The notes beneath the pieces were generated by a model. The model worked only from the letters and a program-made list of their open reading frames with translations. It had not been told where the DNA came from and ran no database searches. Source: Thiospirochaeta perfilievii (GTDB lineage Bacteria; Spirochaetota; Spirochaetia; DSM-2461). Taken from it: a stretch of DNA of 64,000 nt. Both the position numbers and the translations under genes were made by a program. Where the stretch lies: positions 1,550,001-1,614,000 of the forward strand of contig NZ_CP035807.1 in the NCBI RefSeq assembly GCF_008329945.1, given 5' to 3'. Each line of letters opens with the position of its first letter. Position 1 is the first letter of the stretch. Positions 1-64,000 of the stretch are shown here, one piece after another.

Positions 1-537
1 AAATTAAAATGGAGAGGAAGAGATTTTGTCTTTATCCTATATATTGCCTCAATAATGATTCCAGGACAGGCTGTAATTATACCACAATTTTTAATAGTAC
101 AGAATTTAGGGCTTTATAATAGTCATACAGGGCTTATTTTAGTATCAGCATTTACAGCATTTGGAACATTTCTTGTTAAACAATTTTTTGTAACAATACC
201 TGAAAGTTTAGTTGAATCAGCTAGAATTGATGGAGCTAGTGAGTTCCTAATTTTTAGAAAAATTATGTTGCCTTTATCAAAAACAGTAATTGCAACATTA
301 ATTATTTTTTCATTTAGGTTCTTTTGGAACGATTTCTTCGGTCCACTAATCTACCTATCATCACCTTCATTGAAAACTCTTCCTTTAGGAATGGCTGACT
401 TTGCCAATGAGTATTATACCTACGTTGGTCCACAGATGGCTGCTGCAGTTATTTCAATAATACCAGTTTTAATAGTTTTTCTAGCTGCACAGAAGCATTT
501 TGTTCAAGGAACAATGTCAGCAGGAATTAAGGGGTAA
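1..537 (+). CDS. Carbohydrate ABC transporter permease, MalG-type (5' partial)
   Basis: Inner-membrane permease of a binding-protein-dependent sugar importer. The reading frame is open from base 1 (KLKWRGRDFVFILYIASIMI...), so the gene starts outside the window and the ATG at 55 is internal. The EAA loop that contacts the ATPase is visible as ESARIDGASEFLIFRKIMLP, and at least three hydrophobic segments follow or precede it. The C-terminal ending SAGIKG is typical of MalG/UgpE-like subunits. It is followed after 2 nt by a GH112 phosphorylase, so it probably imports the oligosaccharide degraded by the downstream enzymes. The specific sugar cannot be read from the permease. Confidence 0.93.
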   Translation, partial: KLKWRGRDFVFILYIASIMIPGQAVIIPQFLIVQNLGLYNSHTGLILVSAFTAFGTFLVKQFFVTIPESLVESARIDGASEFLIFRKIMLPLSKTVIATLIIFSFRFFWNDFFGPLIYLSSPSLKTLPLGMADFANEYYTYVGPQMAAAVISIIPVLIVFLAAQKHFVQGTMSAGIKG

Positions 538-539
538 AA

Positions 540-2723
540 ATGTTTAATAATGATAAAAAAGGCTATATGACACTCCCTGTAGAGTCAGGACACGAAGAGC
601 TTGTTTTAGATCTGTATAAGAAGTGGAATGCAGATGCACTAAGGGATTCCGATGGGACAACAATGTCCAGAGAGCTAGAAAATCTAGGTAGTGAAGTCTA
701 TTCTACTATCTGTGTTGTGAGAGCACAGCAAGATTTTGCTGATGCGCACCCTGAGTACCTTCACCGAAAGTATCTAATGTCTCACCCTAAAACAGCAACG
801 GAGAAGAAGTTAACAATTAATCTTTTAGATGGCTACAGTAAAGATAAATACGAAGTTGATACAAATAGTGATCCAAAATTATGGTTCGAAGTAAGAAATA
901 GAACAAATTCTTCGATTGTTAATATCGCAAATTGGGAAATTGATACTGAAAAAGGAGTCGCAATAATTAATAATGCAATTCCCTACAATGAGTATACCGT
1001 TTCATTTTTAGCTAGACAAGTTTGGGACTCAGTTTCAATGTATAATCACTTAACTAATGGATGGACTGGGCGTAAAATCAAAAGCCTTGACCCATACCAC
1101 AAAGAGTGTAGGGAGTACTTAGTCTCTTGGTTTAAAAAATGGATTATAGAACATCCCAAAACAACTGTTGTACGTTTTACAACATTTGCATTTAATTTTG
1201 TAATCGATTCAGGAGAAAACAACCAAGATATATATCGAGATTGGCTAGGGTATGGGGAAACAGTTAGTCCAGAAGCACTAATAGATTTTGAGAAAAAGTA
1301 TGGATACAAAATGACCCCAGAGGATTTTGTAGATAATGGATATTACAATGCTACATATAAAAATCCAAGTAAAAAATACTTAGACTGGATGGATTTTATA
1401 AGGGATTTTGTAGTTGGATTTAGTAGTGAATTGGTAGAGATAGCCCATAAAGCAGGTAAAAGAGCAGCGATGTTCCAAGGTGATCACTGGATTGGAACAG
1501 AACCTTTTAGTAAAAAGTATGAACAAATTGGTATTGATATAAACATTGGGGCTGTGGAGGATGGTGTAGCACTAAGAAGATTGTCTGACTCCCCAGGAGA
1601 AATGATAAGAGAAGCACGTTTTTATCCATATTTTTTCCCCGATGTTTTTAAAGAAGGAAATAATCCAGAGGGAGGATCAATGGATAACTGGGTCAAAATA
1701 AGAAGAGCACTTCTTAGATCAAATATCCATAGAATTGGTTATGGAGGATACCTCTCCCTTGCTAATAAATTCCCCAACTTTATTGAACATGTTTCAGATT
1801 TAAGTAGTCAGTTCAATTTATATTTAGAAAATACAAAAGGAACAAAGTCTAAAACAGTTGGACGAAAAGTTGCAATTCTTAATTCCTGGGGAAGTTTAAG
1901 GTCATGGCTTCAAAATGCAGTAAAGGATCAACGTTTTCATATACCTTCTAGACCAGACATTATGGAGTTTGTAGGAAGTAATCCAATGGAGTGTCTATCT
2001 GGCCTTCCCTTTGATATTGAGTTTATAAGTTTTGACGATATATTATCAAATGGAATTAATAGTGATATTGGGGTTATAATCAATATGGGAGACTCAATGA
2101 CTTCATGGACAGGTCATGAACAGTGGGGAAATCCAGAGGTAATTAGCACTTTACGAGAGTTTGTTTCAAATGGAGGAGGTTTCTTAGGAATAGGAGAGCC
2201 ATCATCATATCTTAAGGATGGGAGATTTTTTCAACTTGGAGATATCCTAGGTTTAGAAAAGGAAACAGGCTTAACTATGGGTAGGGTTGCTATGCCATTA
2301 AAGATAGATGAATCCCATATTCTATATCAATCACTAACTGGGCTAGAAGATTTTGGGAAAGATCAAGATGTATACCCTATAGATGAGAAAATATCCATAT
2401 TAAAATCAAATGGTCAACAGATAAACTTATGTGTGAATAGTTATGGAACAGGTCGTTCATCATATATTTCTAATCTTCCATTCACATTAGAAAATTCACG
2501 CTTTTTAGAAAATCTTATATTATGGTTAAATAAAAGTGATTCTAAATTAACTCCATATCTGTCAGATAACCCCTATGTAGATGTTGCTTTTTATCCAGAG
2601 ACATCCATGCTCGCCCTAGTTAACTCAACAAATAAGGAGCAAAGTGTTAAGATATATACAGAGAGAGATGGGTATTTAAAAAGAACTATTAAGGCATATT
2701 CTTGGGATTGGGAAAAGGTGTAG
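540..2723 (+). CDS. GH112 beta-galactoside phosphorylase (galacto-N-biose/lacto-N-biose or galactosyl-rhamnose type)
   Basis: Cytoplasmic phosphorylase expected to cleave a beta-galactosyl disaccharide with phosphate, giving galactose 1-phosphate. The 727-aa length and the N-terminal TLPVESGHEELVLDLYKKW and RDSDGT signatures are those of family GH112. The segment GDHWIGTEPF carries the likely general acid Asp315. A C-terminal beta-rich domain is compatible with the family's multi-domain architecture. The ATG at 540 follows a GGGG ribosome site and lies 2 nt after the permease. Family GH112 includes enzymes for galacto-N-biose/lacto-N-biose and for galactosyl-1,4-rhamnose. The GH88 and DUF2264 neighbours suggest host glycan or pectin side-chain use, but the acceptor sugar is not decidable here. 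Confidence 0.88.
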   Translation: MFNNDKKGYMTLPVESGHEELVLDLYKKWNADALRDSDGTTMSRELENLGSEVYSTICVVRAQQDFADAHPEYLHRKYLMSHPKTATEKKLTINLLDGYSKDKYEVDTNSDPKLWFEVRNRTNSSIVNIANWEIDTEKGVAIINNAIPYNEYTVSFLARQVWDSVSMYNHLTNGWTGRKIKSLDPYHKECREYLVSWFKKWIIEHPKTTVVRFTTFAFNFVIDSGENNQDIYRDWLGYGETVSPEALIDFEKKYGYKMTPEDFVDNGYYNATYKNPSKKYLDWMDFIRDFVVGFSSELVEIAHKAGKRAAMFQGDHWIGTEPFSKKYEQIGIDINIGAVEDGVALRRLSDSPGEMIREARFYPYFFPDVFKEGNNPEGGSMDNWVKIRRALLRSNIHRIGYGGYLSLANKFPNFIEHVSDLSSQFNLYLENTKGTKSKTVGRKVAILNSWGSLRSWLQNAVKDQRFHIPSRPDIMEFVGSNPMECLSGLPFDIEFISFDDILSNGINSDIGVIINMGDSMTSWTGHEQWGNPEVISTLREFVSNGGGFLGIGEPSSYLKDGRFFQLGDILGLEKETGLTMGRVAMPLKIDESHILYQSLTGLEDFGKDQDVYPIDEKISILKSNGQQINLCVNSYGTGRSSYISNLPFTLENSRFLENLILWLNKSDSKLTPYLSDNPYVDVAFYPETSMLALVNSTNKEQSVKIYTERDGYLKRTIKAYSWDWEKV

Positions 2724-2725
2724 AG

Positions 2726-3829
2726 ATGGATACAAAAGAAGCTATTTCTTATTGCATAGAGAGAATAAACAAAAATCTAAATACATTTCATGGGGATAAA
2801 TTCCCCATGGCCTCTACCGAGGATGGTAAATATAAAGTAACTTCAAATAATTGTTGGACAGGGGGATTCTGGACAGGGATGTTATGGCTCGCCTATGAAT
2901 GGACTGGGGATAATAAATACCGACAAGAAGCGGAGTCTCATATTGAGATATACAGGGAGCGCCTAGAAAAAAGAGTTGTTATTGATCATCATGACATGGG
3001 TTTTTTGTATATTCCTTCCTGTGTTGCCGCATGGAAATTAACTAAAAACTCCTATGCCAAAGAGACAGCACTACTCGCCGCTGATGTATTATTAAAAAGA
3101 TATCATAAAAAAGCTGGAATTATACAAGCGTGGGGAGATTTAGATGATCCCACACAAAGGGGACGTATGATTATCGATTGTACAATGAACGTTCCTTTAC
3201 TTTTTTGGGCTTATGAAGAAACTCAAGATGAGAAATACCTAATACCGGCACAAAACCATCTAGATCAATCAGTGAAATATTTAATTAGAGATGATAACAC
3301 GACTTATCATTGTTACCATTTTGATGTTAAGACAGGGGAACCCTTACACGGCTCAACAGCCCAGGGAGCAGGAGATAATTCTTGTTGGGCAAGGGGACAA
3401 GCCTGGGGAGTATACGGCTTTGCTTTAGCTTATGAGCACTACCCAAAAGAAATATTCTTGGAAAAATCCAAGGATATATTTAATTATTACATAAATAATT
3501 TGCCAGAGGACCTTATCCCATACTGGGACTTATCTTTTAAAAAAGGAGAAGAAGAGAGGGACTCATCATCAGCAGCAATTTCTGTTGGAGGATTATTACT
3601 TTTAAGTAAAGTATTAGGGGAAGAATATAACGATTATGCTAAAAAAATTACAAACTCTTTAATAAAAAACTACACAACGAAAGAGTACCCAGAGCAACAT
3701 GGACTTCTTATGCATTCAGTTTATAGCAAGCCCCACGGCCAAGGGGTTGATGAGTCGACACTTTGGGGAGACTACTTCTACTTAGAAAATTTACTTAATA
3801 TGTCAATGGATAGGGTATCATATTGGTAG
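2726..3829 (+). CDS. GH88 unsaturated glucuronyl hydrolase
   Basis: Cytoplasmic alpha/alpha-barrel enzyme that removes unsaturated uronic acid from lyase-generated oligosaccharides. Family signatures are WTGGFWTGMLWLAYEWTGD, DHHDMGF and RMIIDCTMNVPLLFWAY; the two Asp residues in the latter motifs are the expected catalytic pair, and WARGQAWGVYGF lines the active site. I place the start at ATG 2726 because an AAGGTG ribosome site lies just upstream; a longer frame from TTG 2702 would overlap the previous gene. Its presence implies that this organism or a neighbour uses a polysaccharide lyase on a uronate-containing glycan. Confidence 0.88.
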   Translation: MDTKEAISYCIERINKNLNTFHGDKFPMASTEDGKYKVTSNNCWTGGFWTGMLWLAYEWTGDNKYRQEAESHIEIYRERLEKRVVIDHHDMGFLYIPSCVAAWKLTKNSYAKETALLAADVLLKRYHKKAGIIQAWGDLDDPTQRGRMIIDCTMNVPLLFWAYEETQDEKYLIPAQNHLDQSVKYLIRDDNTTYHCYHFDVKTGEPLHGSTAQGAGDNSCWARGQAWGVYGFALAYEHYPKEIFLEKSKDIFNYYINNLPEDLIPYWDLSFKKGEEERDSSSAAISVGGLLLLSKVLGEEYNDYAKKITNSLIKNYTTKEYPEQHGLLMHSVYSKPHGQGVDESTLWGDYFYLENLLNMSMDRVSYW

Positions 3830-5634
3830 ATAATAAATTCTATTCATCATTAGATCTAAACCCATTAAAAACAAAAAAGGATTTATTAGAAGCATTAAAA
3901 TATTTCTTAAAACCTGTTGAGGAATGGGAATTCTCTGGGTCTACCGGAACATGTTACTCTAATGAAGTTGTAGCCCTTGAAGGGTTTAGTAGAATACTAT
4001 GGGCTTTAGGTTCTGGAATAAAAACTGGCGAGTTTAAGAATTGGATTGATAAAATAACCGGTATGATAATAGATGGATGTAATGAAGGTGATAAATCCTT
4101 CTGGGGCTTTCCTATTGCATTCGATCAAAGAATTGTGGAAATGCCAGCCATAGCTTTCTTTTTAGTTGAGACGAAGGATATAATTTGGGATACCTTATCA
4201 CCTAGAAATAAAACTTCAATAGGAAATTGGCTTTATAGTCTAAACGGGAAAGAAATTCCAAATAACAATTGGGAGTTCTTTAAAGTAATTGTTAATACTT
4301 GCCTTAGACTTCTAGGTTGTAAATATAATCAAGGAGAGATAGACCATAGTTTGGAAAAAATTGACTCTATGTATATAAAAAGTGGGTGGTACCTAGATAG
4401 TGAAAAGATTGATTATTATAATGGGTTCGCTTTTCACTATTACGGATTATTATATTCAAAACTAGCCAAGAATTTTGATACTAAGTGGTCGATTATATTC
4501 CAAGAAAGAGCTAATGAGTTTGCAAAATCATATAAACATTTTTTTTGCCAAGACGGAAGGGAGATTCCTTTTGGAAGAAGTTTAACCTATAGATTTGCTA
4601 CAGTCTCCTTTTTTTCAGCTTGTATCTATGCCGATATGGAATTACTTCCCTGGGGAGAGATAAAAGCTATTCTTTTGGGTAACCTAAGATATTGGTTTAA
4701 AAACCCAATATTTAATGGTGATGGACTCCTCTCAATCGGTTATAGATATCCCAATTTATTTATGTCTGAACAATATAACTCTCCAACATCCCCCTACTGG
4801 GCTTTTAAAACTTTTTTGTTACTCAACTCTAAGGATGATCATCCTTTTTGGAAGGCAGAAGAAGTTATTCTTCCTAAACTTAAAGAAAACATCGTAATGT
4901 CAAATAAAAATATGATTATATATCCTTCAGATGGTAATAATCGGGTTTTATTAACTTCAGGACAGTATAATTTAGGTTATGAAGTAAACCAGCAAGCAGC
5001 CAAATATAGTAAATTCGCCTACTCAACTATTTCTGGTTTTTGTGTATGTAACGAAGGTTATATGTTGGAAAAAATCGGATGTGATAATAACCTTTGCCTG
5101 TCTGAAGATGGATACTACTGGAGAGTTAAAAGGGAAATTTTAGAAGCAAAAACAACTAAACAGTATATTTACACAAAATGGTCTCCATGGAAAGATGTAA
5201 TAGTTAAAACCTTCTTAATACCCCACTTAAATGGTCATATACGAATACATTTAATTGAAAGTAATCGACCTCTTGTTTTTGTTGAAGGTGGATTTTCCAT
5301 AAATAACGAGACATCAAAAGTTAAGGAAACAATAACAAGTTCAGAAATAACTCTTGAATCGGAAACTGGAGAGAGATCTAACATAATACAGATGATAGGA
5401 AAATACAATCAAAGGGTTTTAGAACCTATTCCAAATTTAAATGTATTATGGAATAGAGTAAAAATACCTATTATCCAGGGGAATCTAACAAAGGGAGTAA
5501 ATATTATTGGGACATTTTATTCCGATACCAATTCTAAAATAAGCTCTAGGGATCTACCAAAATTAGATAGAAATAATAACTTATTAATATATAAAAATGG
5601 AAACATTATAAATTTTATGGAGGAACAATGTTAA
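3823..5634 (+). CDS. DUF2264 family protein, probable glycan-active enzyme
   Basis: A 603-aa protein without a signal peptide that I recognise as DUF2264-like from the N-terminal part (YSNEVVALEGFSRILWALGSG, FWGFPIAFDQRIVEMPAIAFFL, WYLDSEKIDYYNGFAFHYYG). The fold predicted for this family is an alpha/alpha toroid followed by a beta-sandwich, like heparinase-type lyases. The start is TTG 3823, overlapping the GH88 stop by 7 nt, which implies translational coupling. Operon context (GH112, GH88) argues for a role in cytoplasmic degradation of a uronate-containing oligosaccharide. The reaction is not established by the sequence. Confidence 0.75.
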   Translation: MVDNKFYSSLDLNPLKTKKDLLEALKYFLKPVEEWEFSGSTGTCYSNEVVALEGFSRILWALGSGIKTGEFKNWIDKITGMIIDGCNEGDKSFWGFPIAFDQRIVEMPAIAFFLVETKDIIWDTLSPRNKTSIGNWLYSLNGKEIPNNNWEFFKVIVNTCLRLLGCKYNQGEIDHSLEKIDSMYIKSGWYLDSEKIDYYNGFAFHYYGLLYSKLAKNFDTKWSIIFQERANEFAKSYKHFFCQDGREIPFGRSLTYRFATVSFFSACIYADMELLPWGEIKAILLGNLRYWFKNPIFNGDGLLSIGYRYPNLFMSEQYNSPTSPYWAFKTFLLLNSKDDHPFWKAEEVILPKLKENIVMSNKNMIIYPSDGNNRVLLTSGQYNLGYEVNQQAAKYSKFAYSTISGFCVCNEGYMLEKIGCDNNLCLSEDGYYWRVKREILEAKTTKQYIYTKWSPWKDVIVKTFLIPHLNGHIRIHLIESNRPLVFVEGGFSINNETSKVKETITSSEITLESETGERSNIIQMIGKYNQRVLEPIPNLNVLWNRVKIPIIQGNLTKGVNIIGTFYSDTNSKISSRDLPKLDRNNNLLIYKNGNIINFMEEQC

Positions 5635-6413
5635 CGCTAAGAGTACTAGATAAAAATAATAAGACTTTAACTGAAACCAGCGGAGATGATATATATATTT
5701 TTTATAACAAAGAGTATCAAAAAGGTGATTATATTGAGCTTGAAAGTACACAAAATAATATTTTTGTACACTTACAGCTGGATGATGCTATTGGAGAGTC
5801 ATTAGTATACTTAAAAGAGGGTAAGATTGAATTTAAAATACCATTTGATGAAAAAAAACTGTGTTATTCAGAAAAATCCTTTAGTGGAACAAAACACTTA
5901 ATGTCAGCAAGAGTAGCTGAAAAAGAAGAGATATATAATTATAGGAATCTAACGTCGAACAAATATGATTACCATGGAAATAATAGTTTTTTCCCCCATG
6001 CATCTGCAAATGTAGAAACAAGGGATGAATCTGTATTTGCAGCAAAAAATGCAATAAATTGTAATCGTGCAAATAAGTCTCACGGGAATTGGCCATTTGA
6101 ATCATGGGGAATTAATAGAAATCCAGATGCAAAGATAAAAATAGAGTTTGGTAGAACCCTAATTTTGAATAAAATAAAATTATATATTAGGGCTGATTTC
6201 CCCCATGATAATTGGTGGGAAAATATTACATTAAAATTTTCTAATGGGGAAGAAATTACATTTAAACTAGAGAAAACTCATTTGGGACAAACTATAACTT
6301 TTGATCAAATAGAAACAAATTTTGTTGAATTAAAAGAGTTAAAAAAGGCAAATGATCCCTCAGAATTCCCTGCATTAGCCCAAATAGAAGCCTATGGTTC
6401 AGAACTTCTTTAG
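5628..6413 (+). CDS. Carbohydrate-binding-like protein with a discoidin-type C-terminal half
   Basis: A 261-aa protein with no signal peptide. The N-terminal half is beta-rich and unrecognised. The C-terminal half (from about residue 120: HASANVETRDESVFAAKNAI, SWGINRNPDAKIKIEFGR, NKIKLYIRADFPHDNWW) resembles F5/8-type discoidin domains that bind sugars. The ATG overlaps the stop of the DUF2264 gene and has a GGAGG ribosome site inside that gene, so it is the last gene of the glycan operon. Its pairing with DUF2264 suggests an accessory binding or structural role. It could instead be an uncharacterised enzyme. Confidence 0.6.
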   Translation: MLTLRVLDKNNKTLTETSGDDIYIFYNKEYQKGDYIELESTQNNIFVHLQLDDAIGESLVYLKEGKIEFKIPFDEKKLCYSEKSFSGTKHLMSARVAEKEEIYNYRNLTSNKYDYHGNNSFFPHASANVETRDESVFAAKNAINCNRANKSHGNWPFESWGINRNPDAKIKIEFGRTLILNKIKLYIRADFPHDNWWENITLKFSNGEEITFKLEKTHLGQTITFDQIETNFVELKELKKANDPSEFPALAQIEAYGSELL

Positions 6414-6426
6414 ATTGATATAATAT

Positions 6427-6457
6427 GATAACCCCATGGTAAACCATGGAGGTTATC
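6427..6457. terminator. Palindromic hairpin between convergent genes
   Basis: An imperfect inverted repeat, GATAACC...CATGGT paired with ACCATG...GGTTATC, sits between the end of the glycan operon and the end of aconitase. Flanking GATATA and TATATC extend the stem. There is no T-run, so a classical intrinsic terminator is not certain. Position between convergent genes supports a bidirectional transcript end or 3'-end stabiliser. Confidence 0.5.
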
Positions 6458-6474
6458 TATATCGAATATTTAAA

Positions 6475-8730
6475 TTAACTGTTTCTTAATACATTAAGGG
6501 CAGATCCAGCTTTAAACCACTCAATCTGTAGATTGTTAAAAGTATGAACTAGAGGGATATTTACAATCTCTCCATCATCCTTTTTAATCTCTAGTGTAAG
6601 TTCAACACCTGGAGCAAACTCTTTTACCCCCTTAATTGCCAAGATATCTGTTCTGTCAACTCTATCGTAGTCTTCAGGATTTTTAAAAGTTAAAGCTAAA
6701 ACACCCTGCTTTTTAAGATTTGTCTCGTGAATCCTTGCAAAACTTCTAGTAATTACAGCCTTGCAACCTAAAAGTCTAGGACTCATAGCCGCATGTTCAC
6801 GACTAGATCCCTCACCATAATTCTCATCACCAATAATAAACCAACTCTTTCCAGCAGCCTTATACTCTCTAGCAACCTTACTAAAACTATGTTTTTCTCC
6901 TGACAAAATACTAGTAGCTTCCCCAGTTTCGCCAGAAAATGCATTTACAGCACCAGTTAACATGTTATCAGATATATTATCCAAATGTCCCCTATACTGT
7001 AACCAAGGTCCAGCTGGAGAGATATGATCTGTAGTACACTTACCCTTAGCCTTACACAGTAGGAGAGAATCGGTAATATCTTCTCCATCCCATGGAGCAA
7101 ATGGAGTTAACAGCTGTAGTCGTTTAGAATCATCTGCAACTATAACTTGAACCCCTCTACCTTCCGGTTTTTGGTATCCATCTAAGTCTGTAACAAAACC
7201 ATTTTTAGGTAGCTCATCACCAACAGGTGCCTCTAATTTTATATCTCCATTAGGAGTAGAGATTGTATCTGTAATTGGATTAAAGTCTAATCTTCCTGCA
7301 AGAGCCATAGCTGTTACAATCTCTGGAGACCCTATAAAACCTAAAGTCTCTGGGTTTGCATCATTTCTTGCTCTAAAGTTTCTATTAAAACTGTTTATTA
7401 TTGTATTTCTTTCACCCTTTTTAAAATCATCCCTAGACCACTGACCTATACATGGACCACAGGCATTGGCTAGCATAACACCACCAACATCTTCAAAATC
7501 CTGGGTAAATCCATCCCTATCAATAGTCTTTCTAACCTGGGTAGAACCAGGGGAAACAAAGTATGTAGACTTCATTTTAATACCAAGTTTTTTTGCCTGC
7601 TTACAAATCGATGCAGATCGCCCCATATCTTCGTAGGATGAATTTGTACATGACCCAATTAGTCCTGAGGATAGGTTTAATTCCCATCCCTCTTTTGCTC
7701 CATCTTCCTTTACTTTAGAAAGTGGATGGAAAGCATCAGGGGTATGTGGTCCTGTTATATGTGGCTCTAAAGTTGATAGGTCTATCTCTATAACTTTTTC
7801 ATAGTATAAATCTGGGTTTGCTACTACTTCAGAGTCTGGGGTTAATATATCAATATTTTCCATAGCTAATTTTGCTATATCAGCTCTATTTGTAGCCTCT
7901 AAATAGTCCTTCATTCTACTATCGTACTGGAATACAGAGCATGTAGCCCCTAATTCAGCTCCCATATTAGTAATAGTAGCTTTCCCAGTGCAACTTATGG
8001 ATTCACACCCATCACCAAAATACTCTATAATTCTATTGGTTCCACCCTTTACAGTTAACATTCCAATTAATTTAATAATTACATCTTTAGCAGAAGTCCA
8101 GCCATTAAGCTTTCCAATTAATTTTACACCTACAACTGTAGGGTTTTTAACTTCCCAGTTTAATCCAGCCATTACATCTGACGCATCAGCACCACCAACA
8201 CCGGAGGCACACATTCCTAAACCACCAGCATTAGGTGTATGGGAATCTGTTCCTATCATCAGCCCACCAGGGAATGCATAATTCTCAAGTATTACTTGGT
8301 GGATAATTCCTGCTCCAGGTTTCCAAAAACCTAAATTATATCGGCTAGAGGCGGAAGCTAGGAAGTCATAAACCTCTCTGTTTTCATCCATCGCAACAGC
8401 TAAGTCACTATCTTCCCCTTTATATGCTCTAATTAAGTGATCACAATGAACAGTTGCAGGAACGGCAGACTCATCCCTTCCAGATAGCATAAATTGTAAT
8501 ATTGCCATCTGTGCTGTGGCATCCTGCATAGCTACCCTATCAGGATTAAGAAGTAGGAAACTTTCACCTTGCTTAAGATCCTGATTTTTTGGATCATCAA
8601 GATGTCCATACATTATTTTTTCAGCCAAAGTTAAAGGTTTATTTAACCTATCTCTAACAACAGATAAATTCTCTCTTGTCTTATTATAAGTCTTTTCAAC
8701 AAGACCTAAAGTTGTTTCAATTCCCGCCAT
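6475..8730 (-). CDS. acn: Aconitate hydratase
   Basis: Cytoplasmic 4Fe-4S enzyme that interconverts citrate and isocitrate. The 751-aa length and N-terminal architecture match the mitochondrial-type aconitase rather than AcnB. Cluster-ligand cysteines are in GSCTNSS and [21 protein letters not shown] and the C-terminal swivel motif [15 protein letters not shown] are intact. The start is ATG 8730, 13 codons inside the longest frame, because a near-perfect AAGGAGTTAAT ribosome site precedes it. It lies 57 nt after the CDF gene and has its own promoter (8772-8800) overlapped by a CRP-like operator (8752-8767), so control independent of the upstream pair is likely. Confidence 0.96.
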
Positions 8731-8751
8731 ATTAACTCCTTTGTTTAGTGC

Positions 8752-8767
8752 TGTGAAAATATTCACA
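8752..8767. promoter_or_regulatory. Perfect CRP-type palindrome overlapping the acn start point
   Basis: The sequence TGTGAAAATATTCACA matches the CRP/FNR-superfamily half-site pattern TGTGA-N6-TCACA at every defined position, and the flanking GC/GC pair extends the dyad to GCTGTGAA...TTCACAGC. It covers roughly -2 to +14 relative to the predicted start of the promoter at 8772-8800, which is a repressing position. It could also fold as an 8-bp hairpin in the leader. The window encodes two class III cyclases, so a cAMP-responsive regulator is plausible; the regulator itself is not identified. Confidence 0.65.
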
Positions 8768-8771
8768 GCTA

Positions 8772-8800
8772 ATAGTACTATTTATATCTATTTTTGTAAA
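8772..8800 (-). promoter_or_regulatory. Sigma-70 promoter for acn
   Basis: Reading the minus strand, TTTACA (8795-8800), a 17-nt spacer and TACTAT (8772-8777) form a promoter with five of six bases matching the -35 consensus and four of six the -10. The -35 box lies inside the 3' end of the CDF gene. The predicted transcript starts near 8765. Confidence 0.7.
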
Positions 8801-9699
8801 GCATCTGAACATAGACTCTTAGGTTCCACATGAACAGTAACAATTGCATCCTCTCCAAAATGCTCTTTTAACCTATCTTCCACATCATGGGCGATACTAT
8901 GTCCTTTCTTTATTGTAAAATTATCATTAACTCTTATATGAAGAGAGAGAACAACTCTCTTACCAACACTTCTAGTTCTTATATTGTGGGGTTCACTGCA
9001 GTTTGCAGTAGACTCTACTATCTTTTTAATAAGGGAAGTGCTTTCACTACCAAGGGATACATCTAATAAACCAGCGACATTAGTTCTAATTATAGAAAGA
9101 GCCTCTTTCAACAGTATCAAACCTACTATAATACCAGCTAATGGATCCAGAATAACCCATTTCCCTCCCAAGAATATAGCTCCAGCTATACCCAAGGATG
9201 CTCCAATTGATGAAAAGGAGTCAGATCTATGGTGCCATGCGTTGGCAATTACACTAGGACTATTAATTTTTTTTCCGGCATTCTTTGTATATCTATACAA
9301 GATCTCTTTTACGACTACAGATAAGATAGTTATATAAAGCGCCCATATTTTAGGTGGGTGTAAAATCTCCCCATTAAATACAGCTCTAAACATTACAAAT
9401 GAGTCTTTACCTATAACAATACCAGCAAGGGCCAACAAAACACCAACCAGGAAGGCTGAAAATGTCTCAAATTTCCCATGACCAAAATGATGGCTACTAT
9501 CATCTGGTTTTTCTGCAAAACTTAAACCCACATATACAACTAAATCACTTGCTAAGTCTGATAGTGAGTGGAATCCATCGGCAACTAGGGCTAAACTTCC
9601 TGAAAAAAATCCCACTAGTAATTTAACAAAACTAAGCAGAATATTTACAACAGTTCCAACCAGGGTAACTCTCTTTCCATACTTATAATCACTTTCCAT
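8788..9699 (-). CDS. Cation diffusion facilitator (CDF) metal exporter
   Basis: Inner-membrane antiporter for divalent metals (Zn, Fe, Mn or Co). The 303-aa protein has the six-helix CDF core; metal-site residues are in helix 2 (ADGFHSLSDLASD) and helix 5 (WHHRSDSFSSIG), followed by a cytoplasmic domain with HNIRTRSVGKRVVLSLHIRV and VTVHVEP. The HHRSD pattern resembles FieF/MamB-like members. A GAGGAT ribosome site precedes ATG 9699. It starts 9 nt after the M16 protease gene, so the two are co-transcribed. Metal specificity cannot be assigned. Confidence 0.92.
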   Translation of the reverse strand: MESDYKYGKRVTLVGTVVNILLSFVKLLVGFFSGSLALVADGFHSLSDLASDLVVYVGLSFAEKPDDSSHHFGHGKFETFSAFLVGVLLALAGIVIGKDSFVMFRAVFNGEILHPPKIWALYITILSVVVKEILYRYTKNAGKKINSPSVIANAWHHRSDSFSSIGASLGIAGAIFLGGKWVILDPLAGIIVGLILLKEALSIIRTNVAGLLDVSLGSESTSLIKKIVESTANCSEPHNIRTRSVGKRVVLSLHIRVNDNFTIKKGHSIAHDVEDRLKEHFGEDAIVTVHVEPKSLCSDALQK

Positions 9700-9708
9700 A
9701 ACTATCCT

Positions 9709-12558
9709 CTAATATCCAAATATTTTTTTTAATGATAACTTTTCAAGGTCAATTCCAATTATTGTCTCTATCTCGCCAAGATCCATAATCTTTTCATCCC
9801 CAATTATTAATATGTTTTTTACCAAATTTTTTATATAATCATTAAAAAAGAGCTCTAAATCATCAACAGTAAGATTTTTAACCCCATTATATATTAATTT
9901 TCTCATATCTATATTCAATCCATATCGTTCAGACTCTTTTTTTACAAAATAATAGTCTCTTTTAAGTATAGATTCACTCTCAATATTTTTTAATAGAGAT
10001 GATTTTACTGCATCGAAATAGCTATTAACCTTAGGGAAAAAATCTAATAAACCTAAAATACACCTTAATGTTTCAGGAACCTTATCCGCTTGGGTCCCAA
10101 CGTAGAAATTAAATATAAAATTTTCATCCGTATTTCTTGGCAAGGAGTAACTAGCATAGGCAGAATAGGCCAAACCTCTTCTCTCCCTTACTTCCTGGAA
10201 AACTACAGAGTCCATACCACCACCAAAGTACTCATTAAATAGAAATACTATAGGTAGAAGATCCTTATTAAATTTAACTCCTTGGGATGTTAGAAGGATC
10301 TCACTTTGAACCATATTGTAATTTGTAAAATATCCTAAAGCCTTACCATGTTTTTTTGGTGTGAAGATTTTTGTTTCCTTGGTATTTTCACTGTTTTCCA
10401 GTTTATTTGAAAAATCATTCAACTTCTCGATTAAGGAGTCTTTTTTACTTGGGCCATAATAGAATATTTCAAAATTTGAAGAAAATGTTGTGTGGATAAT
10501 ATCTATTAATTTCTCACTACCGACTCTTTTAAGCTCTCTTAAAGTTAAGTAGTACCTAAAAGGGTTATCTTTGCCAAAATGTAGATAATTATACAGCCCC
10601 CCCCAAAGGATAACCCTTTTACTACTCTTGGCATTCTCCCTCATAAGACCGACTCTTTTTAAAAACTTTTTATATCTTTTTTTATCAGACTTACCACTTT
10701 TGATAAATTTCTCTACCAGGTGTAGTCCAAAATCAAAATCCTTTTCTCGGCCACTTAAGGATATAACAGTTTTATTATCTTTGCTGGAAATAACAAGGTC
10801 TAATCCTAATTTAAAAAGCTCTTGCTGAAACTCTTTAGCAGTAAACTCCCCGGCCCCAATATAGTCACTATACTCAACACCATAATGAATCCTAAGATCA
10901 TCTAACCTCCCCATATCCGCAGTTAAGAGTAGTTCAAAAAGTTCATTACTACTATTTTTTTCATAGTATAAGGATCTATTTAATCCTAAGGGTATTGGAG
11001 TTAACTCTTCTAAATCGGCAAATACAGGAGGATTTCTTTGTACGGTTATTTTCTTGAAATCACTACAAAACTTAGACTCAATCTCTCTATTTAAAACCAC
11101 AGGAGTTAGATTTGGTTTCTTAATATACATTAAGTTTTTAGCCTTACCCTTTTTTTTATATACAACAATATAGTTATCATTAAACTTTCTATTAATAAAA
11201 TCGACTAAATCGTTAAATGTAATTTTTTTCAGCCTATCAATCCGTTTTAGATAGTTATCCCAGCTTAAACCGGTAACAAAGGCATCAACAAAACTCTCAA
11301 CCTTGTTAGATCCTTCTAACTCATTAAGTTTATCTATCTCAAAACATGTAATAACTGCATCATTATACCATGATTCAAAGTTACCATCCCTTAACCTATC
11401 AATCTCTTTTAAAAGCAGACTAGTAACTTTTTTTAAGGATTGATGTACACCTGGCACTCCATAAAGGGAGAACCAACTATAGTCCCTATATACTTCATAG
11501 GATGACTCTGCTTCTAAAACAAGCTGTTTCTGCACAAGATTAAGATCTAGAATACCCGCCTGATTATTACTCATGATCATATCAATTAGGGTTAAATATA
11601 GTTCATCTTCACTTCCAAAACCATCAAATCTATAACCTAATAATACAAATGTAGAGTCTACACCATAGATAGTTTTGTTTGTAATACCGGTAATAGGCTC
11701 CTCAATTACTGCGTTTTTTACAGGAGGATTCCCCTTATCGATACTCCCCCAGTACTTATCAATAATAGATATAGTCTCATCAAATTCTAAATCTCCAGTT
11801 AAAATAATAGCCATGTTACATGGGACATACCACTTGTTTAGAAACGCTTCTATTTTTTCCATAGAAGGTTTTTTAAGGTGCTCTCCCTTCCCTAGGATTC
11901 CTGCCCTACCATAGGGATGTTTAGGGAATAGACAATTCAAAAATGTATCATAGGCCCTAGAAACATCATCATCTTGAGCCTGGTTAAACTCTTCGTATAC
12001 AACTTCTAACTCTGGGGGAAATAGTCTTAATACAGGGCTTGTAAACCTCTCCTTCTCTAGACTAATCCATCTCTCTAACTCAACTTTTGGAATATCATTT
12101 TCGTATACAGTCTCTTCAAATCCTGTTCTTGCGTTTGTATTTCGACACCCCATAATTGAGTATAGTTTATCCAGCTCTCCTGGGATTGCTTCTAAACTAG
12201 CTGCTGATGAGAGTTTATCAATTTCACTATTTATTCTTATAATCTCTTCTGGGGACTCTGTTTGTGCTAAATCTTCGTAATGCCCTTTAATTTTAGATAT
12301 TATTGATGCTTCCTTTTCCCTATCAAGGGCTCCTATTAGGTCTGTTCCCTTAAACATCATGTGTTCAACATAGTGGGCTAGTCCAGTAGCATCAGAGGGG
12401 TCAGAAGTTGCCCCTGCCTTAACTGCAATCCTAGTTTTAATCCTAGGTTCATCAAGGTCTCTAGAGAGATAAACTTTTAAGCCATTTCTCAAAGTGTATA
12501 TTCTAACCCCATAGGGGTCATTATCAAATTTCTGATAATCATATTCATTAGGATTCAT
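9709..12558 (-). CDS. M16 family zinc metalloprotease, two-domain
   Basis: A 949-aa member of the pitrilysin/insulinase family. The inverted zinc motif HYVEH (His62, Glu65, His66) is followed by the third ligand region EVVYEEFNQAQDDD. The C-terminal half repeats the fold without a zinc site but with the substrate-gripping RERRGLAYSAYASYS motif. No signal peptide is visible, so it is likely cytoplasmic. The ATG has no ribosome site; a perfect TATAAT ends 6 nt upstream (12565-12570), so its transcript is probably leaderless. That promoter directly abuts the terminator of the preceding gene. Confidence 0.92.
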   Translation of the reverse strand: MNPNEYDYQKFDNDPYGVRIYTLRNGLKVYLSRDLDEPRIKTRIAVKAGATSDPSDATGLAHYVEHMMFKGTDLIGALDREKEASIISKIKGHYEDLAQTESPEEIIRINSEIDKLSSAASLEAIPGELDKLYSIMGCRNTNARTGFEETVYENDIPKVELERWISLEKERFTSPVLRLFPPELEVVYEEFNQAQDDDVSRAYDTFLNCLFPKHPYGRAGILGKGEHLKKPSMEKIEAFLNKWYVPCNMAIILTGDLEFDETISIIDKYWGSIDKGNPPVKNAVIEEPITGITNKTIYGVDSTFVLLGYRFDGFGSEDELYLTLIDMIMSNNQAGILDLNLVQKQLVLEAESSYEVYRDYSWFSLYGVPGVHQSLKKVTSLLLKEIDRLRDGNFESWYNDAVITCFEIDKLNELEGSNKVESFVDAFVTGLSWDNYLKRIDRLKKITFNDLVDFINRKFNDNYIVVYKKKGKAKNLMYIKKPNLTPVVLNREIESKFCSDFKKITVQRNPPVFADLEELTPIPLGLNRSLYYEKNSSNELFELLLTADMGRLDDLRIHYGVEYSDYIGAGEFTAKEFQQELFKLGLDLVISSKDNKTVISLSGREKDFDFGLHLVEKFIKSGKSDKKRYKKFLKRVGLMRENAKSSKRVILWGGLYNYLHFGKDNPFRYYLTLRELKRVGSEKLIDIIHTTFSSNFEIFYYGPSKKDSLIEKLNDFSNKLENSENTKETKIFTPKKHGKALGYFTNYNMVQSEILLTSQGVKFNKDLLPIVFLFNEYFGGGMDSVVFQEVRERRGLAYSAYASYSLPRNTDENFIFNFYVGTQADKVPETLRCILGLLDFFPKVNSYFDAVKSSLLKNIESESILKRDYYFVKKESERYGLNIDMRKLIYNGVKNLTVDDLELFFNDYIKNLVKNILIIGDEKIMDLGEIETIIGIDLEKLSLKKIFGY

Positions 12559-12564
12559 AGGTTT

Positions 12565-12570
12565 ATTATA
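12565..12570 (-). promoter_or_regulatory. -10 box of a leaderless promoter for the M16 gene
   Basis: Minus-strand TATAAT matches consensus fully and is followed by 6 nt and then ATG 12558, so the start point should coincide with the start codon. The -35 region falls in the T-run and stem of the preceding terminator and is poor. Confidence 0.6.
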
Positions 12571-12573
12571 AAT

Positions 12574-12606
12574 AAAAAAAGACCTAAATGATAGTTCATT
12601 AGGCCT
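12574..12606 (-). terminator. Intrinsic terminator after the repeat-protein gene
   Basis: On the minus strand AGGCCTAATGA pairs with TCATTTAGGTCT (one bulge, one G-T pair) and is followed by TTTTTTTATTT. It lies 37 nt after the stop of the 12643-13413 gene. Its T-run leads straight into the -10 box of the next gene. Confidence 0.8.
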
Positions 12607-12642
12607 TTATATTACTATTGAGATAATTATTATATATGACTA

Positions 12643-13413
12643 CTAAGGTTCAGAAATTTTATCACCTGGGGAAGCCACTACAGAATCAGAAATAACATCT
12701 CCATCTATCGGGGTTTTATCTACTTCAACATCAACTGTAACATCTTCTTTTATTGGTTCTGTTGCATCATCTACAACATCAACTGTAACATCTTCTTTTA
12801 TTGGCAAAGCTGTATCATCTACAACATCAACTGTAACATCTTCTTTTATTGGCAAAGCTGTATCATCTAAAACATCATCAATAACATCATCATTGGTTAC
12901 CGTTGTTGGAGCCTCTTTAACATCTTTTAAAACATCACTTACTTGATCCGATGTATCAATATAATCCTTATTTATACTCTCATTTACTGGTAGTGATGAT
13001 AGGGCATAAACAACATTAAAACTTGAAATAATATCGTTAGGATATGGACTACCAAGGATAAACTCTCTGTATACCATCTCCTTTAGAGCGTACCTTCTGT
13101 TAGGAAAAATGTTATATATCAGACCGTGGGGCAGATTAAATGCTTCCATAACAAGAAGAGAAAAGCTCCCTGTTGTAATAAACTCCCCATCATTTAAAAC
13201 GGTCTCACCCCACTTATAACTCTCTAAATATGTAGTTGCGTCATCCACTGTAGCCTGATCATCTAAAATCCCGGCAGCTTGCAAAACAATAAGGGATACA
13301 TAGTTAGTCTTTGCATCATCATTTTTATATAACTCATCTAAAATTTCATTGGACTGGGCAAATACCCCTCCACAAAATTGAATTAAAATTAATATTATCA
13401 ATACTCTCTTCAC
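12643..13413 (-). CDS. Exported acidic repeat protein of unknown function
   Basis: A 256-aa protein starting with GTG 13413 (GAGGT ribosome site) and an N-terminal signal peptide (VLIILILIQFCGGVFAQ). The middle region contains short helices, and the C-terminal third carries three tandem 16-residue copies of DDTALPIKEDVTVDVV rich in Asp, Val and Thr, encoded by 48-bp direct repeats. I do not recognise a family. It is the last gene of a three-gene exported set with the FecR-like and barrel-like proteins, so an envelope or periplasmic role is the best inference. Confidence 0.7.
   Translation of the reverse strand: MKRVLIILILIQFCGGVFAQSNEILDELYKNDDAKTNYVSLIVLQAAGILDDQATVDDATTYLESYKWGETVLNDGEFITTGSFSLLVMEAFNLPHGLIYNIFPNRRYALKEMVYREFILGSPYPNDIISSFNVVYALSSLPVNESINKDYIDTSDQVSDVLKDVKEAPTTVTNDDVIDDVLDDTALPIKEDVTVDVVDDTALPIKEDVTVDVVDDATEPIKEDVTVDVEVDKTPIDGDVISDSVVASPGDKISEP
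12724..12873 (-). repeat. Three tandem 48-bp coding repeats
   Basis: Three near-identical 48-bp units, each encoding a 16-aa acidic repeat. Two units are almost identical and the third differs at the ALP/TEP position. Copy number may vary by slippage. Confidence 0.85.
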
Positions 13414-13428
13414 AAATAGACCTCTTCA

Positions 13429-14190
13429 CTACTCTTCTATTGGATTTATAGTTATTGTTACACGAGTAGTTCCTAAAATAGCTGATTCAACAACACTTGG
13501 AACTGGAACACCAGAATTAGACTGACCATCTAAACTATTTTGTCTAGACTTTTTAATAACCGGAGGCTTGGTAGAAGCTGTTGTAGACCTCTCTTTTTCA
13601 ACCATCACCCTAGGTTTAACTGGTGCCGAGTCTGGGGAAATCATCTGTGTAGAGCCACCAGCTCTTACAGCTACACCAACTGTCTCATTATTATCAGGAA
13701 CATCTGCCTTCTCTCCTGCTTTTGGTTCACTACTTGGTTTAAAGGCAACAACCCCTCTAATAACCTTTAGTTTATTTCCAGAGAACTCAAAAGCTGTACC
13801 ACGAACAGACGCCGTAGCTACAGGGCTTTTAATTTTAAAGTCATTAACCTTTCCCGCAATCTTTTTTACATCAGCCTTTATCTTTCCACCTTGTAAAAAA
13901 AGAGAGGTGTTTATACTATCTTGAGTCTCTGTAATCTCACTTAGAGTCATTCGTGTTAATGGTAAAACATCCAGTGTTGCATTTCCTAGATCTAAAGTTA
14001 TTTGGGAATTAAACCCAGTGGATAGGGTAGAATCAGCATGAATAACCATCCCCTTCTCTATTTTACTCCATGAACTCTCTCCGGATTTTCTTACTTTAAC
14101 CTTTCCAAAAAAATCAACTACAGTCACTTCTGCAAAGATTGATGAGAAACTAATAAAAATAAGTATACTTAAAAATAATACTCTCTTCAT
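13429..14190 (-). CDS. FecR-domain exported protein
   Basis: A 253-aa protein with a clear signal peptide (VLFLSILIFISFSSIFA) and a FecR-type domain at about residues 20-140: VDFFGKVKVRKSGESSWSKIEKGMVI, STLSTGFNSQITLDLG and SPVATASVRGTAFEFSG are the family's hallmarks. The C-terminal 90 residues are low-complexity. Here the domain is periplasmic and not an anti-sigma factor, since no membrane segment follows it. The TAGGAG ribosome site supports ATG 14190. In other spirochaetes FecR proteins of this type are often next to CHASE2 cyclases, as here. Confidence 0.85.
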   Translation of the reverse strand: MKRVLFLSILIFISFSSIFAEVTVVDFFGKVKVRKSGESSWSKIEKGMVIHADSTLSTGFNSQITLDLGNATLDVLPLTRMTLSEITETQDSINTSLFLQGGKIKADVKKIAGKVNDFKIKSPVATASVRGTAFEFSGNKLKVIRGVVAFKPSSEPKAGEKADVPDNNETVGVAVRAGGSTQMISPDSAPVKPRVMVEKERSTTASTKPPVIKKSRQNSLDGQSNSGVPVPSVVESAILGTTRVTITINPIEE

Positions 14191-14200
14191 ATAAACACTC

Positions 14201-15439
14201 CTAAATACTTAAGGACAGATATGCTGCCAACATTCCACTTACACTACTGTCTAAGACAGCCTTATTAGGGAAAAAGACCCCTCCTGAAACTGAAACCCCT
14301 AAATCTGAAAATGGACGATAATTTCCAACTAAACTAACTTCTAGACCAAGATAATTCCCACTGACATTGGATTTTAAATCCTCATCAGATATAACTCCAT
14401 CAACAGTTCTAAAAAAGATTGTAGAACCTAATTGGGCCTGAAGATTCTCCATTGGAGATACTGAATTCTGTATTTTAAAATATGTAAGATTTTGATTATT
14501 AATGGAGTAAATAGTTCCTGGTCCACCTGTAGTTAATGGAGAGTAGAGATGTACCCCATCGGATATGGATATATCCCCCTGATTTGCTCCTAAGGTTTGG
14601 GTATTTAGTTTTGAATCCCCTGAACTTATTCCAAAGTCAACTCTGATAAAAGGTGATAATCTTCTAATTATCTCATTATCAAAGTTCATAAACCATGTGG
14701 TTGATATAACTCCCATTCCGGCTAATAAAGGCGCACCCTTATCCTCAGTGGTAATATTATCTAGATAGAAAAACTGTCCTGTTAATAGATTACTTCTAAA
14801 AGAGTAGAAAATATCATCCTTTATTGTTCCACTTACTCCTCCACCTAAATACAGCGCTAAGTTAACAAAACTATTTACATCCTGGGAAGAGTATAGGGAA
14901 GCCCATATAGTCATGGAGTCAAACTCCTTAATATAGTCAACACCTTCTATAACTCTGCTAACACCACCATCGTCATTAGAGGTTGTAAAAAGGCTTACTT
15001 CATTATCATTAATTAAGCTGCTAAGGAGTATGTGGGTATTTAAAACTCCTGGACCTAGGGCTAGACTTAAAGATATTCCATCAAGAACATGGTTTAAAAT
15101 ATCCCCGCTATAATCAGAGATGTAATCCCTTCCTATATTTAGACTCATGTTTTTTACAGGAAATGATATTAATAGAGTTGATAAATCAAAGACATTTTTA
15201 ACTGTAGAACTAGACTCACTACTATATGAAAGCTTATAAAAACCATCTACAGCAAAACTTACACTGTTAGTAATATCTAAAGAGCTATATATAGAAACCT
15301 TTTGATAGCCAAACATATAAGAACTATCTGAAATATGAAACCCTAAAAAGGAATCAATAGAAGCCCCATAGTCTATGTTCATTCCAAATCCAAGATTAAT
15401 AATCAAAAGAATATATAGAGATAAGAACAGCTTTTTCAT
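14201..15439 (-). CDS. Putative outer-membrane beta-barrel protein
   Basis: A 412-aa protein with a signal peptide (KLFLSLYILLIINLGFG) and alternating hydrophobic/polar strands throughout (for example VSIYSSLDITNSVSFAVDGFYKLSY and YLGLEVSLVGNYRPFSDLGVSVSGGVFF), which is the pattern of an outer-membrane barrel. It does not end in the usual aromatic residue. No named family is recognised. It is the first gene of a three-gene minus-strand set divergent from the CHASE2 cyclase, suggesting a shared envelope-sensing unit. Confidence 0.65.
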   Translation of the reverse strand: MKKLFLSLYILLIINLGFGMNIDYGASIDSFLGFHISDSSYMFGYQKVSIYSSLDITNSVSFAVDGFYKLSYSSESSSTVKNVFDLSTLLISFPVKNMSLNIGRDYISDYSGDILNHVLDGISLSLALGPGVLNTHILLSSLINDNEVSLFTTSNDDGGVSRVIEGVDYIKEFDSMTIWASLYSSQDVNSFVNLALYLGGGVSGTIKDDIFYSFRSNLLTGQFFYLDNITTEDKGAPLLAGMGVISTTWFMNFDNEIIRRLSPFIRVDFGISSGDSKLNTQTLGANQGDISISDGVHLYSPLTTGGPGTIYSINNQNLTYFKIQNSVSPMENLQAQLGSTIFFRTVDGVISDEDLKSNVSGNYLGLEVSLVGNYRPFSDLGVSVSGGVFFPNKAVLDSSVSGMLAAYLSLSI

Positions 15440-15527
15440 ACAATATTAACTCCTATTGCTATTTAACTTAATTATAACCTAAAATTAATGTAGAATCTAA
15501 CTATTTACAAGAATTAAAGGTTTATTT

Positions 15528-18251
15528 ATGAAAAAAAAGAATTTAATAAGTTTTTTGATCCCATTTTTTATTGTTTCACTTATAAGTCTATTAGGTGTAT
15601 ATACTTCAACAGTTAAGGATATAGATAATAAACTCTATGATACCGCCCTTAATATAAAGCCTTTATCAAAGATTTCTGGTAAATTCTTAGACATACAAGT
15701 AGATGATAAAGCTTTAGAGTTATTAAAAATGTATCCATTAAAGAGATCTACCCTAGCCGATGGAATGTTAATTTTAAAAGAGTTTGGTGCAGAATCAGTA
15801 CTTCTTGATACCCAGCTAGTAGATCCTAGTACCCCAGGTTTAAACAGTACAAAATTTAATGAACTCCCAGATCTATTTGATCAGGTCAAAAATAACTCAC
15901 TAAGTATTTCGACCCAACTAATTAAAGCTTTTGCCAGTGGGTCTCTTGGAGGAGAGGATGACTCCTTAGAAGTTGCCGATGAGTATATAGAAGAGCTCGA
16001 GTGGGAATATGATGATCTTTTTGATGATTTAAAAGAGAGTACTAAACAGGTTGCTCTAGATTATGATGAATATATTTCAAACATTTTCAAGCTAATGGAT
16101 AATGTTTATGTTACCAACGATTTTGAACTGGGGAAATCCATTCCTAAAGAGTTCGAGACTTATATAGAAGAGACCCAAGCCTTAAAAAATATTGTTATAC
16201 ACTCTGATCCATTTGAGAAGAGATTTGGAACAAACCCAGCAATACAGATGGTAATGGAGAGTGCTAAAGGCTCTGGTTTTGTAGAGACACTGCTAGATGG
16301 AGATGGGAAAACTAGACGATCCCATATTATCCTAAAAAAAGGGGACAAATACTATCCACACCTCTCATTTATCAGTTACTTAGATAGGGTTGGTAACCCA
16401 GAAATCAATGTGTATAAAAACAAAATGGTTTTAAAAGGTGTAAAAGATGGAGATAAAGAACCCTTTGACCTAACTATTCCCCTAGCCTTTGATGGGTCTA
16501 TGGTAATAGATTGGGCTGGGAAAGAGTATAAAAATACATTTAATCACATTAATTTTTATGAACTTTACCATCATGATACTTTAATGTTAGCCCTAAATAA
16601 TTTTATAACTAAAATACTTACCGACCCTACCCTCTCAAAACTTGCAGGAAGGGACTATAACAACGTATATACACTGTTTGAACTATCGGAAGATATAAAA
16701 ACATCTGGAGATAAGTCTAGTATTGATGACTATAGGGATTATAGGGAACAGATAGTAGAAATATCATCGGATTTAATAAAGGGAACAGCAGAAAAACCAA
16801 GTCTGAATAAAGAGTACAGAAGACAGCTTACCCTCTTTCTAGATCAATACGACGTCACAGATGATGAAAAAGGTTCTCTTTTAAAAAATGCTGATGACAT
16901 TGATAATATCTATAACACTGCTAAAGAGAACCTGGATAATTTAATTGATTTTAGAGAGAAGTTTAAAAATAAGATGAAGGATAGTGTTGTAACATTTGGT
17001 TATACCGCAACATCCACATTTGATATTGGATCAAACCCCTTTGAAAAAGAGTACTCTAATATGGGAATATACCCAACAATTTTTAACAACCTTCTATCAA
17101 GAAAATTTATAACCCTTACGCCTATATGGTTATCAATAATCATGGCTTTTATCTTTGCTCTTTTAGCTACTGTAATAATTAAGAGAAATGAAGCAAAAAC
17201 CGCAATAATTCTAGGTCTTTTACTATTTTTAATTATTATATCCCTCTATTTAGGACTTTTTATAGCTACAGGAATCTATATACAGGTTTTAATACCAGCT
17301 CTTAGTTTTATTCTAGTCTTTATACAGAAGATTTCAGGGAAATTATTGTCTACATCTAAGGATAAAGCTTTTATAAAAAATGCATTTGGACAATATCTCT
17401 CTGAGGATGTTATTAAAGATATAATAAATGATCCTTCTAAACTAAAACTTGGAGGAGAAGAGAAGGAGATTACAGCTTTTTTTACAGATGTAAAAGGGTT
17501 TTCAACTATCTCTGAAAAGTTAACCCCAGATGAGTTAGTTTCCCTATTAAATGAGTACCTAACAGCTATGAGTGATATAGCCCTAGAACATAAGGGAACA
17601 ATAGATAAGTATGAGGGGGATGCAATTATTGGGTTCTTTGGAGCTCCAGCTCCCCTCCCCGACCACGCTACTAAGGCTGTTTTAGCAGCAATACGAATGA
17701 AGCAAGTAGAAAAAAAGCTAAATGTATCATTTAAAGAGAGGGGAATGACTCCATCCCCGGTAAATACCAGAATAGGAATTAACTCAGGCCCATGTGTTGT
17801 AGGAAATATGGGGACTCCTAAAAAAATGGATTATACCATGATGGGAAGCGATGTAAATATAGCAGCAAGACTCGAGGGAGTGAATAAACAGTATGGGACA
17901 TGGATATTAGCAAGTGAAAGAACAATGGATAAGGCTGAAGATATATTTTTATCTAGAAGACTAGATAGAGTTAGGGTTGTTGGTATTAATAAACCTATAA
18001 GACTTTATAACCCAATTGCTGTAAAAACAGAAGCTACAGAGAGTGAGATTACTCTTGTAGAGAAATTTGAAATAGCACTAACAAGTTTTGAAGAGCGAAA
18101 TTGGAAGGAAGCCAAAAATCTTTTTAAAGATGTACTTAAAATTGCCCCAGAGGATAAACCATCGATTAGATACATTCAATTATGTGATAAATTTATTATT
18201 AAAGAACCAGAGCAAGATTGGGATGGTGTATTCAACCTAACTTCAAAATAA
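15528..18251 (+). CDS. CHASE2 sensor adenylate cyclase
   Basis: A 907-aa inner-membrane cyclase making cAMP. Order: N-terminal anchor (residues 8-26), long extracytoplasmic CHASE2 domain (about 30-510), a cluster of membrane helices (about 535-600), then a class III catalytic domain (about 640-830). Metal Asp residues are in FFTDVKGF and YEGDAI, the adenine-specifying Lys and Asp are in DKYEGD and KKMDYT, and the transition-state Asn/Arg are in VNIAARLE, so the enzyme looks active and ATP-specific. The C-terminal tail EEPEQDWDGVF-like ending also occurs in the cyclase at 28.9 kb. An AAAGG site precedes ATG 15528. A 13-bp hairpin ends the unit. Confidence 0.94.
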   Translation: MKKKNLISFLIPFFIVSLISLLGVYTSTVKDIDNKLYDTALNIKPLSKISGKFLDIQVDDKALELLKMYPLKRSTLADGMLILKEFGAESVLLDTQLVDPSTPGLNSTKFNELPDLFDQVKNNSLSISTQLIKAFASGSLGGEDDSLEVADEYIEELEWEYDDLFDDLKESTKQVALDYDEYISNIFKLMDNVYVTNDFELGKSIPKEFETYIEETQALKNIVIHSDPFEKRFGTNPAIQMVMESAKGSGFVETLLDGDGKTRRSHIILKKGDKYYPHLSFISYLDRVGNPEINVYKNKMVLKGVKDGDKEPFDLTIPLAFDGSMVIDWAGKEYKNTFNHINFYELYHHDTLMLALNNFITKILTDPTLSKLAGRDYNNVYTLFELSEDIKTSGDKSSIDDYRDYREQIVEISSDLIKGTAEKPSLNKEYRRQLTLFLDQYDVTDDEKGSLLKNADDIDNIYNTAKENLDNLIDFREKFKNKMKDSVVTFGYTATSTFDIGSNPFEKEYSNMGIYPTIFNNLLSRKFITLTPIWLSIIMAFIFALLATVIIKRNEAKTAIILGLLLFLIIISLYLGLFIATGIYIQVLIPALSFILVFIQKISGKLLSTSKDKAFIKNAFGQYLSEDVIKDIINDPSKLKLGGEEKEITAFFTDVKGFSTISEKLTPDELVSLLNEYLTAMSDIALEHKGTIDKYEGDAIIGFFGAPAPLPDHATKAVLAAIRMKQVEKKLNVSFKERGMTPSPVNTRIGINSGPCVVGNMGTPKKMDYTMMGSDVNIAARLEGVNKQYGTWILASERTMDKAEDIFLSRRLDRVRVVGINKPIRLYNPIAVKTEATESEITLVEKFEIALTSFEERNWKEAKNLFKDVLKIAPEDKPSIRYIQLCDKFIIKEPEQDWDGVFNLTSK

Positions 18252-18257
18252 ATTCAG

Positions 18258-18290
18258 TAATTGTTTGTTGATTTTAACAACAAACAATTA
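18258..18290 (+). terminator. Terminator hairpin after the CHASE2 cyclase
   Basis: A perfect 13-bp stem (TAATTGTTTGTTG with CAACAAACAATTA) and a 7-nt loop starts 7 nt after the stop codon. The following tract is short in T, so efficiency is uncertain. The dyad could also bind a regulator of the promoter just downstream. Confidence 0.7.
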
Positions 18291-18298
18291 TTTCCCTA

Positions 18299-18327
18299 TT
18301 GAATACTAGCTATTTATGGCATACTAT
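18299..18327 (+). promoter_or_regulatory. Sigma-70 promoter for the oadGAB operon
   Basis: TTGAAT (18299-18304), an exact 17-nt spacer and TACTAT (18322-18327) lie 37 nt before the oadG start. This promoter shows that the longer reading frame beginning at 18299 is not translated. Confidence 0.75.
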
Positions 18328-18364
18328 TTATATATTTATCAATCTTAATTCAGGAGTTGGACGC

Positions 18365-18586
18365 ATGTTCGATGTAGGTTTAATTATAACACTAGTAGGA
18401 ATGCTTGGAGTTTTTGTTTTTCTTATTTTACTCGTTTTCTCAATGAGTATTATGTCAACAATCATTCAGAAGGTATTACCAGAAAAAGAGGTTGTGGTTC
18501 CGGTAAAAGCAAAACCGACCCAAGAACTTGAAATTGCAATAGCTATTGCGGCCATCAAAAGCTTATCTTCCAAGGAGAGTCACTAA
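18365..18586 (+). CDS. oadG: Sodium-pump decarboxylase gamma subunit (OadG-like)
   Basis: A 73-aa single-span membrane protein. One helix (IITLVGMLGVFVFLILLVFS) is followed by a basic and acidic linker and an alanine-rich C-terminal tail, the standard OadG plan of membrane anchor plus a tail that binds the alpha subunit. I place the start at ATG 18365, preceded by CAGGAG; the frame extends upstream only through the promoter. Its stop overlaps the alpha-subunit start (TAATG). Confidence 0.85.
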   Translation: MFDVGLIITLVGMLGVFVFLILLVFSMSIMSTIIQKVLPEKEVVVPVKAKPTQELEIAIAIAAIKSLSSKESH

Positions 18587-20373
18587 TGAAAAAACGTATT
18601 AATTTTATGGTTACCGCTTTCAGAGACGGTTTTCAATCTGTTTATGGAGCCAGGGTACTCTCAAAAGACTTTCTACCTGCTGTAGAAGCAGCATCAAATG
18701 CGGGAATTAGACATTTTGAAGCTGGAGGAGGAGCAAGATTTCAGGCTCCATTTTTCTACTGTAATGAAAATGGTTTTGACGTTATGGACGATTTTAGAAA
18801 GGCAACAGGACCTGATGCTAATCTTCAAACCCTTTCTAGGGGTGTAAATGTTGTTGGTCTTGCATCACAACCTAGAGATATTATTAAACTACATGCAGAC
18901 TTATTTAAAAAACATGGAATGACTACTATAAGAAACTTTGATGCCTTAAATGATGTTAACAATCTTATATACTCTGGAGAGTGTATTGTAAATGCAGGAT
19001 TAAAGCATGAGGTTTGTATAACCATGATGGAGTTACCCCCAGGGTGTGAAGGTGCTCATACACCTGAATTCTATGCAGGAGTTTTAAGAAAAATTCTTGA
19101 TGCAAATATAAAATTTGATTCAATATGCTTTAAAGACGCTTCTGGAACAAGTACTCCAGCTAAAGTTTACGACACAATAAAAGAGGCTAGAAATCTTTTA
19201 GGTGATGATATGAATATAGCATTTCACTCCCATGAAACAGCGGGAATCTGTGTTATGCAATACAAGGCAGCCCTGGAGGCAGGAGCTTCCCAAATTGACC
19301 TTTCTTTAGACCCTGTATCTGGAGGAACTTGCCAACCAGATGTTATGACTATGTGGCACGCACTTAAAGGCTCAAGGTTCGATTTAGGAATTGACCCATA
19401 TAAAATAATTGAAGTAGAAGAGACATTAAAAGATTGTCTTAAAGATTACTATATGCCTCCAGAGGCAAAGGCTGTAAACCCATTAATTCCATTCTCTCCT
19501 CTACCTGGAGGTGCGTTAACCGCAAATACTCAGATGCTTAGAGATAACAACCTTATGGATAAGTATGGAGAGATAACAAAGGCTATGGGAGAGGTAGTTG
19601 AAAGAGGTGGTTTTGGAACCTCTGTTACCCCTGTATCCCAATTCTATTTCCAACAGGCATTTAACAATGTTATGTTTGGACCTTGGAAAAAAATTGCCGA
19701 TGGTTACGGGAAAATGGTTTTAGGTTACTTTGGAGAGACTCCATGTGCACCAGATCCAAAACTGGTAGAAATAGCCCAGGAGCAACTAGGTTTAGACCCA
19801 ACAACAGAGAAGGTTGTTGATATAAACGGTAGAGACTCTTCTTTAGGTATTAAAGCTGCAAAAACAATGTTAGAAGATGCAAACCTACCTATAACAGATG
19901 AGAATATCTTTATTGCAGCAGCATGTAGAGAGAAGGGAATTCTATTCCTTGAGGGAAAAGCTACTACAAATATTAGAAAAATTGATAAAAGCTCATCAAC
20001 AGCTGACGCTAACGGAGAGTATACTGTTTCGGTTAATGGTAAAAAATATGCCATAGAGATGAAGAGTGGAAAAGCTGTTGTTAACGGAAAAGAGTACAGT
20101 GTTGATGTAGAGAATGGAATCGATAAGAATCAGACTGCTCCTACAATCTCTGGAGATGGAGATACAACAACAGCTCCACTACCAGGATTAGTTTTAAGAG
20201 TCAGTGTTGAAGCTGGTGCAACAGTTGAGGAGGGTGATGAGATTATGGTATTAGAAGCCATGAAGATGGAGTCCCCAATAACAGCTAAAAAGACAGGAAT
20301 TGTCGCTAGAATTAGCGTTAGCCAAGGCGATCAGGTAACAGCAGGACAAGAGCTGTTTACAATACAAGGATAG
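18586..20373 (+). CDS. oadA: Biotin-dependent sodium-pump decarboxylase alpha subunit (oxaloacetate decarboxylase type)
   Basis: A 595-aa cytoplasmic carboxyltransferase fused to a biotin carrier. The N-terminal TIM barrel has FRDGFQS (metal Asp), FKDASGT (carboxylated Lys) and FHSHETAG (His ligands). The C-terminal biotinyl domain has the EAMKMES lysine after a proline-poor linker. The barrel entry reads HFEAGGGARFQAP where typical OadA has LEVWGGATFDA, so this is a divergent branch and the substrate, oxaloacetate by context, is less certain than the mechanism. It overlaps oadG by one base and precedes oadB by 3 nt. Confidence 0.87.
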   Translation: MKKRINFMVTAFRDGFQSVYGARVLSKDFLPAVEAASNAGIRHFEAGGGARFQAPFFYCNENGFDVMDDFRKATGPDANLQTLSRGVNVVGLASQPRDIIKLHADLFKKHGMTTIRNFDALNDVNNLIYSGECIVNAGLKHEVCITMMELPPGCEGAHTPEFYAGVLRKILDANIKFDSICFKDASGTSTPAKVYDTIKEARNLLGDDMNIAFHSHETAGICVMQYKAALEAGASQIDLSLDPVSGGTCQPDVMTMWHALKGSRFDLGIDPYKIIEVEETLKDCLKDYYMPPEAKAVNPLIPFSPLPGGALTANTQMLRDNNLMDKYGEITKAMGEVVERGGFGTSVTPVSQFYFQQAFNNVMFGPWKKIADGYGKMVLGYFGETPCAPDPKLVEIAQEQLGLDPTTEKVVDINGRDSSLGIKAAKTMLEDANLPITDENIFIAAACREKGILFLEGKATTNIRKIDKSSSTADANGEYTVSVNGKKYAIEMKSGKAVVNGKEYSVDVENGIDKNQTAPTISGDGDTTTAPLPGLVLRVSVEAGATVEEGDEIMVLEAMKMESPITAKKTGIVARISVSQGDQVTAGQELFTIQG

Positions 20374-20376
20374 AAT

Positions 20377-21687
20377 ATGAATTTACTACTTCAAATAAAT
20401 ATACCAGACGCCCTAAGGGAAGTTTGGAAGTCCACAGGGATTGTAAACTTTACCCTTGGGCAGATTATAATGATTTGCGTAGGCCTTATCCTTCTTTTCT
20501 TAGCAATAAAAAAAGATTTTGAACCTCTATTATTAGTTCCTATTGGTATGGGAGCAATATTTGCAAATATCCCAACTGCAGGGATCGCTGATCCAACGGT
20601 ACATTTTATTAAGTCTATAAACCCTGAAACATTGTCACATTATGGTTCAACCGTTGCAGGGAAGGCAGTAGAGTTAGGAATTACAGGAAGTAAGGTAAGT
20701 GAATTTATAGGAATTGCTGAGGGACATTTTACAGCCTTTGGAGGACTAGTAGGACAGTTATACGGTTTTGGAGTTGAAAGTGGCCTATTCCCATTAATTA
20801 TTTTTATGGGTGTTGGTGCTATGACTGATTTTGGACCACTTCTTGCAAACCCTAAAACAGCACTATTAGGTGGAGCGGCTCAGTTTGGAATTTTTGCCAC
20901 GCTTTTAGGTGCATTAGGTTTAAGCCAACTGGGGATCTTAGATTTTACACTACCTGAAGCTGGAGCAATTGGTATTATAGGTGGAGCCGATGGTCCTACC
21001 GCTATATTTTTAGCATCTAAACTAGCTCCCAACCTTCTAGGAGCCATAGCTGTTGCTGCTTACTCCTATATGGCGCTAGTTCCAATAATACAGCCACCAA
21101 TTATGAGGCTACTAACAACTAAGGAAGAGCGAAAAATTAAGATGGTACAACTTAGACATGTTTCTAAAAGAGAGAAAATAATATTTCCTATAGTTGTATT
21201 AATCCTCTGTACAATACTTCTTCCAAGTGCAACTCCTCTTATTGGAGCCCTAATGTTTGGAAACTTAGCAAGAGAGTGTGGTAAGGTTGATAGACTTGCA
21301 AGCACTATGCAAAATGAACTAATAAATATAGTTACTATATTTTTAGGTCTCTCTGTTGGATCAAAAATGGAAGCAGAAAAGTTCCTAGATCCTAAAACCC
21401 TAGGTATTTTAGCACTAGGTCTAGTTGCATTTAGTATTGGAACATCATTTGGAGTTATTATGGCAAAAATAATGAATAAATTTCTAAAAACTCCAATTAA
21501 TCCGCTTATTGGAGCTGCGGGAGTTTCTGCAGTACCAATGGCAGCAAGGGTTGCAAATAAGGTAGGTCTAGAAGAAGACTCGTCGAACTACCTTTTAATG
21601 CATGCAATGGGTCCAAACGTTGCTGGAGTTGTAGGTTCAGCTGTAGCGGCAGGTATACTATTAGCCCTAATCCCAGCATTAATGTAA
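20377..21687 (+). CDS. oadB: Sodium-pump decarboxylase beta subunit
   Basis: A 436-aa multispanning membrane subunit that decarboxylates carboxybiotin and exports Na+. Family motifs are [43 protein letters not shown] and the C-terminal [23 protein letters not shown], with the membrane Asp in GGADGPT. It closes the oadGAB operon and is followed by a strong intrinsic terminator. Confidence 0.95.
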
Positions 21688-21706
21688 TAATAAATAATTA
21701 TTATAG

Positions 21707-21737
21707 AGCTGTAACTTTATGTTGCAGCTTTTTTTTT
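21707..21737 (+). terminator. Intrinsic terminator of the oadGAB operon
   Basis: AGCTGTAAC pairs with GTTGCAGCT (one G-T pair) around a 5-nt loop and is followed by eight T. The T-run runs directly into TATACT, the -10 box of the next gene. Confidence 0.92.
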
Positions 21738-21738
21738 G

Positions 21739-21744
21739 TATACT
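21739..21744 (+). promoter_or_regulatory. -10 box of a leaderless promoter for the exchanger gene
   Basis: TATACT ends exactly 6 nt before ATG 21751. No Shine-Dalgarno sequence exists, since the upstream bases are the terminator T-run. The -35 hexamer (TTTATG at 17-nt spacing) is weak. Confidence 0.55.
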
Positions 21745-21750
21745 CTATAT

Positions 21751-22686
21751 ATGACAGATTTATTATTACAGATTGGAATATTTATAATTGCAGTAGCAGT
21801 TCTTGTTTGGGCATCAGATAAGTTTATAGATGCCGCAGACAGTATTGGGAAGTTCATGAAACTACCCTCATTTATTATTGGTGTTCTACTTGTTGGTATT
21901 GGGACATCCCTACCAGAACTTGTTACATCCCTTGTGGCTGTAGCTGAATCAAGCTCAGAGATAGTTGTAGGAAATGTATTTGGTTCCAATATTGCCAATA
22001 TGTTTTTAGTTTTTGGAGCAGCAACTCTTTTTTCCAAAAGTTTTGAGATTAAGCACGATATAATGAAAACGGATCTACCCTTTTTAATGTTGGCTACAGG
22101 TTATATCTCAATTGCAGTAATGGATCTTAGGTTCTCTTTTGGGGAAGGTATTATCTGCCTCATTATGTTACTTCTCTATCTATACCGTTCTTTAAAAGAT
22201 GGGGCAATAGAAACTTTAATTGAAGAGAAAGCTCATAAACCAACAATAAAAGATTGGATTTTTATACTTTTAACTCCTCTATTGATTTTTATTAGTTCAA
22301 AATTTTTAATCACATCCATTAAAGAGATTGCAGCTATAATTGGAGTAGGAAATGAAATTGTAGCATCTACCGCTGTGGCCCTTGGGACATCCCTACCTGA
22401 ACTTATGGTAACAATTCAAGCTGGAAGAAAGGGACAAAATGAGATGGCTGTAGGAAATGTATTAGGATCTAACCTATTTAATATATTAGCTGTTATGGGT
22501 ATACCTGCAATGATAACCACCCTTATTATTCCTCAAAGTATAATAATTTTTACTCTTCCTATGCTTATTATGTCAGCTCTACTTTTTATGATAATAGCCC
22601 AAGCTAAAAAAGTTTATAGGATATATGGATTTCTTTTCATTCTAATGTACATCTATTACAACCTAAAACAGTACGACCTTATATAA
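21751..22686 (+). CDS. CaCA-family Na+/Ca2+ exchanger (YrbG-like)
   Basis: A 311-aa inner-membrane antiporter with ten or so hydrophobic segments. The two inverted alpha-repeats are plain: VGIGTSLPELVTSL...VVGNVFGSNIANM in the N-terminal half and VALGTSLPELMVTIQ...AVGNVLGSNLFNI in the C-terminal half, carrying the ion-binding Glu and Asn/Ser residues. Start is ATG 21751; the TTG 15 nt upstream lies in the T-run and -10 box. It may use the Na+ gradient built by the adjacent decarboxylase pump. Confidence 0.93.
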   Translation: MTDLLLQIGIFIIAVAVLVWASDKFIDAADSIGKFMKLPSFIIGVLLVGIGTSLPELVTSLVAVAESSSEIVVGNVFGSNIANMFLVFGAATLFSKSFEIKHDIMKTDLPFLMLATGYISIAVMDLRFSFGEGIICLIMLLLYLYRSLKDGAIETLIEEKAHKPTIKDWIFILLTPLLIFISSKFLITSIKEIAAIIGVGNEIVASTAVALGTSLPELMVTIQAGRKGQNEMAVGNVLGSNLFNILAVMGIPAMITTLIIPQSIIIFTLPMLIMSALLFMIIAQAKKVYRIYGFLFILMYIYYNLKQYDLI

Positions 22687-22699
22687 ATAGGATTAAAAT

Positions 22700-23968
22700 A
22701 TGATCTTTAAACTTAAATATATTTTATCACTCTTAATAGTGGTCCTATTTTCAGGGTGTGTTAGTAATATCTCTTTAATTAGAATAACTGGAGACCTAGA
22801 AGATAGGTATATAGAATTTAACAGGGATGAAAATCTATTAGGCTGGGAATTAATTCATTTTTCTGCAGCTGTAGGAACCAGAGAAGAGATTTTAGAAATA
22901 ATAGATAATACAACAGACCTAAACATTAAAGACATTAATAACAATACTCCTATAACAGTAGCTCAGAGATATAACAACCTAGAAACCTTTGAAGAGTTAT
23001 TAAAGGCAGGTGCACTTTTAAAATGGAAAAACTATTTTAATAAAGAGAGCATTCCTAAGGCTATTGAAATTGCAGGTAGATATGGATATGACGTTAATAC
23101 TATTGATTCTAGACATAAATATTTAACTTCTGATGTTTTACATGTTTTAATGCCACCAGATATGAATTATAAATATTTTGAGAATGCTAACACATACCCC
23201 TTCCAACCTACCAATACTAATTTTTCCTATATTAATTGTTGGTGGTTAGCAGAATGTGCTTTTCTAGCTTACACTCCCCCTGAATTTGCAAAAATTCAAT
23301 ATGAAAAAGCTGGCTTTAATAATTATAAATTTTTTAAACAATCGATGACAGAGTGTATGGTAGTTTGGAATAAAAAGTCCATTATAATTTCATTTAGAGG
23401 TACTTCGGAATTCAATGATGTACTTGCAGATATACGAACAATTCAAACTAACTTCCCCCTTGGCGGGAAGGTGCATAAAGGATTTTTTGAAGCTTATAAA
23501 TCTATAAAAAGCGGGGATGATGGGTTAAAGACATTTATAGAAGAGTTAACTAAAGATCAAGAAAAGAGAGCTATTTGGATTACTGGCCACAGTTTTGGTG
23601 GGGCATTAGCAGGTCTATTTTTTACAGACTTTGAAAATGCCACAGGACTATATACCTTTGGTGCCCCAAGGATTGGAGATAAGGAGTTTTTACAATTAAC
23701 CAATTGTAGACCAATGTGGAGAGTAGAAAATAATCAAGATATTGTAATAACTCTACCTAAAAGTTTTGGTAGTTTAAACTATGGTAATTTAGGATATCTA
23801 ATATTTTTTGGAGAATTTGGCGAGCTCTATGATTTAACAGATAGTATTTATACAAAAACATATACAAATTATAGACAATCCTACCTACCCTTTCAGATAA
23901 GAGGTGTAAGAAATCATATGCCTATTAACTACGTAGTTAAAAGTTGGAATAATTTAATTAACCATTAA
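22700..23968 (+). CDS. Lipoprotein class 3 lipase with ankyrin-like repeats
   Basis: A 422-aa predicted lipoprotein (signal ending LLIVVLFSGC, lipidated Cys at about residue 20). Residues about 50-110 look like two ankyrin repeats (LIHFSAAVGTREEILEIID, NNTPITVAQRYNNLETFEELLKAGA). The C-terminal part is a class 3 lipase: IISFRGTSEFNDVLADI, the nucleophile elbow GHSFGGALAG, and TFGAPRIGDKEF; a late His near RGVRNHMPINYV is the likely catalytic His. An AGGA site precedes ATG 22700. The stop overlaps the convergent gene by 4 nt. Confidence 0.82.
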   Translation: MIFKLKYILSLLIVVLFSGCVSNISLIRITGDLEDRYIEFNRDENLLGWELIHFSAAVGTREEILEIIDNTTDLNIKDINNNTPITVAQRYNNLETFEELLKAGALLKWKNYFNKESIPKAIEIAGRYGYDVNTIDSRHKYLTSDVLHVLMPPDMNYKYFENANTYPFQPTNTNFSYINCWWLAECAFLAYTPPEFAKIQYEKAGFNNYKFFKQSMTECMVVWNKKSIIISFRGTSEFNDVLADIRTIQTNFPLGGKVHKGFFEAYKSIKSGDDGLKTFIEELTKDQEKRAIWITGHSFGGALAGLFFTDFENATGLYTFGAPRIGDKEFLQLTNCRPMWRVENNQDIVITLPKSFGSLNYGNLGYLIFFGEFGELYDLTDSIYTKTYTNYRQSYLPFQIRGVRNHMPINYVVKSWNNLINH

Positions 23969-24858
23969 TTATTTGATAAATCTTCTAGAAAATCCATAAC
24001 TATAATATTTGCATCCTCGTTGGCTTTAAAATTACCATAAATTGTTCCCCCATAATATTTAGGGTTACCATAGTAGAATAAATGCCCAGCATTTTTATAT
24101 AAGTAGTGATCATACTTATATTTAAAGTTATTATTTTTAAGTCTATTCATTATATCTTCACACATTTTTGATGATGGCCACATAATATCATCATCTCCAG
24201 ATAACAATAAAATAGGCCCATTAATCTCTTCAACCTTTATAGTAGCCTTAATCACAGCTTCTTTATTTTCTAAAGATAAATTAAATAGATCTAAATAGTG
24301 GTTATTTATTATCTTTGAAACATCAACTTTTGCATAAGGGACAAAGGGTATTGGTTTGCCTTTATAAGACCAACTTGATTTTGGGAAAAAGCTGTCATAG
24401 TTAATTCCCTGAAATACCACAGAAGATGGAACATTTGCAACAACCCCACTAATATCATTAAATGTTGAACCTAATAATAGTGCTAACTCTCCACCCTTGG
24501 ATGTTCCAATAAGTACAATTTTTTTCCCTTTGACATATGGATTCTCTTTAAATTCATCTATAGCTTTTCTAAAATACTCTAAAGGAATCATCTCTAACTT
24601 ATCTGGGGTATTTTTTGTGCCAAAATAACCTAAAGAAAGGGAAGAATATCCATTAGAAGTAAAATTATCATAGTTATATATAGGCATATTTCCACCAGAA
24701 CCACCAAGAAATATGATAGCAACGTTTTTTACTTCTCCTACTGGTTCATAAAATTGAGAATCCACAATAATTTTATCCATATTTGAAGATTTGGAGCATG
24801 AAAAAAGTATTAAAGTAATAATGACGGAGAATATCTTTTTTAAGTATAACATAATCAA
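23965..24858 (-). CDS. Lipoprotein alpha/beta hydrolase, acyl-CoA thioesterase/BAAT C-terminal type
   Basis: A 297-aa predicted lipoprotein (IITLILFSC). The hydrolase core resembles the BAAT C-terminal family: IFLGGSGGNMPIY, SLGYFG, the nucleophile motif GTSKGGELALLLG, DDDIMWPS with the acidic residue, and NAGHLFYYGNPKYYGG with the catalytic His. The natural acyl substrate is unknown. It converges on and overlaps the class 3 lipase, and the two may both act on lipids at the cell surface. Confidence 0.75.
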   Translation of the reverse strand: MIMLYLKKIFSVIITLILFSCSKSSNMDKIIVDSQFYEPVGEVKNVAIIFLGGSGGNMPIYNYDNFTSNGYSSLSLGYFGTKNTPDKLEMIPLEYFRKAIDEFKENPYVKGKKIVLIGTSKGGELALLLGSTFNDISGVVANVPSSVVFQGINYDSFFPKSSWSYKGKPIPFVPYAKVDVSKIINNHYLDLFNLSLENKEAVIKATIKVEEINGPILLLSGDDDIMWPSSKMCEDIMNRLKNNNFKYKYDHYLYKNAGHLFYYGNPKYYGGTIYGNFKANEDANIIVMDFLEDLSNN

Positions 24859-25052
24859 AAACCTACTTTATATTGGATTGGAGAATATACCTTAACGTAA
24901 AAATAATATTTAAATTTAAAAGATAGTTCAAGTTTTTTTTTATTTGTAATTATTAAATTAGTTTTAGTGTTCTGTTGCAATCATTATATTATCTATAATT
25001 TTGTGGTATTAATACTTCAATTAGTTGATATATAGTATAATAATATATAGAT
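24859..25052. other. AT-rich intergenic spacer between divergent genes
   Basis: 194 nt of AT-rich sequence between the BAAT-like lipoprotein and vanW. A consensus TATAAT at 25036-25041, 11 nt before the vanW TTG, is the only clear signal. No RNA gene or ORF is supported. Confidence 0.5.
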
Positions 25053-25877
25053 TTGTTTAATGAAAAAGAGACTGAGTCAGTACCACCCTATACTATATTT
25101 TATTGCAGTAAAAAAAATCAATTTAGTCGTTATATACAATGGTATTTTTCAACAAAAAAATATGCATATGAAAAAGCAGATATATTCCTGTTCTCATATA
25201 AAGTAAAAGATCATAAACTACTACACCTTCGTAGGTTAGGTTCTGTAGATATGAGTTTACAACAAAATAAGGTTGTTAATCTAAAATTAATGGCACCACT
25301 TATAGATAGTGTAGTAATAAAACCTGGTCAATATTTTAGTATATGGAAGTTAACTGGAAAAAATAATAGAAAAAATGGCTACAAAGAGGCTCTAACATTA
25401 AAAGGTACTGAAGTTTCCTCATCTATTGGTGGAGGAGTTTGTCAAATGGCTAATTTGATTCATTGGATGGCATTACATAGCAAATTACAAGTAGTTGAAA
25501 GATTCCATCATAGTTTAGATTTTTTCCCTGATAATAACAGAAAGATTCCATTTGGGACAGGAGCAGCAATTATGTATAACTATATGGATTTAGAACTCTA
25601 TAATCCTAGCAGTGAGAATATAATTATCAAGATATCAGTTGGGCCTAAATATTTAGAAGGTAGCATATCAAGTGATACACCTGTTACAACAGAATACAAG
25701 GTAGTTGAAAAGAACCAATACTTTAAGAAAATTGACAATGTATATTTTAGATTTAATGAAATATGGCGAGAAGATCAAAATAACCCTTCATATAAAGAGT
25801 TACTATTTAAGAATAAATCTAGGGTGATATATAATGATAAGTTTATTCCGCAAGATCTAATAAAAATGAACGTTTAA
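25053..25877 (+). CDS. VanW family protein
   Basis: A 274-aa protein of the VanW family: KVVNLKLMAPLIDSVVIKPGQYFSIWKL, GGGVCQMANLIHWMALHS, VERFHHSLDFFPD and IPFGTGAAIMYNY are the family's core. VanW proteins are linked to cell-wall modification but their biochemical role is not established. No signal peptide or membrane segment is visible. TTG 25053 is the only candidate start downstream of an in-frame stop; no good ribosome site precedes it. The last 35 nt overlap the convergent carrier-protein gene. Confidence 0.82.
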   Translation: MFNEKETESVPPYTIFYCSKKNQFSRYIQWYFSTKKYAYEKADIFLFSYKVKDHKLLHLRRLGSVDMSLQQNKVVNLKLMAPLIDSVVIKPGQYFSIWKLTGKNNRKNGYKEALTLKGTEVSSSIGGGVCQMANLIHWMALHSKLQVVERFHHSLDFFPDNNRKIPFGTGAAIMYNYMDLELYNPSSENIIIKISVGPKYLEGSISSDTPVTTEYKVVEKNQYFKKIDNVYFRFNEIWREDQNNPSYKELLFKNKSRVIYNDKFIPQDLIKMNV

Positions 25878-26085
25878 CCATTTTAGACAGGGATTCTATA
25901 GAGAAAAAATTGTCTAATATAAACTCATTATCAGGAATAACAATTTCAAAATGCTTTTCAATAGAGGCAAGTAACTCTTCAAAGTCTAGGGAGTCCATCT
26001 CTCCCCAGGTTATTAATTCACCATTTTTAGGTAGACAACCCTTCTGACTAATAATAATATCTTCTATACTTTTTATAGTATTCAA
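25843..26085 (-). CDS. Acyl/peptidyl carrier protein
   Basis: An 80-aa four-helix carrier protein. WGEMDSLDFEELLASIEKHFEIVIPDNEF contains the DSL motif whose Ser takes phosphopantetheine. TTG 26085 is preceded by AAGGAG inside the end of the adenylation gene, so the two are translated together. The pair resembles DltC/DltA or a stand-alone NRPS loading module, but no acyltransferase (DltB/DltD) or synthase is nearby. Confidence 0.8.
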   Translation of the reverse strand: MNTIKSIEDIIISQKGCLPKNGELITWGEMDSLDFEELLASIEKHFEIVIPDNEFILDNFFSIESLSKMVKRSFLLDLAE

Positions 26086-27491
26086 TTATACTCCTTCATT
26101 TTTAATAATTTATTGTAATCAATTTTCCCAGATGATGTTATTGGGAATGTTTCAATTAATACAAAACTTGATACTCGCATATATTGGGGTAACAACTTTT
26201 TCTGCTTTTCTTTAGCATAATTAATTAGATTATCTCTACCTGAATTTTTAATAAATCCCACTAATTTTTTTTCAAAAATAATTATGACTTCAGTATTTAA
26301 CACATGACTTAATACAGTCTCAATCTCCTCTAATTCTATTCTATATCCATTTAGTTTAATCTGACGATCCCTTCTTCCAATAAAGAAATAATTTCCATCT
26401 TTAAAACTTACTATATCACCAGTTTTATACCATCGTATACTGTCTTCTGTATAAAAGCAGTCATTAGAGCTATTTAAATATCCAAGAGAGACACAATTCC
26501 CTCCAATAATTAATTCATCATCTACAATTTTAAATAAATTCATATTTCTAGGATTACCTATTGGAGTATTTATATATGGACAATCTAAAGTAAATTTAAA
26601 GGAAGAGACACAAAAACAAGCTTCTGTAGGTCCATACATATTATATATTGATAAGTTTTTATGCTTTTTAAGCAAACTTAATGCCGAATTCCTTGGAAAA
26701 ACTTCTCCAATCAGAACTAAATCTTTTAAAGATGATTTAGTCCCACAAATATGAGGTTCTATCCGGGAGAAGAAACTGGGAACCATGGCTAAATGATTTA
26801 TCAAGCCATGTTCAATATATGTTACAAATGATTTTGGGAATAATATTATTTCATCTGGGATTATATGTAATACACCACAATATATAAGTAGTGCAAATAT
26901 ATCAGGTATAGATAAATCAAAATGTGTTGGTGCAATTAAACCAGAAACTGTTTCTTCTGTTAGCTTTAGATATGATGTATACCAAAGAAGTAACTCTGAT
27001 AGTGCCTGATAAGTTATAATAGCTCCTTTAGGGGAGCCTGTAGAACCTGAAGTGAAAATTGTATATGCTACATCTTTTTCCTCAGAAGAGATAAAGCGGT
27101 CTATTTTAATTGGTACCTCGTTGAATAATTCATCAGTAAAAATAATTGTATTACTGATTTTCCTTGAAATATCATCATCTCGATCAATAATAACTATTGG
27201 ATTTTTAATCGAATCAATTATGGATAGTACTCTTATTTCACTATCCTTACGGTTTAATGGGATATAGATATTGCCTGACAATAAAATACCATAACTAATT
27301 GATATAAGATCAATACTCTTTCCACCTAAATATATTATGTGTTTGTTTTTATATCTATTAAGAAATGTTCCAACCTGACGTATTCTATACAATAATTCAT
27401 GATAATATAGTTCTTCTTTCTTATATATAACTGCAACCTTACTTGAAAAGGTATCAAATAGAGTAAGGTTTTTCTTTAAAAAACTAGTCAC
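26082..27491 (-). CDS. AMP-dependent adenylation enzyme (DltA/NRPS A-domain type)
   Basis: A 469-aa cytoplasmic adenylate-forming enzyme. Core motifs are YTIFTSGSTGSPKGAI (phosphate binding), NMYGPTEACFC, WYKTGDIVSFKDG, FIGRRDRQIKLNGYRIELEEIE and the C-terminal lysine in PITSSGKIDYNKLL. It lacks condensation or carrier domains; the carrier is the separate next gene. It presumably activates an amino or other acid and loads it on that carrier. Length and motif spacing suit DltA-like enzymes, but the specificity pocket cannot be read by eye. Confidence 0.85.
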   Translation of the reverse strand: MTSFLKKNLTLFDTFSSKVAVIYKKEELYYHELLYRIRQVGTFLNRYKNKHIIYLGGKSIDLISISYGILLSGNIYIPLNRKDSEIRVLSIIDSIKNPIVIIDRDDDISRKISNTIIFTDELFNEVPIKIDRFISSEEKDVAYTIFTSGSTGSPKGAIITYQALSELLLWYTSYLKLTEETVSGLIAPTHFDLSIPDIFALLIYCGVLHIIPDEIILFPKSFVTYIEHGLINHLAMVPSFFSRIEPHICGTKSSLKDLVLIGEVFPRNSALSLLKKHKNLSIYNMYGPTEACFCVSSFKFTLDCPYINTPIGNPRNMNLFKIVDDELIIGGNCVSLGYLNSSNDCFYTEDSIRWYKTGDIVSFKDGNYFFIGRRDRQIKLNGYRIELEEIETVLSHVLNTEVIIIFEKKLVGFIKNSGRDNLINYAKEKQKKLLPQYMRVSSFVLIETFPITSSGKIDYNKLLKMKEYN

Positions 27492-27673
27492 ATTACACTC
27501 TCATTTTTAATTATTTTTAACTATCTTATCATTTTTACAGCTCTATAAAAAAGTCAATTCTAAATAAAGATAACTTAAAAACGACTATACTATTACCAAT
27601 ATATAAAACTGGTTCTATAATAGAATATTGATTAAGGTTTTATCTAAATTAAACTAAGTATTAGGGGAGATTT

Positions 27674-28938
27674 ATGGGGAGTTCAACTTTTGATAATATA
27701 TTAAGAGAGAGGGAGATAATTAATGAAAAAAGGGTAGCCTATATTCGTTTTTTCCTTGCATCTCTAAGTATTTAAAGTTTGTAGTAATATTTTTTGACTA
27801 TATTTATGTAATTTCCAATTTCTTATTTGATCCTTCAATTACCAGCGAACCTAAAACTATAGCATGGTATGCTCTTATGGGAACAATCGTTTTCTATTTA
27901 ATCAATTTACTTCGATATTCTAAAGCTAGTACCATATATTCAGGCTTTTTATCAATAATTATTTTTGTAGGAGTAAGTCTCTATTTTAAAGTTCCAATTG
28001 TTGAAATAATACCTCTGCTTTTTGCTCAGGTAGTTATACTGCTAATAGGTTACTCTATAACATCTAAAAAAATGATGATGGAAAGGTATCTACCACCACA
28101 ACTGATAGGAGAGTTATATAAAGAAAATGTTAGCTTGGAACCAGGGGGAAAAAATCAAAAGGTAACAATTCTATTTTCTGATATAAGGTCATTCACCACT
28201 ATCTCCGAATCTATGTCAGCTGCAGAAACGGTAAGTTTTCTAAATGAGTACCTATCCTTAATGACAGATATAATTTTCTCACAAAAGGGAACTCTTGATA
28301 AATTCATAGGTGATGGAATAATGACAATATTTGGAGCTCCAATTGAGGGAAAAGATGATTCATTAAGAGCTGTAAATACTGGGATACTGATGAATAAAGC
28401 TTTGAAAGAATTTAATATAAAATACCAAAATATAAAACAACCAATTCAAATAGGTATTGGGATTCATACAGGGAATGTAATTGCTGGAAATATAGGTTCG
28501 GATAAAAGACTAGACTATACAATTATTGGAGATAATGTAAATTTATCATCTCGTATAGAAGGATTAACACGACACTATTACTGTCCCCTACTTATTTCCG
28601 ATTCGACATATAGTGAGCTATTAGAAATAGATATTGAAAAAAATTTTATTTGCAGAGAAGTAGATAATGTTAGAGTAAAGGGAAAATCCAGTGTAGTAAA
28701 AATTTACGAAGTTATGCCCTTTGAAAATAGTGATGAAAAAAGAGTGGTTACAGAAAAAAAAGAACTATTTGAGAGAGGTCTAAAACTTTACAGAAAGAAG
28801 GAGTTTACTAGAGCTATTTTTGAGTTTGAGAGATTAAAAGATGATAAACTCTCCTTATTATATATAGAGCGATGTATAAAATATTTAGATAACCCTGAAG
28901 AACACTGGGATGCAATCTACACGATGAAAACAAAATAA
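27674..28938 (+). pseudogene. Class III adenylate cyclase with a 1-nt frameshift near the N-terminus
   Basis: ATG 27674, with a strong AGGGGAG ribosome site, opens a frame that ends at TAA 27773 after 33 codons (MGSSTFDNILREREIINEKR...). One base would restore ILKFVVIFFDY, which reads in another frame straight into the 353-aa frame starting at ATG 27877. The lesion is in a run of three T (27771-27773). The rest has membrane helices and an intact catalytic domain: LFSDIRSF, DKFIGDG, RLDYT and VNLSSRIEG supply metal, adenine and transition-state residues. It ends EEHWDAIY, like the CHASE2 cyclase tail. It may be a pseudogene, a contingency site, a truncated but active enzyme from 27877, or an assembly error. 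Confidence 0.8.
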
Positions 28939-29051
28939 CAGTTATTTTTCTGCAATAATAATATTAAAAAACTCTGCAACTCATTAACTTATAAAATGAC
29001 TGCTCCAAGATCTATTATAGTTTTACACCAATCTATTTATTCTTTTAAGAA

Positions 29052-30104
29052 TTAAGGTAAAAGTCTATACAGTTTTGAATCCTTCTCATCAGCAATTAGG
29101 AAAATTTCCCCATCCTGATTAACTTCAATATCTCTAATTCGACCTATTTTGTCCTTAAAAACGATCTCTTCTTTAATGAAGTCTCCCCCATCTCTAAACA
29201 AAACTGATAGATATTTAAACTTTAAAGAAGCTACAAGTAGATGATTATTCCATTTTGGAAAACTCTTTCCACTGTAAAATTTTATCCCTCCAATACCTAT
29301 TGATGGCACCCAAATATAGTCTGGCTTTAAAAATCCAGGTTCCCAGATATTTCCATCTCCAACAACTGTTCCACTATAGTTTACACCACCCCATGCAACC
29401 TGCTTCCAACCATAGTTAGACCCTTTTACTACGGGACCAATAAAATCTCCCCCCTTTGGCCCATGGTTCGAAATAAAGATATCCCCAGTTACCGGATCTA
29501 GACTTATTCCCTGGGGATTCCTAACACCAATTTGATATAGCTGGGGAATCCACTCTTTATTATTGATATAAGGGTTATCTTTGGGAATTGAACCATCTTT
29601 ATTTATACGGATTATTGATCCAATAACATTGGAAGTATCCTGGGCAATCATACCTCCACCACGTTCACCAATAGTAACAAATATATAATCTCCCTTAATC
29701 TCTATTCGAGATCCAAAGTGTATAGTGCTATTTAAATAGGGTAATGCCTCAAATATAAGTTCTAAATTAGTTAACCTATTCTTTTCTAACTTAGCCCTAT
29801 AAACTGCAGTAGTATATTTGTTGTTTTTAGTTATAGAACAGGTAATCCAAACAGTATCATTTTCACTAGTTATATCTAATAACCCACCCTGTCCAGCTTG
29901 AATAGATGGTATTTCATGCTCAACTTCTATTTGTGTCTCATCTTCTGTATTAACAAGAAATAATTGGCCATTTTTTTGGGTTATTAACATTGAAGAGTCA
30001 TCAATCCATGTCATACCCCAGGGGTAAACAAGATTAATATCTAACTCCTTAATTAAATAGTAGGACACTATGTAACCAAGTGCAAAAGATATGAGAGATA
30101 TCAA
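29052..30104 (-). CDS. Membrane-anchored PQQ-dependent sugar dehydrogenase-like beta-propeller
   Basis: A 350-aa protein with an N-terminal hydrophobic anchor (ISLISFALGYIVSYYLI) and a six-bladed propeller of the soluble glucose/sorbosone dehydrogenase family: YPWGMTWIDDSSMLITQKNGQL, GERGGGMIAQDTSNVIGSIIRINKDG, YQIGVRNPQGISLDPVTGDIF, NHGPKGGD and NYGWK. It probably acts in the periplasm on sugars. The start is uncertain: only TTG 30104 is available after stops left by the upstream gene, and no ribosome site is visible. Confidence 0.8.
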   Translation of the reverse strand: MISLISFALGYIVSYYLIKELDINLVYPWGMTWIDDSSMLITQKNGQLFLVNTEDETQIEVEHEIPSIQAGQGGLLDITSENDTVWITCSITKNNKYTTAVYRAKLEKNRLTNLELIFEALPYLNSTIHFGSRIEIKGDYIFVTIGERGGGMIAQDTSNVIGSIIRINKDGSIPKDNPYINNKEWIPQLYQIGVRNPQGISLDPVTGDIFISNHGPKGGDFIGPVVKGSNYGWKQVAWGGVNYSGTVVGDGNIWEPGFLKPDYIWVPSIGIGGIKFYSGKSFPKWNNHLLVASLKFKYLSVLFRDGGDFIKEEIVFKDKIGRIRDIEVNQDGEIFLIADEKDSKLYRLLP

Positions 30105-30119
30105 AATAAGAAACTGTTA

Positions 30120-30461
30120 CTACTTGTTAGCTTTTTTTACAAACTCCGACTTTAATTGCATAGCTCCAATACCTGGAATCTTACAATCAATATCGTGATC
30201 CCCCTCTATTAGACGAATGTTTTTAACTTTAGTACCCCTTTTAACAACTAAGGAAGAACCCTTAACTTTCAGATCCTTATTTACTGTTATAGTATCGCCA
30301 TCTGCTAACTCATTACCATTAGAGTCCTTCCATACAAGTTTACTCTCTAACTCTTCAGCTTCCTCTTTCCACTCGTGGCCACACTCAGGGCATACAAGAT
30401 TAAAACCATCAAAATATGTTAAGTCCGAATTACACTTTGGGCAGTTTTGTAGATTTTCCAT
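30120..30461 (-). CDS. PhnA/YjdM-like zinc-ribbon protein
   Basis: A 113-aa small cytoplasmic protein. The N-terminal zinc ribbon has CPKC and CPEC pairs. The C-terminal PhnA-type domain ([25 protein letters not shown]...GTKVKNIRL) is characteristic. The name links it to alkylphosphonate loci, but the biochemical role is unknown. An AAGGAA site precedes ATG 30461. Confidence 0.88.
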
Positions 30462-30516
30462 ATATTATTCCTTACAAATTAGTTTAAAAAATTAGGGTAT
30501 ATTAACAGAAATAGAG

Positions 30517-31221
30517 TTAATCTACAAATGGCACCCACTCTCCATGCTCCCATGATAGGATTTGATTAGGAGTATATCTATTTTTATACTCCATAGATTT
30601 ATTTCCTTTTATATAAAACCCAAGGTAATAATAGTCCTTATTAAGCTCTTTCCCATACTCTATCTCTTTTAAAACACTATAGACTCCTAATCCATAGGAG
30701 GAGTAGTCTGGATCATAACAAAAATATATAGAGCTTATACCACTTTGAGAAACATCCAAGAAACCAACACCAACTAATTTCTTTTCAATATAGAACAGGG
30801 ATAGTTTACTACTGCCCTTTAGGGCATCAACAAAAAAACTCTCCTTGAACTCTTTTACAGAGGTCTTTTGATTAAACTTTATTTTAGAGTGATTTTTATA
30901 TACTTCATAAATATCATCACTATACTCTAAAGAGGTAAATTTAACATTGACAATAGCACTGTTTTTCTTATAATTCCTTTTTTGACTCTTGCTAAACTTA
31001 AAATCCATAATTTTTGTTCTAATAGGAGTGCAACTTGTACATGATTTACAATTAGGTGTAAAAAAAAAGTTACCAAAATGTCTCCAGCCATTAAACAGCA
31101 TCATATCGAATTCATCTGGTTCTAGGTCACTTAAAAAGGCGTACCTCTGGGTAAATCTCTCCCCTTCTATATATGGGCAGTCCACATCTTTTGCGTCTTC
31201 TGGTTGGCTATAAATCAACAT
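30517..31221 (-). CDS. bpt: Aspartate/glutamate leucyltransferase
   Basis: A 234-aa aminoacyl-tRNA-protein transferase that adds Leu to N-terminal Asp/Glu for N-degron proteolysis. Family features are CPYIEGE, FNGWRHFGNFFFTPNCKSCTSCTPIR and the GNAT-like part YYLGFYIKGNKSMEYK. The ATG has no ribosome site; a TATTAT box ends 6 nt upstream (31228-31233), so the transcript appears leaderless. It is divergent from the U32 gene across only 40 bp. Confidence 0.88.
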   Translation of the reverse strand: MLIYSQPEDAKDVDCPYIEGERFTQRYAFLSDLEPDEFDMMLFNGWRHFGNFFFTPNCKSCTSCTPIRTKIMDFKFSKSQKRNYKKNSAIVNVKFTSLEYSDDIYEVYKNHSKIKFNQKTSVKEFKESFFVDALKGSSKLSLFYIEKKLVGVGFLDVSQSGISSIYFCYDPDYSSYGLGVYSVLKEIEYGKELNKDYYYLGFYIKGNKSMEYKNRYTPNQILSWEHGEWVPFVD

Positions 31222-31227
31222 AGATCT

Positions 31228-31255
31228 ATAATATTACGCCTTAATATATTATTAT
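31228..31255. promoter_or_regulatory. Divergent pair of leaderless -10 boxes (bpt and U32 gene)
   Basis: TATTAT on the minus strand (31228-31233) ends 6 nt before the bpt ATG, and TATTAT on the plus strand (31250-31255) ends 6 nt before ATG 31262. Sixteen bases separate the two boxes, so the -35 regions overlap each other's promoter. Neither -35 hexamer is good. Confidence 0.5.
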
Positions 31256-31261
31256 AGTGGT

Positions 31262-33268
31262 ATGAATAATAAAAACCCTGAAATTCTGGCTCCTGGAGGG
31301 GACTTTAACAGTGCATTACACGCTTTTGAAAGTGGGGCAGATGCAGTATACCTAGGCTTGCAATCCTACTCTGCAAGAAAAAGGGCAAAAAATTTTACAT
31401 TAGATGACTTAAGAAGATTAAAAACATTTTGTTTTGAAAATAATAAAAAAATATATGTAGCCTTAAACACCCTTCTAAAAGATGATGAGATAGAGAATAT
31501 CTACCCATTATTAAAGCAGTTAGAAGAGATTGAAGTAGATGCTGTTATAGTACAAGACCTAGGATTAGCTTATATAATAAAAGAGAATACAAATCTTGTT
31601 TTACACGGATCAACACAACTTGCAGCCCATAATATTGACGGAGTTATAGCTCTAAAAAATATGGGTTTCTCTAGAGTTGTTCTTAGTAGAGAACTCTCCT
31701 TAAATGAGATTGATAAAATTAAAAAAACGATACCAGAGATGGAGTTAGAAGTTTTTATCCATGGGGCACTATGTTATGGATTTTCAGGTCTTTGTCTTGC
31801 CTCTTCAAAATTAATAGGAAGGTCCGCAAACAGAGGGGAGTGTGGGCAAATCTGTAGAACCTGGTTTAATAACAGTGGAAAAAAAGAGTATTGCTTCTCT
31901 ATGAATGATCTATCCTTGAAAGAGAATATAATTAAATTAAAGGAAATTGGTGTAGAGTCCCTAAAAATAGAGGGACGAATGAAAGGGCCTAACTATGCAG
32001 CCTCCACATCCGAGCTCTATTACAAAATACTTAATAATAAAAAATACAATGAAGTCTTAAAAAGAACAGAAATTGATTTTAATAGAAGTGGCCAGGATAT
32101 CTACCTAACAAATAGAGAGAGGTCAGGCCGAATAAACGTACAATATCCTGGACATTTAGGTCGAGTTATTGGGGAGATTAGAGAGAGTAAAAATAACACA
32201 ATAAGTGTAGAAACAGACGAAAATATTGAAAACCGAGATGGTTTAATGATACTTAGTAACATTAGGGGAGAGGAACCATACAAATTTTCTGCTAATATTC
32301 TAGAAAAAACGAAGGGAAAATATATACTAAAAACACCTCTTCCTAAGAACTCACAGAAAACTTTATACAAAATATCAAATCATGATAAACACCTAAAAGA
32401 GGAGAAGTCCACAAAATTTAAACCTTGGAAAAAAGATATAGAGTTACAGATAACAGTTAAAAAGGAGTCTATAATCATCATAGCAGCTGGTAGTAAGTTC
32501 ACCTACCCTATAGAGTTAGAGAGAGCTAAAAACCCTACAGATCTAAACCAACTCTTTAAAAAGGTCTTTTATCCAGGAGGTGAGACAAACTACTACTTTT
32601 CATCTATTGTAAAAAGCAACTTTGAACAACCTTTTATTCCAATCTCTAAACTAAAGGAGATTAGAAATAAATTTCAGGAAGATTTTTTAAAGAGTATACA
32701 AAATATAACAAACCTTGAAATAGAAGAAAATGTTGTTATACGTAGTTATCTAAAAAACAGTAATAAACTTCCATTTATTACAAGGTTCAAGGATGTAGAA
32801 TTAAATACCCAATTAAAAGAGGATGGAAACTACCTTCTTCCACTAGCTCCAGTAATATTTGATTCAGAGAGATATCTTTTAGAACTAAAAGAGTTTTTAG
32901 AGGAGCATAGGAATAAAAAATTTATAATTGGTCTTAATAATATTGGACATATAAACTTTATTAATCAGCTAAACCCAAAACTCTCCTATTATTGTGATTA
33001 TGGACTATTTGCAATAAACAGATATAGTAGGAAGTACCTCTCTACCCTTATTCCCAACCTTAAATGGGTTACAAAATGGGTAGAAGAGGATAATATTTTA
33101 GAGTATCCCCCAATCTTTATTAGTAGGACCTGTTTTAAGGCTCAGATGGATGGATGTCCAACAAACTGTAAAAAAGAGTTTGATTTTAAAGTAAACCAAA
33201 ACGGAAATAAAACCGTTATAGTTAGGGATTGTATCACCTACACTTTTAACGAGTCTACATCTAAATAG
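31262..33268 (+). CDS. Peptidase U32 family protein (RlhA/YegQ-like)
   Basis: A 668-aa protein. The N-terminal TIM-barrel signature PEILAPGGDFNSALHAFESGADAVYLG and the cysteine cluster FIHGALCYGFSGLCLASSKLIGRSANRGECGQICR define the U32 family; further Cys near the C-terminus (CFKAQMDGCPTNCKKEF) complete a probable iron-sulfur site. Members such as RlhA and TrhP hydroxylate RNA bases, so RNA modification is more likely than proteolysis. The ATG is apparently leaderless. Its 3' end overlaps the convergent HD-GYP gene by 31 nt. Confidence 0.87.
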   Translation: MNNKNPEILAPGGDFNSALHAFESGADAVYLGLQSYSARKRAKNFTLDDLRRLKTFCFENNKKIYVALNTLLKDDEIENIYPLLKQLEEIEVDAVIVQDLGLAYIIKENTNLVLHGSTQLAAHNIDGVIALKNMGFSRVVLSRELSLNEIDKIKKTIPEMELEVFIHGALCYGFSGLCLASSKLIGRSANRGECGQICRTWFNNSGKKEYCFSMNDLSLKENIIKLKEIGVESLKIEGRMKGPNYAASTSELYYKILNNKKYNEVLKRTEIDFNRSGQDIYLTNRERSGRINVQYPGHLGRVIGEIRESKNNTISVETDENIENRDGLMILSNIRGEEPYKFSANILEKTKGKYILKTPLPKNSQKTLYKISNHDKHLKEEKSTKFKPWKKDIELQITVKKESIIIIAAGSKFTYPIELERAKNPTDLNQLFKKVFYPGGETNYYFSSIVKSNFEQPFIPISKLKEIRNKFQEDFLKSIQNITNLEIEENVVIRSYLKNSNKLPFITRFKDVELNTQLKEDGNYLLPLAPVIFDSERYLLELKEFLEEHRNKKFIIGLNNIGHINFINQLNPKLSYYCDYGLFAINRYSRKYLSTLIPNLKWVTKWVEEDNILEYPPIFISRTCFKAQMDGCPTNCKKEFDFKVNQNGNKTVIVRDCITYTFNESTSK

Positions 33269-35172
33269 TATAGGTCATCATATATTTTATACTTAAAAAA
33301 TAGCTCTACTAAATTACTATCAAGCCTTCCCTTTTCTGCCTCTTCAATTATTATTGATTTAACCTTATCAAAGGGGACTGCTTTTTTGTATGGTCTATCA
33401 GAAGCAGATAGGGCATCAAAGATATCTAGTATAGCAAGGATTCTAGACTCTATAGATAACTCATTATCCTTTAACCCCATAGGATAGCCTGACCCATCAA
33501 GCATTTCATGGTGTCCTCCAGCAATTTCAGGGATTCGACTCAGCTCCTTAGGCCAAGGGATTGACTGTAGAAAGTTGTAGGAATAGGTTACATGGGATTC
33601 AATCTCCCTTCTCTCCTCACTATTAAGAGTCCCTCTAACAATTTCAAGATTAACAACCTCTTCATCTGTTAAAATAGGAATTATGTTATTATCACCATCA
33701 TAAACCTTAATTTCATTCTGATATTTTAATATACCCTCAATTATCTCCATAGGATTTTCATTAAACACTCTAGGTTCATTTAAGTTTTTAACTAATGTCC
33801 TAATATCCTTAACTTTCTTTATATTCTCAAAGTCTAAACTATCTAATGATTGAATAATTAAATCTAATCGTAACATTAAAATCTTAAAATCCTTGGGAAA
33901 TAGTTTTTTAGCCTTTAAGAAGATATCATTATTAATATAGACCTTTCCATAATCGTGGAGTAGTGCAGCGTATTCTATCTGTTTTATCTCATATTTATTA
34001 AAATAGTGATCCTTATATACCCCATAATCCACATCATTTATAATATTTAAAAACTCAACACTCATTTTTGCCACCCTATCAGAGTGACCCCTTGTAACAG
34101 GATCCTTAGAATCAATAGCATCAACAGAGGCACGGACTAACCCTTCAAACTGATCCTCTAGCTGCTTTATCATTTTTATATTGTCTAGGGCTACAGATGC
34201 CTGCCCTGCAACCGAGAGCATTACATCTTCATATCTCTCTGCAAATGGGAAAATCTTAGTATAAAAATCCTCCTTGGTTTCTAAGAGAATCTTGTGGCTC
34301 TCTGTTTCATCAAATAAATTAACATTCTCAAAGTTTTCCTTACTATTTATTAATTGTATTACACCTAACATTTCACCTAAATGATTTTTCATAGGTATTA
34401 CTAACATACTCCGGGAAATGTAGTCATATTTTTCATCAATACTTCTATTAAAGGAAAATGTAGCGTTTTTATCGATATTATAAACATCAGGAATATTAAC
34501 AACTTCATCATTTATAGCACAGAAACCAGATATTGATCTCTCGTTTAATGGCATAACAAACTCTTTAAAATCAATATGCCGGCTATAAGTATAGGAGTAT
34601 TTAAATAATAACCCCCTATTTCCATCATCCATATCGACTACTAAAAAGACACTTCCTGCATCGGCCCCTGTAATTTTTAAAGAAGTTAGTAAAATTTTTT
34701 TTATAAGTTTATCTCTATTCCTCTCAACTGCTAACATTTGACCAATAGATATTAACTCCTGTTGATCCGAGAGGAAATCCTTCTCTTCTAGAGTAGAAAA
34801 TCTAGATAGGTTTTTAGCCACTTTTAAACAATTATCAAACTTAAGTAAAAACCATTTTAAATCATCCTTAGTAATACTCTTTTTTTTAACCCCTAAAATA
34901 TTACTTAATGGGATATCGTCACCTTCTAATTCAGAAAGAGAGCCTAAAAGAACAAACTGATATTTTGATTCACCATGTTTAGACATAAAAATATGTAAAC
35001 GTTCCACCATATATGGTGTTACAAAGAATAAAAAGTTTTGTGATATCTTGCTAGCTATATGGTTTTCTATTAAGGGGATATAGTGCCTAGTAGACATAGA
35101 AGTATAATTATAATCGGCTATAGATGTTATACTCTCCTCTAATCCTTGTTCTACATATATTTTGAAATTCAT
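33238..35172 (-). CDS. GAF/HD-GYP cyclic-di-GMP phosphodiesterase
   Basis: A 644-aa cytoplasmic signalling protein. A central GAF domain (about residues 135-330: ITGADAGSVFLVVDMDDG, MLVIPMKNHLGEMLGVIQLIN) precedes an HD-GYP domain with HSDRVAKMS, the metal pair ALLHDYGKV, and GGHHEMLDGSGYPMGL followed by DIFDALSASDRPYKK. An insertion of about 90 residues splits the HD part from the GYP part. An AGAGGT ribosome site precedes ATG 35172. The intact motifs suggest active c-di-GMP hydrolysis gated by the GAF ligand. Confidence 0.92.
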   Translation of the reverse strand: MNFKIYVEQGLEESITSIADYNYTSMSTRHYIPLIENHIASKISQNFLFFVTPYMVERLHIFMSKHGESKYQFVLLGSLSELEGDDIPLSNILGVKKKSITKDDLKWFLLKFDNCLKVAKNLSRFSTLEEKDFLSDQQELISIGQMLAVERNRDKLIKKILLTSLKITGADAGSVFLVVDMDDGNRGLLFKYSYTYSRHIDFKEFVMPLNERSISGFCAINDEVVNIPDVYNIDKNATFSFNRSIDEKYDYISRSMLVIPMKNHLGEMLGVIQLINSKENFENVNLFDETESHKILLETKEDFYTKIFPFAERYEDVMLSVAGQASVALDNIKMIKQLEDQFEGLVRASVDAIDSKDPVTRGHSDRVAKMSVEFLNIINDVDYGVYKDHYFNKYEIKQIEYAALLHDYGKVYINNDIFLKAKKLFPKDFKILMLRLDLIIQSLDSLDFENIKKVKDIRTLVKNLNEPRVFNENPMEIIEGILKYQNEIKVYDGDNNIIPILTDEEVVNLEIVRGTLNSEERREIESHVTYSYNFLQSIPWPKELSRIPEIAGGHHEMLDGSGYPMGLKDNELSIESRILAILDIFDALSASDRPYKKAVPFDKVKSIIIEEAEKGRLDSNLVELFFKYKIYDDLYYLDVDSLKV

Positions 35173-35271
35173 TTGTACCTCTAGATAAAAATATAAAAGT
35201 ATTTACAGGTGAATACAAGTTATTATGATAAATAGCTATACAATTAGAGGCAAATAGTTTTAACTATATAT

Positions 35272-35946
35272 ATGTCAACATTATATATGGTAGCAACACC
35301 AATTGGAAATTTAGAAGATATAACTTATAGAGCAGTAGAAGTATTAAAAAACGTGGATATTATTGCGTGTGAAGATACTAGACAATCAATGAAACTCCTT
35401 AACCATTATGGTATAAAAAAGCACTTAATAAGTGTTAGAGCAAGAAACGAGAAAAATTCAGCTCCAGGAGTAGTAAAACTTTTAGATGAGGGAAAGGATA
35501 TTGCATATATTTCTGATGCAGGAACACCGGTGTTAAGTGATCCAGGCTCTATACTTATACAGGCTGTTAGAAAATCTGAACACAACATTACACCAATTCC
35601 TGGTCCTAATGCATTTGGAGCCCTAGTAAGTGTATCCGGTTTTGTTGGAAAGACTGTAACATTTGAAGGATTTCTTCCTCAAAAATCAGGTAAACGTAAA
35701 AAAAGATTAGATGAACTACTATCTAGGGAAGAGTCATTTATAATTTACGAATCTCCATATAGGATAGTTAAGCTTTTAGGGGAACTTGCCGAAATTAATT
35801 CTGAAAGACATCTACTACTTGGAAGAGAGATAACCAAAAATTTTGAGGAATTTATTCAAGGAACTAGTGCCGAAGTATTGGAAAATATGTCAACAAGGAC
35901 TACAATTAAAGGTGAGTTTGCAATTCTTGTTGCAGGAAAAGAATAA
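35272..35946 (+). CDS. rsmI: 16S rRNA (cytidine(1402)-2'-O)-methyltransferase
   Basis: A 224-aa tetrapyrrole-methylase-fold enzyme. MVATPIGNLEDITYRAVEVLK, IACEDTRQS, SDAGTPVLSDPGSIL, PIPGPNAFGALVSVSGF and FEGFLPQKSGKRKKRL are the RsmI signature. It lacks the C-terminal extension found in longer RsmI proteins. No Shine-Dalgarno sequence precedes ATG 35272; a weak TATACA-N17-TTAACT pair ends 6 nt upstream, so it may also be leaderless. Its stop codon lies inside the sigma-28 promoter of flgM. Confidence 0.93.
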   Translation: MSTLYMVATPIGNLEDITYRAVEVLKNVDIIACEDTRQSMKLLNHYGIKKHLISVRARNEKNSAPGVVKLLDEGKDIAYISDAGTPVLSDPGSILIQAVRKSEHNITPIPGPNAFGALVSVSGFVGKTVTFEGFLPQKSGKRKKRLDELLSREESFIIYESPYRIVKLLGELAEINSERHLLLGREITKNFEEFIQGTSAEVLENMSTRTTIKGEFAILVAGKE

Positions 35947-35971
35947 AGTTTATATAAGGTATTGTCGATTA
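35944..35971 (+). promoter_or_regulatory. Sigma-28 (FliA-type) promoter for flgM
   Basis: TAAAGTTT (35944-35951) matches the flagellar -35 consensus completely, and GTCGATTA (35964-35971) matches GCCGATAA at six of eight positions, with a 12-nt gap (11 is usual). It sits 23 nt before the flgM start. Control of the anti-sigma-28 gene by its own target sigma factor is known in other bacteria. Confidence 0.65.
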
Positions 35972-35993
35972 TAAAAAGACCTAAGGAGAAGTT

Positions 35994-36278
35994 ATGACAA
36001 TAAACAAAATTGGACCTTCAGATCCAGTAAATAACATAAACAAAAAAAACAAGGTTCAAGAAACACAACAAAAGAGTAGTCCAGACTCCATTAAGGTATC
36101 AAAATCTGCTATGAGCAAGTCAGAACTTATAAAGGCTTCTACAATTGCTAAAAATGCACCGGATATTAGAGCTAATAGGGTAGCTGAAGTTAAAGCTAAA
36201 TTAGAAGATCCAAACTATATAAATGATAAAGTAATTAATAGTGTTGCTGATAAAATCATGGAAGATTTTGGCTTATAA
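35994..36278 (+). CDS. flgM: Anti-sigma-28 factor FlgM
   Basis: A 94-aa mostly disordered polar protein with the FlgM C-terminal segment: SPDSIKVSKSA followed by RANRVAEVKAKLEDPNYINDKVINSVADKIMEDFGL. It binds and holds the flagellar sigma factor until hook completion. AAGGAG precedes ATG 35994, and a sigma-28 promoter is upstream. No other flagellar gene is adjacent in the window. Confidence 0.85.
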   Translation: MTINKIGPSDPVNNINKKNKVQETQQKSSPDSIKVSKSAMSKSELIKASTIAKNAPDIRANRVAEVKAKLEDPNYINDKVINSVADKIMEDFGL

Positions 36279-36283
36279 CAGAG

Positions 36284-37240
36284 ATGTTTACACTTTCTAA
36301 GAGTAGCCCGGAATTATATATAAATTCAAATACTCCTTTAGAATTAGGCAATAAATTAAAAGATATTGGTGGAAGGATTCTCCTTATCTGTTCTACCAAT
36401 GTTAAAGATAAACATTCAATTGAAACTTTAAAAAAAAGCTTAAAGAGTATTAATCTAACATTTATCCAGTATGATCAAAAGAGTAATTTTATTAGTCATG
36501 ATGAATTGAAAGAGCTTCAAATTCGGGCTGAAAATTTTAATGTATCATCAATTATCTCTATTGGAGATATAAATGAGAGAATGAGCGGTAGATATTTAGC
36601 TCAGACACTATCTCTATACTATTTTGAACTCCCAACAACATATAATAATCCTTACCTATTAATACCCCAAGCAATATTTGCAAACAGGATTGGAACTAAA
36701 TCCCAATCAATTAACTTATCCTACGATAGAATTAATAGTATAGAAATTGCAAATGACTTTTTACGTCAAGAGGATGATATTGACTCGACTCTAAACTCAA
36801 TATCTATGTTATTAGTCCTAGCAGAGCTTTTTACAAATAAAGAGAATAATCCTATTGCAAAATATGAGAGTAGGAACCTATTTCTAAGATTATTAGATGA
36901 TGTAGATAATAAAAATATTAATTCAAATAACCTTTTAAGATACGGTTTAACTGTTGCACTTTATCACGGAGCATCAACTTTATCAGAATTAAACATTACA
37001 GAATATACATGGTTAGTTGGATCTAGATTTAAATGTTCCCCCCATATAATTGGAACAAAACTACTTCCTAGACTTCTGGAAATAAATAATGAAGAAGAAC
37101 TATCTATTAAAATAATGGAACTATTACACTCAAATGGGTTATCCAATAGGTTAGCGGACCTAGGCTACACTTTAAAACAGTTTTCAGAAATAAATAGTGA
37201 TAATAGCAAGACTATGGAAGTTGTAGAAAGAGCATTTTGA
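36284..37240 (+). CDS. Unassigned protein, possibly a divergent iron-alcohol-dehydrogenase/dehydroquinate-synthase fold
   Basis: A 318-aa cytoplasmic protein not confidently recognised. The N-terminal half (LGNKLKDIGGRILLICSTNVKDKHSIETLKKSLKSI, then VSSIISIGDINERMSGRYLAQTLSLYYFELPTTYNNPYLLIPQ) has the Rossmann-like pattern and helix order of the Fe-ADH/DHQS superfamily, and YGLTVALYHGASTLSE sits where metal His residues would be. The usual GGGS nucleotide motif is replaced by IGDIN, so activity is doubtful. It lies 5 nt after flgM and overlaps the TrmH gene by 4 nt. Confidence 0.5.
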   Translation: MFTLSKSSPELYINSNTPLELGNKLKDIGGRILLICSTNVKDKHSIETLKKSLKSINLTFIQYDQKSNFISHDELKELQIRAENFNVSSIISIGDINERMSGRYLAQTLSLYYFELPTTYNNPYLLIPQAIFANRIGTKSQSINLSYDRINSIEIANDFLRQEDDIDSTLNSISMLLVLAELFTNKENNPIAKYESRNLFLRLLDDVDNKNINSNNLLRYGLTVALYHGASTLSELNITEYTWLVGSRFKCSPHIIGTKLLPRLLEINNEEELSIKIMELLHSNGLSNRLADLGYTLKQFSEINSDNSKTMEVVERAF

Positions 37241-37989
37241 TTACATTAAGAAAATTACGAAGCCTAAAAGAGAGCACAAGACTAAGAAAATATTTAATAA
37301 TCCTCGAAGAAATTGAAAATATTCTAAAGAGAGGATCAAAATTAAGTGATAGTTATTATAATAGTATTCTATTAGAGATAGGCAATGAAGTTAATCTATC
37401 ACAAAGGGCAAAAGAGCTAGCATTTGGACAAATTAATCAACGAAGTATAAATAGTTTAAAACATTTAATAATGGCTAACTTAAATATTGAGCCTAGTGAG
37501 TGGGATTTTACAGCACCTGTAGATAACTTTATTTCAAAAAAAATAAAATTAGGAATTAACTTATATCTAGATGATATAAGATCTCCATTTAACTTAGGAT
37601 CTATTTTTAGAACTAGTGAGTGTTTTGGAGTATCAAAGATACTTATTTCCCAGGACTCTACAAAACCTAATCATAACAGAGCAAAACGAACAGCAATGGG
37701 CTGTATAGATAGGATAGATTGGGAAATTACTGACTTAGACTCTATAAAAGGGCCGTTTTTTGCACTGGAACTTGGAGGAACACCTATTGATGAGTTTGAC
37801 TTCCCAGATAATGCAACTGTTTTTATAGGTAGTGAAGAGCTAGGTGTATCGCCAGAAGCTCTAAAGCTTGCAGATAGTAGTTTAGGACGAGTAACAATCC
37901 CTCTACATGGAGGAAAAAGCTCATTAAATGTAGCAAATGCAACAGCAATACTTCTACATAGATGGAGTGAAAAACTATTAAAAGGTTGA
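37237..37989 (+). CDS. SpoU/TrmH-type RNA 2'-O-methyltransferase
   Basis: A 250-aa SPOUT methyltransferase. Motif 1 is DDIRSPFNLGSIFRTSECFG, motif 2 is VFIGSEELGVSPEAL and motif 3 is IPLHGGKSSLNVANATAILLHRW, which form the knot that binds AdoMet. The first 95 residues are helical and unlike the usual L30-like domain. TTG 37237 overlaps the previous stop (TTGA). The target RNA is unknown. Confidence 0.9.
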   Translation: MITLRKLRSLKESTRLRKYLIILEEIENILKRGSKLSDSYYNSILLEIGNEVNLSQRAKELAFGQINQRSINSLKHLIMANLNIEPSEWDFTAPVDNFISKKIKLGINLYLDDIRSPFNLGSIFRTSECFGVSKILISQDSTKPNHNRAKRTAMGCIDRIDWEITDLDSIKGPFFALELGGTPIDEFDFPDNATVFIGSEELGVSPEALKLADSSLGRVTIPLHGGKSSLNVANATAILLHRWSEKLLKG

Positions 37990-39459
37990 TTTCTCTCTTT
38001 CAAATTTACCTTCAAGTTCAGAAATAATAACCTTAAGTTCATCCTCATCATTAATATGAAAAAACGTTAAAACTGTAGGGTCTATCTGCTCAAAAATAAT
38101 ATCACCTGAAAGATAACCTGCAAAAATATTTGCTAAATATACAGCAAAAACATACCCTTTATCCCCTTTCTTACACTTTAGTGGGTCATGGTGATAACGA
38201 ATACAGCTAACTAGAGAGTCAGGGAAATTCCATTTCTCTGCAATTCTAGCTCCAATCTCAGCATGATTATAGCCTGCGAACAGGTCCTCAATTATTTTAG
38301 TAGGTAGGGATTTACTTTTAGCAATTTTTTCAAAACGTGTCATTAAACCTGCACTTATATTTGCAAAAACAGCTTTACCTATATCGTGTAAAATACCACC
38401 CATAAATGCATCTTCTGCAATATCTTTAGATAACCTTCTAGCTCTAGCTAATGAGTAGGCAGAGAAAGCTACAAAGTGGGAGTGTTCCCAAAGTTTACGA
38501 CTACCCTCAAATTTAAGTGTTTTTTGTGCTCCATATCTTAATATTAAGTCTCTTAACCCCTTCATACCAATTAAAGAGACAGCACTTAATAAATTCTCAA
38601 CCTTATTTGGAAGCATAAATTGGGAGGAATTTACAATTTTTAATACGTCTGCTGTCATAGCAGGGTCGATACTAATCTGTTTAGCAATATCAGTCATAGA
38701 AGAGTCTTTATCATTAATTAAATCCTGAATCCTTCTAATATTCTCAGGGAATTGAGGTATACTATCAATTCCATTAACTATTTCATCTATTAATAATTCA
38801 ATACCTTCAGCTCTAACATCTGCCATTTTTAGGGTCAACGCTGCGGATGTAACACCATCATTTACTGATATCTCAAAAGCCTCTTCTGTTAAACCAATCT
38901 TTTTTAACATTAAAACCATAATTACTATACCAAGACCAGCACCCTCAGAGTCATCTAGAATTTCAGAAAAAGCTTCTTCCATAGAGTGATAAGTTCTAGC
39001 TCTAGCCATTCTATCATAGACCCTAGAAAGCTCTTTTTGTGATATCTCAGAATTATTTCTAACAGTTAACATTAAAACACTACCCTGGGCATGAAAGGAT
39101 ATCTTTACATATAACCCCGCCTCTTCTTGCAGTTTAAGATAATAATCAATATTAGACAGGGTATCCTCTTTAAAAGATGTCATACCTCTTTTATAATCCT
39201 CTGGAGAGTCCATTCTTAGACCATTTTTTTCAAAATAGATTCGTTTAGTGTTAGCTTTTTTTGCATTAGTGATAATCTCTTTAAGACAGTAGGATATCTT
39301 GTCATGAACTTCAATTAAGCCAAACTCACTTAATATTAACTCTAATATAGCCTCTATTCTTAACTCAGTATCTCTAGATACTTTATGAGTAGTTATTGTT
39401 ATAGGTATTGATTTTGTTAATGCGGAAAATATTTTTTCCTTCTGAGCCTCTGATATCAT
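37978..39459 (-). CDS. HDOD signalling protein with an N-terminal ATPase-like domain
   Basis: A 493-aa cytoplasmic protein. The N-terminal part resembles a histidine-kinase-like ATPase: an N-box-like SYCLKEIITNAKKANTKR and a G-box-like EGAGLGIVIMVLMLKK, but no dimerisation/phosphoacceptor helix. The C-terminal part is an HDOD domain (IPQFPENIRRIQDLINDKDSS, IVNSSQFMLPNKVENLLSAVSLIGMKGLRDL, GGILHDIGKAVFANI). Start is ATG 39459: a perfect TATAAT ends 6 nt before it and the longer frame lacks a ribosome site. HDOD proteins commonly act in second-messenger control; the partner is unknown. Confidence 0.85.
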   Translation of the reverse strand: MISEAQKEKIFSALTKSIPITITTHKVSRDTELRIEAILELILSEFGLIEVHDKISYCLKEIITNAKKANTKRIYFEKNGLRMDSPEDYKRGMTSFKEDTLSNIDYYLKLQEEAGLYVKISFHAQGSVLMLTVRNNSEISQKELSRVYDRMARARTYHSMEEAFSEILDDSEGAGLGIVIMVLMLKKIGLTEEAFEISVNDGVTSAALTLKMADVRAEGIELLIDEIVNGIDSIPQFPENIRRIQDLINDKDSSMTDIAKQISIDPAMTADVLKIVNSSQFMLPNKVENLLSAVSLIGMKGLRDLILRYGAQKTLKFEGSRKLWEHSHFVAFSAYSLARARRLSKDIAEDAFMGGILHDIGKAVFANISAGLMTRFEKIAKSKSLPTKIIEDLFAGYNHAEIGARIAEKWNFPDSLVSCIRYHHDPLKCKKGDKGYVFAVYLANIFAGYLSGDIIFEQIDPTVLTFFHINDEDELKVIISELEGKFEREKSTF

Positions 39460-39465
39460 ATTACA

Positions 39466-39541
39466 ATTATAACATAATAGAGAATAAAAGAACAACAAAC
39501 TTTTATATTTACTTGCCCCAGGATAAATTTATAGCTAAAAT
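39466..39541. promoter_or_regulatory. Divergent leaderless promoters (HDOD gene and Nif3-like gene)
   Basis: Minus strand: TTGTTC-N18-TATAAT, with TATAAT at 39466-39471, ends 6 nt before ATG 39459. Plus strand: TTGCCC (39513-39518), exactly 17 nt, TAAAAT (39536-39541), then 6 nt to ATG 39548. Neither ATG has a Shine-Dalgarno sequence. Confidence 0.7.
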
Positions 39542-39547
39542 TATTTT

Positions 39548-40306
39548 ATGAAATTACACGAATTGAATAAATTGATATTTGACAAGCTTAATTTGCAACA
39601 GTTTGCCCCATCAGACTCATCTTTAAATGGAGTTCAAGTAGGAGACTTAAATCAGGATGTTTCAAAAGTAGCACTTTTAGTAGACGCTTCTTTAGAGGGC
39701 TTTAAGCAGGCAAAAAAACAGGGTGCAGATGTTATATTTGTACATCATGGACTTTTTTGGGGTCGGCCATTAGCCATTACAGGTTCCCACTATAAAAGAG
39801 TAGAGTTCCTAATAAAAAATAACATATCTCTAATTGCATGCCACCTCCCCTTAGATGCGCATCCAATACTAGGAAATAACGCTGGTATTGCAGATAAGTT
39901 AGGGTTAGTAGATTTAGAACCCTTTGGTAAATACAAGTCAAACAACATTGGAATTAAAGGCAGACTCCCTGAAAAAAACAGTATAGACGAAATTAAAAAG
40001 TTACTATTAGGAGATAATGAGCCAGCTTTTATAGTCCCAGGAGGTAAAAACTCAGTTTCTTCAGTAGCTATTGTTTCAGGAGGCTCCCCCTTCTCTGTTT
40101 TAGAAGCAATAGATCAAGGTATTGATCTTTTTATTACAGGGGATAGAAGTCACGAGGTATATCACACTTGCCTTGAAGAAGGGATAAATATGATATCAGC
40201 AGGGCACTATGCCACTGAGGTTTTTGGTGTACAGCTAGTAGGAAACTGGTTAAAAACTGAGTTTAATCTAGAGACTATATTTATTGATATTCCCACAGGG
40301 GCTTAA
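39548..40306 (+). CDS. Nif3-like dinuclear metal centre protein
   Basis: A 252-aa member of the NIF3/YbgI (DUF34) family. NGVQVGD, VFVHHGLFWGRPLAITGSHYKRV, CHLPLDAH, VSGGSPFSVLEAIDQGIDLFITGDRSHEVYH and SAGHYATEVFGVQ supply the His/Asp/Glu metal ligands. These hexameric proteins bind two metals; the proposed role is nucleotide-related hydrolysis and is not settled. The transcript appears leaderless. Confidence 0.93.
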   Translation: MKLHELNKLIFDKLNLQQFAPSDSSLNGVQVGDLNQDVSKVALLVDASLEGFKQAKKQGADVIFVHHGLFWGRPLAITGSHYKRVEFLIKNNISLIACHLPLDAHPILGNNAGIADKLGLVDLEPFGKYKSNNIGIKGRLPEKNSIDEIKKLLLGDNEPAFIVPGGKNSVSSVAIVSGGSPFSVLEAIDQGIDLFITGDRSHEVYHTCLEEGINMISAGHYATEVFGVQLVGNWLKTEFNLETIFIDIPTGA

Positions 40307-40307
40307 A

Positions 40308-40724
40308 TTGAATAGGGGCCCTATAATTACTACATTTTTCCTATTAACCCTTGACCAGTTAAGTAAATATCTTCTTAAAAGCAGAGAGTTTGTTATTATT
40401 AAGAGTAAATACTTATCTATAAATATCAGTAGTTTAGAGGGTTCGGATTTATCAATAACAGAGTATGCTCTTCCAATTATTATTATTTCACTTCTAATTG
40501 TGGGTATATATAATTTAAAAAATACAACTCCCCTTGAGAACTATTTATTATGGATTATTTGTGGTGGGGTTATTGGAAACATGATAAATAATGGGAGGTT
40601 TTTTCAAGTAAAAACTATCTTTACATTACCATTAGTTAATATTGCAGACTTAATGGTAGTCATCTGTGGAATAATTATGATAATATTCATTATTCTTAAA
40701 GATAGGAGGAGGAATATAATATGA
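40308..40724 (+). CDS. LspA-like membrane protein lacking catalytic aspartates
   Basis: A 138-aa four-helix membrane protein resembling signal peptidase II: LLTLDQLSKYLLKS near the N-terminus, CGGVIGNMINNGRFF in place of the GG-GN-IDR motif, and PLVNIADLMVVICG in place of FN-AD. The Asp of the GN-IDR motif is Asn and the following V-DF Asp is absent; only the NIAD Asp remains. It is therefore probably not a working prolipoprotein peptidase. I place the start at TTG 40308 because AGGGG lies 7 nt upstream, at the end of the Nif3-like gene. Confidence 0.65.
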   Translation: MNRGPIITTFFLLTLDQLSKYLLKSREFVIIKSKYLSINISSLEGSDLSITEYALPIIIISLLIVGIYNLKNTTPLENYLLWIICGGVIGNMINNGRFFQVKTIFTLPLVNIADLMVVICGIIMIIFIILKDRRRNII

Positions 40725-41005
40725 ATAAAAAATTAAGTACGCTACTTTTCATTATAGCTGGGACAATTTTAAATATATTATTAATGTTTATATTTATCTT
40801 TGGACTACTTGCTGGAACTTCAGCTCTTTTACGTGGCTTAGGTTATGAACCTGGAAGTTCAATATATATTCCATTTCTAATTGGTGCTATTTTTGGTGGT
40901 ATGGTTTTAGCATTTATTACATACTCAAAAATTACAAAGTATATCCAAAAGAAATATGACTTAGAAAAATATTTAGAACCAATTTTTAAACAGAGAAGAA
41001 GGTAG
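40721..41005 (+). CDS. Small two-helix membrane protein of unknown function
   Basis: A 94-aa protein with two hydrophobic helices (LLFIIAGTILNILLMFIFIFGLLAG and YIPFLIGAIFGGMVLAFITY) and a basic C-terminus ending KQRRR. Its ATG overlaps the stop of the LspA-like gene (ATGA), so the two are coupled and may act together. No family is recognised. Its last codons form the 5' arm of the terminator. Confidence 0.7.
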   Translation: MNKKLSTLLFIIAGTILNILLMFIFIFGLLAGTSALLRGLGYEPGSSIYIPFLIGAIFGGMVLAFITYSKITKYIQKKYDLEKYLEPIFKQRRR

Positions 41006-41025
41006 TTTAACTACCTTCTTTTTTT
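40996..41025 (+). terminator. Intrinsic terminator overlapping the end of the small membrane protein gene
   Basis: An 11-bp stem (AAGAAGGTAGT with ACTACCTTCTT), a 3-nt loop and a T-run. The stop codon TAG lies in the 5' arm. The convergent gene ends 4 nt beyond, so the hairpin may serve both strands. Confidence 0.9.
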
Positions 41026-42640
41026 AGTATCCGTCACTTAACTCTCTATTTGTATCTTTTTTATAAAGTTCGCTATAAACAAAACCACGATTCCGTAGAT
41101 GCTCTCTAAGCTCTTTTGGAAATGGTATATTCCTCCAAAATATCCCTCTAACATCTTTTTCAAGTTTTTGAGTACCAACACTCTCCTTTGTTATCCAAAG
41201 AATATAGTCCTCAATAAACCTAAGCTTAACATCACCCTTTAGTTTTCTCTCTTCAAACCATTGAAAATACTTTCCAGTTATCCCCTCTTCCATCCAGTAG
41301 TATTGGGCCTTTGCCTTAGCAACTTCCCACCTAAGATCTGCTAATGCGGTAATAACCGCAAGTTTTATATCCTTAGGATATAGAGGTACTGCTACTCGTC
41401 CCCTACTTGAAGCTCTATTATACTTCTCAAAGGGCTCCCAACATATACCTTTATCTCCATAACAGGGAATAATTATAATATGGGGAACAATTCTATGGGT
41501 CTCCCTTCTATGAGTTCTTCTAAAAACACCAGGATCAATATCCTCCACATATTTCATAACCTTCAAGATCTGTTCTCTTGTTGCAATATCATTAAAATTA
41601 GAAGTTATATAAGACCCGTGAAGTATAGGAAAATGATTTCCCTGTCTTCCTACACACATTTTATGAATCTGCCTTAAATTATTAACCTCTTTTTTAATTA
41701 TCGCGGGGTTAACAACCTCTGTAGGTTCATCATTCATTCTCTCTACAACTTTATCCAGTTTTGATTGGGCTAACTTTGCCTCTTGTATACCTAATGTATA
41801 CTCACGGTCTAACCTTTGAAGCTCTTTAGTAGAGTTTATTAGATCTGTTAATGCTGTTTTTTGTAAAACTGTGTAACCCATCTCTATAGAAGGAAATACA
41901 GGATGTTGAGTATGATTTGCAAGCTCTCTAACATTATCAATTATAGACTTTTCAGCAGATGAACGTTTTTTTTGTAGAATCTTTAAAGACCCTAGTCTAC
42001 TATCTAGAGCTCCTGAGAATTTATCCTTCTGCATTCTTAGGCCAGAAGTACCTCTGCTTTTTTTATTTTTAATAGGTTCCTCATCTGAACCTAAGGGGTT
42101 TACATCACCTAATGTAACCATCTCTAACCACTCGTCAAAATAGTGTACAGGTTCTCCATGGATATTATCCTGTATAATAACAGAGAGGTTTTCCAACTGA
42201 TCCCTATTTACCAAGGTAGGAAGTAGTAAAGCATATCTTAGTAAAAATTTCTTTTCCAAGGACAGAGCGTTCCCTACTTTTTGGGATAGAGCCTCTATAA
42301 AGTCCCAATATACAGGTTGAAGCCTATTTCTAAACATAGTTTTATCCTGGGGATCCTTGGCTTTTAAAAATTTAGCCAGGGAAGAGTGGAGTTTCTGAGC
42401 TATCTCTCCCTCACCTTGTAACGCTCTTTTATAGTACTTTTCATCATATAAATTTTTAACTGGTTTAGTTTTAAAAACAGTTATTTCTTCAAACTCTTCC
42501 CTATCTACTACCTCATTTCCATCAACTATTTCATCTTCAAAAAGATCATTAAAAGATGGATTTATATTAAGATCAACAGGAGAATCATTATTATTAGACC
42601 CCTTTGAAGGTAGTCCAAGAATATCATCTAAATCACTCAT
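41024..42640 (-). CDS. Conserved-looking cytoplasmic protein of unknown function
   Basis: A 538-aa soluble protein with an acidic, Asn-rich N-terminus (about 60 residues), helical middle regions with coiled-coil character (about 230-330: LINSTKELQRLDREYTLGIQ, KKEVNNLRQIHKM) and a more globular C-terminal half (HRIVPHIIIIPCYGDKGICWEPFEKYNRASSRGRVAVPLYP). No enzymatic motif is recognised. The ATG has no ribosome site but an extended -10 (TGC-TATTAT) 6 nt upstream, so it is probably leaderless. Confidence 0.65.
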   Translation of the reverse strand: MSDLDDILGLPSKGSNNNDSPVDLNINPSFNDLFEDEIVDGNEVVDREEFEEITVFKTKPVKNLYDEKYYKRALQGEGEIAQKLHSSLAKFLKAKDPQDKTMFRNRLQPVYWDFIEALSQKVGNALSLEKKFLLRYALLLPTLVNRDQLENLSVIIQDNIHGEPVHYFDEWLEMVTLGDVNPLGSDEEPIKNKKSRGTSGLRMQKDKFSGALDSRLGSLKILQKKRSSAEKSIIDNVRELANHTQHPVFPSIEMGYTVLQKTALTDLINSTKELQRLDREYTLGIQEAKLAQSKLDKVVERMNDEPTEVVNPAIIKKEVNNLRQIHKMCVGRQGNHFPILHGSYITSNFNDIATREQILKVMKYVEDIDPGVFRRTHRRETHRIVPHIIIIPCYGDKGICWEPFEKYNRASSRGRVAVPLYPKDIKLAVITALADLRWEVAKAKAQYYWMEEGITGKYFQWFEERKLKGDVKLRFIEDYILWITKESVGTQKLEKDVRGIFWRNIPFPKELREHLRNRGFVYSELYKKDTNRELSDGY

Positions 42641-42646
42641 AATCTA

Positions 42647-42711
42647 ATAATAGCACATTCTTATTAAATTTAAAAAGACAACTTGCTTTTTAAAGTTATA
42701 AAAAATATTAT
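42647..42711. promoter_or_regulatory. Divergent leaderless promoters at 42.65-42.71 kb
   Basis: Minus strand: extended -10 TGCTATTAT (TATTAT at 42647-42652, TGC at 42653-42655), then TAGATT and ATG 42640. Plus strand: TTGCTT (42683-42688), exactly 17 nt, TATTAT (42706-42711), then 5 nt to ATG 42717. No Shine-Dalgarno sequence is present for either gene. Confidence 0.7.
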
Positions 42712-42716
42712 GAGCT

Positions 42717-43112
42717 ATGTTTCCTTATATTTTAGTTTTTTCAATACTATTTCTAATAATTATTTTACTTTTTTATACTAAAGGAAGTTATAAGGAGATA
42801 AAACAGGTAGCAACGGAACAACTTCCAACAGGAAAACCATGCCCGATATGCCAGTGGCCCCTTCAGAAAAACGAAAGAGTACACTCAATAATATATAGAT
42901 CCAAGGGTGATACAATTATGCATATATATGGCTGTCCCTACTGTTACAAAGAGCATCCAAAAACTAAATATAAAGAGAAATCCCAACGTATATGCCCATC
43001 ATGTAAAAAAGAACTTCAATCAAAAGAGTTTGTAATTGCCAGATTGTTTGAAAAACCCGGTAAAAACCATGTTCACGTTTTAGGATGCTACAGATGTAGG
43101 GGAAAAAGATAA
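42717..43112 (+). CDS. Membrane-anchored double zinc-ribbon protein
   Basis: A 131-aa protein: one N-terminal helix (YILVFSILFLIIILLFY) followed by two zinc-ribbon-like modules with Cys pairs CPIC, CPYC, CPSC and CYRC. The function is unknown; anchored ribbons of this size often bind protein or nucleic acid. It appears leaderless. It lies upstream of leuS in the same direction, but leuS has its own predicted promoter. Confidence 0.7.
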   Translation: MFPYILVFSILFLIIILLFYTKGSYKEIKQVATEQLPTGKPCPICQWPLQKNERVHSIIYRSKGDTIMHIYGCPYCYKEHPKTKYKEKSQRICPSCKKELQSKEFVIARLFEKPGKNHVHVLGCYRCRGKR

Positions 43113-43118
43113 TCTTTC

Positions 43119-43147
43119 TAGACCAACTTATCTACTTCTGATATTAT
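43119..43147 (+). promoter_or_regulatory. Promoter for leuS
   Basis: TAGACC (43119-43124), 17 nt, TATTAT (43142-43147), then 7 nt to ATG 43155. No ribosome site lies between, so the leuS transcript may be leaderless. Confidence 0.55.
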
Positions 43148-43154
43148 CGTTTCC

Positions 43155-45575
43155 ATGAGTAGTTATAATTTTACAGAGATAGAAAAAAAATGGCAGAATT
43201 ACTGGGAAGAGAATAAGACATTTAAGGTAACTGAAGATCCTAGTTTTCCTAAAGAGAAAAGAATGTACGTTTTGGATATGTTTCCATATCCCTCAGGAGC
43301 AGGTCTCCATGTAGGTCACCCTGAAGGTTATACAGCAACAGATATGTACTGTAGATACCTAAGAATGAACGGATACAATGTCCTCCATCCTATGGGTTTT
43401 GACTCATTTGGTCTCCCAGCCGAAAACTACGCAATAAAAACAGGAACACATCCTGAAGCAACAACAGTGGCTAACATTGATAATTTTAGAAGACAGATAA
43501 AGTCCCTAGGATTTTGTTATGACTGGGACAGGGAAGTTTCAACACATACATCCGAGTATTACAAGTGGACCCAGTGGATATTTTTACAACTATACAAGAA
43601 AGGTCTCGCATACGAAGCAGAGACTCCAATAAATTGGTGTCCTGAGTGTAAAACTGGACTAGCAAATGAAGAAGTAAAAGACGGAGGCTGTGATAGATGT
43701 GGAACTAAGGTTTCAAGAAAAAATCTAAGACAGTGGATGTTTGAAATAACAAAGTATGGTGACAGTCTACTAGAAGGGCTAAATAATATTAGCTGGACCG
43801 AATCTGTAAAAGCTATGCAGAATAACTGGATAGGTAGGTCGGAAGGGGCTAATGTTGTATTTAAGCTAGAGAAAGGTGAAGGTGAAATCGAGGTTTATAC
43901 AACTAGACCAGACACTCTTTTTGGGGCAACATATATGGTTTTATCCCCAGAACACAAACTAGTAGAAGAGATAACAACTAATGAGTATAAGGATGCTGTT
44001 GAAGATTATAAAAACCAGGCAGCCTTAAAATCAGATTTAGAGAGAACTGACCTAGCTAAGGGTAAAACTGGGGTTTTTACTGGAGCATACGCTATAAACC
44101 CTGTAAATGGAGACAAAATCCCTGTTTGGATATCTGATTATATTTTAATTTCCTATGGAACCGGTGCTATTATGGCTGTTCCTGCCCACGATGAGAGAGA
44201 CTGGGAATTTGCTAAAACTTTTAATCTACCTATAAAACAAGTTGTTTCTAGAGATGGAAATATTACAGAACTTACCGAAGTTTACCCTGCTAAGGATGGA
44301 ATTGCAGTTAACTCTGGAAAATTTGATGGTATGAAAACCCAGGATGCAATAAAGGCTATAATTTCATGGTTAGAAGAGGAGAAAATTGGGTTTAAATCTG
44401 TTAACTATAAACTAAGAGACTGGGTATTTAGTAGACAGAGATACTGGGGAGAACCAATACCTCTAATTCACTGTCCAACATGTGGTACTGTACCTGTTCC
44501 TGAGAATGAACTACCTTTAGAGTTACCAAATGTTACTAGCTATGAACCATCAGGAACTGGGGAATCTCCCCTTGCAAACATTGATGAGTGGGTTAATTGT
44601 AGCTGCCCTAAATGTGGTGAAGCTGCAAAGAGAGAGACAAACACTATGCCACAGTGGGCTGGTTCATGCTGGTACTACCTAAGATATATTGACCCAAAAA
44701 ATACAGAAGCTTTCTGCTCTAAAGAGAAGGAAGAGTATTGGATGCCTGTAGGCTTATATGTGGGAGGAGCTGAACACGCAGTACTCCACCTATTATATGC
44801 ACGTTTCTGGCACCATGTTTTACACGATTTAGGCCTTGTATCAACAAGAGAACCATTCCAAAGATTAATAAATCAAGGAATGATCCTTGGAGAGGGTGGA
44901 ATTAAAATGTCTAAATCCCTTGGTAATGTTATTAATCCAGATGATGTTATTAAAGAGTATGGCGCAGACTCTATGAGACTTTACGAGATGTTTATGGGAC
45001 CTTTAGAGGTAACAAAGCCATGGGATACAAGTGGGATTTCCGGTGTTTACCGTTTCTTAAACAGAGTTTGGAACATGGCAAACCGAGAGGTTTCAGAAGA
45101 GGCTCCAACTAAGGAACAGTTAAAGAGTCTTCATAAAACTATAAAAAAGTTAACCCATGATACTAGTAGATTAGAGTTTAATACAGGTATTGCCCAGATG
45201 ATGATATTTGTTAACGAGAACTACAAGGATGAAAAGGTAAATAGGGCAATATTTGAACCATTTATTAAATTACTTGCTCCATATACACCACATATTGCAG
45301 AAGAGATATGGCAAATTCTAGGGCATGATACAATTATAGCAAATGAGACATGGCCAGAGTTTGATGAAGAGCTAACAAAGGATGATGAAGTAACAATTGT
45401 TATTCAAGTCAATGGAAAGTTAAGAGCAAAACTTCAAATGCCAGCTGATATATCTAAAGAGGATATGGAAAAGGCAGCTTTTGAAGATGACAATATAAAA
45501 ACCCATACTGATGGAAAAACTATTGTAAAAGTTATTGCTGTGCCAGGGAAACTAGTTAATATTGTTGCGAAATAA
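43155..45575 (+). CDS. leuS: Leucyl-tRNA synthetase
   Basis: An 806-aa class I synthetase. The HIGH-type motif is in [21 protein letters not shown], zinc-ribbon Cys pairs are in [22 protein letters not shown], the CP1 editing domain spans about residues 220-400 ([34 protein letters not shown]), and the KMSKS loop is [12 protein letters not shown] at about residue 585. Full length for the family. An IS1182 element begins 13 nt after the stop and supplies a terminator in the right orientation. Confidence 0.97.
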
Positions 45576-45594
45576 TTTTTAATATATTAAAAGG

Positions 45595-45632
45595 GGCTGT
45601 TGCAAAAGTAATATTTTGTAACAGTCTTTTTT
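45595..45632 (+). terminator. Intrinsic terminator in the left end of the IS
   Basis: GGCTGTTGCAAAA pairs with TTTTGTAACAGTC (two G-T pairs) and is followed by six T. It reads into the element and would end leuS transcription. Confidence 0.85.
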
Positions 45633-45775
45633 GTTTATAAACATAAAGAATATAAATTATGATAAAAATTGTATAAAAACGGAAGAAAATCCTCTTCTAA
45701 CAGCTTTTTAATTTAAAGTTAGATTGTAATACCAAATAAAATGAGACGACTTATAATAGTTATCAACTCTAAAGT

Positions 45776-47359
45776 CTAAGCGGAATTTTCAAGGGTATGG
45801 TAAAATGGGATACCAAGTTCATTTCTTGCTAGTCTATAACCCAAGTGAATAATATTCATAGACATACACATCAGATTCCAATCTGTATGTATACCTTTAA
45901 TCCCTTTTCTTAAGAACCTTTTAAATGACCAGTTATTTTTTATCTGTGCAAAAGCTCCTTCAGCTTGAATACTTCTGTTAACCCTTATCTCTTTACCTAA
46001 GGGACTAGAAATCCTTTCAGTAGATTTTCTCTGAAACTCTGCAAGAGTATGATTTATCTGTACCTGTTTATATTTTGCTTTACTTTTTTTCATACAGGCA
46101 GATTTTACAAGGCAACTTTTACACCCTCGTTTACATCTGTATACATGCGTAACTTGCTCATTACCATACTTATCCTTCTTAACTTTCAGATGTTTTAGAA
46201 CTAACTTTTTACCTCTAGAACAGATGAAACAATCATTGTCCTTATCATAGGTCATATTATCCTTTAGCCCAATGTCTGATTTTACTTTCCTCTTTTTTGA
46301 GTGTTCATATTTCATTGGCTTTATATATGACTCAATGTCCCTTTTTTCCAATGCCTCATGGTTGTGCTGACAATCATACCCACTATCAGCACAATATTTT
46401 TTATACTTCCAATCTATTCTTTCATGCATGTGGTCGATAGCTGGAATCATTGTTGCGTAATCAGTTCTGTCTGAACTAGCGTAGTTTCCAACAATATAAC
46501 CTCCATCAACTAGAACCTGAAGATTATATGCAGGTTTCAATTGTCCATTCCGCATATGGTCCTCTTTCATCCTCATAAAAGTAGCATCGGGATCAGTTTT
46601 ACTCATACTATTTCGCTCGGGCATAGCATCTAGTTGATTCTTGTAATCCTCTAATTTCTTTAAATATATGTTAGTATCTCTAAATATTCTCTGTTCCGCT
46701 GTAATCCGATGACCACGTCCTGTTTTATTTGGCTTCAGGTTATCAGTAGTTCCCATTAAATACTCTATTATACTTTTTAGAGCATCTTCGGGAGAACTAT
46801 TCTCTAATTCTATTGGATATAAGTTTACAGATTCATGTATTATTTCTTCTATATGATTTATTAGTTTAGGAAGGTTCTTTTTAATAGATTTTTTCCAAAT
46901 AAATGTATATCTGTTAGCTTTGGACTCAATTTTGGTTCCATCTTGGAAAACTATATTTTTTGTTAATTCTCCCAAAGATCCGAGACGATTAATTTGCTGA
47001 TAAAAAAGGTTGTCTATTGCATCTGAGTGCTGTTGTATGAATCTATCTATGGTTGAATGGTCAGGAGCTTTTTTACCATCAAGAACTTTTAATAGAAAGA
47101 GATCTCTCTTGCATAACTTCTCGGTATCACGAGAGCTATACTTTCCCTGTGTTCGAGCATATAGAAGTATCAGCATCATTGTATAACTATCCACAGCAGG
47201 AGGTCGTCCAGACTTCTTCTTAGGTTTTTCAAATTTACTATAATCTAGACCCTGTAACATAAGCATTAGTGCCGCTTCATGGTCTGTTACTTTTAATGGA
47301 ATAGAAATATTTAAGTCTAAATATGATTGTTTATGATTGCAAAAGTCTGTAATATACAT
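45776..47359 (-). CDS. IS1182 family transposase
   Basis: A 527-aa DDE transposase, apparently intact. The N-terminal domain has PLKVTDHEAALMLMLQGLDYSKFE, GRPPAVDSYTMMLILLYA and APDHSTIDRFIQQHS, and the catalytic region includes IVFQDGTKIESKANRYTFIWKK and CADSGYDCQ; the Cys-rich YRCKRGCKSCLVKSACMKK and the late EGAFAQIKNNWSFKRFLRKG complete the pattern. AAAAAGGAG precedes ATG 47359. Transcribed opposite to leuS and uppP. Confidence 0.93.
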   Translation of the reverse strand: MYITDFCNHKQSYLDLNISIPLKVTDHEAALMLMLQGLDYSKFEKPKKKSGRPPAVDSYTMMLILLYARTQGKYSSRDTEKLCKRDLFLLKVLDGKKAPDHSTIDRFIQQHSDAIDNLFYQQINRLGSLGELTKNIVFQDGTKIESKANRYTFIWKKSIKKNLPKLINHIEEIIHESVNLYPIELENSSPEDALKSIIEYLMGTTDNLKPNKTGRGHRITAEQRIFRDTNIYLKKLEDYKNQLDAMPERNSMSKTDPDATFMRMKEDHMRNGQLKPAYNLQVLVDGGYIVGNYASSDRTDYATMIPAIDHMHERIDWKYKKYCADSGYDCQHNHEALEKRDIESYIKPMKYEHSKKRKVKSDIGLKDNMTYDKDNDCFICSRGKKLVLKHLKVKKDKYGNEQVTHVYRCKRGCKSCLVKSACMKKSKAKYKQVQINHTLAEFQRKSTERISSPLGKEIRVNRSIQAEGAFAQIKNNWSFKRFLRKGIKGIHTDWNLMCMSMNIIHLGYRLARNELGIPFYHTLENSA

Positions 47360-47460
47360 TTACGTGCTCCTTTTTGATGTCAACAACCAAATTTTAGCAC
47401 GTTGGGACTACTTTGTGGTCCCTTTTATTTTGAAAACTACTGAAAATCACGTTTATAAAT

Positions 47461-47503
47461 AAAAAAAGGCTGTTGAAAGTCATAATGACTTTTGCAACAG
47501 CCC
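47461..47503 (-). terminator. Intrinsic terminator in the right end of the IS
   Basis: On the minus strand GGCTGTTGCAAAAGTCAT pairs with ATGACTTTCAACAGCC with a small bulge, followed by a T-run, reading into the element. It mirrors the left-end terminator. Confidence 0.75.
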
Positions 47504-47581
47504 CTTTTATATTTATAAAAAGTTTAAATAACTGATATAAATTTAATTTGGAATATTAATAGGAAAAATAGGAACATTATA

Positions 47582-48403
47582 ATGGAATTTTTTGAAGTAA
47601 TAAAAGTAATTATTCTAGGAATAGTCGAAGGTATAACAGAGTGGTTACCCGTAAGTTCTACAGGCCACATGATCCTTGTGGATCAATTTATGAGTATAGA
47701 TGCAACCGATGCATTTAAAGAGATGTTTTTTGTTGTTATACAGTTAGGTGCAATAATGGCAGTTGTTGTAATATTCTTCAAAAAATTAATACCACTAACA
47801 AATAATAATGGAATTAGAATTCATAAACCTACTATGGTTCTATGGTATAAGATACTAATAGCCTGTATACCAGCAGGAGTTATAGGAGTACTTTTAGATG
47901 ATAAGATAGATGAACTATTTTATAATTACATAACAGTTTCAATTACCCTAATCCTTTATGGTATTATTTTTATATTAGTTGAAAATCGAAGTAAAAACAG
48001 AACTTTTACAGTTAACAAACTTAGTGAACTACCTTATAGATCAGCTCTTTATATAGGGATATTTCAGGTTTTAGCTCTTATACCAGGAACATCTAGGTCG
48101 GGAGCTACAATTATTGGTGCAATGTTAATAGGAACATCGAGAACTATAGCTGCTGAGTTTACATTCTTCCTTGCAATACCGGTAATGTTTGGTGCCAGTC
48201 TTTTAAAAATATTAAAGTTTGGATTTGTATTTACACAGAATGAAGTTTTTATACTTATTATTGGGATGATAACAGCATTTATAGTCTCTGTACTAACAAT
48301 AAAATTCCTTATGTCTTATATTAAGAAACATGACTTTAAAGCTTTTGGATTTTATAGAATAGTGTTGGGGGTTGTTGTAATTATTACTCTAGGTTTAATT
48401 TAG
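47582..48403 (+). CDS. uppP: Undecaprenyl-diphosphatase
   Basis: A 273-aa multispanning membrane phosphatase that recycles the lipid carrier for peptidoglycan synthesis. Motifs [20 protein letters not shown] and [18 protein letters not shown] hold the catalytic Glu, Ser/His and Arg residues of the BacA family. AGGAA precedes ATG 47582. It is not followed by other cell-wall genes; the next gene is a Crp/Fnr remnant on the other strand. Confidence 0.95.
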
Positions 48404-48680
48404 TTATCCTAAATAGGACTCTAGGCCCTCTTTGTCTAGAATCTCTATGTAGTTATCCTTTTTACGTATAACTCCATCTATTTGCATCTTAGAGATCTCC
48501 CTAGAGACAGCCTCCCTGGAGACTGAAATCTTATTTACTAATAGAGAGATTTTATTCTCATTTAAACTAGAACTGTTATATAACAACAGATAGGCTAGCT
48601 TCTCCCTTACTGTTTTTAGGGATAATATTTCAATCTTCTTTGTTACCTTGGCAATCTTTTTATAGACTTGTACAGTATAC
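48404..48680 (-). pseudogene. C-terminal half of a Crp/Fnr regulator (5'-truncated)
   Basis: Read on the minus strand, the frame encodes KKIEILSLKTVREKLAYLLL and then a helix-turn-helix (LLVNKISVSREAVSREISKMQIDGVIRKKDNYIEIL), the DNA-binding end of a Crp/Fnr protein. The in-frame segment upstream of TTG 48586 continues the homology, so that TTG is not the true start. The nucleotide-binding domain is missing: homology stops at about 48675, where the terminal CRISPR repeat begins. It is either a dead remnant or, less likely, a solo DNA-binding domain. Confidence 0.8.
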
Positions 48681-48810
48681 GATAGTGAACTTAAATGCGA
48701 TAGTTTTCAAGGATAAATGAGATTTCTAAACTACCTATGCGGTAGTGAACTGGAAAGAATAGTTATTGCTTTTACAAACAGATTTCTAAGCTACCCAGCA
48801 GGGATCCCCA
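48663..48810 (-). CRISPR. Relic type I-F CRISPR array: three repeats, two 32-bp spacers
   Basis: On the minus strand the middle repeat (48723-48750) reads GTTCACTACCGCAT then AGGTAGTTTAGAAA: 28 bp, with a 6-bp stem ACTACC/GGTAGT, and strongly like the type I-F consensus (GTTCACTGCC... ...CTAAGAAA). Spacers are 48691-48722 and 48751-48782, both exactly 32 nt, the type I-F size. The outer repeats are damaged: 48663-48690 keeps only the 5' half (GTTCACTATCGTATA) and 48783-48810 only the 3' half (GGTAGCTTAGAAA). No cas effector genes are in the window, so the array is probably inactive. Confidence 0.88.
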
Positions 48811-48967
48811 GTTTAATACAATTATTCATTAGCAGCGTTGGCTCTAAAGGTTTCTCTGATTTCAATTTAACTTTCACAAGCTTTTCGGACTCTGTTTCCT
48901 TTAATCTCCTAAGCCAATTCTGAAAGGTTGTTTGTTTAATATTTTTCTGTTTAGTAAACTCAGTTAT
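48791..48967 (-). pseudogene. IS66-family orfA (TnpA) fragment
   Basis: A 58-codon open stretch on the minus strand reads ITEFTKQKNIKQTTFQNWLR and onward to IKLGIPAG, similar to the C-terminal two thirds of IS66-type TnpA accessory proteins. It has no start; its beginning overlaps the stop of the truncated C39 gene, and its stop codon TAG lies in the CRISPR-derived half of the outer repeat. No other IS66 gene is present. Confidence 0.65.
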
Positions 48968-49314
48968 TGTTCATATGGTTTATCATAATGAACAATAATG
49001 GGGGATATTTTTTTTATTGCTTCATTCAACTGAATTATATTCATCTTAAAGACCTTTGTTTTAATCCCTTTTTTTTCAATATATTCACACATAAAAAACA
49101 TATTTGATTTGATTTCATTCTTATCTTTATCAATATTCAAGTAATTATTGAAAACATCCTCTTCTGTTGTAGGAATATTCCAGTAAATATCTAATAAAGA
49201 TGATACAACTGAATAACCACAAGAATTATCAAAATTTTGTTCATTTATATAACTAAATCTCATCGTTTCTTTAGGAGTTACTAAGCTAAGTAGTGTTGCA
49301 ATTATCAGTATCAT
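48964..49314 (-). pseudogene. Exported C39-type peptidase, 3'-truncated
   Basis: A 116-aa product with a signal-like N-terminus (MILIIATLLSLVTPKET), the C39 catalytic Cys region (NEQNFDNSCGYSVVSSLLDIYW) and the start of the His region (PIIVHYDKPYEQ), where it stops at the IS66 junction before the expected H-F/V segment and the catalytic Asp. C39 peptidases cut after double-glycine motifs. This one appears periplasmic rather than fused to an ABC exporter, like FapD-type proteins. The ATG overlaps the upstream smORF stop. Confidence 0.75.
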
Positions 49315-49397
49315 ATAAAAAACTCAAAAATTTGAATGATTAATAATATAAAACTTAAAAATAGAACCAAAAAATTAAAATTGCTTACAATTTTCAT
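49311..49397 (-). CDS. 28-aa hydrophobic smORF
   Basis: MKIVSNFNFLVLFLSFILLI and eight further residues form a single membrane helix. A TAGGAG ribosome site lies 7 nt upstream, at the end of the CPBP gene, and the stop overlaps the C39 ATG (ATGA). It is therefore probably translated and couples the two genes. It could be a membrane adaptor or a leader peptide. Confidence 0.6.
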   Translation of the reverse strand: MKIVSNFNFLVLFLSFILLIIQIFEFFI

Positions 49398-49408
49398 GAC
49401 TAAAACTC

Positions 49409-50257
49409 CTAAATATTATCTAAATATGCTGGTAAACTCACAGAAACATTCCATAACATATGAATTAAAGTTGTTAAAAGTATATTATTAGTTTTTTTTC
49501 TAATATAAACTGATATAAATACCTGATACAACCTAGTAAATAATGAGTAAACAAAGAGTATCCCTGAACCGTTACTAATGATAAATGAATATTCATGGGA
49601 CAACAAAAAGGGTATTGATATAGCTAATACAGTTATAAAACTTTTTTTATTCTCTGAGTATTCACTCTCTCTTAAAATATATTCTATGAAAAATGCAAAT
49701 GAAAAAATAAAAAAAAACTCTTCTAAAAGACCAAAAAATGTATACTTGAGAATCTCATAAATTACTCCTCTTAGGAGACCAGTTGTATTAATACTATAAT
49801 GAAAAAGTTTTGCACTTATTATAGAGTCTTTAATTCCTATTAAATAAGAAATAATAATGTTCAAAGTGATTACAATAACTATTATAACAAACAATCTATC
49901 CGATTCAAACTTAAAATTAAAAATAGATTTTCTAAATTTTTTATTTAATATTATTGGGAGTATAACAGCTAGACAGCCTAATAATACATATAATGAAACT
50001 TCTACTATATGACTTCTCAAGTTTGATAAAATATCAAGGTCATTCCAAAAAAAACAATATAGAATATCCACAGATATTCCTCTAGAAAAGGCTAATTCCC
50101 TATTTGTCAAATAAACTATTGAAATTGAAAGTAAGATCTTAAATCTAAACTTTTTTTGTTTAGTTATACTATTTCCGTTTAAACAATATATGCTTCCAGA
50201 AAATAAAGTAATTATACATATATAAGAAATGAATCCAGTATTAAATAGTAATTCCAT
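49409..50257 (-). CDS. CPBP-family intramembrane metalloprotease
   Basis: A multispanning membrane protein of about 282 aa with the three CPBP motifs in order: LLEEFFF (Glu-Glu), IPFLLSHE (F-x3-H) and TLIHMLWN (H-x3-N). Such proteases process prenylated or secreted peptides and often sit in bacteriocin loci. I place the start at ATG 50257; the longer frame from TTG 50281 runs through an 11-bp hairpin. It lies between a double-glycine peptide gene and a C39 peptidase, which argues for peptide maturation or immunity. Confidence 0.78.
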   Translation of the reverse strand: MELLFNTGFISYICIITLFSGSIYCLNGNSITKQKKFRFKILLSISIVYLTNRELAFSRGISVDILYCFFWNDLDILSNLRSHIVEVSLYVLLGCLAVILPIILNKKFRKSIFNFKFESDRLFVIIVIVITLNIIISYLIGIKDSIISAKLFHYSINTTGLLRGVIYEILKYTFFGLLEEFFFIFSFAFFIEYILRESEYSENKKSFITVLAISIPFLLSHEYSFIISNGSGILFVYSLFTRLYQVFISVYIRKKTNNILLTTLIHMLWNVSVSLPAYLDNI

Positions 50258-50265
50258 ATTTTTAT

Positions 50266-50291
50266 AGGTTCCAAGTCTCAACTTGGAACCT
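50266..50291. other. Perfect 11-bp hairpin between peptide gene and CPBP gene
   Basis: AGGTTCCAAGT and ACTTGGAACCT flank a 4-nt loop. There is no T-run on either strand. Lying 4 nt after the peptide-gene stop and 8 nt before the CPBP ATG, it could be an mRNA processing or stability element that sets the ratio of peptide to protease. Confidence 0.65.
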
Positions 50292-50295
50292 AATA

Positions 50296-50783
50296 TTATC
50301 TCCTTCTTGTTCTTTTTAGATCATCAAGTGAGTTTTGTCTTGCTTTTGCAGCATTTAAATCCGAATATAATTTTTTAGCTTCTGCTGCAGCTGCAGAGTT
50401 ACCTATTGTTACTGTATAACTAGAATTATAAGTTTTTGAACGATTGGCTTTCATACGAGCATGTACTCCAGCATCTACTCCACCTGATGTTCCATGAGAA
50501 TTAGTCGTACTTGTAGATGAACTAACTGTATTAGTGTTAGATCTATCTACTGCTTTATGATATTCACTTGATTATTCTCTCTAGCCTTCTTTAAACCTGC
50601 TTTAGAATAACCGTAATCTCCAGGATACATCCCTCCAGTTATAATTACAATTTCTGAATCACTTAATTGTATACCATTAATTTCCGAGAATAAATTTTCT
50701 TCAAGAGGCTGACTAGATTGCGCTGAAGAAATACTGCTAAAAGCAACTAATAAAAACAAGATTGTTATAATTTTTTTTATTAT
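50296..50783 (-). pseudogene. Sec-exported double-glycine-leader peptide gene (start lost, frameshifted)
   Basis: After a GGA-rich ribosome site the frame reads ATA-ATA-AAA-AAA, i.e. KKIITILFLLVAFSSISSAQ, a good signal peptide whose expected ATG is ATA. It continues QPLEENLFSEINGI and LSDSEIVIITGG, a canonical double-glycine processing site, then MYPGDYGYSKAGLKKAREN. At about 50568 the frame shifts by one base; the other frame continues SSEYHKAVDRSNTN, a Ser/Thr/Asn-rich stretch, and ends LDDLKRTRRR at 50296. It looks like the substrate of the C39 peptidase downstream, now decaying. Confidence 0.65.
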
Positions 50784-50982
50784 TTATATTTTCCTTTTTA
50801 TATAATTTTTTTTACATTGGTACCAAATGTAGAATCAGCATATTTAAAATAAAAAAATAAAGCAAGCATTTTTTTATTGTAAACTATTTCAGTAAACTCA
50901 GAAGGAAAAAAATTACTAAAAAGCACATTCAACCTAAAATAACAATTAATATATAATCAAATAACAATGTTAATAAAGATTG
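50784..50982. other. AT-rich region upstream of the peptide gene
   Basis: About 200 nt with very high AT content and no supported ORF on either strand. It should hold the promoter of the minus-strand peptide cassette, but no -35/-10 pair stands out. Confidence 0.4.
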
Positions 50983-51548
50983 GAAAAACCCACTGAAAGT
51001 TGCCACTCAAACCCCTCCAAAGTTTACCATAATTTAGGTATTAATGGGTTTTCAATTTAGCATATCAATTAACCTCAATAAATGAGGCATACTTACTACT
51101 TTAGAATAATTTAAAAGGAGTAAGTATTGCCTAGAAAGAGGACAGGTATGAAACAGACCAGAGAAATTATTAGACTTAATTATGTATGTAATTTAAGCGA
51201 TAGGGCTATCAGTAATGTTGTGAATCTATCCAGACCAACTATAGCTAAAATTTGTAAATCCTTTAGTGAGTCAGGATTAGAGTATGACCAGATAAAGGAG
51301 ATGAGTGATTCGGACTTATCATTAGAATTTTATGAAAAGAAAGTTGTATCACATAAAGCTGAAATGCTCATTGCTAAGTTCCCACAATATGCTATAGAAC
51401 TTAAAAAAAAAGGGAGTAACTTTACAGCTATTATGAGAGGAGTATATTGCAGAGTATCCAGATGGATTGAGGACATCACAATTTGGAAGACTCTTCAATA
51501 GATGGAAGAATGATCAAAAGGTTTCTATGCATATAAACCACAATGCCC
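50983..51548 (+). mobile_element. IS21-family fragment: one end and a broken istA
   Basis: The left end carries GAGTGGCAACTTTCAGTGG on the minus strand (about 50991-51010), typical of IS21-like terminal repeats. TTG 51127, with AAAAGGAG upstream, starts an IstA-like protein (MPRKRTGMKQTREIIRLNY, LSDRAISNVVNLSRPTIAKI, SGLEYDQIKEMSD). The main frame ends at 51501, but a frameshift near 51440 reveals the normal continuation EEYIAEYPDGLRTSQFGRLF and RWKNDQKVSMHINHNA, after which homology stops at about 51545. The catalytic core, istB and the right end are missing. Confidence 0.78.
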
Positions 51549-51552
51549 CTTT

Positions 51553-51636
51553 TTACATGACTCTACACTTTTCTATATAATAGATATTTGCTCGTTTTGA
51601 GTGTAATATTGCTTTCAAGTCAGATAGCTGCTCCAT
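51553..51636 (-). pseudogene. cas1: N-terminal fossil of cas1f (type I-F CRISPR integrase)
   Basis: ATG 51636, with a strong AAAAGGAG ribosome site, opens 27 codons before TAA 51553. The product contains LKAILHSKRANIYYIEKCRV, which matches the very conserved start of type I-F Cas1 (ILHSKRANLYYLQHCRVLV in Pseudomonas, from memory). Homology ends after CRVM, where sequence from the opposite-strand istA fragment begins. The orientation is that of the CRISPR relic 2.8 kb downstream. The fragment cannot encode a working integrase. Confidence 0.82.
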
Positions 51637-51897
51637 AACTTAACTCCTTTTCCAGGCGATACCATTCATTTATTTTCTTATTATTACAAATCATTGCGAA
51701 AGGTTATTTCGTTTAATTATTTTTTATTCTATTATCATCAATTTCTATTATAATGTCTTTTCTTTTTTTATATTCTGAATCCGTATAACAAATAAAAAAT
51801 CAACTTAATGTGGTAATGATACAGTTATAAAAAAATATTGACTCCTTACAGCTTACTTCATAGTATTAATATTAGTTAATTTTTAAAGGGGTTATAT
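51637..51897. other. AT-rich spacer upstream of the cas1f fossil and the GGDEF gene
   Basis: About 260 nt. Short open stretches on the minus strand (for example MICNNKKINEWYRLEKELSY, overlapping the cas1f start) have no recognised homologue. It presumably contains the old cas operon promoter and the promoter of the plus-strand GGDEF gene, but nothing decisive is visible. Confidence 0.4.
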
Positions 51898-52521
51898 TTG
51901 ATTGAATTCACAATTATTATTGTAATAGCTATAATATTATACCATGACCTTTTTTTACAAAACAGAAAGATAAACAGGCTTTCTCTTGATAAAAGCAGAC
52001 TAGAACAGGAATTAAAGGATAAAAATGAAGAGTTGATTAAGGTGGAAAATATTGACCCCTTAACTGATATACTAAATAGAAATAGGTTAGATATAGAGTT
52101 GCAGATGGAGTTTGCTCGGAGTAGAAGATCCAAAAAAACTATAGGTATTAGTTTAATAGGTATAGATAATTTAAAAGAAGTTAACGAGAAACTCTCCCAT
52201 AGTATTGGTGATTATTTATTAAAAGAGATAGCAACACTTATTAAATCTAAGATTAGGAGCGTAGATCTTTTTGGTAGATGGTGGGGAGACAAGTTTTTAA
52301 TTATATACTCCGATATAGAATTAGATGATTTAAAGAACCATACTGAAAAATTAAAAAATGAAATTGAGGAGTATAACTTTGTTAGAGTTGGATCTATTAC
52401 AACATCCTTTGGCCTAACATTATCTAAAGAGAGTGATGATGAGGTTGTTATTATAGAGAGAGCCGAAAAAGCTTTAAAAATAGCAAAGAAAAAGGGTAAG
52501 AACTATATAGAGATATTATAA
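51898..52521 (+). CDS. Degenerate GGDEF-domain protein
   Basis: A 207-aa protein: N-terminal hydrophobic segment (EFTIIIVIAIILYHDLFL), short coiled coil, then a GGDEF domain (NIDPLTDILNRNRLDIEL, IGISLIGIDNLKEVNEKLSHSIGDYLLKEIA). The signature is GRWWGDKF instead of GR-GGDEF: the first Gly is Trp and the catalytic-loop Glu is Lys, so diguanylate cyclase activity is unlikely and a sensor or scaffold role is more probable. TTG 51898 follows an AAAGGGG ribosome site. Confidence 0.82.
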   Translation: MIEFTIIIVIAIILYHDLFLQNRKINRLSLDKSRLEQELKDKNEELIKVENIDPLTDILNRNRLDIELQMEFARSRRSKKTIGISLIGIDNLKEVNEKLSHSIGDYLLKEIATLIKSKIRSVDLFGRWWGDKFLIIYSDIELDDLKNHTEKLKNEIEEYNFVRVGSITTSFGLTLSKESDDEVVIIERAEKALKIAKKKGKNYIEIL

Positions 52522-52605
52522 TATCCCTTATCATATATTCTTATTATAAATATCAACTGATCCTCCACCTTGTTATATATAGGATTTACATATAGAGTTT
52601 TTTTT

Positions 52606-53304
52606 ATGACAAGTAAGTTGTTCTACAATTATGATAAAAAACAGATTCCAATAGGGATAAAAAAAAGTAAAAGAAAGAGCATTGTGCTAAATATAACATC
52701 CAATGGAGAAGTTTTAGTTAAAGCTCCTAACTTTATAACAAATATCGATATTATGAGTTTTATTGATAAACACAAACTATGGATTGAAAGAAAGCTCAAC
52801 GAACATAATATAAACTCTAATAGACATAAGTTTATAATTGGAGAGTCTATACCCCTAGAGGGTGTAAATAGAGAACTATGCAAAAAAAACAATATAACAA
52901 AAACTGCTCTAATTAGAGATAAGATATATATAGGTTATAAAAAATTAGATATAGAGAGGGAACTAATAAAGTGGTATAGAAGTTATGCAAGGAAGAAATT
53001 AACCTCTCTCTCAAAATACTATTGCAGTGAATTAGGTGTTACATTTAATAATATTTATATAAAATCCACAAAAACAAGATGGGGAAGCTGTAGTGGTAAG
53101 AAAAATCTAAATTACAACTGGAAAATAATTTTAACACCAGAACATCTAATAAAATATCTAGTAATCCATGAAGTTTCTCACCTAGTCGAGATGAATCACT
53201 CAGTCAATTTTTGGAAAATAGTTAATAGATTTGACAAAAACTATAAAAAAAATAGGGCTGAACTACACCAGCATAGCTACCTTTTAAACTATTTTTTAGA
53301 GTGA
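52606..53304 (+). CDS. YgjP-like (DUF45) metallopeptidase
   Basis: A 232-aa soluble protein of the SprT/YgjP type. The zinc motif HEVSH lies in KYLVIHEVSHLVEMNHSVNFW, preceded by TKTRWGSCSGKKNLNYNWKIILTP, which is diagnostic for DUF45. The N-terminal half is beta-rich (RKSIVLNITSNGEVLVKAP). Start at ATG 52606 because the upstream TTG frame lacks a ribosome site; none is obvious for the ATG either. The 3' end overlaps the convergent GDPD gene by 9 nt. Confidence 0.85.
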   Translation: MTSKLFYNYDKKQIPIGIKKSKRKSIVLNITSNGEVLVKAPNFITNIDIMSFIDKHKLWIERKLNEHNINSNRHKFIIGESIPLEGVNRELCKKNNITKTALIRDKIYIGYKKLDIERELIKWYRSYARKKLTSLSKYYCSELGVTFNNIYIKSTKTRWGSCSGKKNLNYNWKIILTPEHLIKYLVIHEVSHLVEMNHSVNFWKIVNRFDKNYKKNRAELHQHSYLLNYFLE

Positions 53305-54120
53305 ATCAGATTTAAGTTCATTAACAACTTTAATCAAAAGCCTTGGATCATCTGTCATAACCCCATCTACACCTAGTTTGAACAATCTCCTCATTTCATA
53401 CTCACTGTTTATTGTCCAAACCTGTATCTTTATACCTCTTTTATGAAGAACCTTTATAAAATACCTAGTTACAACTAGAGTTCCATTGGAGGTTACAGGT
53501 ACTTGCATTACAGGGGGTTTTATTAAAAATCTAGAGATAGACCTAAACAGTTTTAGCTTTGTTAAAACAACTCTTAACCTAACTTCACTACGCCCATAGG
53601 ATGTTGCAACTCTATTTGATATTTTTCTAATACTCTTAAGATTTTCACTATGGAAAGAAGCGACTACAACCCTATCAAAAGCATCATATTTTTCTAATAG
53701 ATTATACATCCCTTTTACAAGTTTACTGTCCTTATCCTTTAAATCAACATTAAATCTAGTATCTGGAAAGTTAATAAGAACATCTTCAAAGGTCATAAGT
53801 TTAATATTTTTACTAGAGAAAGGTCTTTTACCACTCTTATCAATATATAAAAACCCAAGGTCAAGTTCACATAAGTCTGACCATCTCCTTGTTGAGACCT
53901 TGGATTTATTACCATCAAGTTGCCAGGTATCCTCATCGTGCCAGACAAAGATAACTCCATCAACACTAATATGAACATCCGTTTCAATAATATCTACACC
54001 TAAATCAACAGCACTTTGGAAGGCTAAACTTGAGTTTTCAGGATAGTACTTAGAATCACCACGATGGGCGATTACTTTAATTTTTTTATCAAAAAACTTA
54101 TAATCCTTATACAAACTCAT
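53296..54120 (-). CDS. Glycerophosphodiester phosphodiesterase
   Basis: A 274-aa TIM-barrel enzyme that hydrolyses glycerophosphodiesters to glycerol 3-phosphate and an alcohol. Catalytic and metal residues are in IAHRGDSKYYPENS, IIETDVHISVDGVIFVWHD and FNVDLKDKD. No signal peptide, so cytoplasmic. TAAGGAGGTAA precedes ATG 54120 and lies within the end of ftsK, which it overlaps by 14 nt, so it is co-transcribed with ftsK. Confidence 0.92.
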   Translation of the reverse strand: MSLYKDYKFFDKKIKVIAHRGDSKYYPENSSLAFQSAVDLGVDIIETDVHISVDGVIFVWHDEDTWQLDGNKSKVSTRRWSDLCELDLGFLYIDKSGKRPFSSKNIKLMTFEDVLINFPDTRFNVDLKDKDSKLVKGMYNLLEKYDAFDRVVVASFHSENLKSIRKISNRVATSYGRSEVRLRVVLTKLKLFRSISRFLIKPPVMQVPVTSNGTLVVTRYFIKVLHKRGIKIQVWTINSEYEMRRLFKLGVDGVMTDDPRLLIKVVNELKSDSL

Positions 54121-56650
54121 TTACCTCCTTATGGCTATCTGGGACTCTTAATATCTCCCTAGGCTTACTACCATTTTGTGGACCGATTATACCCCTCTCC
54201 TCCATCTCTTCTACTAGCCTAGCAGCCCTATTATATCCAATTTTCAATCTTCTTTGTAGAAATGAAGCGGATGCTTTACCAGCTGTAATAACAATTTCCA
54301 AAGCTCTATTAAAAAGAGGATCATCACCAAAAAAGGAGTTATCTGAATCGTCATCCCCTTCATCATCTTCATCCATAAAAATTTCATCATCTATATATTC
54401 TGGCTCACCTAAACCTTTAACATAATCAACAACACTTTCTACCTCTTCATCTGATAAGAAGGATCCTTGAATTCGCACAGGGAATGGATCCCAAGAGGAT
54501 GTAAATAACATATCCCCACGACCTAGAAGCTTCTCTGCACCCATTCCATCTAAAATTATCCGTGAGTCTGTCTTACTGGAAACCATAAAAGCAATTCTAG
54601 ATGGGAAGTTAGCCTTTATTAAACCTGTAATAACATCGATAGATGGTCTTTGAGTTGCTAATACAAGATGTATACCTACCGCACGACTCATTGCAGCAAG
54701 ACGGGCCAATATCGCTTCTAACTCCTTACCAGATGTAGCCATAAGGTCTGCAAACTCATCTACTATTAATACAAGATATGGTAATTTTGTAGTTGCAATT
54801 TTCTGCTCTTTAATTCTTTTATTATAAGATTTAATATCCCTTACACCCATAGAATCTAATAGAGCATATCTTCTTTCCATTTCATATAGGCACCACTGTA
54901 TAGCCTGGAATGCTCTTTTAGGGTCTGTTATTACTGGAGTTAATAAGTGGGGAATCCCATTGTAAAGTTTTAACTCTACAATTTTAGGGTCAACCATAAT
55001 TAATTTTACATCGTTATGGGATCTTTTACATAGTATTGAACATATTAATGAGTTTACACACACCGACTTACCTGCTCCTGTTGCTCCAGCAATTAGAAGA
55101 TGGGGTGTTTTTGCCAAGTCTATAATTTTATTATCACCATTGATACTTTTCCCAAGTACAATTGGAACAGCATCTTCATCGAAGCTTTTTTCATCTGCAT
55201 CAATAAGTTCACTAAATGTTACTATAGATCTTTTTTTATTAGGAACCTCTATACCAACAGCGTGTTTTCCTGGAATAGGGGCTACTATTCTAACGCTAGA
55301 AGCTGCTAATCCTAGGGCTATATTATCCGATAAATTTACAATTTTTGACAACTTAACCCCAGGTGCAGGAAGAAGTTCAAACATTGTAATAACTGGCCCC
55401 TTCTTTATTCCAGTAACTTTTCCTTTTATATTAAACTCTTCCAATGTTTGTTCTAATATTGCAGCCGATCTTTTAGTTGCATCATCAATTTCTTGATATG
55501 AGTTGTCCTCTGAAACGTTTAATATTCCACCTACAGGAACTATATAATCTTCACTTCTATTTATATCATCATAGGAGTCTTCTTCGGGCATTAATATTCG
55601 AGTCTTTCTCTCTGTCTTAACATCACTATCCTCAGAAGAATCATCTTCAGAATAATCATCTTCATAATCCCTAGACAGAAACTCTATAGCTGGATCCTCT
55701 TCAAAAACAATGTTTGAGTCAGCACTAAATGTCTCTATATCATCAAAACTATTTATAAATGCGTATTCATCCTTTGTTAGCTCTGTATTAATAATATCAC
55801 TAAAGTTTTTATTAGTTTCATCATAAGCATCAATATCAACTTCCTCGGTAGTCTCAGGAAAAGTTGGTTCCTCAAATGGAATAGAACGACCCTTCTCATC
55901 ATCCTCTTCCTCAATATAATACTCTTTAATTTCATTTTTTATTTGAGAAATCTGAAAACTTAAATCTTCTGCCTGATCTTCATCTTCATCTTCAACATCA
56001 AGTTCATCTTCAACATCAAGTTCATCTTCAACATCAAGTTCATCTGCAACATCAAGTTCATCTGCAACATCAAGTTCATCTGCAACATCAAGTTCATCTG
56101 CAACATCAAGTTCAATTTCTTCCTCTTCAGCAACAATATGGACAGGAAGTTGCTCTTCAAGTTCATCGATAACTCCAAAGGGATTTTTAACATTACTAGT
56201 AGCATCAGAAACTTCATTTTCACTACTATCTGTTAATCTCTTTACAACAATTCTACTAGATAAAATTAAAATTAATATAAAACCTAACAGAATTAAAATA
56301 GATCCCCACTCCCTACCTGGAGTATCAAAGTACTTATGTAAAAAACTTATAACTGGATCTAGATTATCTGTGAACATTATTTTTATCATTGTAGAAACAG
56401 GGAAGAATATAACTATTGATGCAATTGAATAATAAAATAGTCGCTTATTTAGGGGTTTCTTAATTATTAAATAGGCTCCTAAAAATAATAATGCTGGTAA
56501 AAACAGTGATGAAACAAAAAATGCATTATATAAAAACCTAGAAAAGGGATCTCCAGTAAAGCCTAAAAACAGGATTAATAATAATATTAGCTGTAAAGTA
56601 CCTGCAACTAATAAACTATAAGCTGCAGCCTTGTCTTGTTTTTTTAACAA
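54107..56650 (-). CDS. ftsK: DNA translocase FtsK
   Basis: An 847-aa septal DNA pump. Four membrane helices fill residues 1-150, then a long acidic linker (about 150-390) that includes seven hexapeptide repeats of the type DELDVA/DELDVE, then the motor (Walker A LIAGATGAGKSVCVNS, Walker B LVLIVDEFADLM) and a C-terminal winged-helix gamma domain (LQRRLKIGYNRAARLVEEMEERGIIG) that reads polar DNA motifs. The start is TTG 56650 with AAGGAG 7 nt upstream. It supports chromosome dimer resolution and segregation. Confidence 0.95.
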   Translation of the reverse strand: MLKKQDKAAAYSLLVAGTLQLILLLILFLGFTGDPFSRFLYNAFFVSSLFLPALLFLGAYLIIKKPLNKRLFYYSIASIVIFFPVSTMIKIMFTDNLDPVISFLHKYFDTPGREWGSILILLGFILILILSSRIVVKRLTDSSENEVSDATSNVKNPFGVIDELEEQLPVHIVAEEEEIELDVADELDVADELDVADELDVADELDVEDELDVEDELDVEDEDEDQAEDLSFQISQIKNEIKEYYIEEEDDEKGRSIPFEEPTFPETTEEVDIDAYDETNKNFSDIINTELTKDEYAFINSFDDIETFSADSNIVFEEDPAIEFLSRDYEDDYSEDDSSEDSDVKTERKTRILMPEEDSYDDINRSEDYIVPVGGILNVSEDNSYQEIDDATKRSAAILEQTLEEFNIKGKVTGIKKGPVITMFELLPAPGVKLSKIVNLSDNIALGLAASSVRIVAPIPGKHAVGIEVPNKKRSIVTFSELIDADEKSFDEDAVPIVLGKSINGDNKIIDLAKTPHLLIAGATGAGKSVCVNSLICSILCKRSHNDVKLIMVDPKIVELKLYNGIPHLLTPVITDPKRAFQAIQWCLYEMERRYALLDSMGVRDIKSYNKRIKEQKIATTKLPYLVLIVDEFADLMATSGKELEAILARLAAMSRAVGIHLVLATQRPSIDVITGLIKANFPSRIAFMVSSKTDSRIILDGMGAEKLLGRGDMLFTSSWDPFPVRIQGSFLSDEEVESVVDYVKGLGEPEYIDDEIFMDEDDEGDDDSDNSFFGDDPLFNRALEIVITAGKASASFLQRRLKIGYNRAARLVEEMEERGIIGPQNGSKPREILRVPDSHKEVNEFV
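55988..56114 (-). repeat. Seven tandem 18-bp repeats in ftsK
   Basis: Units of 18 bp encode the hexapeptides DELDVA (four copies) and DELDVE (three copies) in the FtsK linker. The near identity within each class points to recent slippage expansion. Confidence 0.88.
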
Positions 56651-56724
56651 TTCAATTCTCCTTATTAAAATGTATCGGAATAATTAAACTATTTTTAACC
56701 TTAAATTGAGTCTAAAAATGGATA

Positions 56725-58869
56725 TTACTCTATATCGCTATATATTTGCTTAATAATTTCATAGGGCTGGACATCATACTCTTCATGACCATAATAGATT
56801 GCGGCTTTAATTATTTTAGGAACATAATTCCTAGTCTCCTTAAAAGGAGCAGCCTCAATAAACAGCTCATCAGGTAGGTCACCCCACAATCTTTGCCAAC
56901 TCCAAACATTTCCAGGCCCTGCGTTATAAGCCATAAGAGATATAGGATATGTATAAAACCTATCAACTAACCAATCTATATATGTACCACCTAGTAGAAT
57001 ATTTATATCTGGATCATTTAGATCGGGAATACCCATCCCAATATCGTTAGCTTGCTCAACTGCTGTTTCAGGCATCAATTGGGATAACCCAACAGCTCCA
57101 GCTGATGATACTACATCCATATCAAAACCACTCTCAGTTCTAATTAAACCAGAAAATAGAGTTGGTGGGAAATTATATAATTGTGCTATTTCAACAATTT
57201 TATTTTTGTAAGGTAGGGGATAATATAGAGGAAAGCTCTCCTTGTTAAGGGGAACACCTGCACTTGCCATAAACCTAAGAGTTTCTAAATGTTTTCCCTC
57301 ATTTGTAAGAAGAGTTGCAACTTTAATCGAAACAGAGTAATTAAGATCTTTAACTTGCTTAGAAAAGTTTAAAGCCTCATCTTCTAATCCAAAGTCTAAA
57401 AATCCACCAATCCACTTATCATTACTATTTAGCTCTACCGGCTCTAAAGGATCTTCTAGTATTAAATTAGACTCCCTTTTAAGTAGTGCATTTGCTATAT
57501 ATGAATAATAAGTATAACTATCACTGGTAACAATTTTGTCTAATTCATCTATTATAGATTTATTCTTATTTTCACTATCGATATAATTATAAAAGTACAT
57601 TCTGGAGATAATCCAAGAGACTCTTGATTTATCACTTAAGTCTCCATATTTTTCAACAATAGGTTGTATCTCCAACATAGACTCCCACTCCTTATTTTGT
57701 ACAAGGGCGGTAATAATATGATCAATTATATCTGAGGCGTAGTTCTCACCACTTAGTTTATCCACATAAAAGTTTAAATTTGACACAACACGATCCCTAC
57801 CAATATGGGATAGACTTAAAAGATAGAGCCAAATTGCATCATCCTTTGTTTTACCCATTTTAATATATTGAATCTCAGTTTCTAATAAATTTATAACATT
57901 TGAATAGCTCTCGATATTGAAAAACAGAGAGGCGTAAGAGACTAAACCGTTATGATAACTCTCCTCAGGAGAAACTCCTACAGCATATTTAAAAGCAGAT
58001 AGATTTGATGATATATATCTTGAATCCTTTATAATCTTTGATACATTTCTAATAGATTGCTCTGTTGAGAATATCCAATCCTCTGTATAGAGTAGATTTC
58101 GTATAATCTCCTGTGCCTCAGTGTTTTCCCCCCCACTAGCAAGGGCCAATGCTTTAAAATAATCCTTTTCATTCCGGGAGAAACCTTCTCCATATTTTGG
58201 ATAGACATCAATAAAGGAGTAAGCTCTTTTTAAAAGTGGGGATAGTGGTTGATTTAGAAATAGAGAACGATACTCATTCTCCCATGTAGGAATACCTAAT
58301 CTAGCACTTGAAACTGTTTTAAGCATATCTAGTTCATAATTAGCATAATCAGTATAATTTGACCTATCTAAGTTTTCAATATAAGGAATAACCTGAGAGT
58401 CCTTCTTTTGCCAATAGAGGGCTTCGATTAACTGTTTAGTTATCCATGGGAAGTCACCCTTATACGTATCTAAAAAATCTATAGCGTGGGCTTCAGCTTT
58501 TACATAATCCCTCTCTGCTAATAGCTGCTTTAATAGCTGGTTTGCAGCCTTTGGACCATAGTAGGAGTCTCTATTTTGAATCTCTTGATATAATAATTTG
58601 TTACTAAAAAGAAGCATATTATTATTCTTATAAACAAAGGACATATAATATGAAGCCCCTTTCCCTAGGCGATTAATCTCTTTAATACTATTTTTTAAGT
58701 AATCCACCTCTAATATAAAATTATAATCCTTGTTTGCAACCTTATTTAAAAATTCTTCTTTTTTTAGACCATATACTCGATTAAATGAGCAGGAGTGAGT
58801 AAGTAATATCATTAACATAACAGAAAAACCTAATATAGTTTTTCTTACATCTAATTTATTTAACAACAA
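56725..58869 (-). CDS. Lytic murein transglycosylase lipoprotein (SLT family)
   Basis: A 714-aa outer- or inner-membrane lipoprotein (lipobox LLTHSC). A long helical solenoid (about residues 40-560) precedes a C-terminal SLT catalytic domain: SGLIRTESGFDMDVVSSAGAVGLSQLMPETA with the catalytic Glu, then GGTYIDWLVDRF, MAYNAGPGNVWSW and FKETRNYVPKI. It resembles Slt70-type enzymes that cleave glycan strands. TTG 58869 follows AAAGGT. ftsK follows after 74 nt on the same strand. Confidence 0.92.
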   Translation of the reverse strand: MLLNKLDVRKTILGFSVMLMILLTHSCSFNRVYGLKKEEFLNKVANKDYNFILEVDYLKNSIKEINRLGKGASYYMSFVYKNNNMLLFSNKLLYQEIQNRDSYYGPKAANQLLKQLLAERDYVKAEAHAIDFLDTYKGDFPWITKQLIEALYWQKKDSQVIPYIENLDRSNYTDYANYELDMLKTVSSARLGIPTWENEYRSLFLNQPLSPLLKRAYSFIDVYPKYGEGFSRNEKDYFKALALASGGENTEAQEIIRNLLYTEDWIFSTEQSIRNVSKIIKDSRYISSNLSAFKYAVGVSPEESYHNGLVSYASLFFNIESYSNVINLLETEIQYIKMGKTKDDAIWLYLLSLSHIGRDRVVSNLNFYVDKLSGENYASDIIDHIITALVQNKEWESMLEIQPIVEKYGDLSDKSRVSWIISRMYFYNYIDSENKNKSIIDELDKIVTSDSYTYYSYIANALLKRESNLILEDPLEPVELNSNDKWIGGFLDFGLEDEALNFSKQVKDLNYSVSIKVATLLTNEGKHLETLRFMASAGVPLNKESFPLYYPLPYKNKIVEIAQLYNFPPTLFSGLIRTESGFDMDVVSSAGAVGLSQLMPETAVEQANDIGMGIPDLNDPDINILLGGTYIDWLVDRFYTYPISLMAYNAGPGNVWSWQRLWGDLPDELFIEAAPFKETRNYVPKIIKAAIYYGHEEYDVQPYEIIKQIYSDIE

Positions 58870-58904
58870 ATATATACCTTTATATCCCTATTTAATTTAC
58901 TTTC

Positions 58905-58934
58905 TTGACATTTAAAGTTTACTAATACCATAAT
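58905..58934 (+). promoter_or_regulatory. Strong promoter for the TPR-Mrr gene
   Basis: A consensus TTGACA (58905-58910), 18 nt, CATAAT (58929-58934), then exactly 6 nt to ATG 58941, with no ribosome site. The transcript should start at the ATG. Confidence 0.7.
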
Positions 58935-58940
58935 AACTCT

Positions 58941-60284
58941 ATGACAACAAACTTTATAGCGCTTATAATAATAATCTTAGTTCTAACTGCATCTGTAGGT
59001 ATAGTGTTTTATTTTAAAAACAGTGCCGGACATAAAGTAGAAACTAAAAAAGATAGAAAAACACTTTTAAAAGAGGCTACTAGGAAGCTAGCACATAACC
59101 CTAGAGATCCATCAGCTTTATTGATTTTAGCAGATATATATTATAATGAAAACAACTTTGATAAAGCATTACAAACATATAGGATACTTCTAGATCTTTG
59201 TGCAACAAATTCCCAATTGGATCAAGGTTTAATTAACTTTAGATATGGGATGTGTGCATATAATTTAAACTCTATGGAAACCGCATATAAGTCACTCCTA
59301 TTCTCCTGGAGTTTAGATAAAGAGAACTACACATTAAACTCTACATTAGGTAAGATTGAGTATAAATTAAAAAAATACGATAAGGCAGCAGGTTTGTTAA
59401 AACAGTGTGTTGACTCTAGACCTAGTGATATTGAAAACAGAAAATATCTTGGACTTAGTTTTTTTAAATTAAAGGATTACAAGCTAGCTTATCCCCACCT
59501 TGCAAAAGCTGTTGAGGCGGACTATAGCGATAAAGAGACTATTTTCAACTTTGCTAAATGTTGTCATAAGGTAAATCAAACAGATAGAGCTTTAAAACTC
59601 TTTACTGGTCTTAGACAGGACGCGATATGGGGTCCTAATGCAGCACTATTTGCTGGAACTATTAATACTACACTACGTAATTACGATGACGCAATTGTAG
59701 ACTTTGAAGTTGGTTTAAGACACAAGAATATCTCATCTGATGTTAAAATTGAGATGTATTATCGATTAGCCCTAGTATTTGCTAAGACAGGTCAACATGA
59801 AGATTCAATAAATAATCTACGTAAGGTAAATACTCTAGCTCCGAACTATAAAGATGTACCTATTTTACTTAATAGATTTAAAGAGTTATCCCTAAATAAA
59901 AATTTAGGTACTTATTTAAATGCACAAACTCCTGAGTTTATTAACCTTTGTAAAAACATAGTCTCTGCCACATTTTCCAAATCTTCAATTAAGATAACCG
60001 ATATAGTCCAGGGAAGTTCAGACTTTATCGAGATTGTAGCCGAAGTAAAGAATAGAAAGTGGGAGGATATTATCCTTTTTAAATTTATGAGATCTGAACG
60101 AGATGTAGGGGAATTAATTATAAGAGAGTTATATGCAAGACTAAAGGACACTAGAGCTGGTAGAGGTTTCTGTTTCACCATAGGAAACTATACAGAGGGT
60201 GCACAGAGTTTTGTAGAAGCTAGACTTATCGACTTAATAGATAAGCCTAAACTCCTAAAATATCTAAATAAAATAGATAGCTAA
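58941..60284 (+). CDS. Membrane-anchored TPR protein with a C-terminal Mrr-like nuclease fold
   Basis: A 447-aa protein: N-terminal helix (FIALIIIILVLTASVGIVFYF), about six TPR units (residues 45-330, for example PSALLILADIYYNENNFDKALQTYR), then about 100 residues similar to the Mrr restriction-endonuclease fold: FIEIVAEVKNRKWEDIILFK, VGELIIRELYARLKDTRAGRG, FTIGNYTEGAQSF, LIDLIDKPKLLKYL. The expected (Q/E)xK catalytic motif reads LFK, so cleavage is doubtful. Such an anchored fusion is more likely a DNA- or protein-binding device than a restriction enzyme. Apparently leaderless. Confidence 0.75.
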   Translation: MTTNFIALIIIILVLTASVGIVFYFKNSAGHKVETKKDRKTLLKEATRKLAHNPRDPSALLILADIYYNENNFDKALQTYRILLDLCATNSQLDQGLINFRYGMCAYNLNSMETAYKSLLFSWSLDKENYTLNSTLGKIEYKLKKYDKAAGLLKQCVDSRPSDIENRKYLGLSFFKLKDYKLAYPHLAKAVEADYSDKETIFNFAKCCHKVNQTDRALKLFTGLRQDAIWGPNAALFAGTINTTLRNYDDAIVDFEVGLRHKNISSDVKIEMYYRLALVFAKTGQHEDSINNLRKVNTLAPNYKDVPILLNRFKELSLNKNLGTYLNAQTPEFINLCKNIVSATFSKSSIKITDIVQGSSDFIEIVAEVKNRKWEDIILFKFMRSERDVGELIIRELYARLKDTRAGRGFCFTIGNYTEGAQSFVEARLIDLIDKPKLLKYLNKIDS

Positions 60285-60321
60285 ATAAACATTATATTTA
60301 AGGAAGAGAGGCAAATCGTAT

Positions 60322-60939
60322 CTACTTTAAGATAAGAAAATGTCTCTCGTCCACTAAAAATGGAACCTTAACCGGAATAATATCACTAAATGATATAAGA
60401 CTTGCAATAACATTAAGCTCCTCTACTATTGTCTCTTTACGCCCCTTATAGGCAAATATCTGACCGTTATTATTTAACAAAGATAATAGACACTCTGTTA
60501 TAGGTACTTCCATGGGAGTAAACGCTCTAAATGTAACTAAATCAAAGCGCTCTGTTATATCTTCTACAGCGGACTCTCTAATTATTACATTCTTAAGACC
60601 TAGGGTTAAAACTGCATTTCTAAGAAAGTTACACCGTTTCCCCGATCTCTCTATTAGGTGAAATTCCACTTCAGGGAAAAAAATAGCTAAAGGGATTCCT
60701 GGGAAACCTCCACCGGAACCAACATCTGCTATTTTTTTAGGACCAAACTCTTTTATAGAAAGAACCCCAGAAAGGGAGTCTAAAATGTGTTTAATTACAA
60801 AGGTATCCCCACTAGCATTAACTAGACCATATTTTGGATTAAAGAGCATAACTTCATCAATATAATCATTTATCAACTCTAGCTGCTCATTAGAGTAATC
60901 AATATTTAAGCTTTTTAAACCATCAATTAAAACTGACAC
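60322..60939 (-). CDS. rsmG: 16S rRNA (guanine(527)-N7)-methyltransferase
   Basis: A 205-aa AdoMet-dependent methyltransferase. IADVGSGGGFPGIPLAIFFPEVEFHLIERSGKRCNFL is the AdoMet site and RAFTPMEV is the family's RA(F/V) motif. GTG 60939 shares a base with the mnmG stop codon, so translation is coupled. Third gene of the mnmE-mnmG-rsmG operon. Confidence 0.95.
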   Translation of the reverse strand: MSVLIDGLKSLNIDYSNEQLELINDYIDEVMLFNPKYGLVNASGDTFVIKHILDSLSGVLSIKEFGPKKIADVGSGGGFPGIPLAIFFPEVEFHLIERSGKRCNFLRNAVLTLGLKNVIIRESAVEDITERFDLVTFRAFTPMEVPITECLLSLLNNNGQIFAYKGRKETIVEELNVIASLISFSDIIPVKVPFLVDERHFLILK

Positions 60940-62789
60940 TACTTTTTACCACCCTTTCCTAACACCAATAACAATACAGCAATATCCGAGGTTCTAACAC
61001 CTGAGATTCTAGACGCTTGCCCTACACTTAAAGGTTTAATTTTAATAAGCTTCTCCCTTGATTCATTGGATAGTCCTTCAATAGAGCTAAAATCAAAATC
61101 TACAGGTATTTTAACACTCTCCATCTTCATAAACTTATTAACCTGCTGGTTTTGTTTAACTATATATCCCTCATACTTAATATCTAACTCGACATGATTA
61201 AGTAGTGGTGTAGAGTAGTTATTTAAAGATGGTACAACCTTCTTTAATTCTGTTATAGTTATCGCTGGGTCTTTTACAACATCATATAGAGTTTTCCCTA
61301 GGGCGTTCTCCTTAATAACATCAGTTAACAGCTCTTTTTTAATCCGACTCTCCCTAAGAAGGTCTTTTATAGCATCAATATTCTTAACCTTCTCTCTAAA
61401 TTTCTCAACATCCTCTTTAGACCTTAGCCCAGCCTTCTCACCCTTTTCAAAAAGTCTTATATCCGCAGCATCGTGTCTTAAATTTAGACGATATTCCGCC
61501 CTAGAAGTGAACATTCGGTAGGGTTCATCTGTACCTAGTGTTACTATGTCATCAATAAGAACACCTGCATAGGCTTCTGAACGGTTTAAGATCAATGGTT
61601 CCTCCCCATTCATCTTTAACCCAGCATTTATACCAGCCATTAAACCTTGAACACCAGCTTCTTCGTAACCTGAAGTCCCATTTGTCTGACCTGCAAAATA
61701 TAAACCTGATACGTGTTTAGACTCCATAGTAGGATATAGAGTTGTTGGGTCAATATAGTCATACTCAACAGCATAACCAGGACGCATAATTTCTACATTT
61801 TCCAGTCCTGGTAAAGTTCTAATAAACTCTTCTTGAACTTTTTCTGGCAAAGATGATGATATTCCATTCATATACATCTCTTCTGTATTTAACCCCTCAG
61901 GCTCTATAAATATTTGATGCCTCTCTCTATCTGGAAATCTGGTAACTTTATCCTCTATAGATGGGCAGTATCTTGGACCTTTACCAACAATGTCTCCTCC
62001 ATACAGAGGGGATAAGTGCATATTTTTATCAATTATCTTATGGGTTTTTTCATTAGTATATGTAATAAAGCATGGTGCATAGGGTCTATCTTTAATCTCA
62101 TCATAATCAAATGAAAATGGGTACATTGTATTATCCCCACCCTGCTCTTCCATTTTACTAAAGTCGATTGTTGATCTTCTAATTCTAGCAGGGGTTCCAG
62201 TCTTCATACGTCCCATTGCAAACCCGTGCTTTCTTAAGAAGTCCCCTAATCCTATTGCAGCTAACTCTCCTAAACGACCTTCCTGGGCTGTATATTTTCC
62301 AATAAAAATCTTTCCATCCATAAATGTCCCAGCTGATATAATTACAGTTCTAGCTGTAATTATATTCCCCCTCTCTGTTTTTACACCTTGGCAGCTTTTT
62401 TTATCTTCAGAGAGTATTAATTCTGTAACAGTATCCTGGAAAATGGCTAACCCTTTTTGGCTCTCTAAACTCTTTTTTGCCAGGGTTTGATATAAAAATC
62501 TATCAGCTTGAGCCCTAGGAGCTTGAACTGCTGGGCCTCTACTCTGATTTAGGATTCTAAATTGGATCATAGATGCATCTATAAGTTTAGCCATCTGCCC
62601 ACCTAATGCATCAATTTCCCGAACCATATTTCCCTTGGCTAAACCACCAACAGCAGGATTACAGGATAATTTACCTATTTGATCCAAATTTTGGGTTATT
62701 ACCATAGTTTTAAAACCCATTCTTGAAAGGGCTAAAGAAGCCTCAATCCCTGCGTGCCCTGCACCTATTACTATTGCATCATAATCCAT
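60939..62789 (-). CDS. mnmG: tRNA uridine 5-carboxymethylaminomethyl modification enzyme MnmG
   Basis: A 616-aa FAD protein that works with MnmE on wobble U34. The dinucleotide-binding site is VIGAGHAGIEASLALSRMG; CNPAVGGLAKGNMVREIDALGG, GTFMDGKIFIG, MKTGTPARI and RPGYAVEYDYIDPTTL are family signatures. AGGAAAG inside the mnmE 3' end precedes ATG 62789. Full length. Confidence 0.97.
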   Translation of the reverse strand: MDYDAIVIGAGHAGIEASLALSRMGFKTMVITQNLDQIGKLSCNPAVGGLAKGNMVREIDALGGQMAKLIDASMIQFRILNQSRGPAVQAPRAQADRFLYQTLAKKSLESQKGLAIFQDTVTELILSEDKKSCQGVKTERGNIITARTVIISAGTFMDGKIFIGKYTAQEGRLGELAAIGLGDFLRKHGFAMGRMKTGTPARIRRSTIDFSKMEEQGGDNTMYPFSFDYDEIKDRPYAPCFITYTNEKTHKIIDKNMHLSPLYGGDIVGKGPRYCPSIEDKVTRFPDRERHQIFIEPEGLNTEEMYMNGISSSLPEKVQEEFIRTLPGLENVEIMRPGYAVEYDYIDPTTLYPTMESKHVSGLYFAGQTNGTSGYEEAGVQGLMAGINAGLKMNGEEPLILNRSEAYAGVLIDDIVTLGTDEPYRMFTSRAEYRLNLRHDAADIRLFEKGEKAGLRSKEDVEKFREKVKNIDAIKDLLRESRIKKELLTDVIKENALGKTLYDVVKDPAITITELKKVVPSLNNYSTPLLNHVELDIKYEGYIVKQNQQVNKFMKMESVKIPVDFDFSSIEGLSNESREKLIKIKPLSVGQASRISGVRTSDIAVLLLVLGKGGKK

Positions 62790-62792
62790 ATT

Positions 62793-64000
62793 TTACTTTC
62801 CTACACAAAACTGGGAGAACATATTTTCCAGTATATCAGTTGTTGTAATTTCTCCGGTTATTTCACCAAGACAATCCAAAGCTTCCTTTATATCCTGGGC
62901 AACCAGATCAAGGGCGATCCCAGACTCCATCCCATTTCGAAATAATTGAAGCTCTTCTAAACACTTTTCAAGTAGTATTTTTTGACGTTCTGAGTCTAAA
63001 ACAGCATCATTTCCCTGTATATAATTTCCCTTAAAAACCTTATCTTTTATTATATCCTCTAATTGGGAGAATCCTTCGTGGTTAACGGTGCTAATACCAA
63101 AAAAATCTTTTGGAGGAACAATCCCCTCCAGATCTATTTTACTCCATAGAGGTATAAAGTTACTTCTGCTTTTTAGCATATTAAAGCTTTCAACTTCATC
63201 TTCACTTAGTCCCTTTGAACCATCAACAAGATATATAATAATATCTGCATTTTCTATAATATTTTGAGTTCGTTTTATACCTTCAATTTCAACACTATCT
63301 ACAGCCTCTCTAATTCCGGCTGTATCAAATATCTTTATAGGGATCCCCCCTAAGGAGATCCATGACTCTAAATAGTCCCTAGTTGTTCCATGAACTTCTG
63401 AAACAATGGATCTGTCCTCCCTTAAAAAAAGGTTAAAAAGAGATGATTTTCCAGCATTGGTCTTACCTGCAAGTACAACTTTCACCCCCTCTTTATAGAC
63501 TCTACCAGCGCTATAGGTAGCTAATAATTTTTTTATCATATCTTCTGCTAACAAAACATCATTTATAGGGACATGGGCTAAACCACCCTCATCCTCTGGA
63601 TAATCAAGTTGTATCTCAATTGCAGAAACGGTTCTTAAAATCAAACCTTTAATTTCATTTATTTTAGTTTCTATCCCACCAGAAAGTCTATTAAGTGCCA
63701 TGGACTGAGCCTCTGTAGATTTTGCTGAAACAATGTCCTGAACAGCTTCGGCTCTTGTTAAATCCATTTTACCACTGGCAAAAGCTCTAAAAGTAAACTC
63801 CCCTGGGGAAGCATCTCTAAACCCAACCTGCTTAAAAGCATCTAAAATCTTTTTAATCCCAGGAAGACTTCCGTGGCAGTAAACCTCTGTACTGTCTTGA
63901 CCTGTAAAACCGTTGGGAGCTCTAAAAACAGCAACCATAACTTCATCAATTTTACTACTCGAAGTAGGGTCTATAATAAATCCATAGTTCATCTTATTGT
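62793..64000 (-). CDS. mnmE: tRNA modification GTPase MnmE (5' partial at the window edge)
   Basis: The frame is open to the right edge (NK-MNYG...), so the ATG at 63992 is internal and roughly the first 50 residues are missing. Visible parts: the tetrahydrofolate-binding domain (QDSTEVYCHGS, FRAFASGKMDLTRAEAVQDII), the G domain (VVLAGKTNAGKSSLFN, FDTAGIREA, LWSKIDL) and the conserved C-terminus FCVGK. The Ras-type NKxD motif is SKID. First gene of mnmE-mnmG-rsmG. Confidence 0.96.
   Translation of the reverse strand, partial: NKMNYGFIIDPTSSSKIDEVMVAVFRAPNGFTGQDSTEVYCHGSLPGIKKILDAFKQVGFRDASPGEFTFRAFASGKMDLTRAEAVQDIVSAKSTEAQSMALNRLSGGIETKINEIKGLILRTVSAIEIQLDYPEDEGGLAHVPINDVLLAEDMIKKLLATYSAGRVYKEGVKVVLAGKTNAGKSSLFNLFLREDRSIVSEVHGTTRDYLESWISLGGIPIKIFDTAGIREAVDSVEIEGIKRTQNIIENADIIIYLVDGSKGLSEDEVESFNMLKSRSNFIPLWSKIDLEGIVPPKDFFGISTVNHEGFSQLEDIIKDKVFKGNYIQGNDAVLDSERQKILLEKCLEELQLFRNGMESGIALDLVAQDIKEALDCLGEITGEITTTDILENMFSQFCVGK

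Follow-up and report, generated by a model that had tools for sequence, protein, structure and literature searches.

A putative Rex-family operator over the predicted aconitase start point of Thiospirochaeta perfilievii, shared with a rex-serC-serA operon

The aconitase promoter and its inverted repeat

Here we describe the promoter region of an aconitase gene within a 64-kb stretch of DNA from the spirochaete Thiospirochaeta perfilievii (the window, to which all positions refer unless a contig or locus is named). The gene lies on the minus strand (6475-8730) and encodes a mitochondrial-type enzyme of 751 aa, identified with Pfam and with TIGR01340, for which it scores 1093 bits against a cut-off of 825. 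Its ATG at 8730 is preceded by a ribosome-binding site that can be read directly from the sequence (AAAGGAG, 8736-8742, minus strand) and, after a gap of 19 nt, by a perfect inverted repeat at 8750-8769, the arms of which, GCTGTGAA (8750-8757) and TTCACAGC (8762-8769), enclose a 4-nt centre, AATA; on the minus strand the repeat reads GCTGTGAATATTTTCACAGC. A sigma70-like minus-strand promoter, TTTACA-N17-TACTAT (8800-8772), lies immediately upstream and matches the consensus at 9 of 12 positions, with its -35 element at 8795-8800 and its -10 element at 8772-8777. The repeat begins 2 nt past the -10 element, and this placement of the promoter puts the predicted start point of transcription inside the repeat. 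A longer open reading frame that opens with GTG at 8766 is not a likely start for aconitase, because alignments with homologues begin at the ATG.

The promoter region also contains the 3′ end of the upstream gene on the same strand, which encodes a CDF-family cation transporter (8788-9699, TIGR01297 over its cut-off) and is not thought to belong to the circuit proposed below. An intrinsic terminator of the transporter gene was considered and rejected, as the hairpin is followed by no T-run and a terminator scan gave no call. On the far side of aconitase, a lacto-N-biose phosphorylase family enzyme sits beside a DUF2264 protein (540-2723, plus strand), a sugar-utilisation cluster lying just downstream-facing of the aconitase gene.

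The first-pass annotation of this DNA had taken the inner part of the repeat, TGTGAAAATATTCACA (8752-8767), for a CRP-like operator in a repressing position, through which cAMP would act on aconitase. The operator itself holds up, as the core of a larger 8+8 palindrome, and so does its position over the predicted start of a conserved promoter. With one mismatch allowed, the 16-mer pattern was found 3 times in the window against 1.6 expected, which is not beyond chance. What marks the palindrome as more than a chance occurrence is its placement at the start point and the fact that two relatives in the genus have kept both it and the promoter. In these relatives (G001 and G002, with assemblies of 81% and 71% completeness) the box occupies the same position and reads TTGTGAATAATTTCACAG and TTGTGAATATTTTCACAA, and the aligned aconitase promoters are TTTACA-N17-TATTAT and TTTACA-N17-TAGAAT, with the -35 hexamer kept in both and the -10 hexamer in the same place.

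A Rex-type box and the rex-serC-serA operon

The inner bases of the palindrome, AA..TT, extend it to TGTGAA-N4-TTCACA, the core of the published operator of Rex, a repressor family that senses NADH (PMC2883068, PMC6391272). Measured against the published consensus TTGTGAA-N4-TTCACAA, the aconitase box of the window matches at 12 of 14 positions and those of the relatives at 13 and 14, TTGTGAATATTTTCACAA fitting at all specified positions, and the overlap with a promoter or start point that characterises Rex operators is found here with respect to the predicted start point. The shorter pattern GTGAA-N4-TTCAC is present in only 4, 7 and 4 copies in the three genomes of the genus. In every one of them a copy stands at aconitase and a second overlies the start point of one particular rex paralogue, and no further intergenic copy is shared by all three; most of the remainder fall within coding sequences.

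T. perfilievii has four proteins of the Rex family, each carrying the RKD motif in its DNA-binding domain. The paralogue that carries the conserved box lies about 120 kb from aconitase (contig C1, 1,679,441-1,680,085), with the box at G000 C1:1679411 behind a near-consensus promoter. It combines the Rex winged helix (PF06971) with a Rossmann domain (PF02629), scores 167 bits with the NCBIfam Rex model NF003995 (cut-off 126) and matches PDB chains of solved Rex structures with E of about 1e-30. The next genes downstream are serC and serA, throughout the three genomes of the genus (L198 4412-7384 on G000:C1; L199; L200). Two of the other rex paralogues have neighbours of a different kind, one lying beside a 4Fe-4S hydrogenase-like protein (L129 1042-3041) and one beside a NuoE-like subunit and a histidine-kinase-like ATPase (L128 305-2106), suggesting that each Rex may serve a redox niche of its own.

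The serC-linked protein keeps the NAD(H)-type Rossmann motif, GMGRLG and the next Asp, a feature compatible with nucleotide binding only. The switch described for the Rex of T. aquaticus comprises R16, Y98 and D188 (PMC6125430), and at these positions all three genomes of the genus have V, K and F instead, the equivalent residues varying in the rest of the clade. The set also varies among Rex proteins elsewhere, for example with Met for Arg in Thermotoga (PMC6125430), and it defines the described mechanism rather than membership of the Rex family. With V, K and F at the switch positions, NADH sensing by the Rex of this genus is therefore uncertain.

The rex paralogue was used as the query in a search of 393 Spirochaetota genomes, and the best loci were then examined. 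The resulting 24 clade proteins, those of the genus included, form one branch (98/92). Among the best loci of the 21 clade members outside the genus, serC is the next gene in 18, and 13 have a box that agrees with the consensus at 12 or more of its 14 positions, where shuffled sequence would yield 0.08; in some members the boxes are far upstream (-90 to -150) or paired. A gene order of rex-serC-serA or rex-serC, with single or double boxes in front, recurs across Spirochaetota (L214-L242). TGTGAA-N4-TTCACA occurs 26 times in a 28-genome set against 3 times in the reversed control, often at rex-serC and in one genome (G404) directly before serC-serA.

A weight matrix trained solely on Rex-operon boxes from outside the genus gives the aconitase box of the window a score of 23.8, and those of the relatives 24.9 and 23.5, compared with a training median of 22.7 and a score of 6.5 for the E. 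coli CRP consensus core. In 4 Mb of randomly generated DNA with a comparable composition, no site scored as well as the window's aconitase box. Since the genus contributed nothing to the matrix, the box at aconitase matches this clade's Rex operator out of sample. Lower scores, of 19.1, 19.1 and 13.5, go to the rex boxes of the genus itself.

Extent of the regulon and alternative readings

We propose that the palindrome is a Rex-family operator whose most likely binder is the serC-linked Rex paralogue, repressing both aconitase and its own operon, and we give this reading a probability of roughly 0.85. The choice of one Rex among four would follow from the box at that paralogue's own promoter. 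Its role as the binder, repression as the outcome of binding and the NADH/NAD+ ratio as the signal are all inferred.

The regulon appears small, judging from the one-mismatch scan of the three genus genomes, in which boxes were not enriched over control. One relative, G001, has the box TTGTGAAATATTTTACAG about 13 nt before its citrate synthase gene, and another placed exactly between TTGACA and TATAAT ahead of an nrpR-like gene followed by the glutamate synthase gene gltB (G001:C45, L267 about 2069-2082). The orthologous nrpR-gltB promoter in the window's genome is without a box, and the G001 copy would be species-specific at best. The other one-mismatch matches that we examined, beside asnB or within coding sequences, were chance-like and were discarded. 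Beyond the genus, the sequence ahead of aconitase could be read in eleven other family members, of which nine have no box there; in the remaining two the box is degenerate, with 11 of 14 matches (G007), or agrees at 12 of 14 with only the left half intact (G014). Among the matches examined, the Rex proteins of family members fall outside the serC-linked clade. Because these family members mostly lack the aconitase box and their examined Rex proteins belong elsewhere, the rex-serC-serA circuit is probably the older one and control of aconitase a local addition to it.

That the operator is a Rex site bound by another of the four paralogues, or by several in competition, is improbable. The shared RKD motif would allow it; against it, no comparable box was seen before the other three rex genes, and any aconitase box is degenerate at best in family members whose Rex belongs to another clade.

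The idea from the first-pass annotation that a cAMP-binding Crp/Fnr homologue represses aconitase through a CRP-type operator fares worse, and we regard it as very improbable. It drew on the TGTGA-N6-TCACA core, which is present, and on two class III cyclases in the window, which are indeed there (15528-18251 and 27877-28938); the genome also encodes Crp/Fnr-family proteins with a helix-turn-helix (L122, L123 and L124), one of which, L122, has a recognition helix, SREALSR, that looks CRP-like by eye. Against this, a CRP-type regulon is not seen, exact TGTGA-N6-TCACA occurring 2 times in the 3.7-Mb genome and 3 times in the reversed control, a scarcity that the annotation itself had named as telling against its claim. 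The inner AA..TT and the copy at the rex promoter favour Rex, as do the matrix scores given above. A Crp protein with a matching helix was the other point on which the idea was said to depend, and L122 is a candidate for it in this genome; neither of the relatives with a conserved box has a clear L122 orthologue, the best matches being 31% and 27%, although the incompleteness of the two assemblies (81% and 71% complete) weakens this point. The second exact copy lies within coding sequence, in the first codons of the L122 gene itself (G000:C1:2551740-2552342; L122 1201-1803, minus strand), where it may possibly serve self-regulation or be due to chance. A further Crp/Fnr-type protein is represented in the window by its C-terminal half alone (48419-48682, minus strand), with the helix-turn-helix SVSREAVSREI. 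No N-terminal half accompanies it and the upstream frame looks like the remains of a transposon, so that a mobile element seems to have disrupted this gene of the Crp family. The first of the two cyclases, of the CHASE2 type, is the neighbour of genes for the alpha and beta subunits of a sodium-pumping oxaloacetate decarboxylase (18586-21687, plus strand).

An RNA hairpin controlling stability or translation from the 5′ end of the aconitase message is scarcely plausible, for although the leader can form a hairpin of 8 bp (z = -2.9) that would stand at the 5′ end, and G001 keeps a palindrome with 10-nt arms in which the outer pairs have changed, the rex boxes of the genus retain just 5 clean pairs, the G001 nrpR-gltB box lies inside a -35/-10 spacer and so would be untranscribed, boxes elsewhere in the clade are distant or paired, and the conserved letters fit the site of a known protein.

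Comparison with known systems and the proposed circuit

In Staphylococcus aureus and other Gram-positive bacteria the Rex operator is TTGTGAA-W4-TTCACAA (PMC2883068), and the aconitase box shares with it the palindrome, the spacing, the A/T centre and the repressing position over promoter or start point. The targets differ: those known in such bacteria are fermentation and anaerobic genes, whereas the spirochaete, which has four Rex paralogues, would have aconitase and rex-serC-serA under Rex. In Caldicellulosiruptor a Rex box lies upstream of serC-serA, demonstrated by gel shift in C. bescii (PMC6391272) and conserved in that genus (PMC8579813). The spirochaete case shares this box before serC-serA, but in Caldicellulosiruptor rex is not reported to head the serine operon and aconitase is unlisted, whereas here rex heads the operon and aconitase shares its box. 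The acn-icd-rex operon of Caproicibacterium lactatifermentans has a predicted Rex site, TTGTGAATGGATTGACAA, before aconitase (PMC9600882), as is the case here, both aconitase sites being predictions; there, however, rex is within the aconitase operon, while in T. perfilievii it belongs to the serine operon and aconitase stands apart. The E. coli CRP operator has the TGTGA-N6-TCACA core in common with the present box but differs in its inner bases, its genome-wide frequency and the regulator gene linked to it.

On a practical level, users should be aware that TGTGA-N6-TCACA alone cannot separate CRP from Rex. The same ambiguity arises between ArcR and Rex in S. aureus, where Rex represses genes carrying the TTGTGAA-type box and the Crp-family protein ArcR binds in vitro upstream of genes such as ldh1 and ald1 without significant influence on their transcription (PMC2883068). 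Rex control of aconitase and of serCA has been predicted or shown, separately, in Firmicutes. In the open-access literature searched we found no report of rex-serC-serA across spirochaetes, of the pairing of serCA with aconitase, or of the altered switch residues, and the rex-serC-serA architecture and the pairing of aconitase with serCA look new, a provisional assessment.

In the circuit that we envisage, a Rex dimer would sit over the start point, just downstream of the -10 element, and would block initiation of transcription at both aconitase and rex-serC-serA. A ligand that frees Rex from the DNA would let the two rise together, so that one signal, probably redox, likely controls both aconitase and serine biosynthesis. 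The SerC step of that pathway uses glutamate. The circuit could thereby couple the supply of 2-oxoglutarate and glutamate, through aconitase and in one relative citrate synthase, to serine synthesis. In known Rex proteins NADH releases the protein and NAD+ favours DNA binding (PMC2883068); derepression of NADH-producing steps at high NADH is a logic that is not obviously sensible. A more speculative extension, which we think unlikely though worth stating, is that a Spirochaetota-wide Rex subfamily acts as a dedicated regulator of amino-acid anabolism, covering rex-serC-serA, with aconitase added in the genus and citrate synthase and nrpR-gltB in one species, and that in the genus the canonical R16/Y98/D188 switch has been lost, with NAD(H) sensed differently, in the opposite sense, or replaced by another ligand.

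For T. perfilievii, a cAMP account of aconitase control gives way to one centred on a putative redox repressor. More broadly, the picture is of a Rex clade spread across the spirochaetes as the first gene of a serine-biosynthesis operon, with a conserved box through which it is predicted to bind its own promoter, and with a lineage-specific reach that would extend to aconitase.
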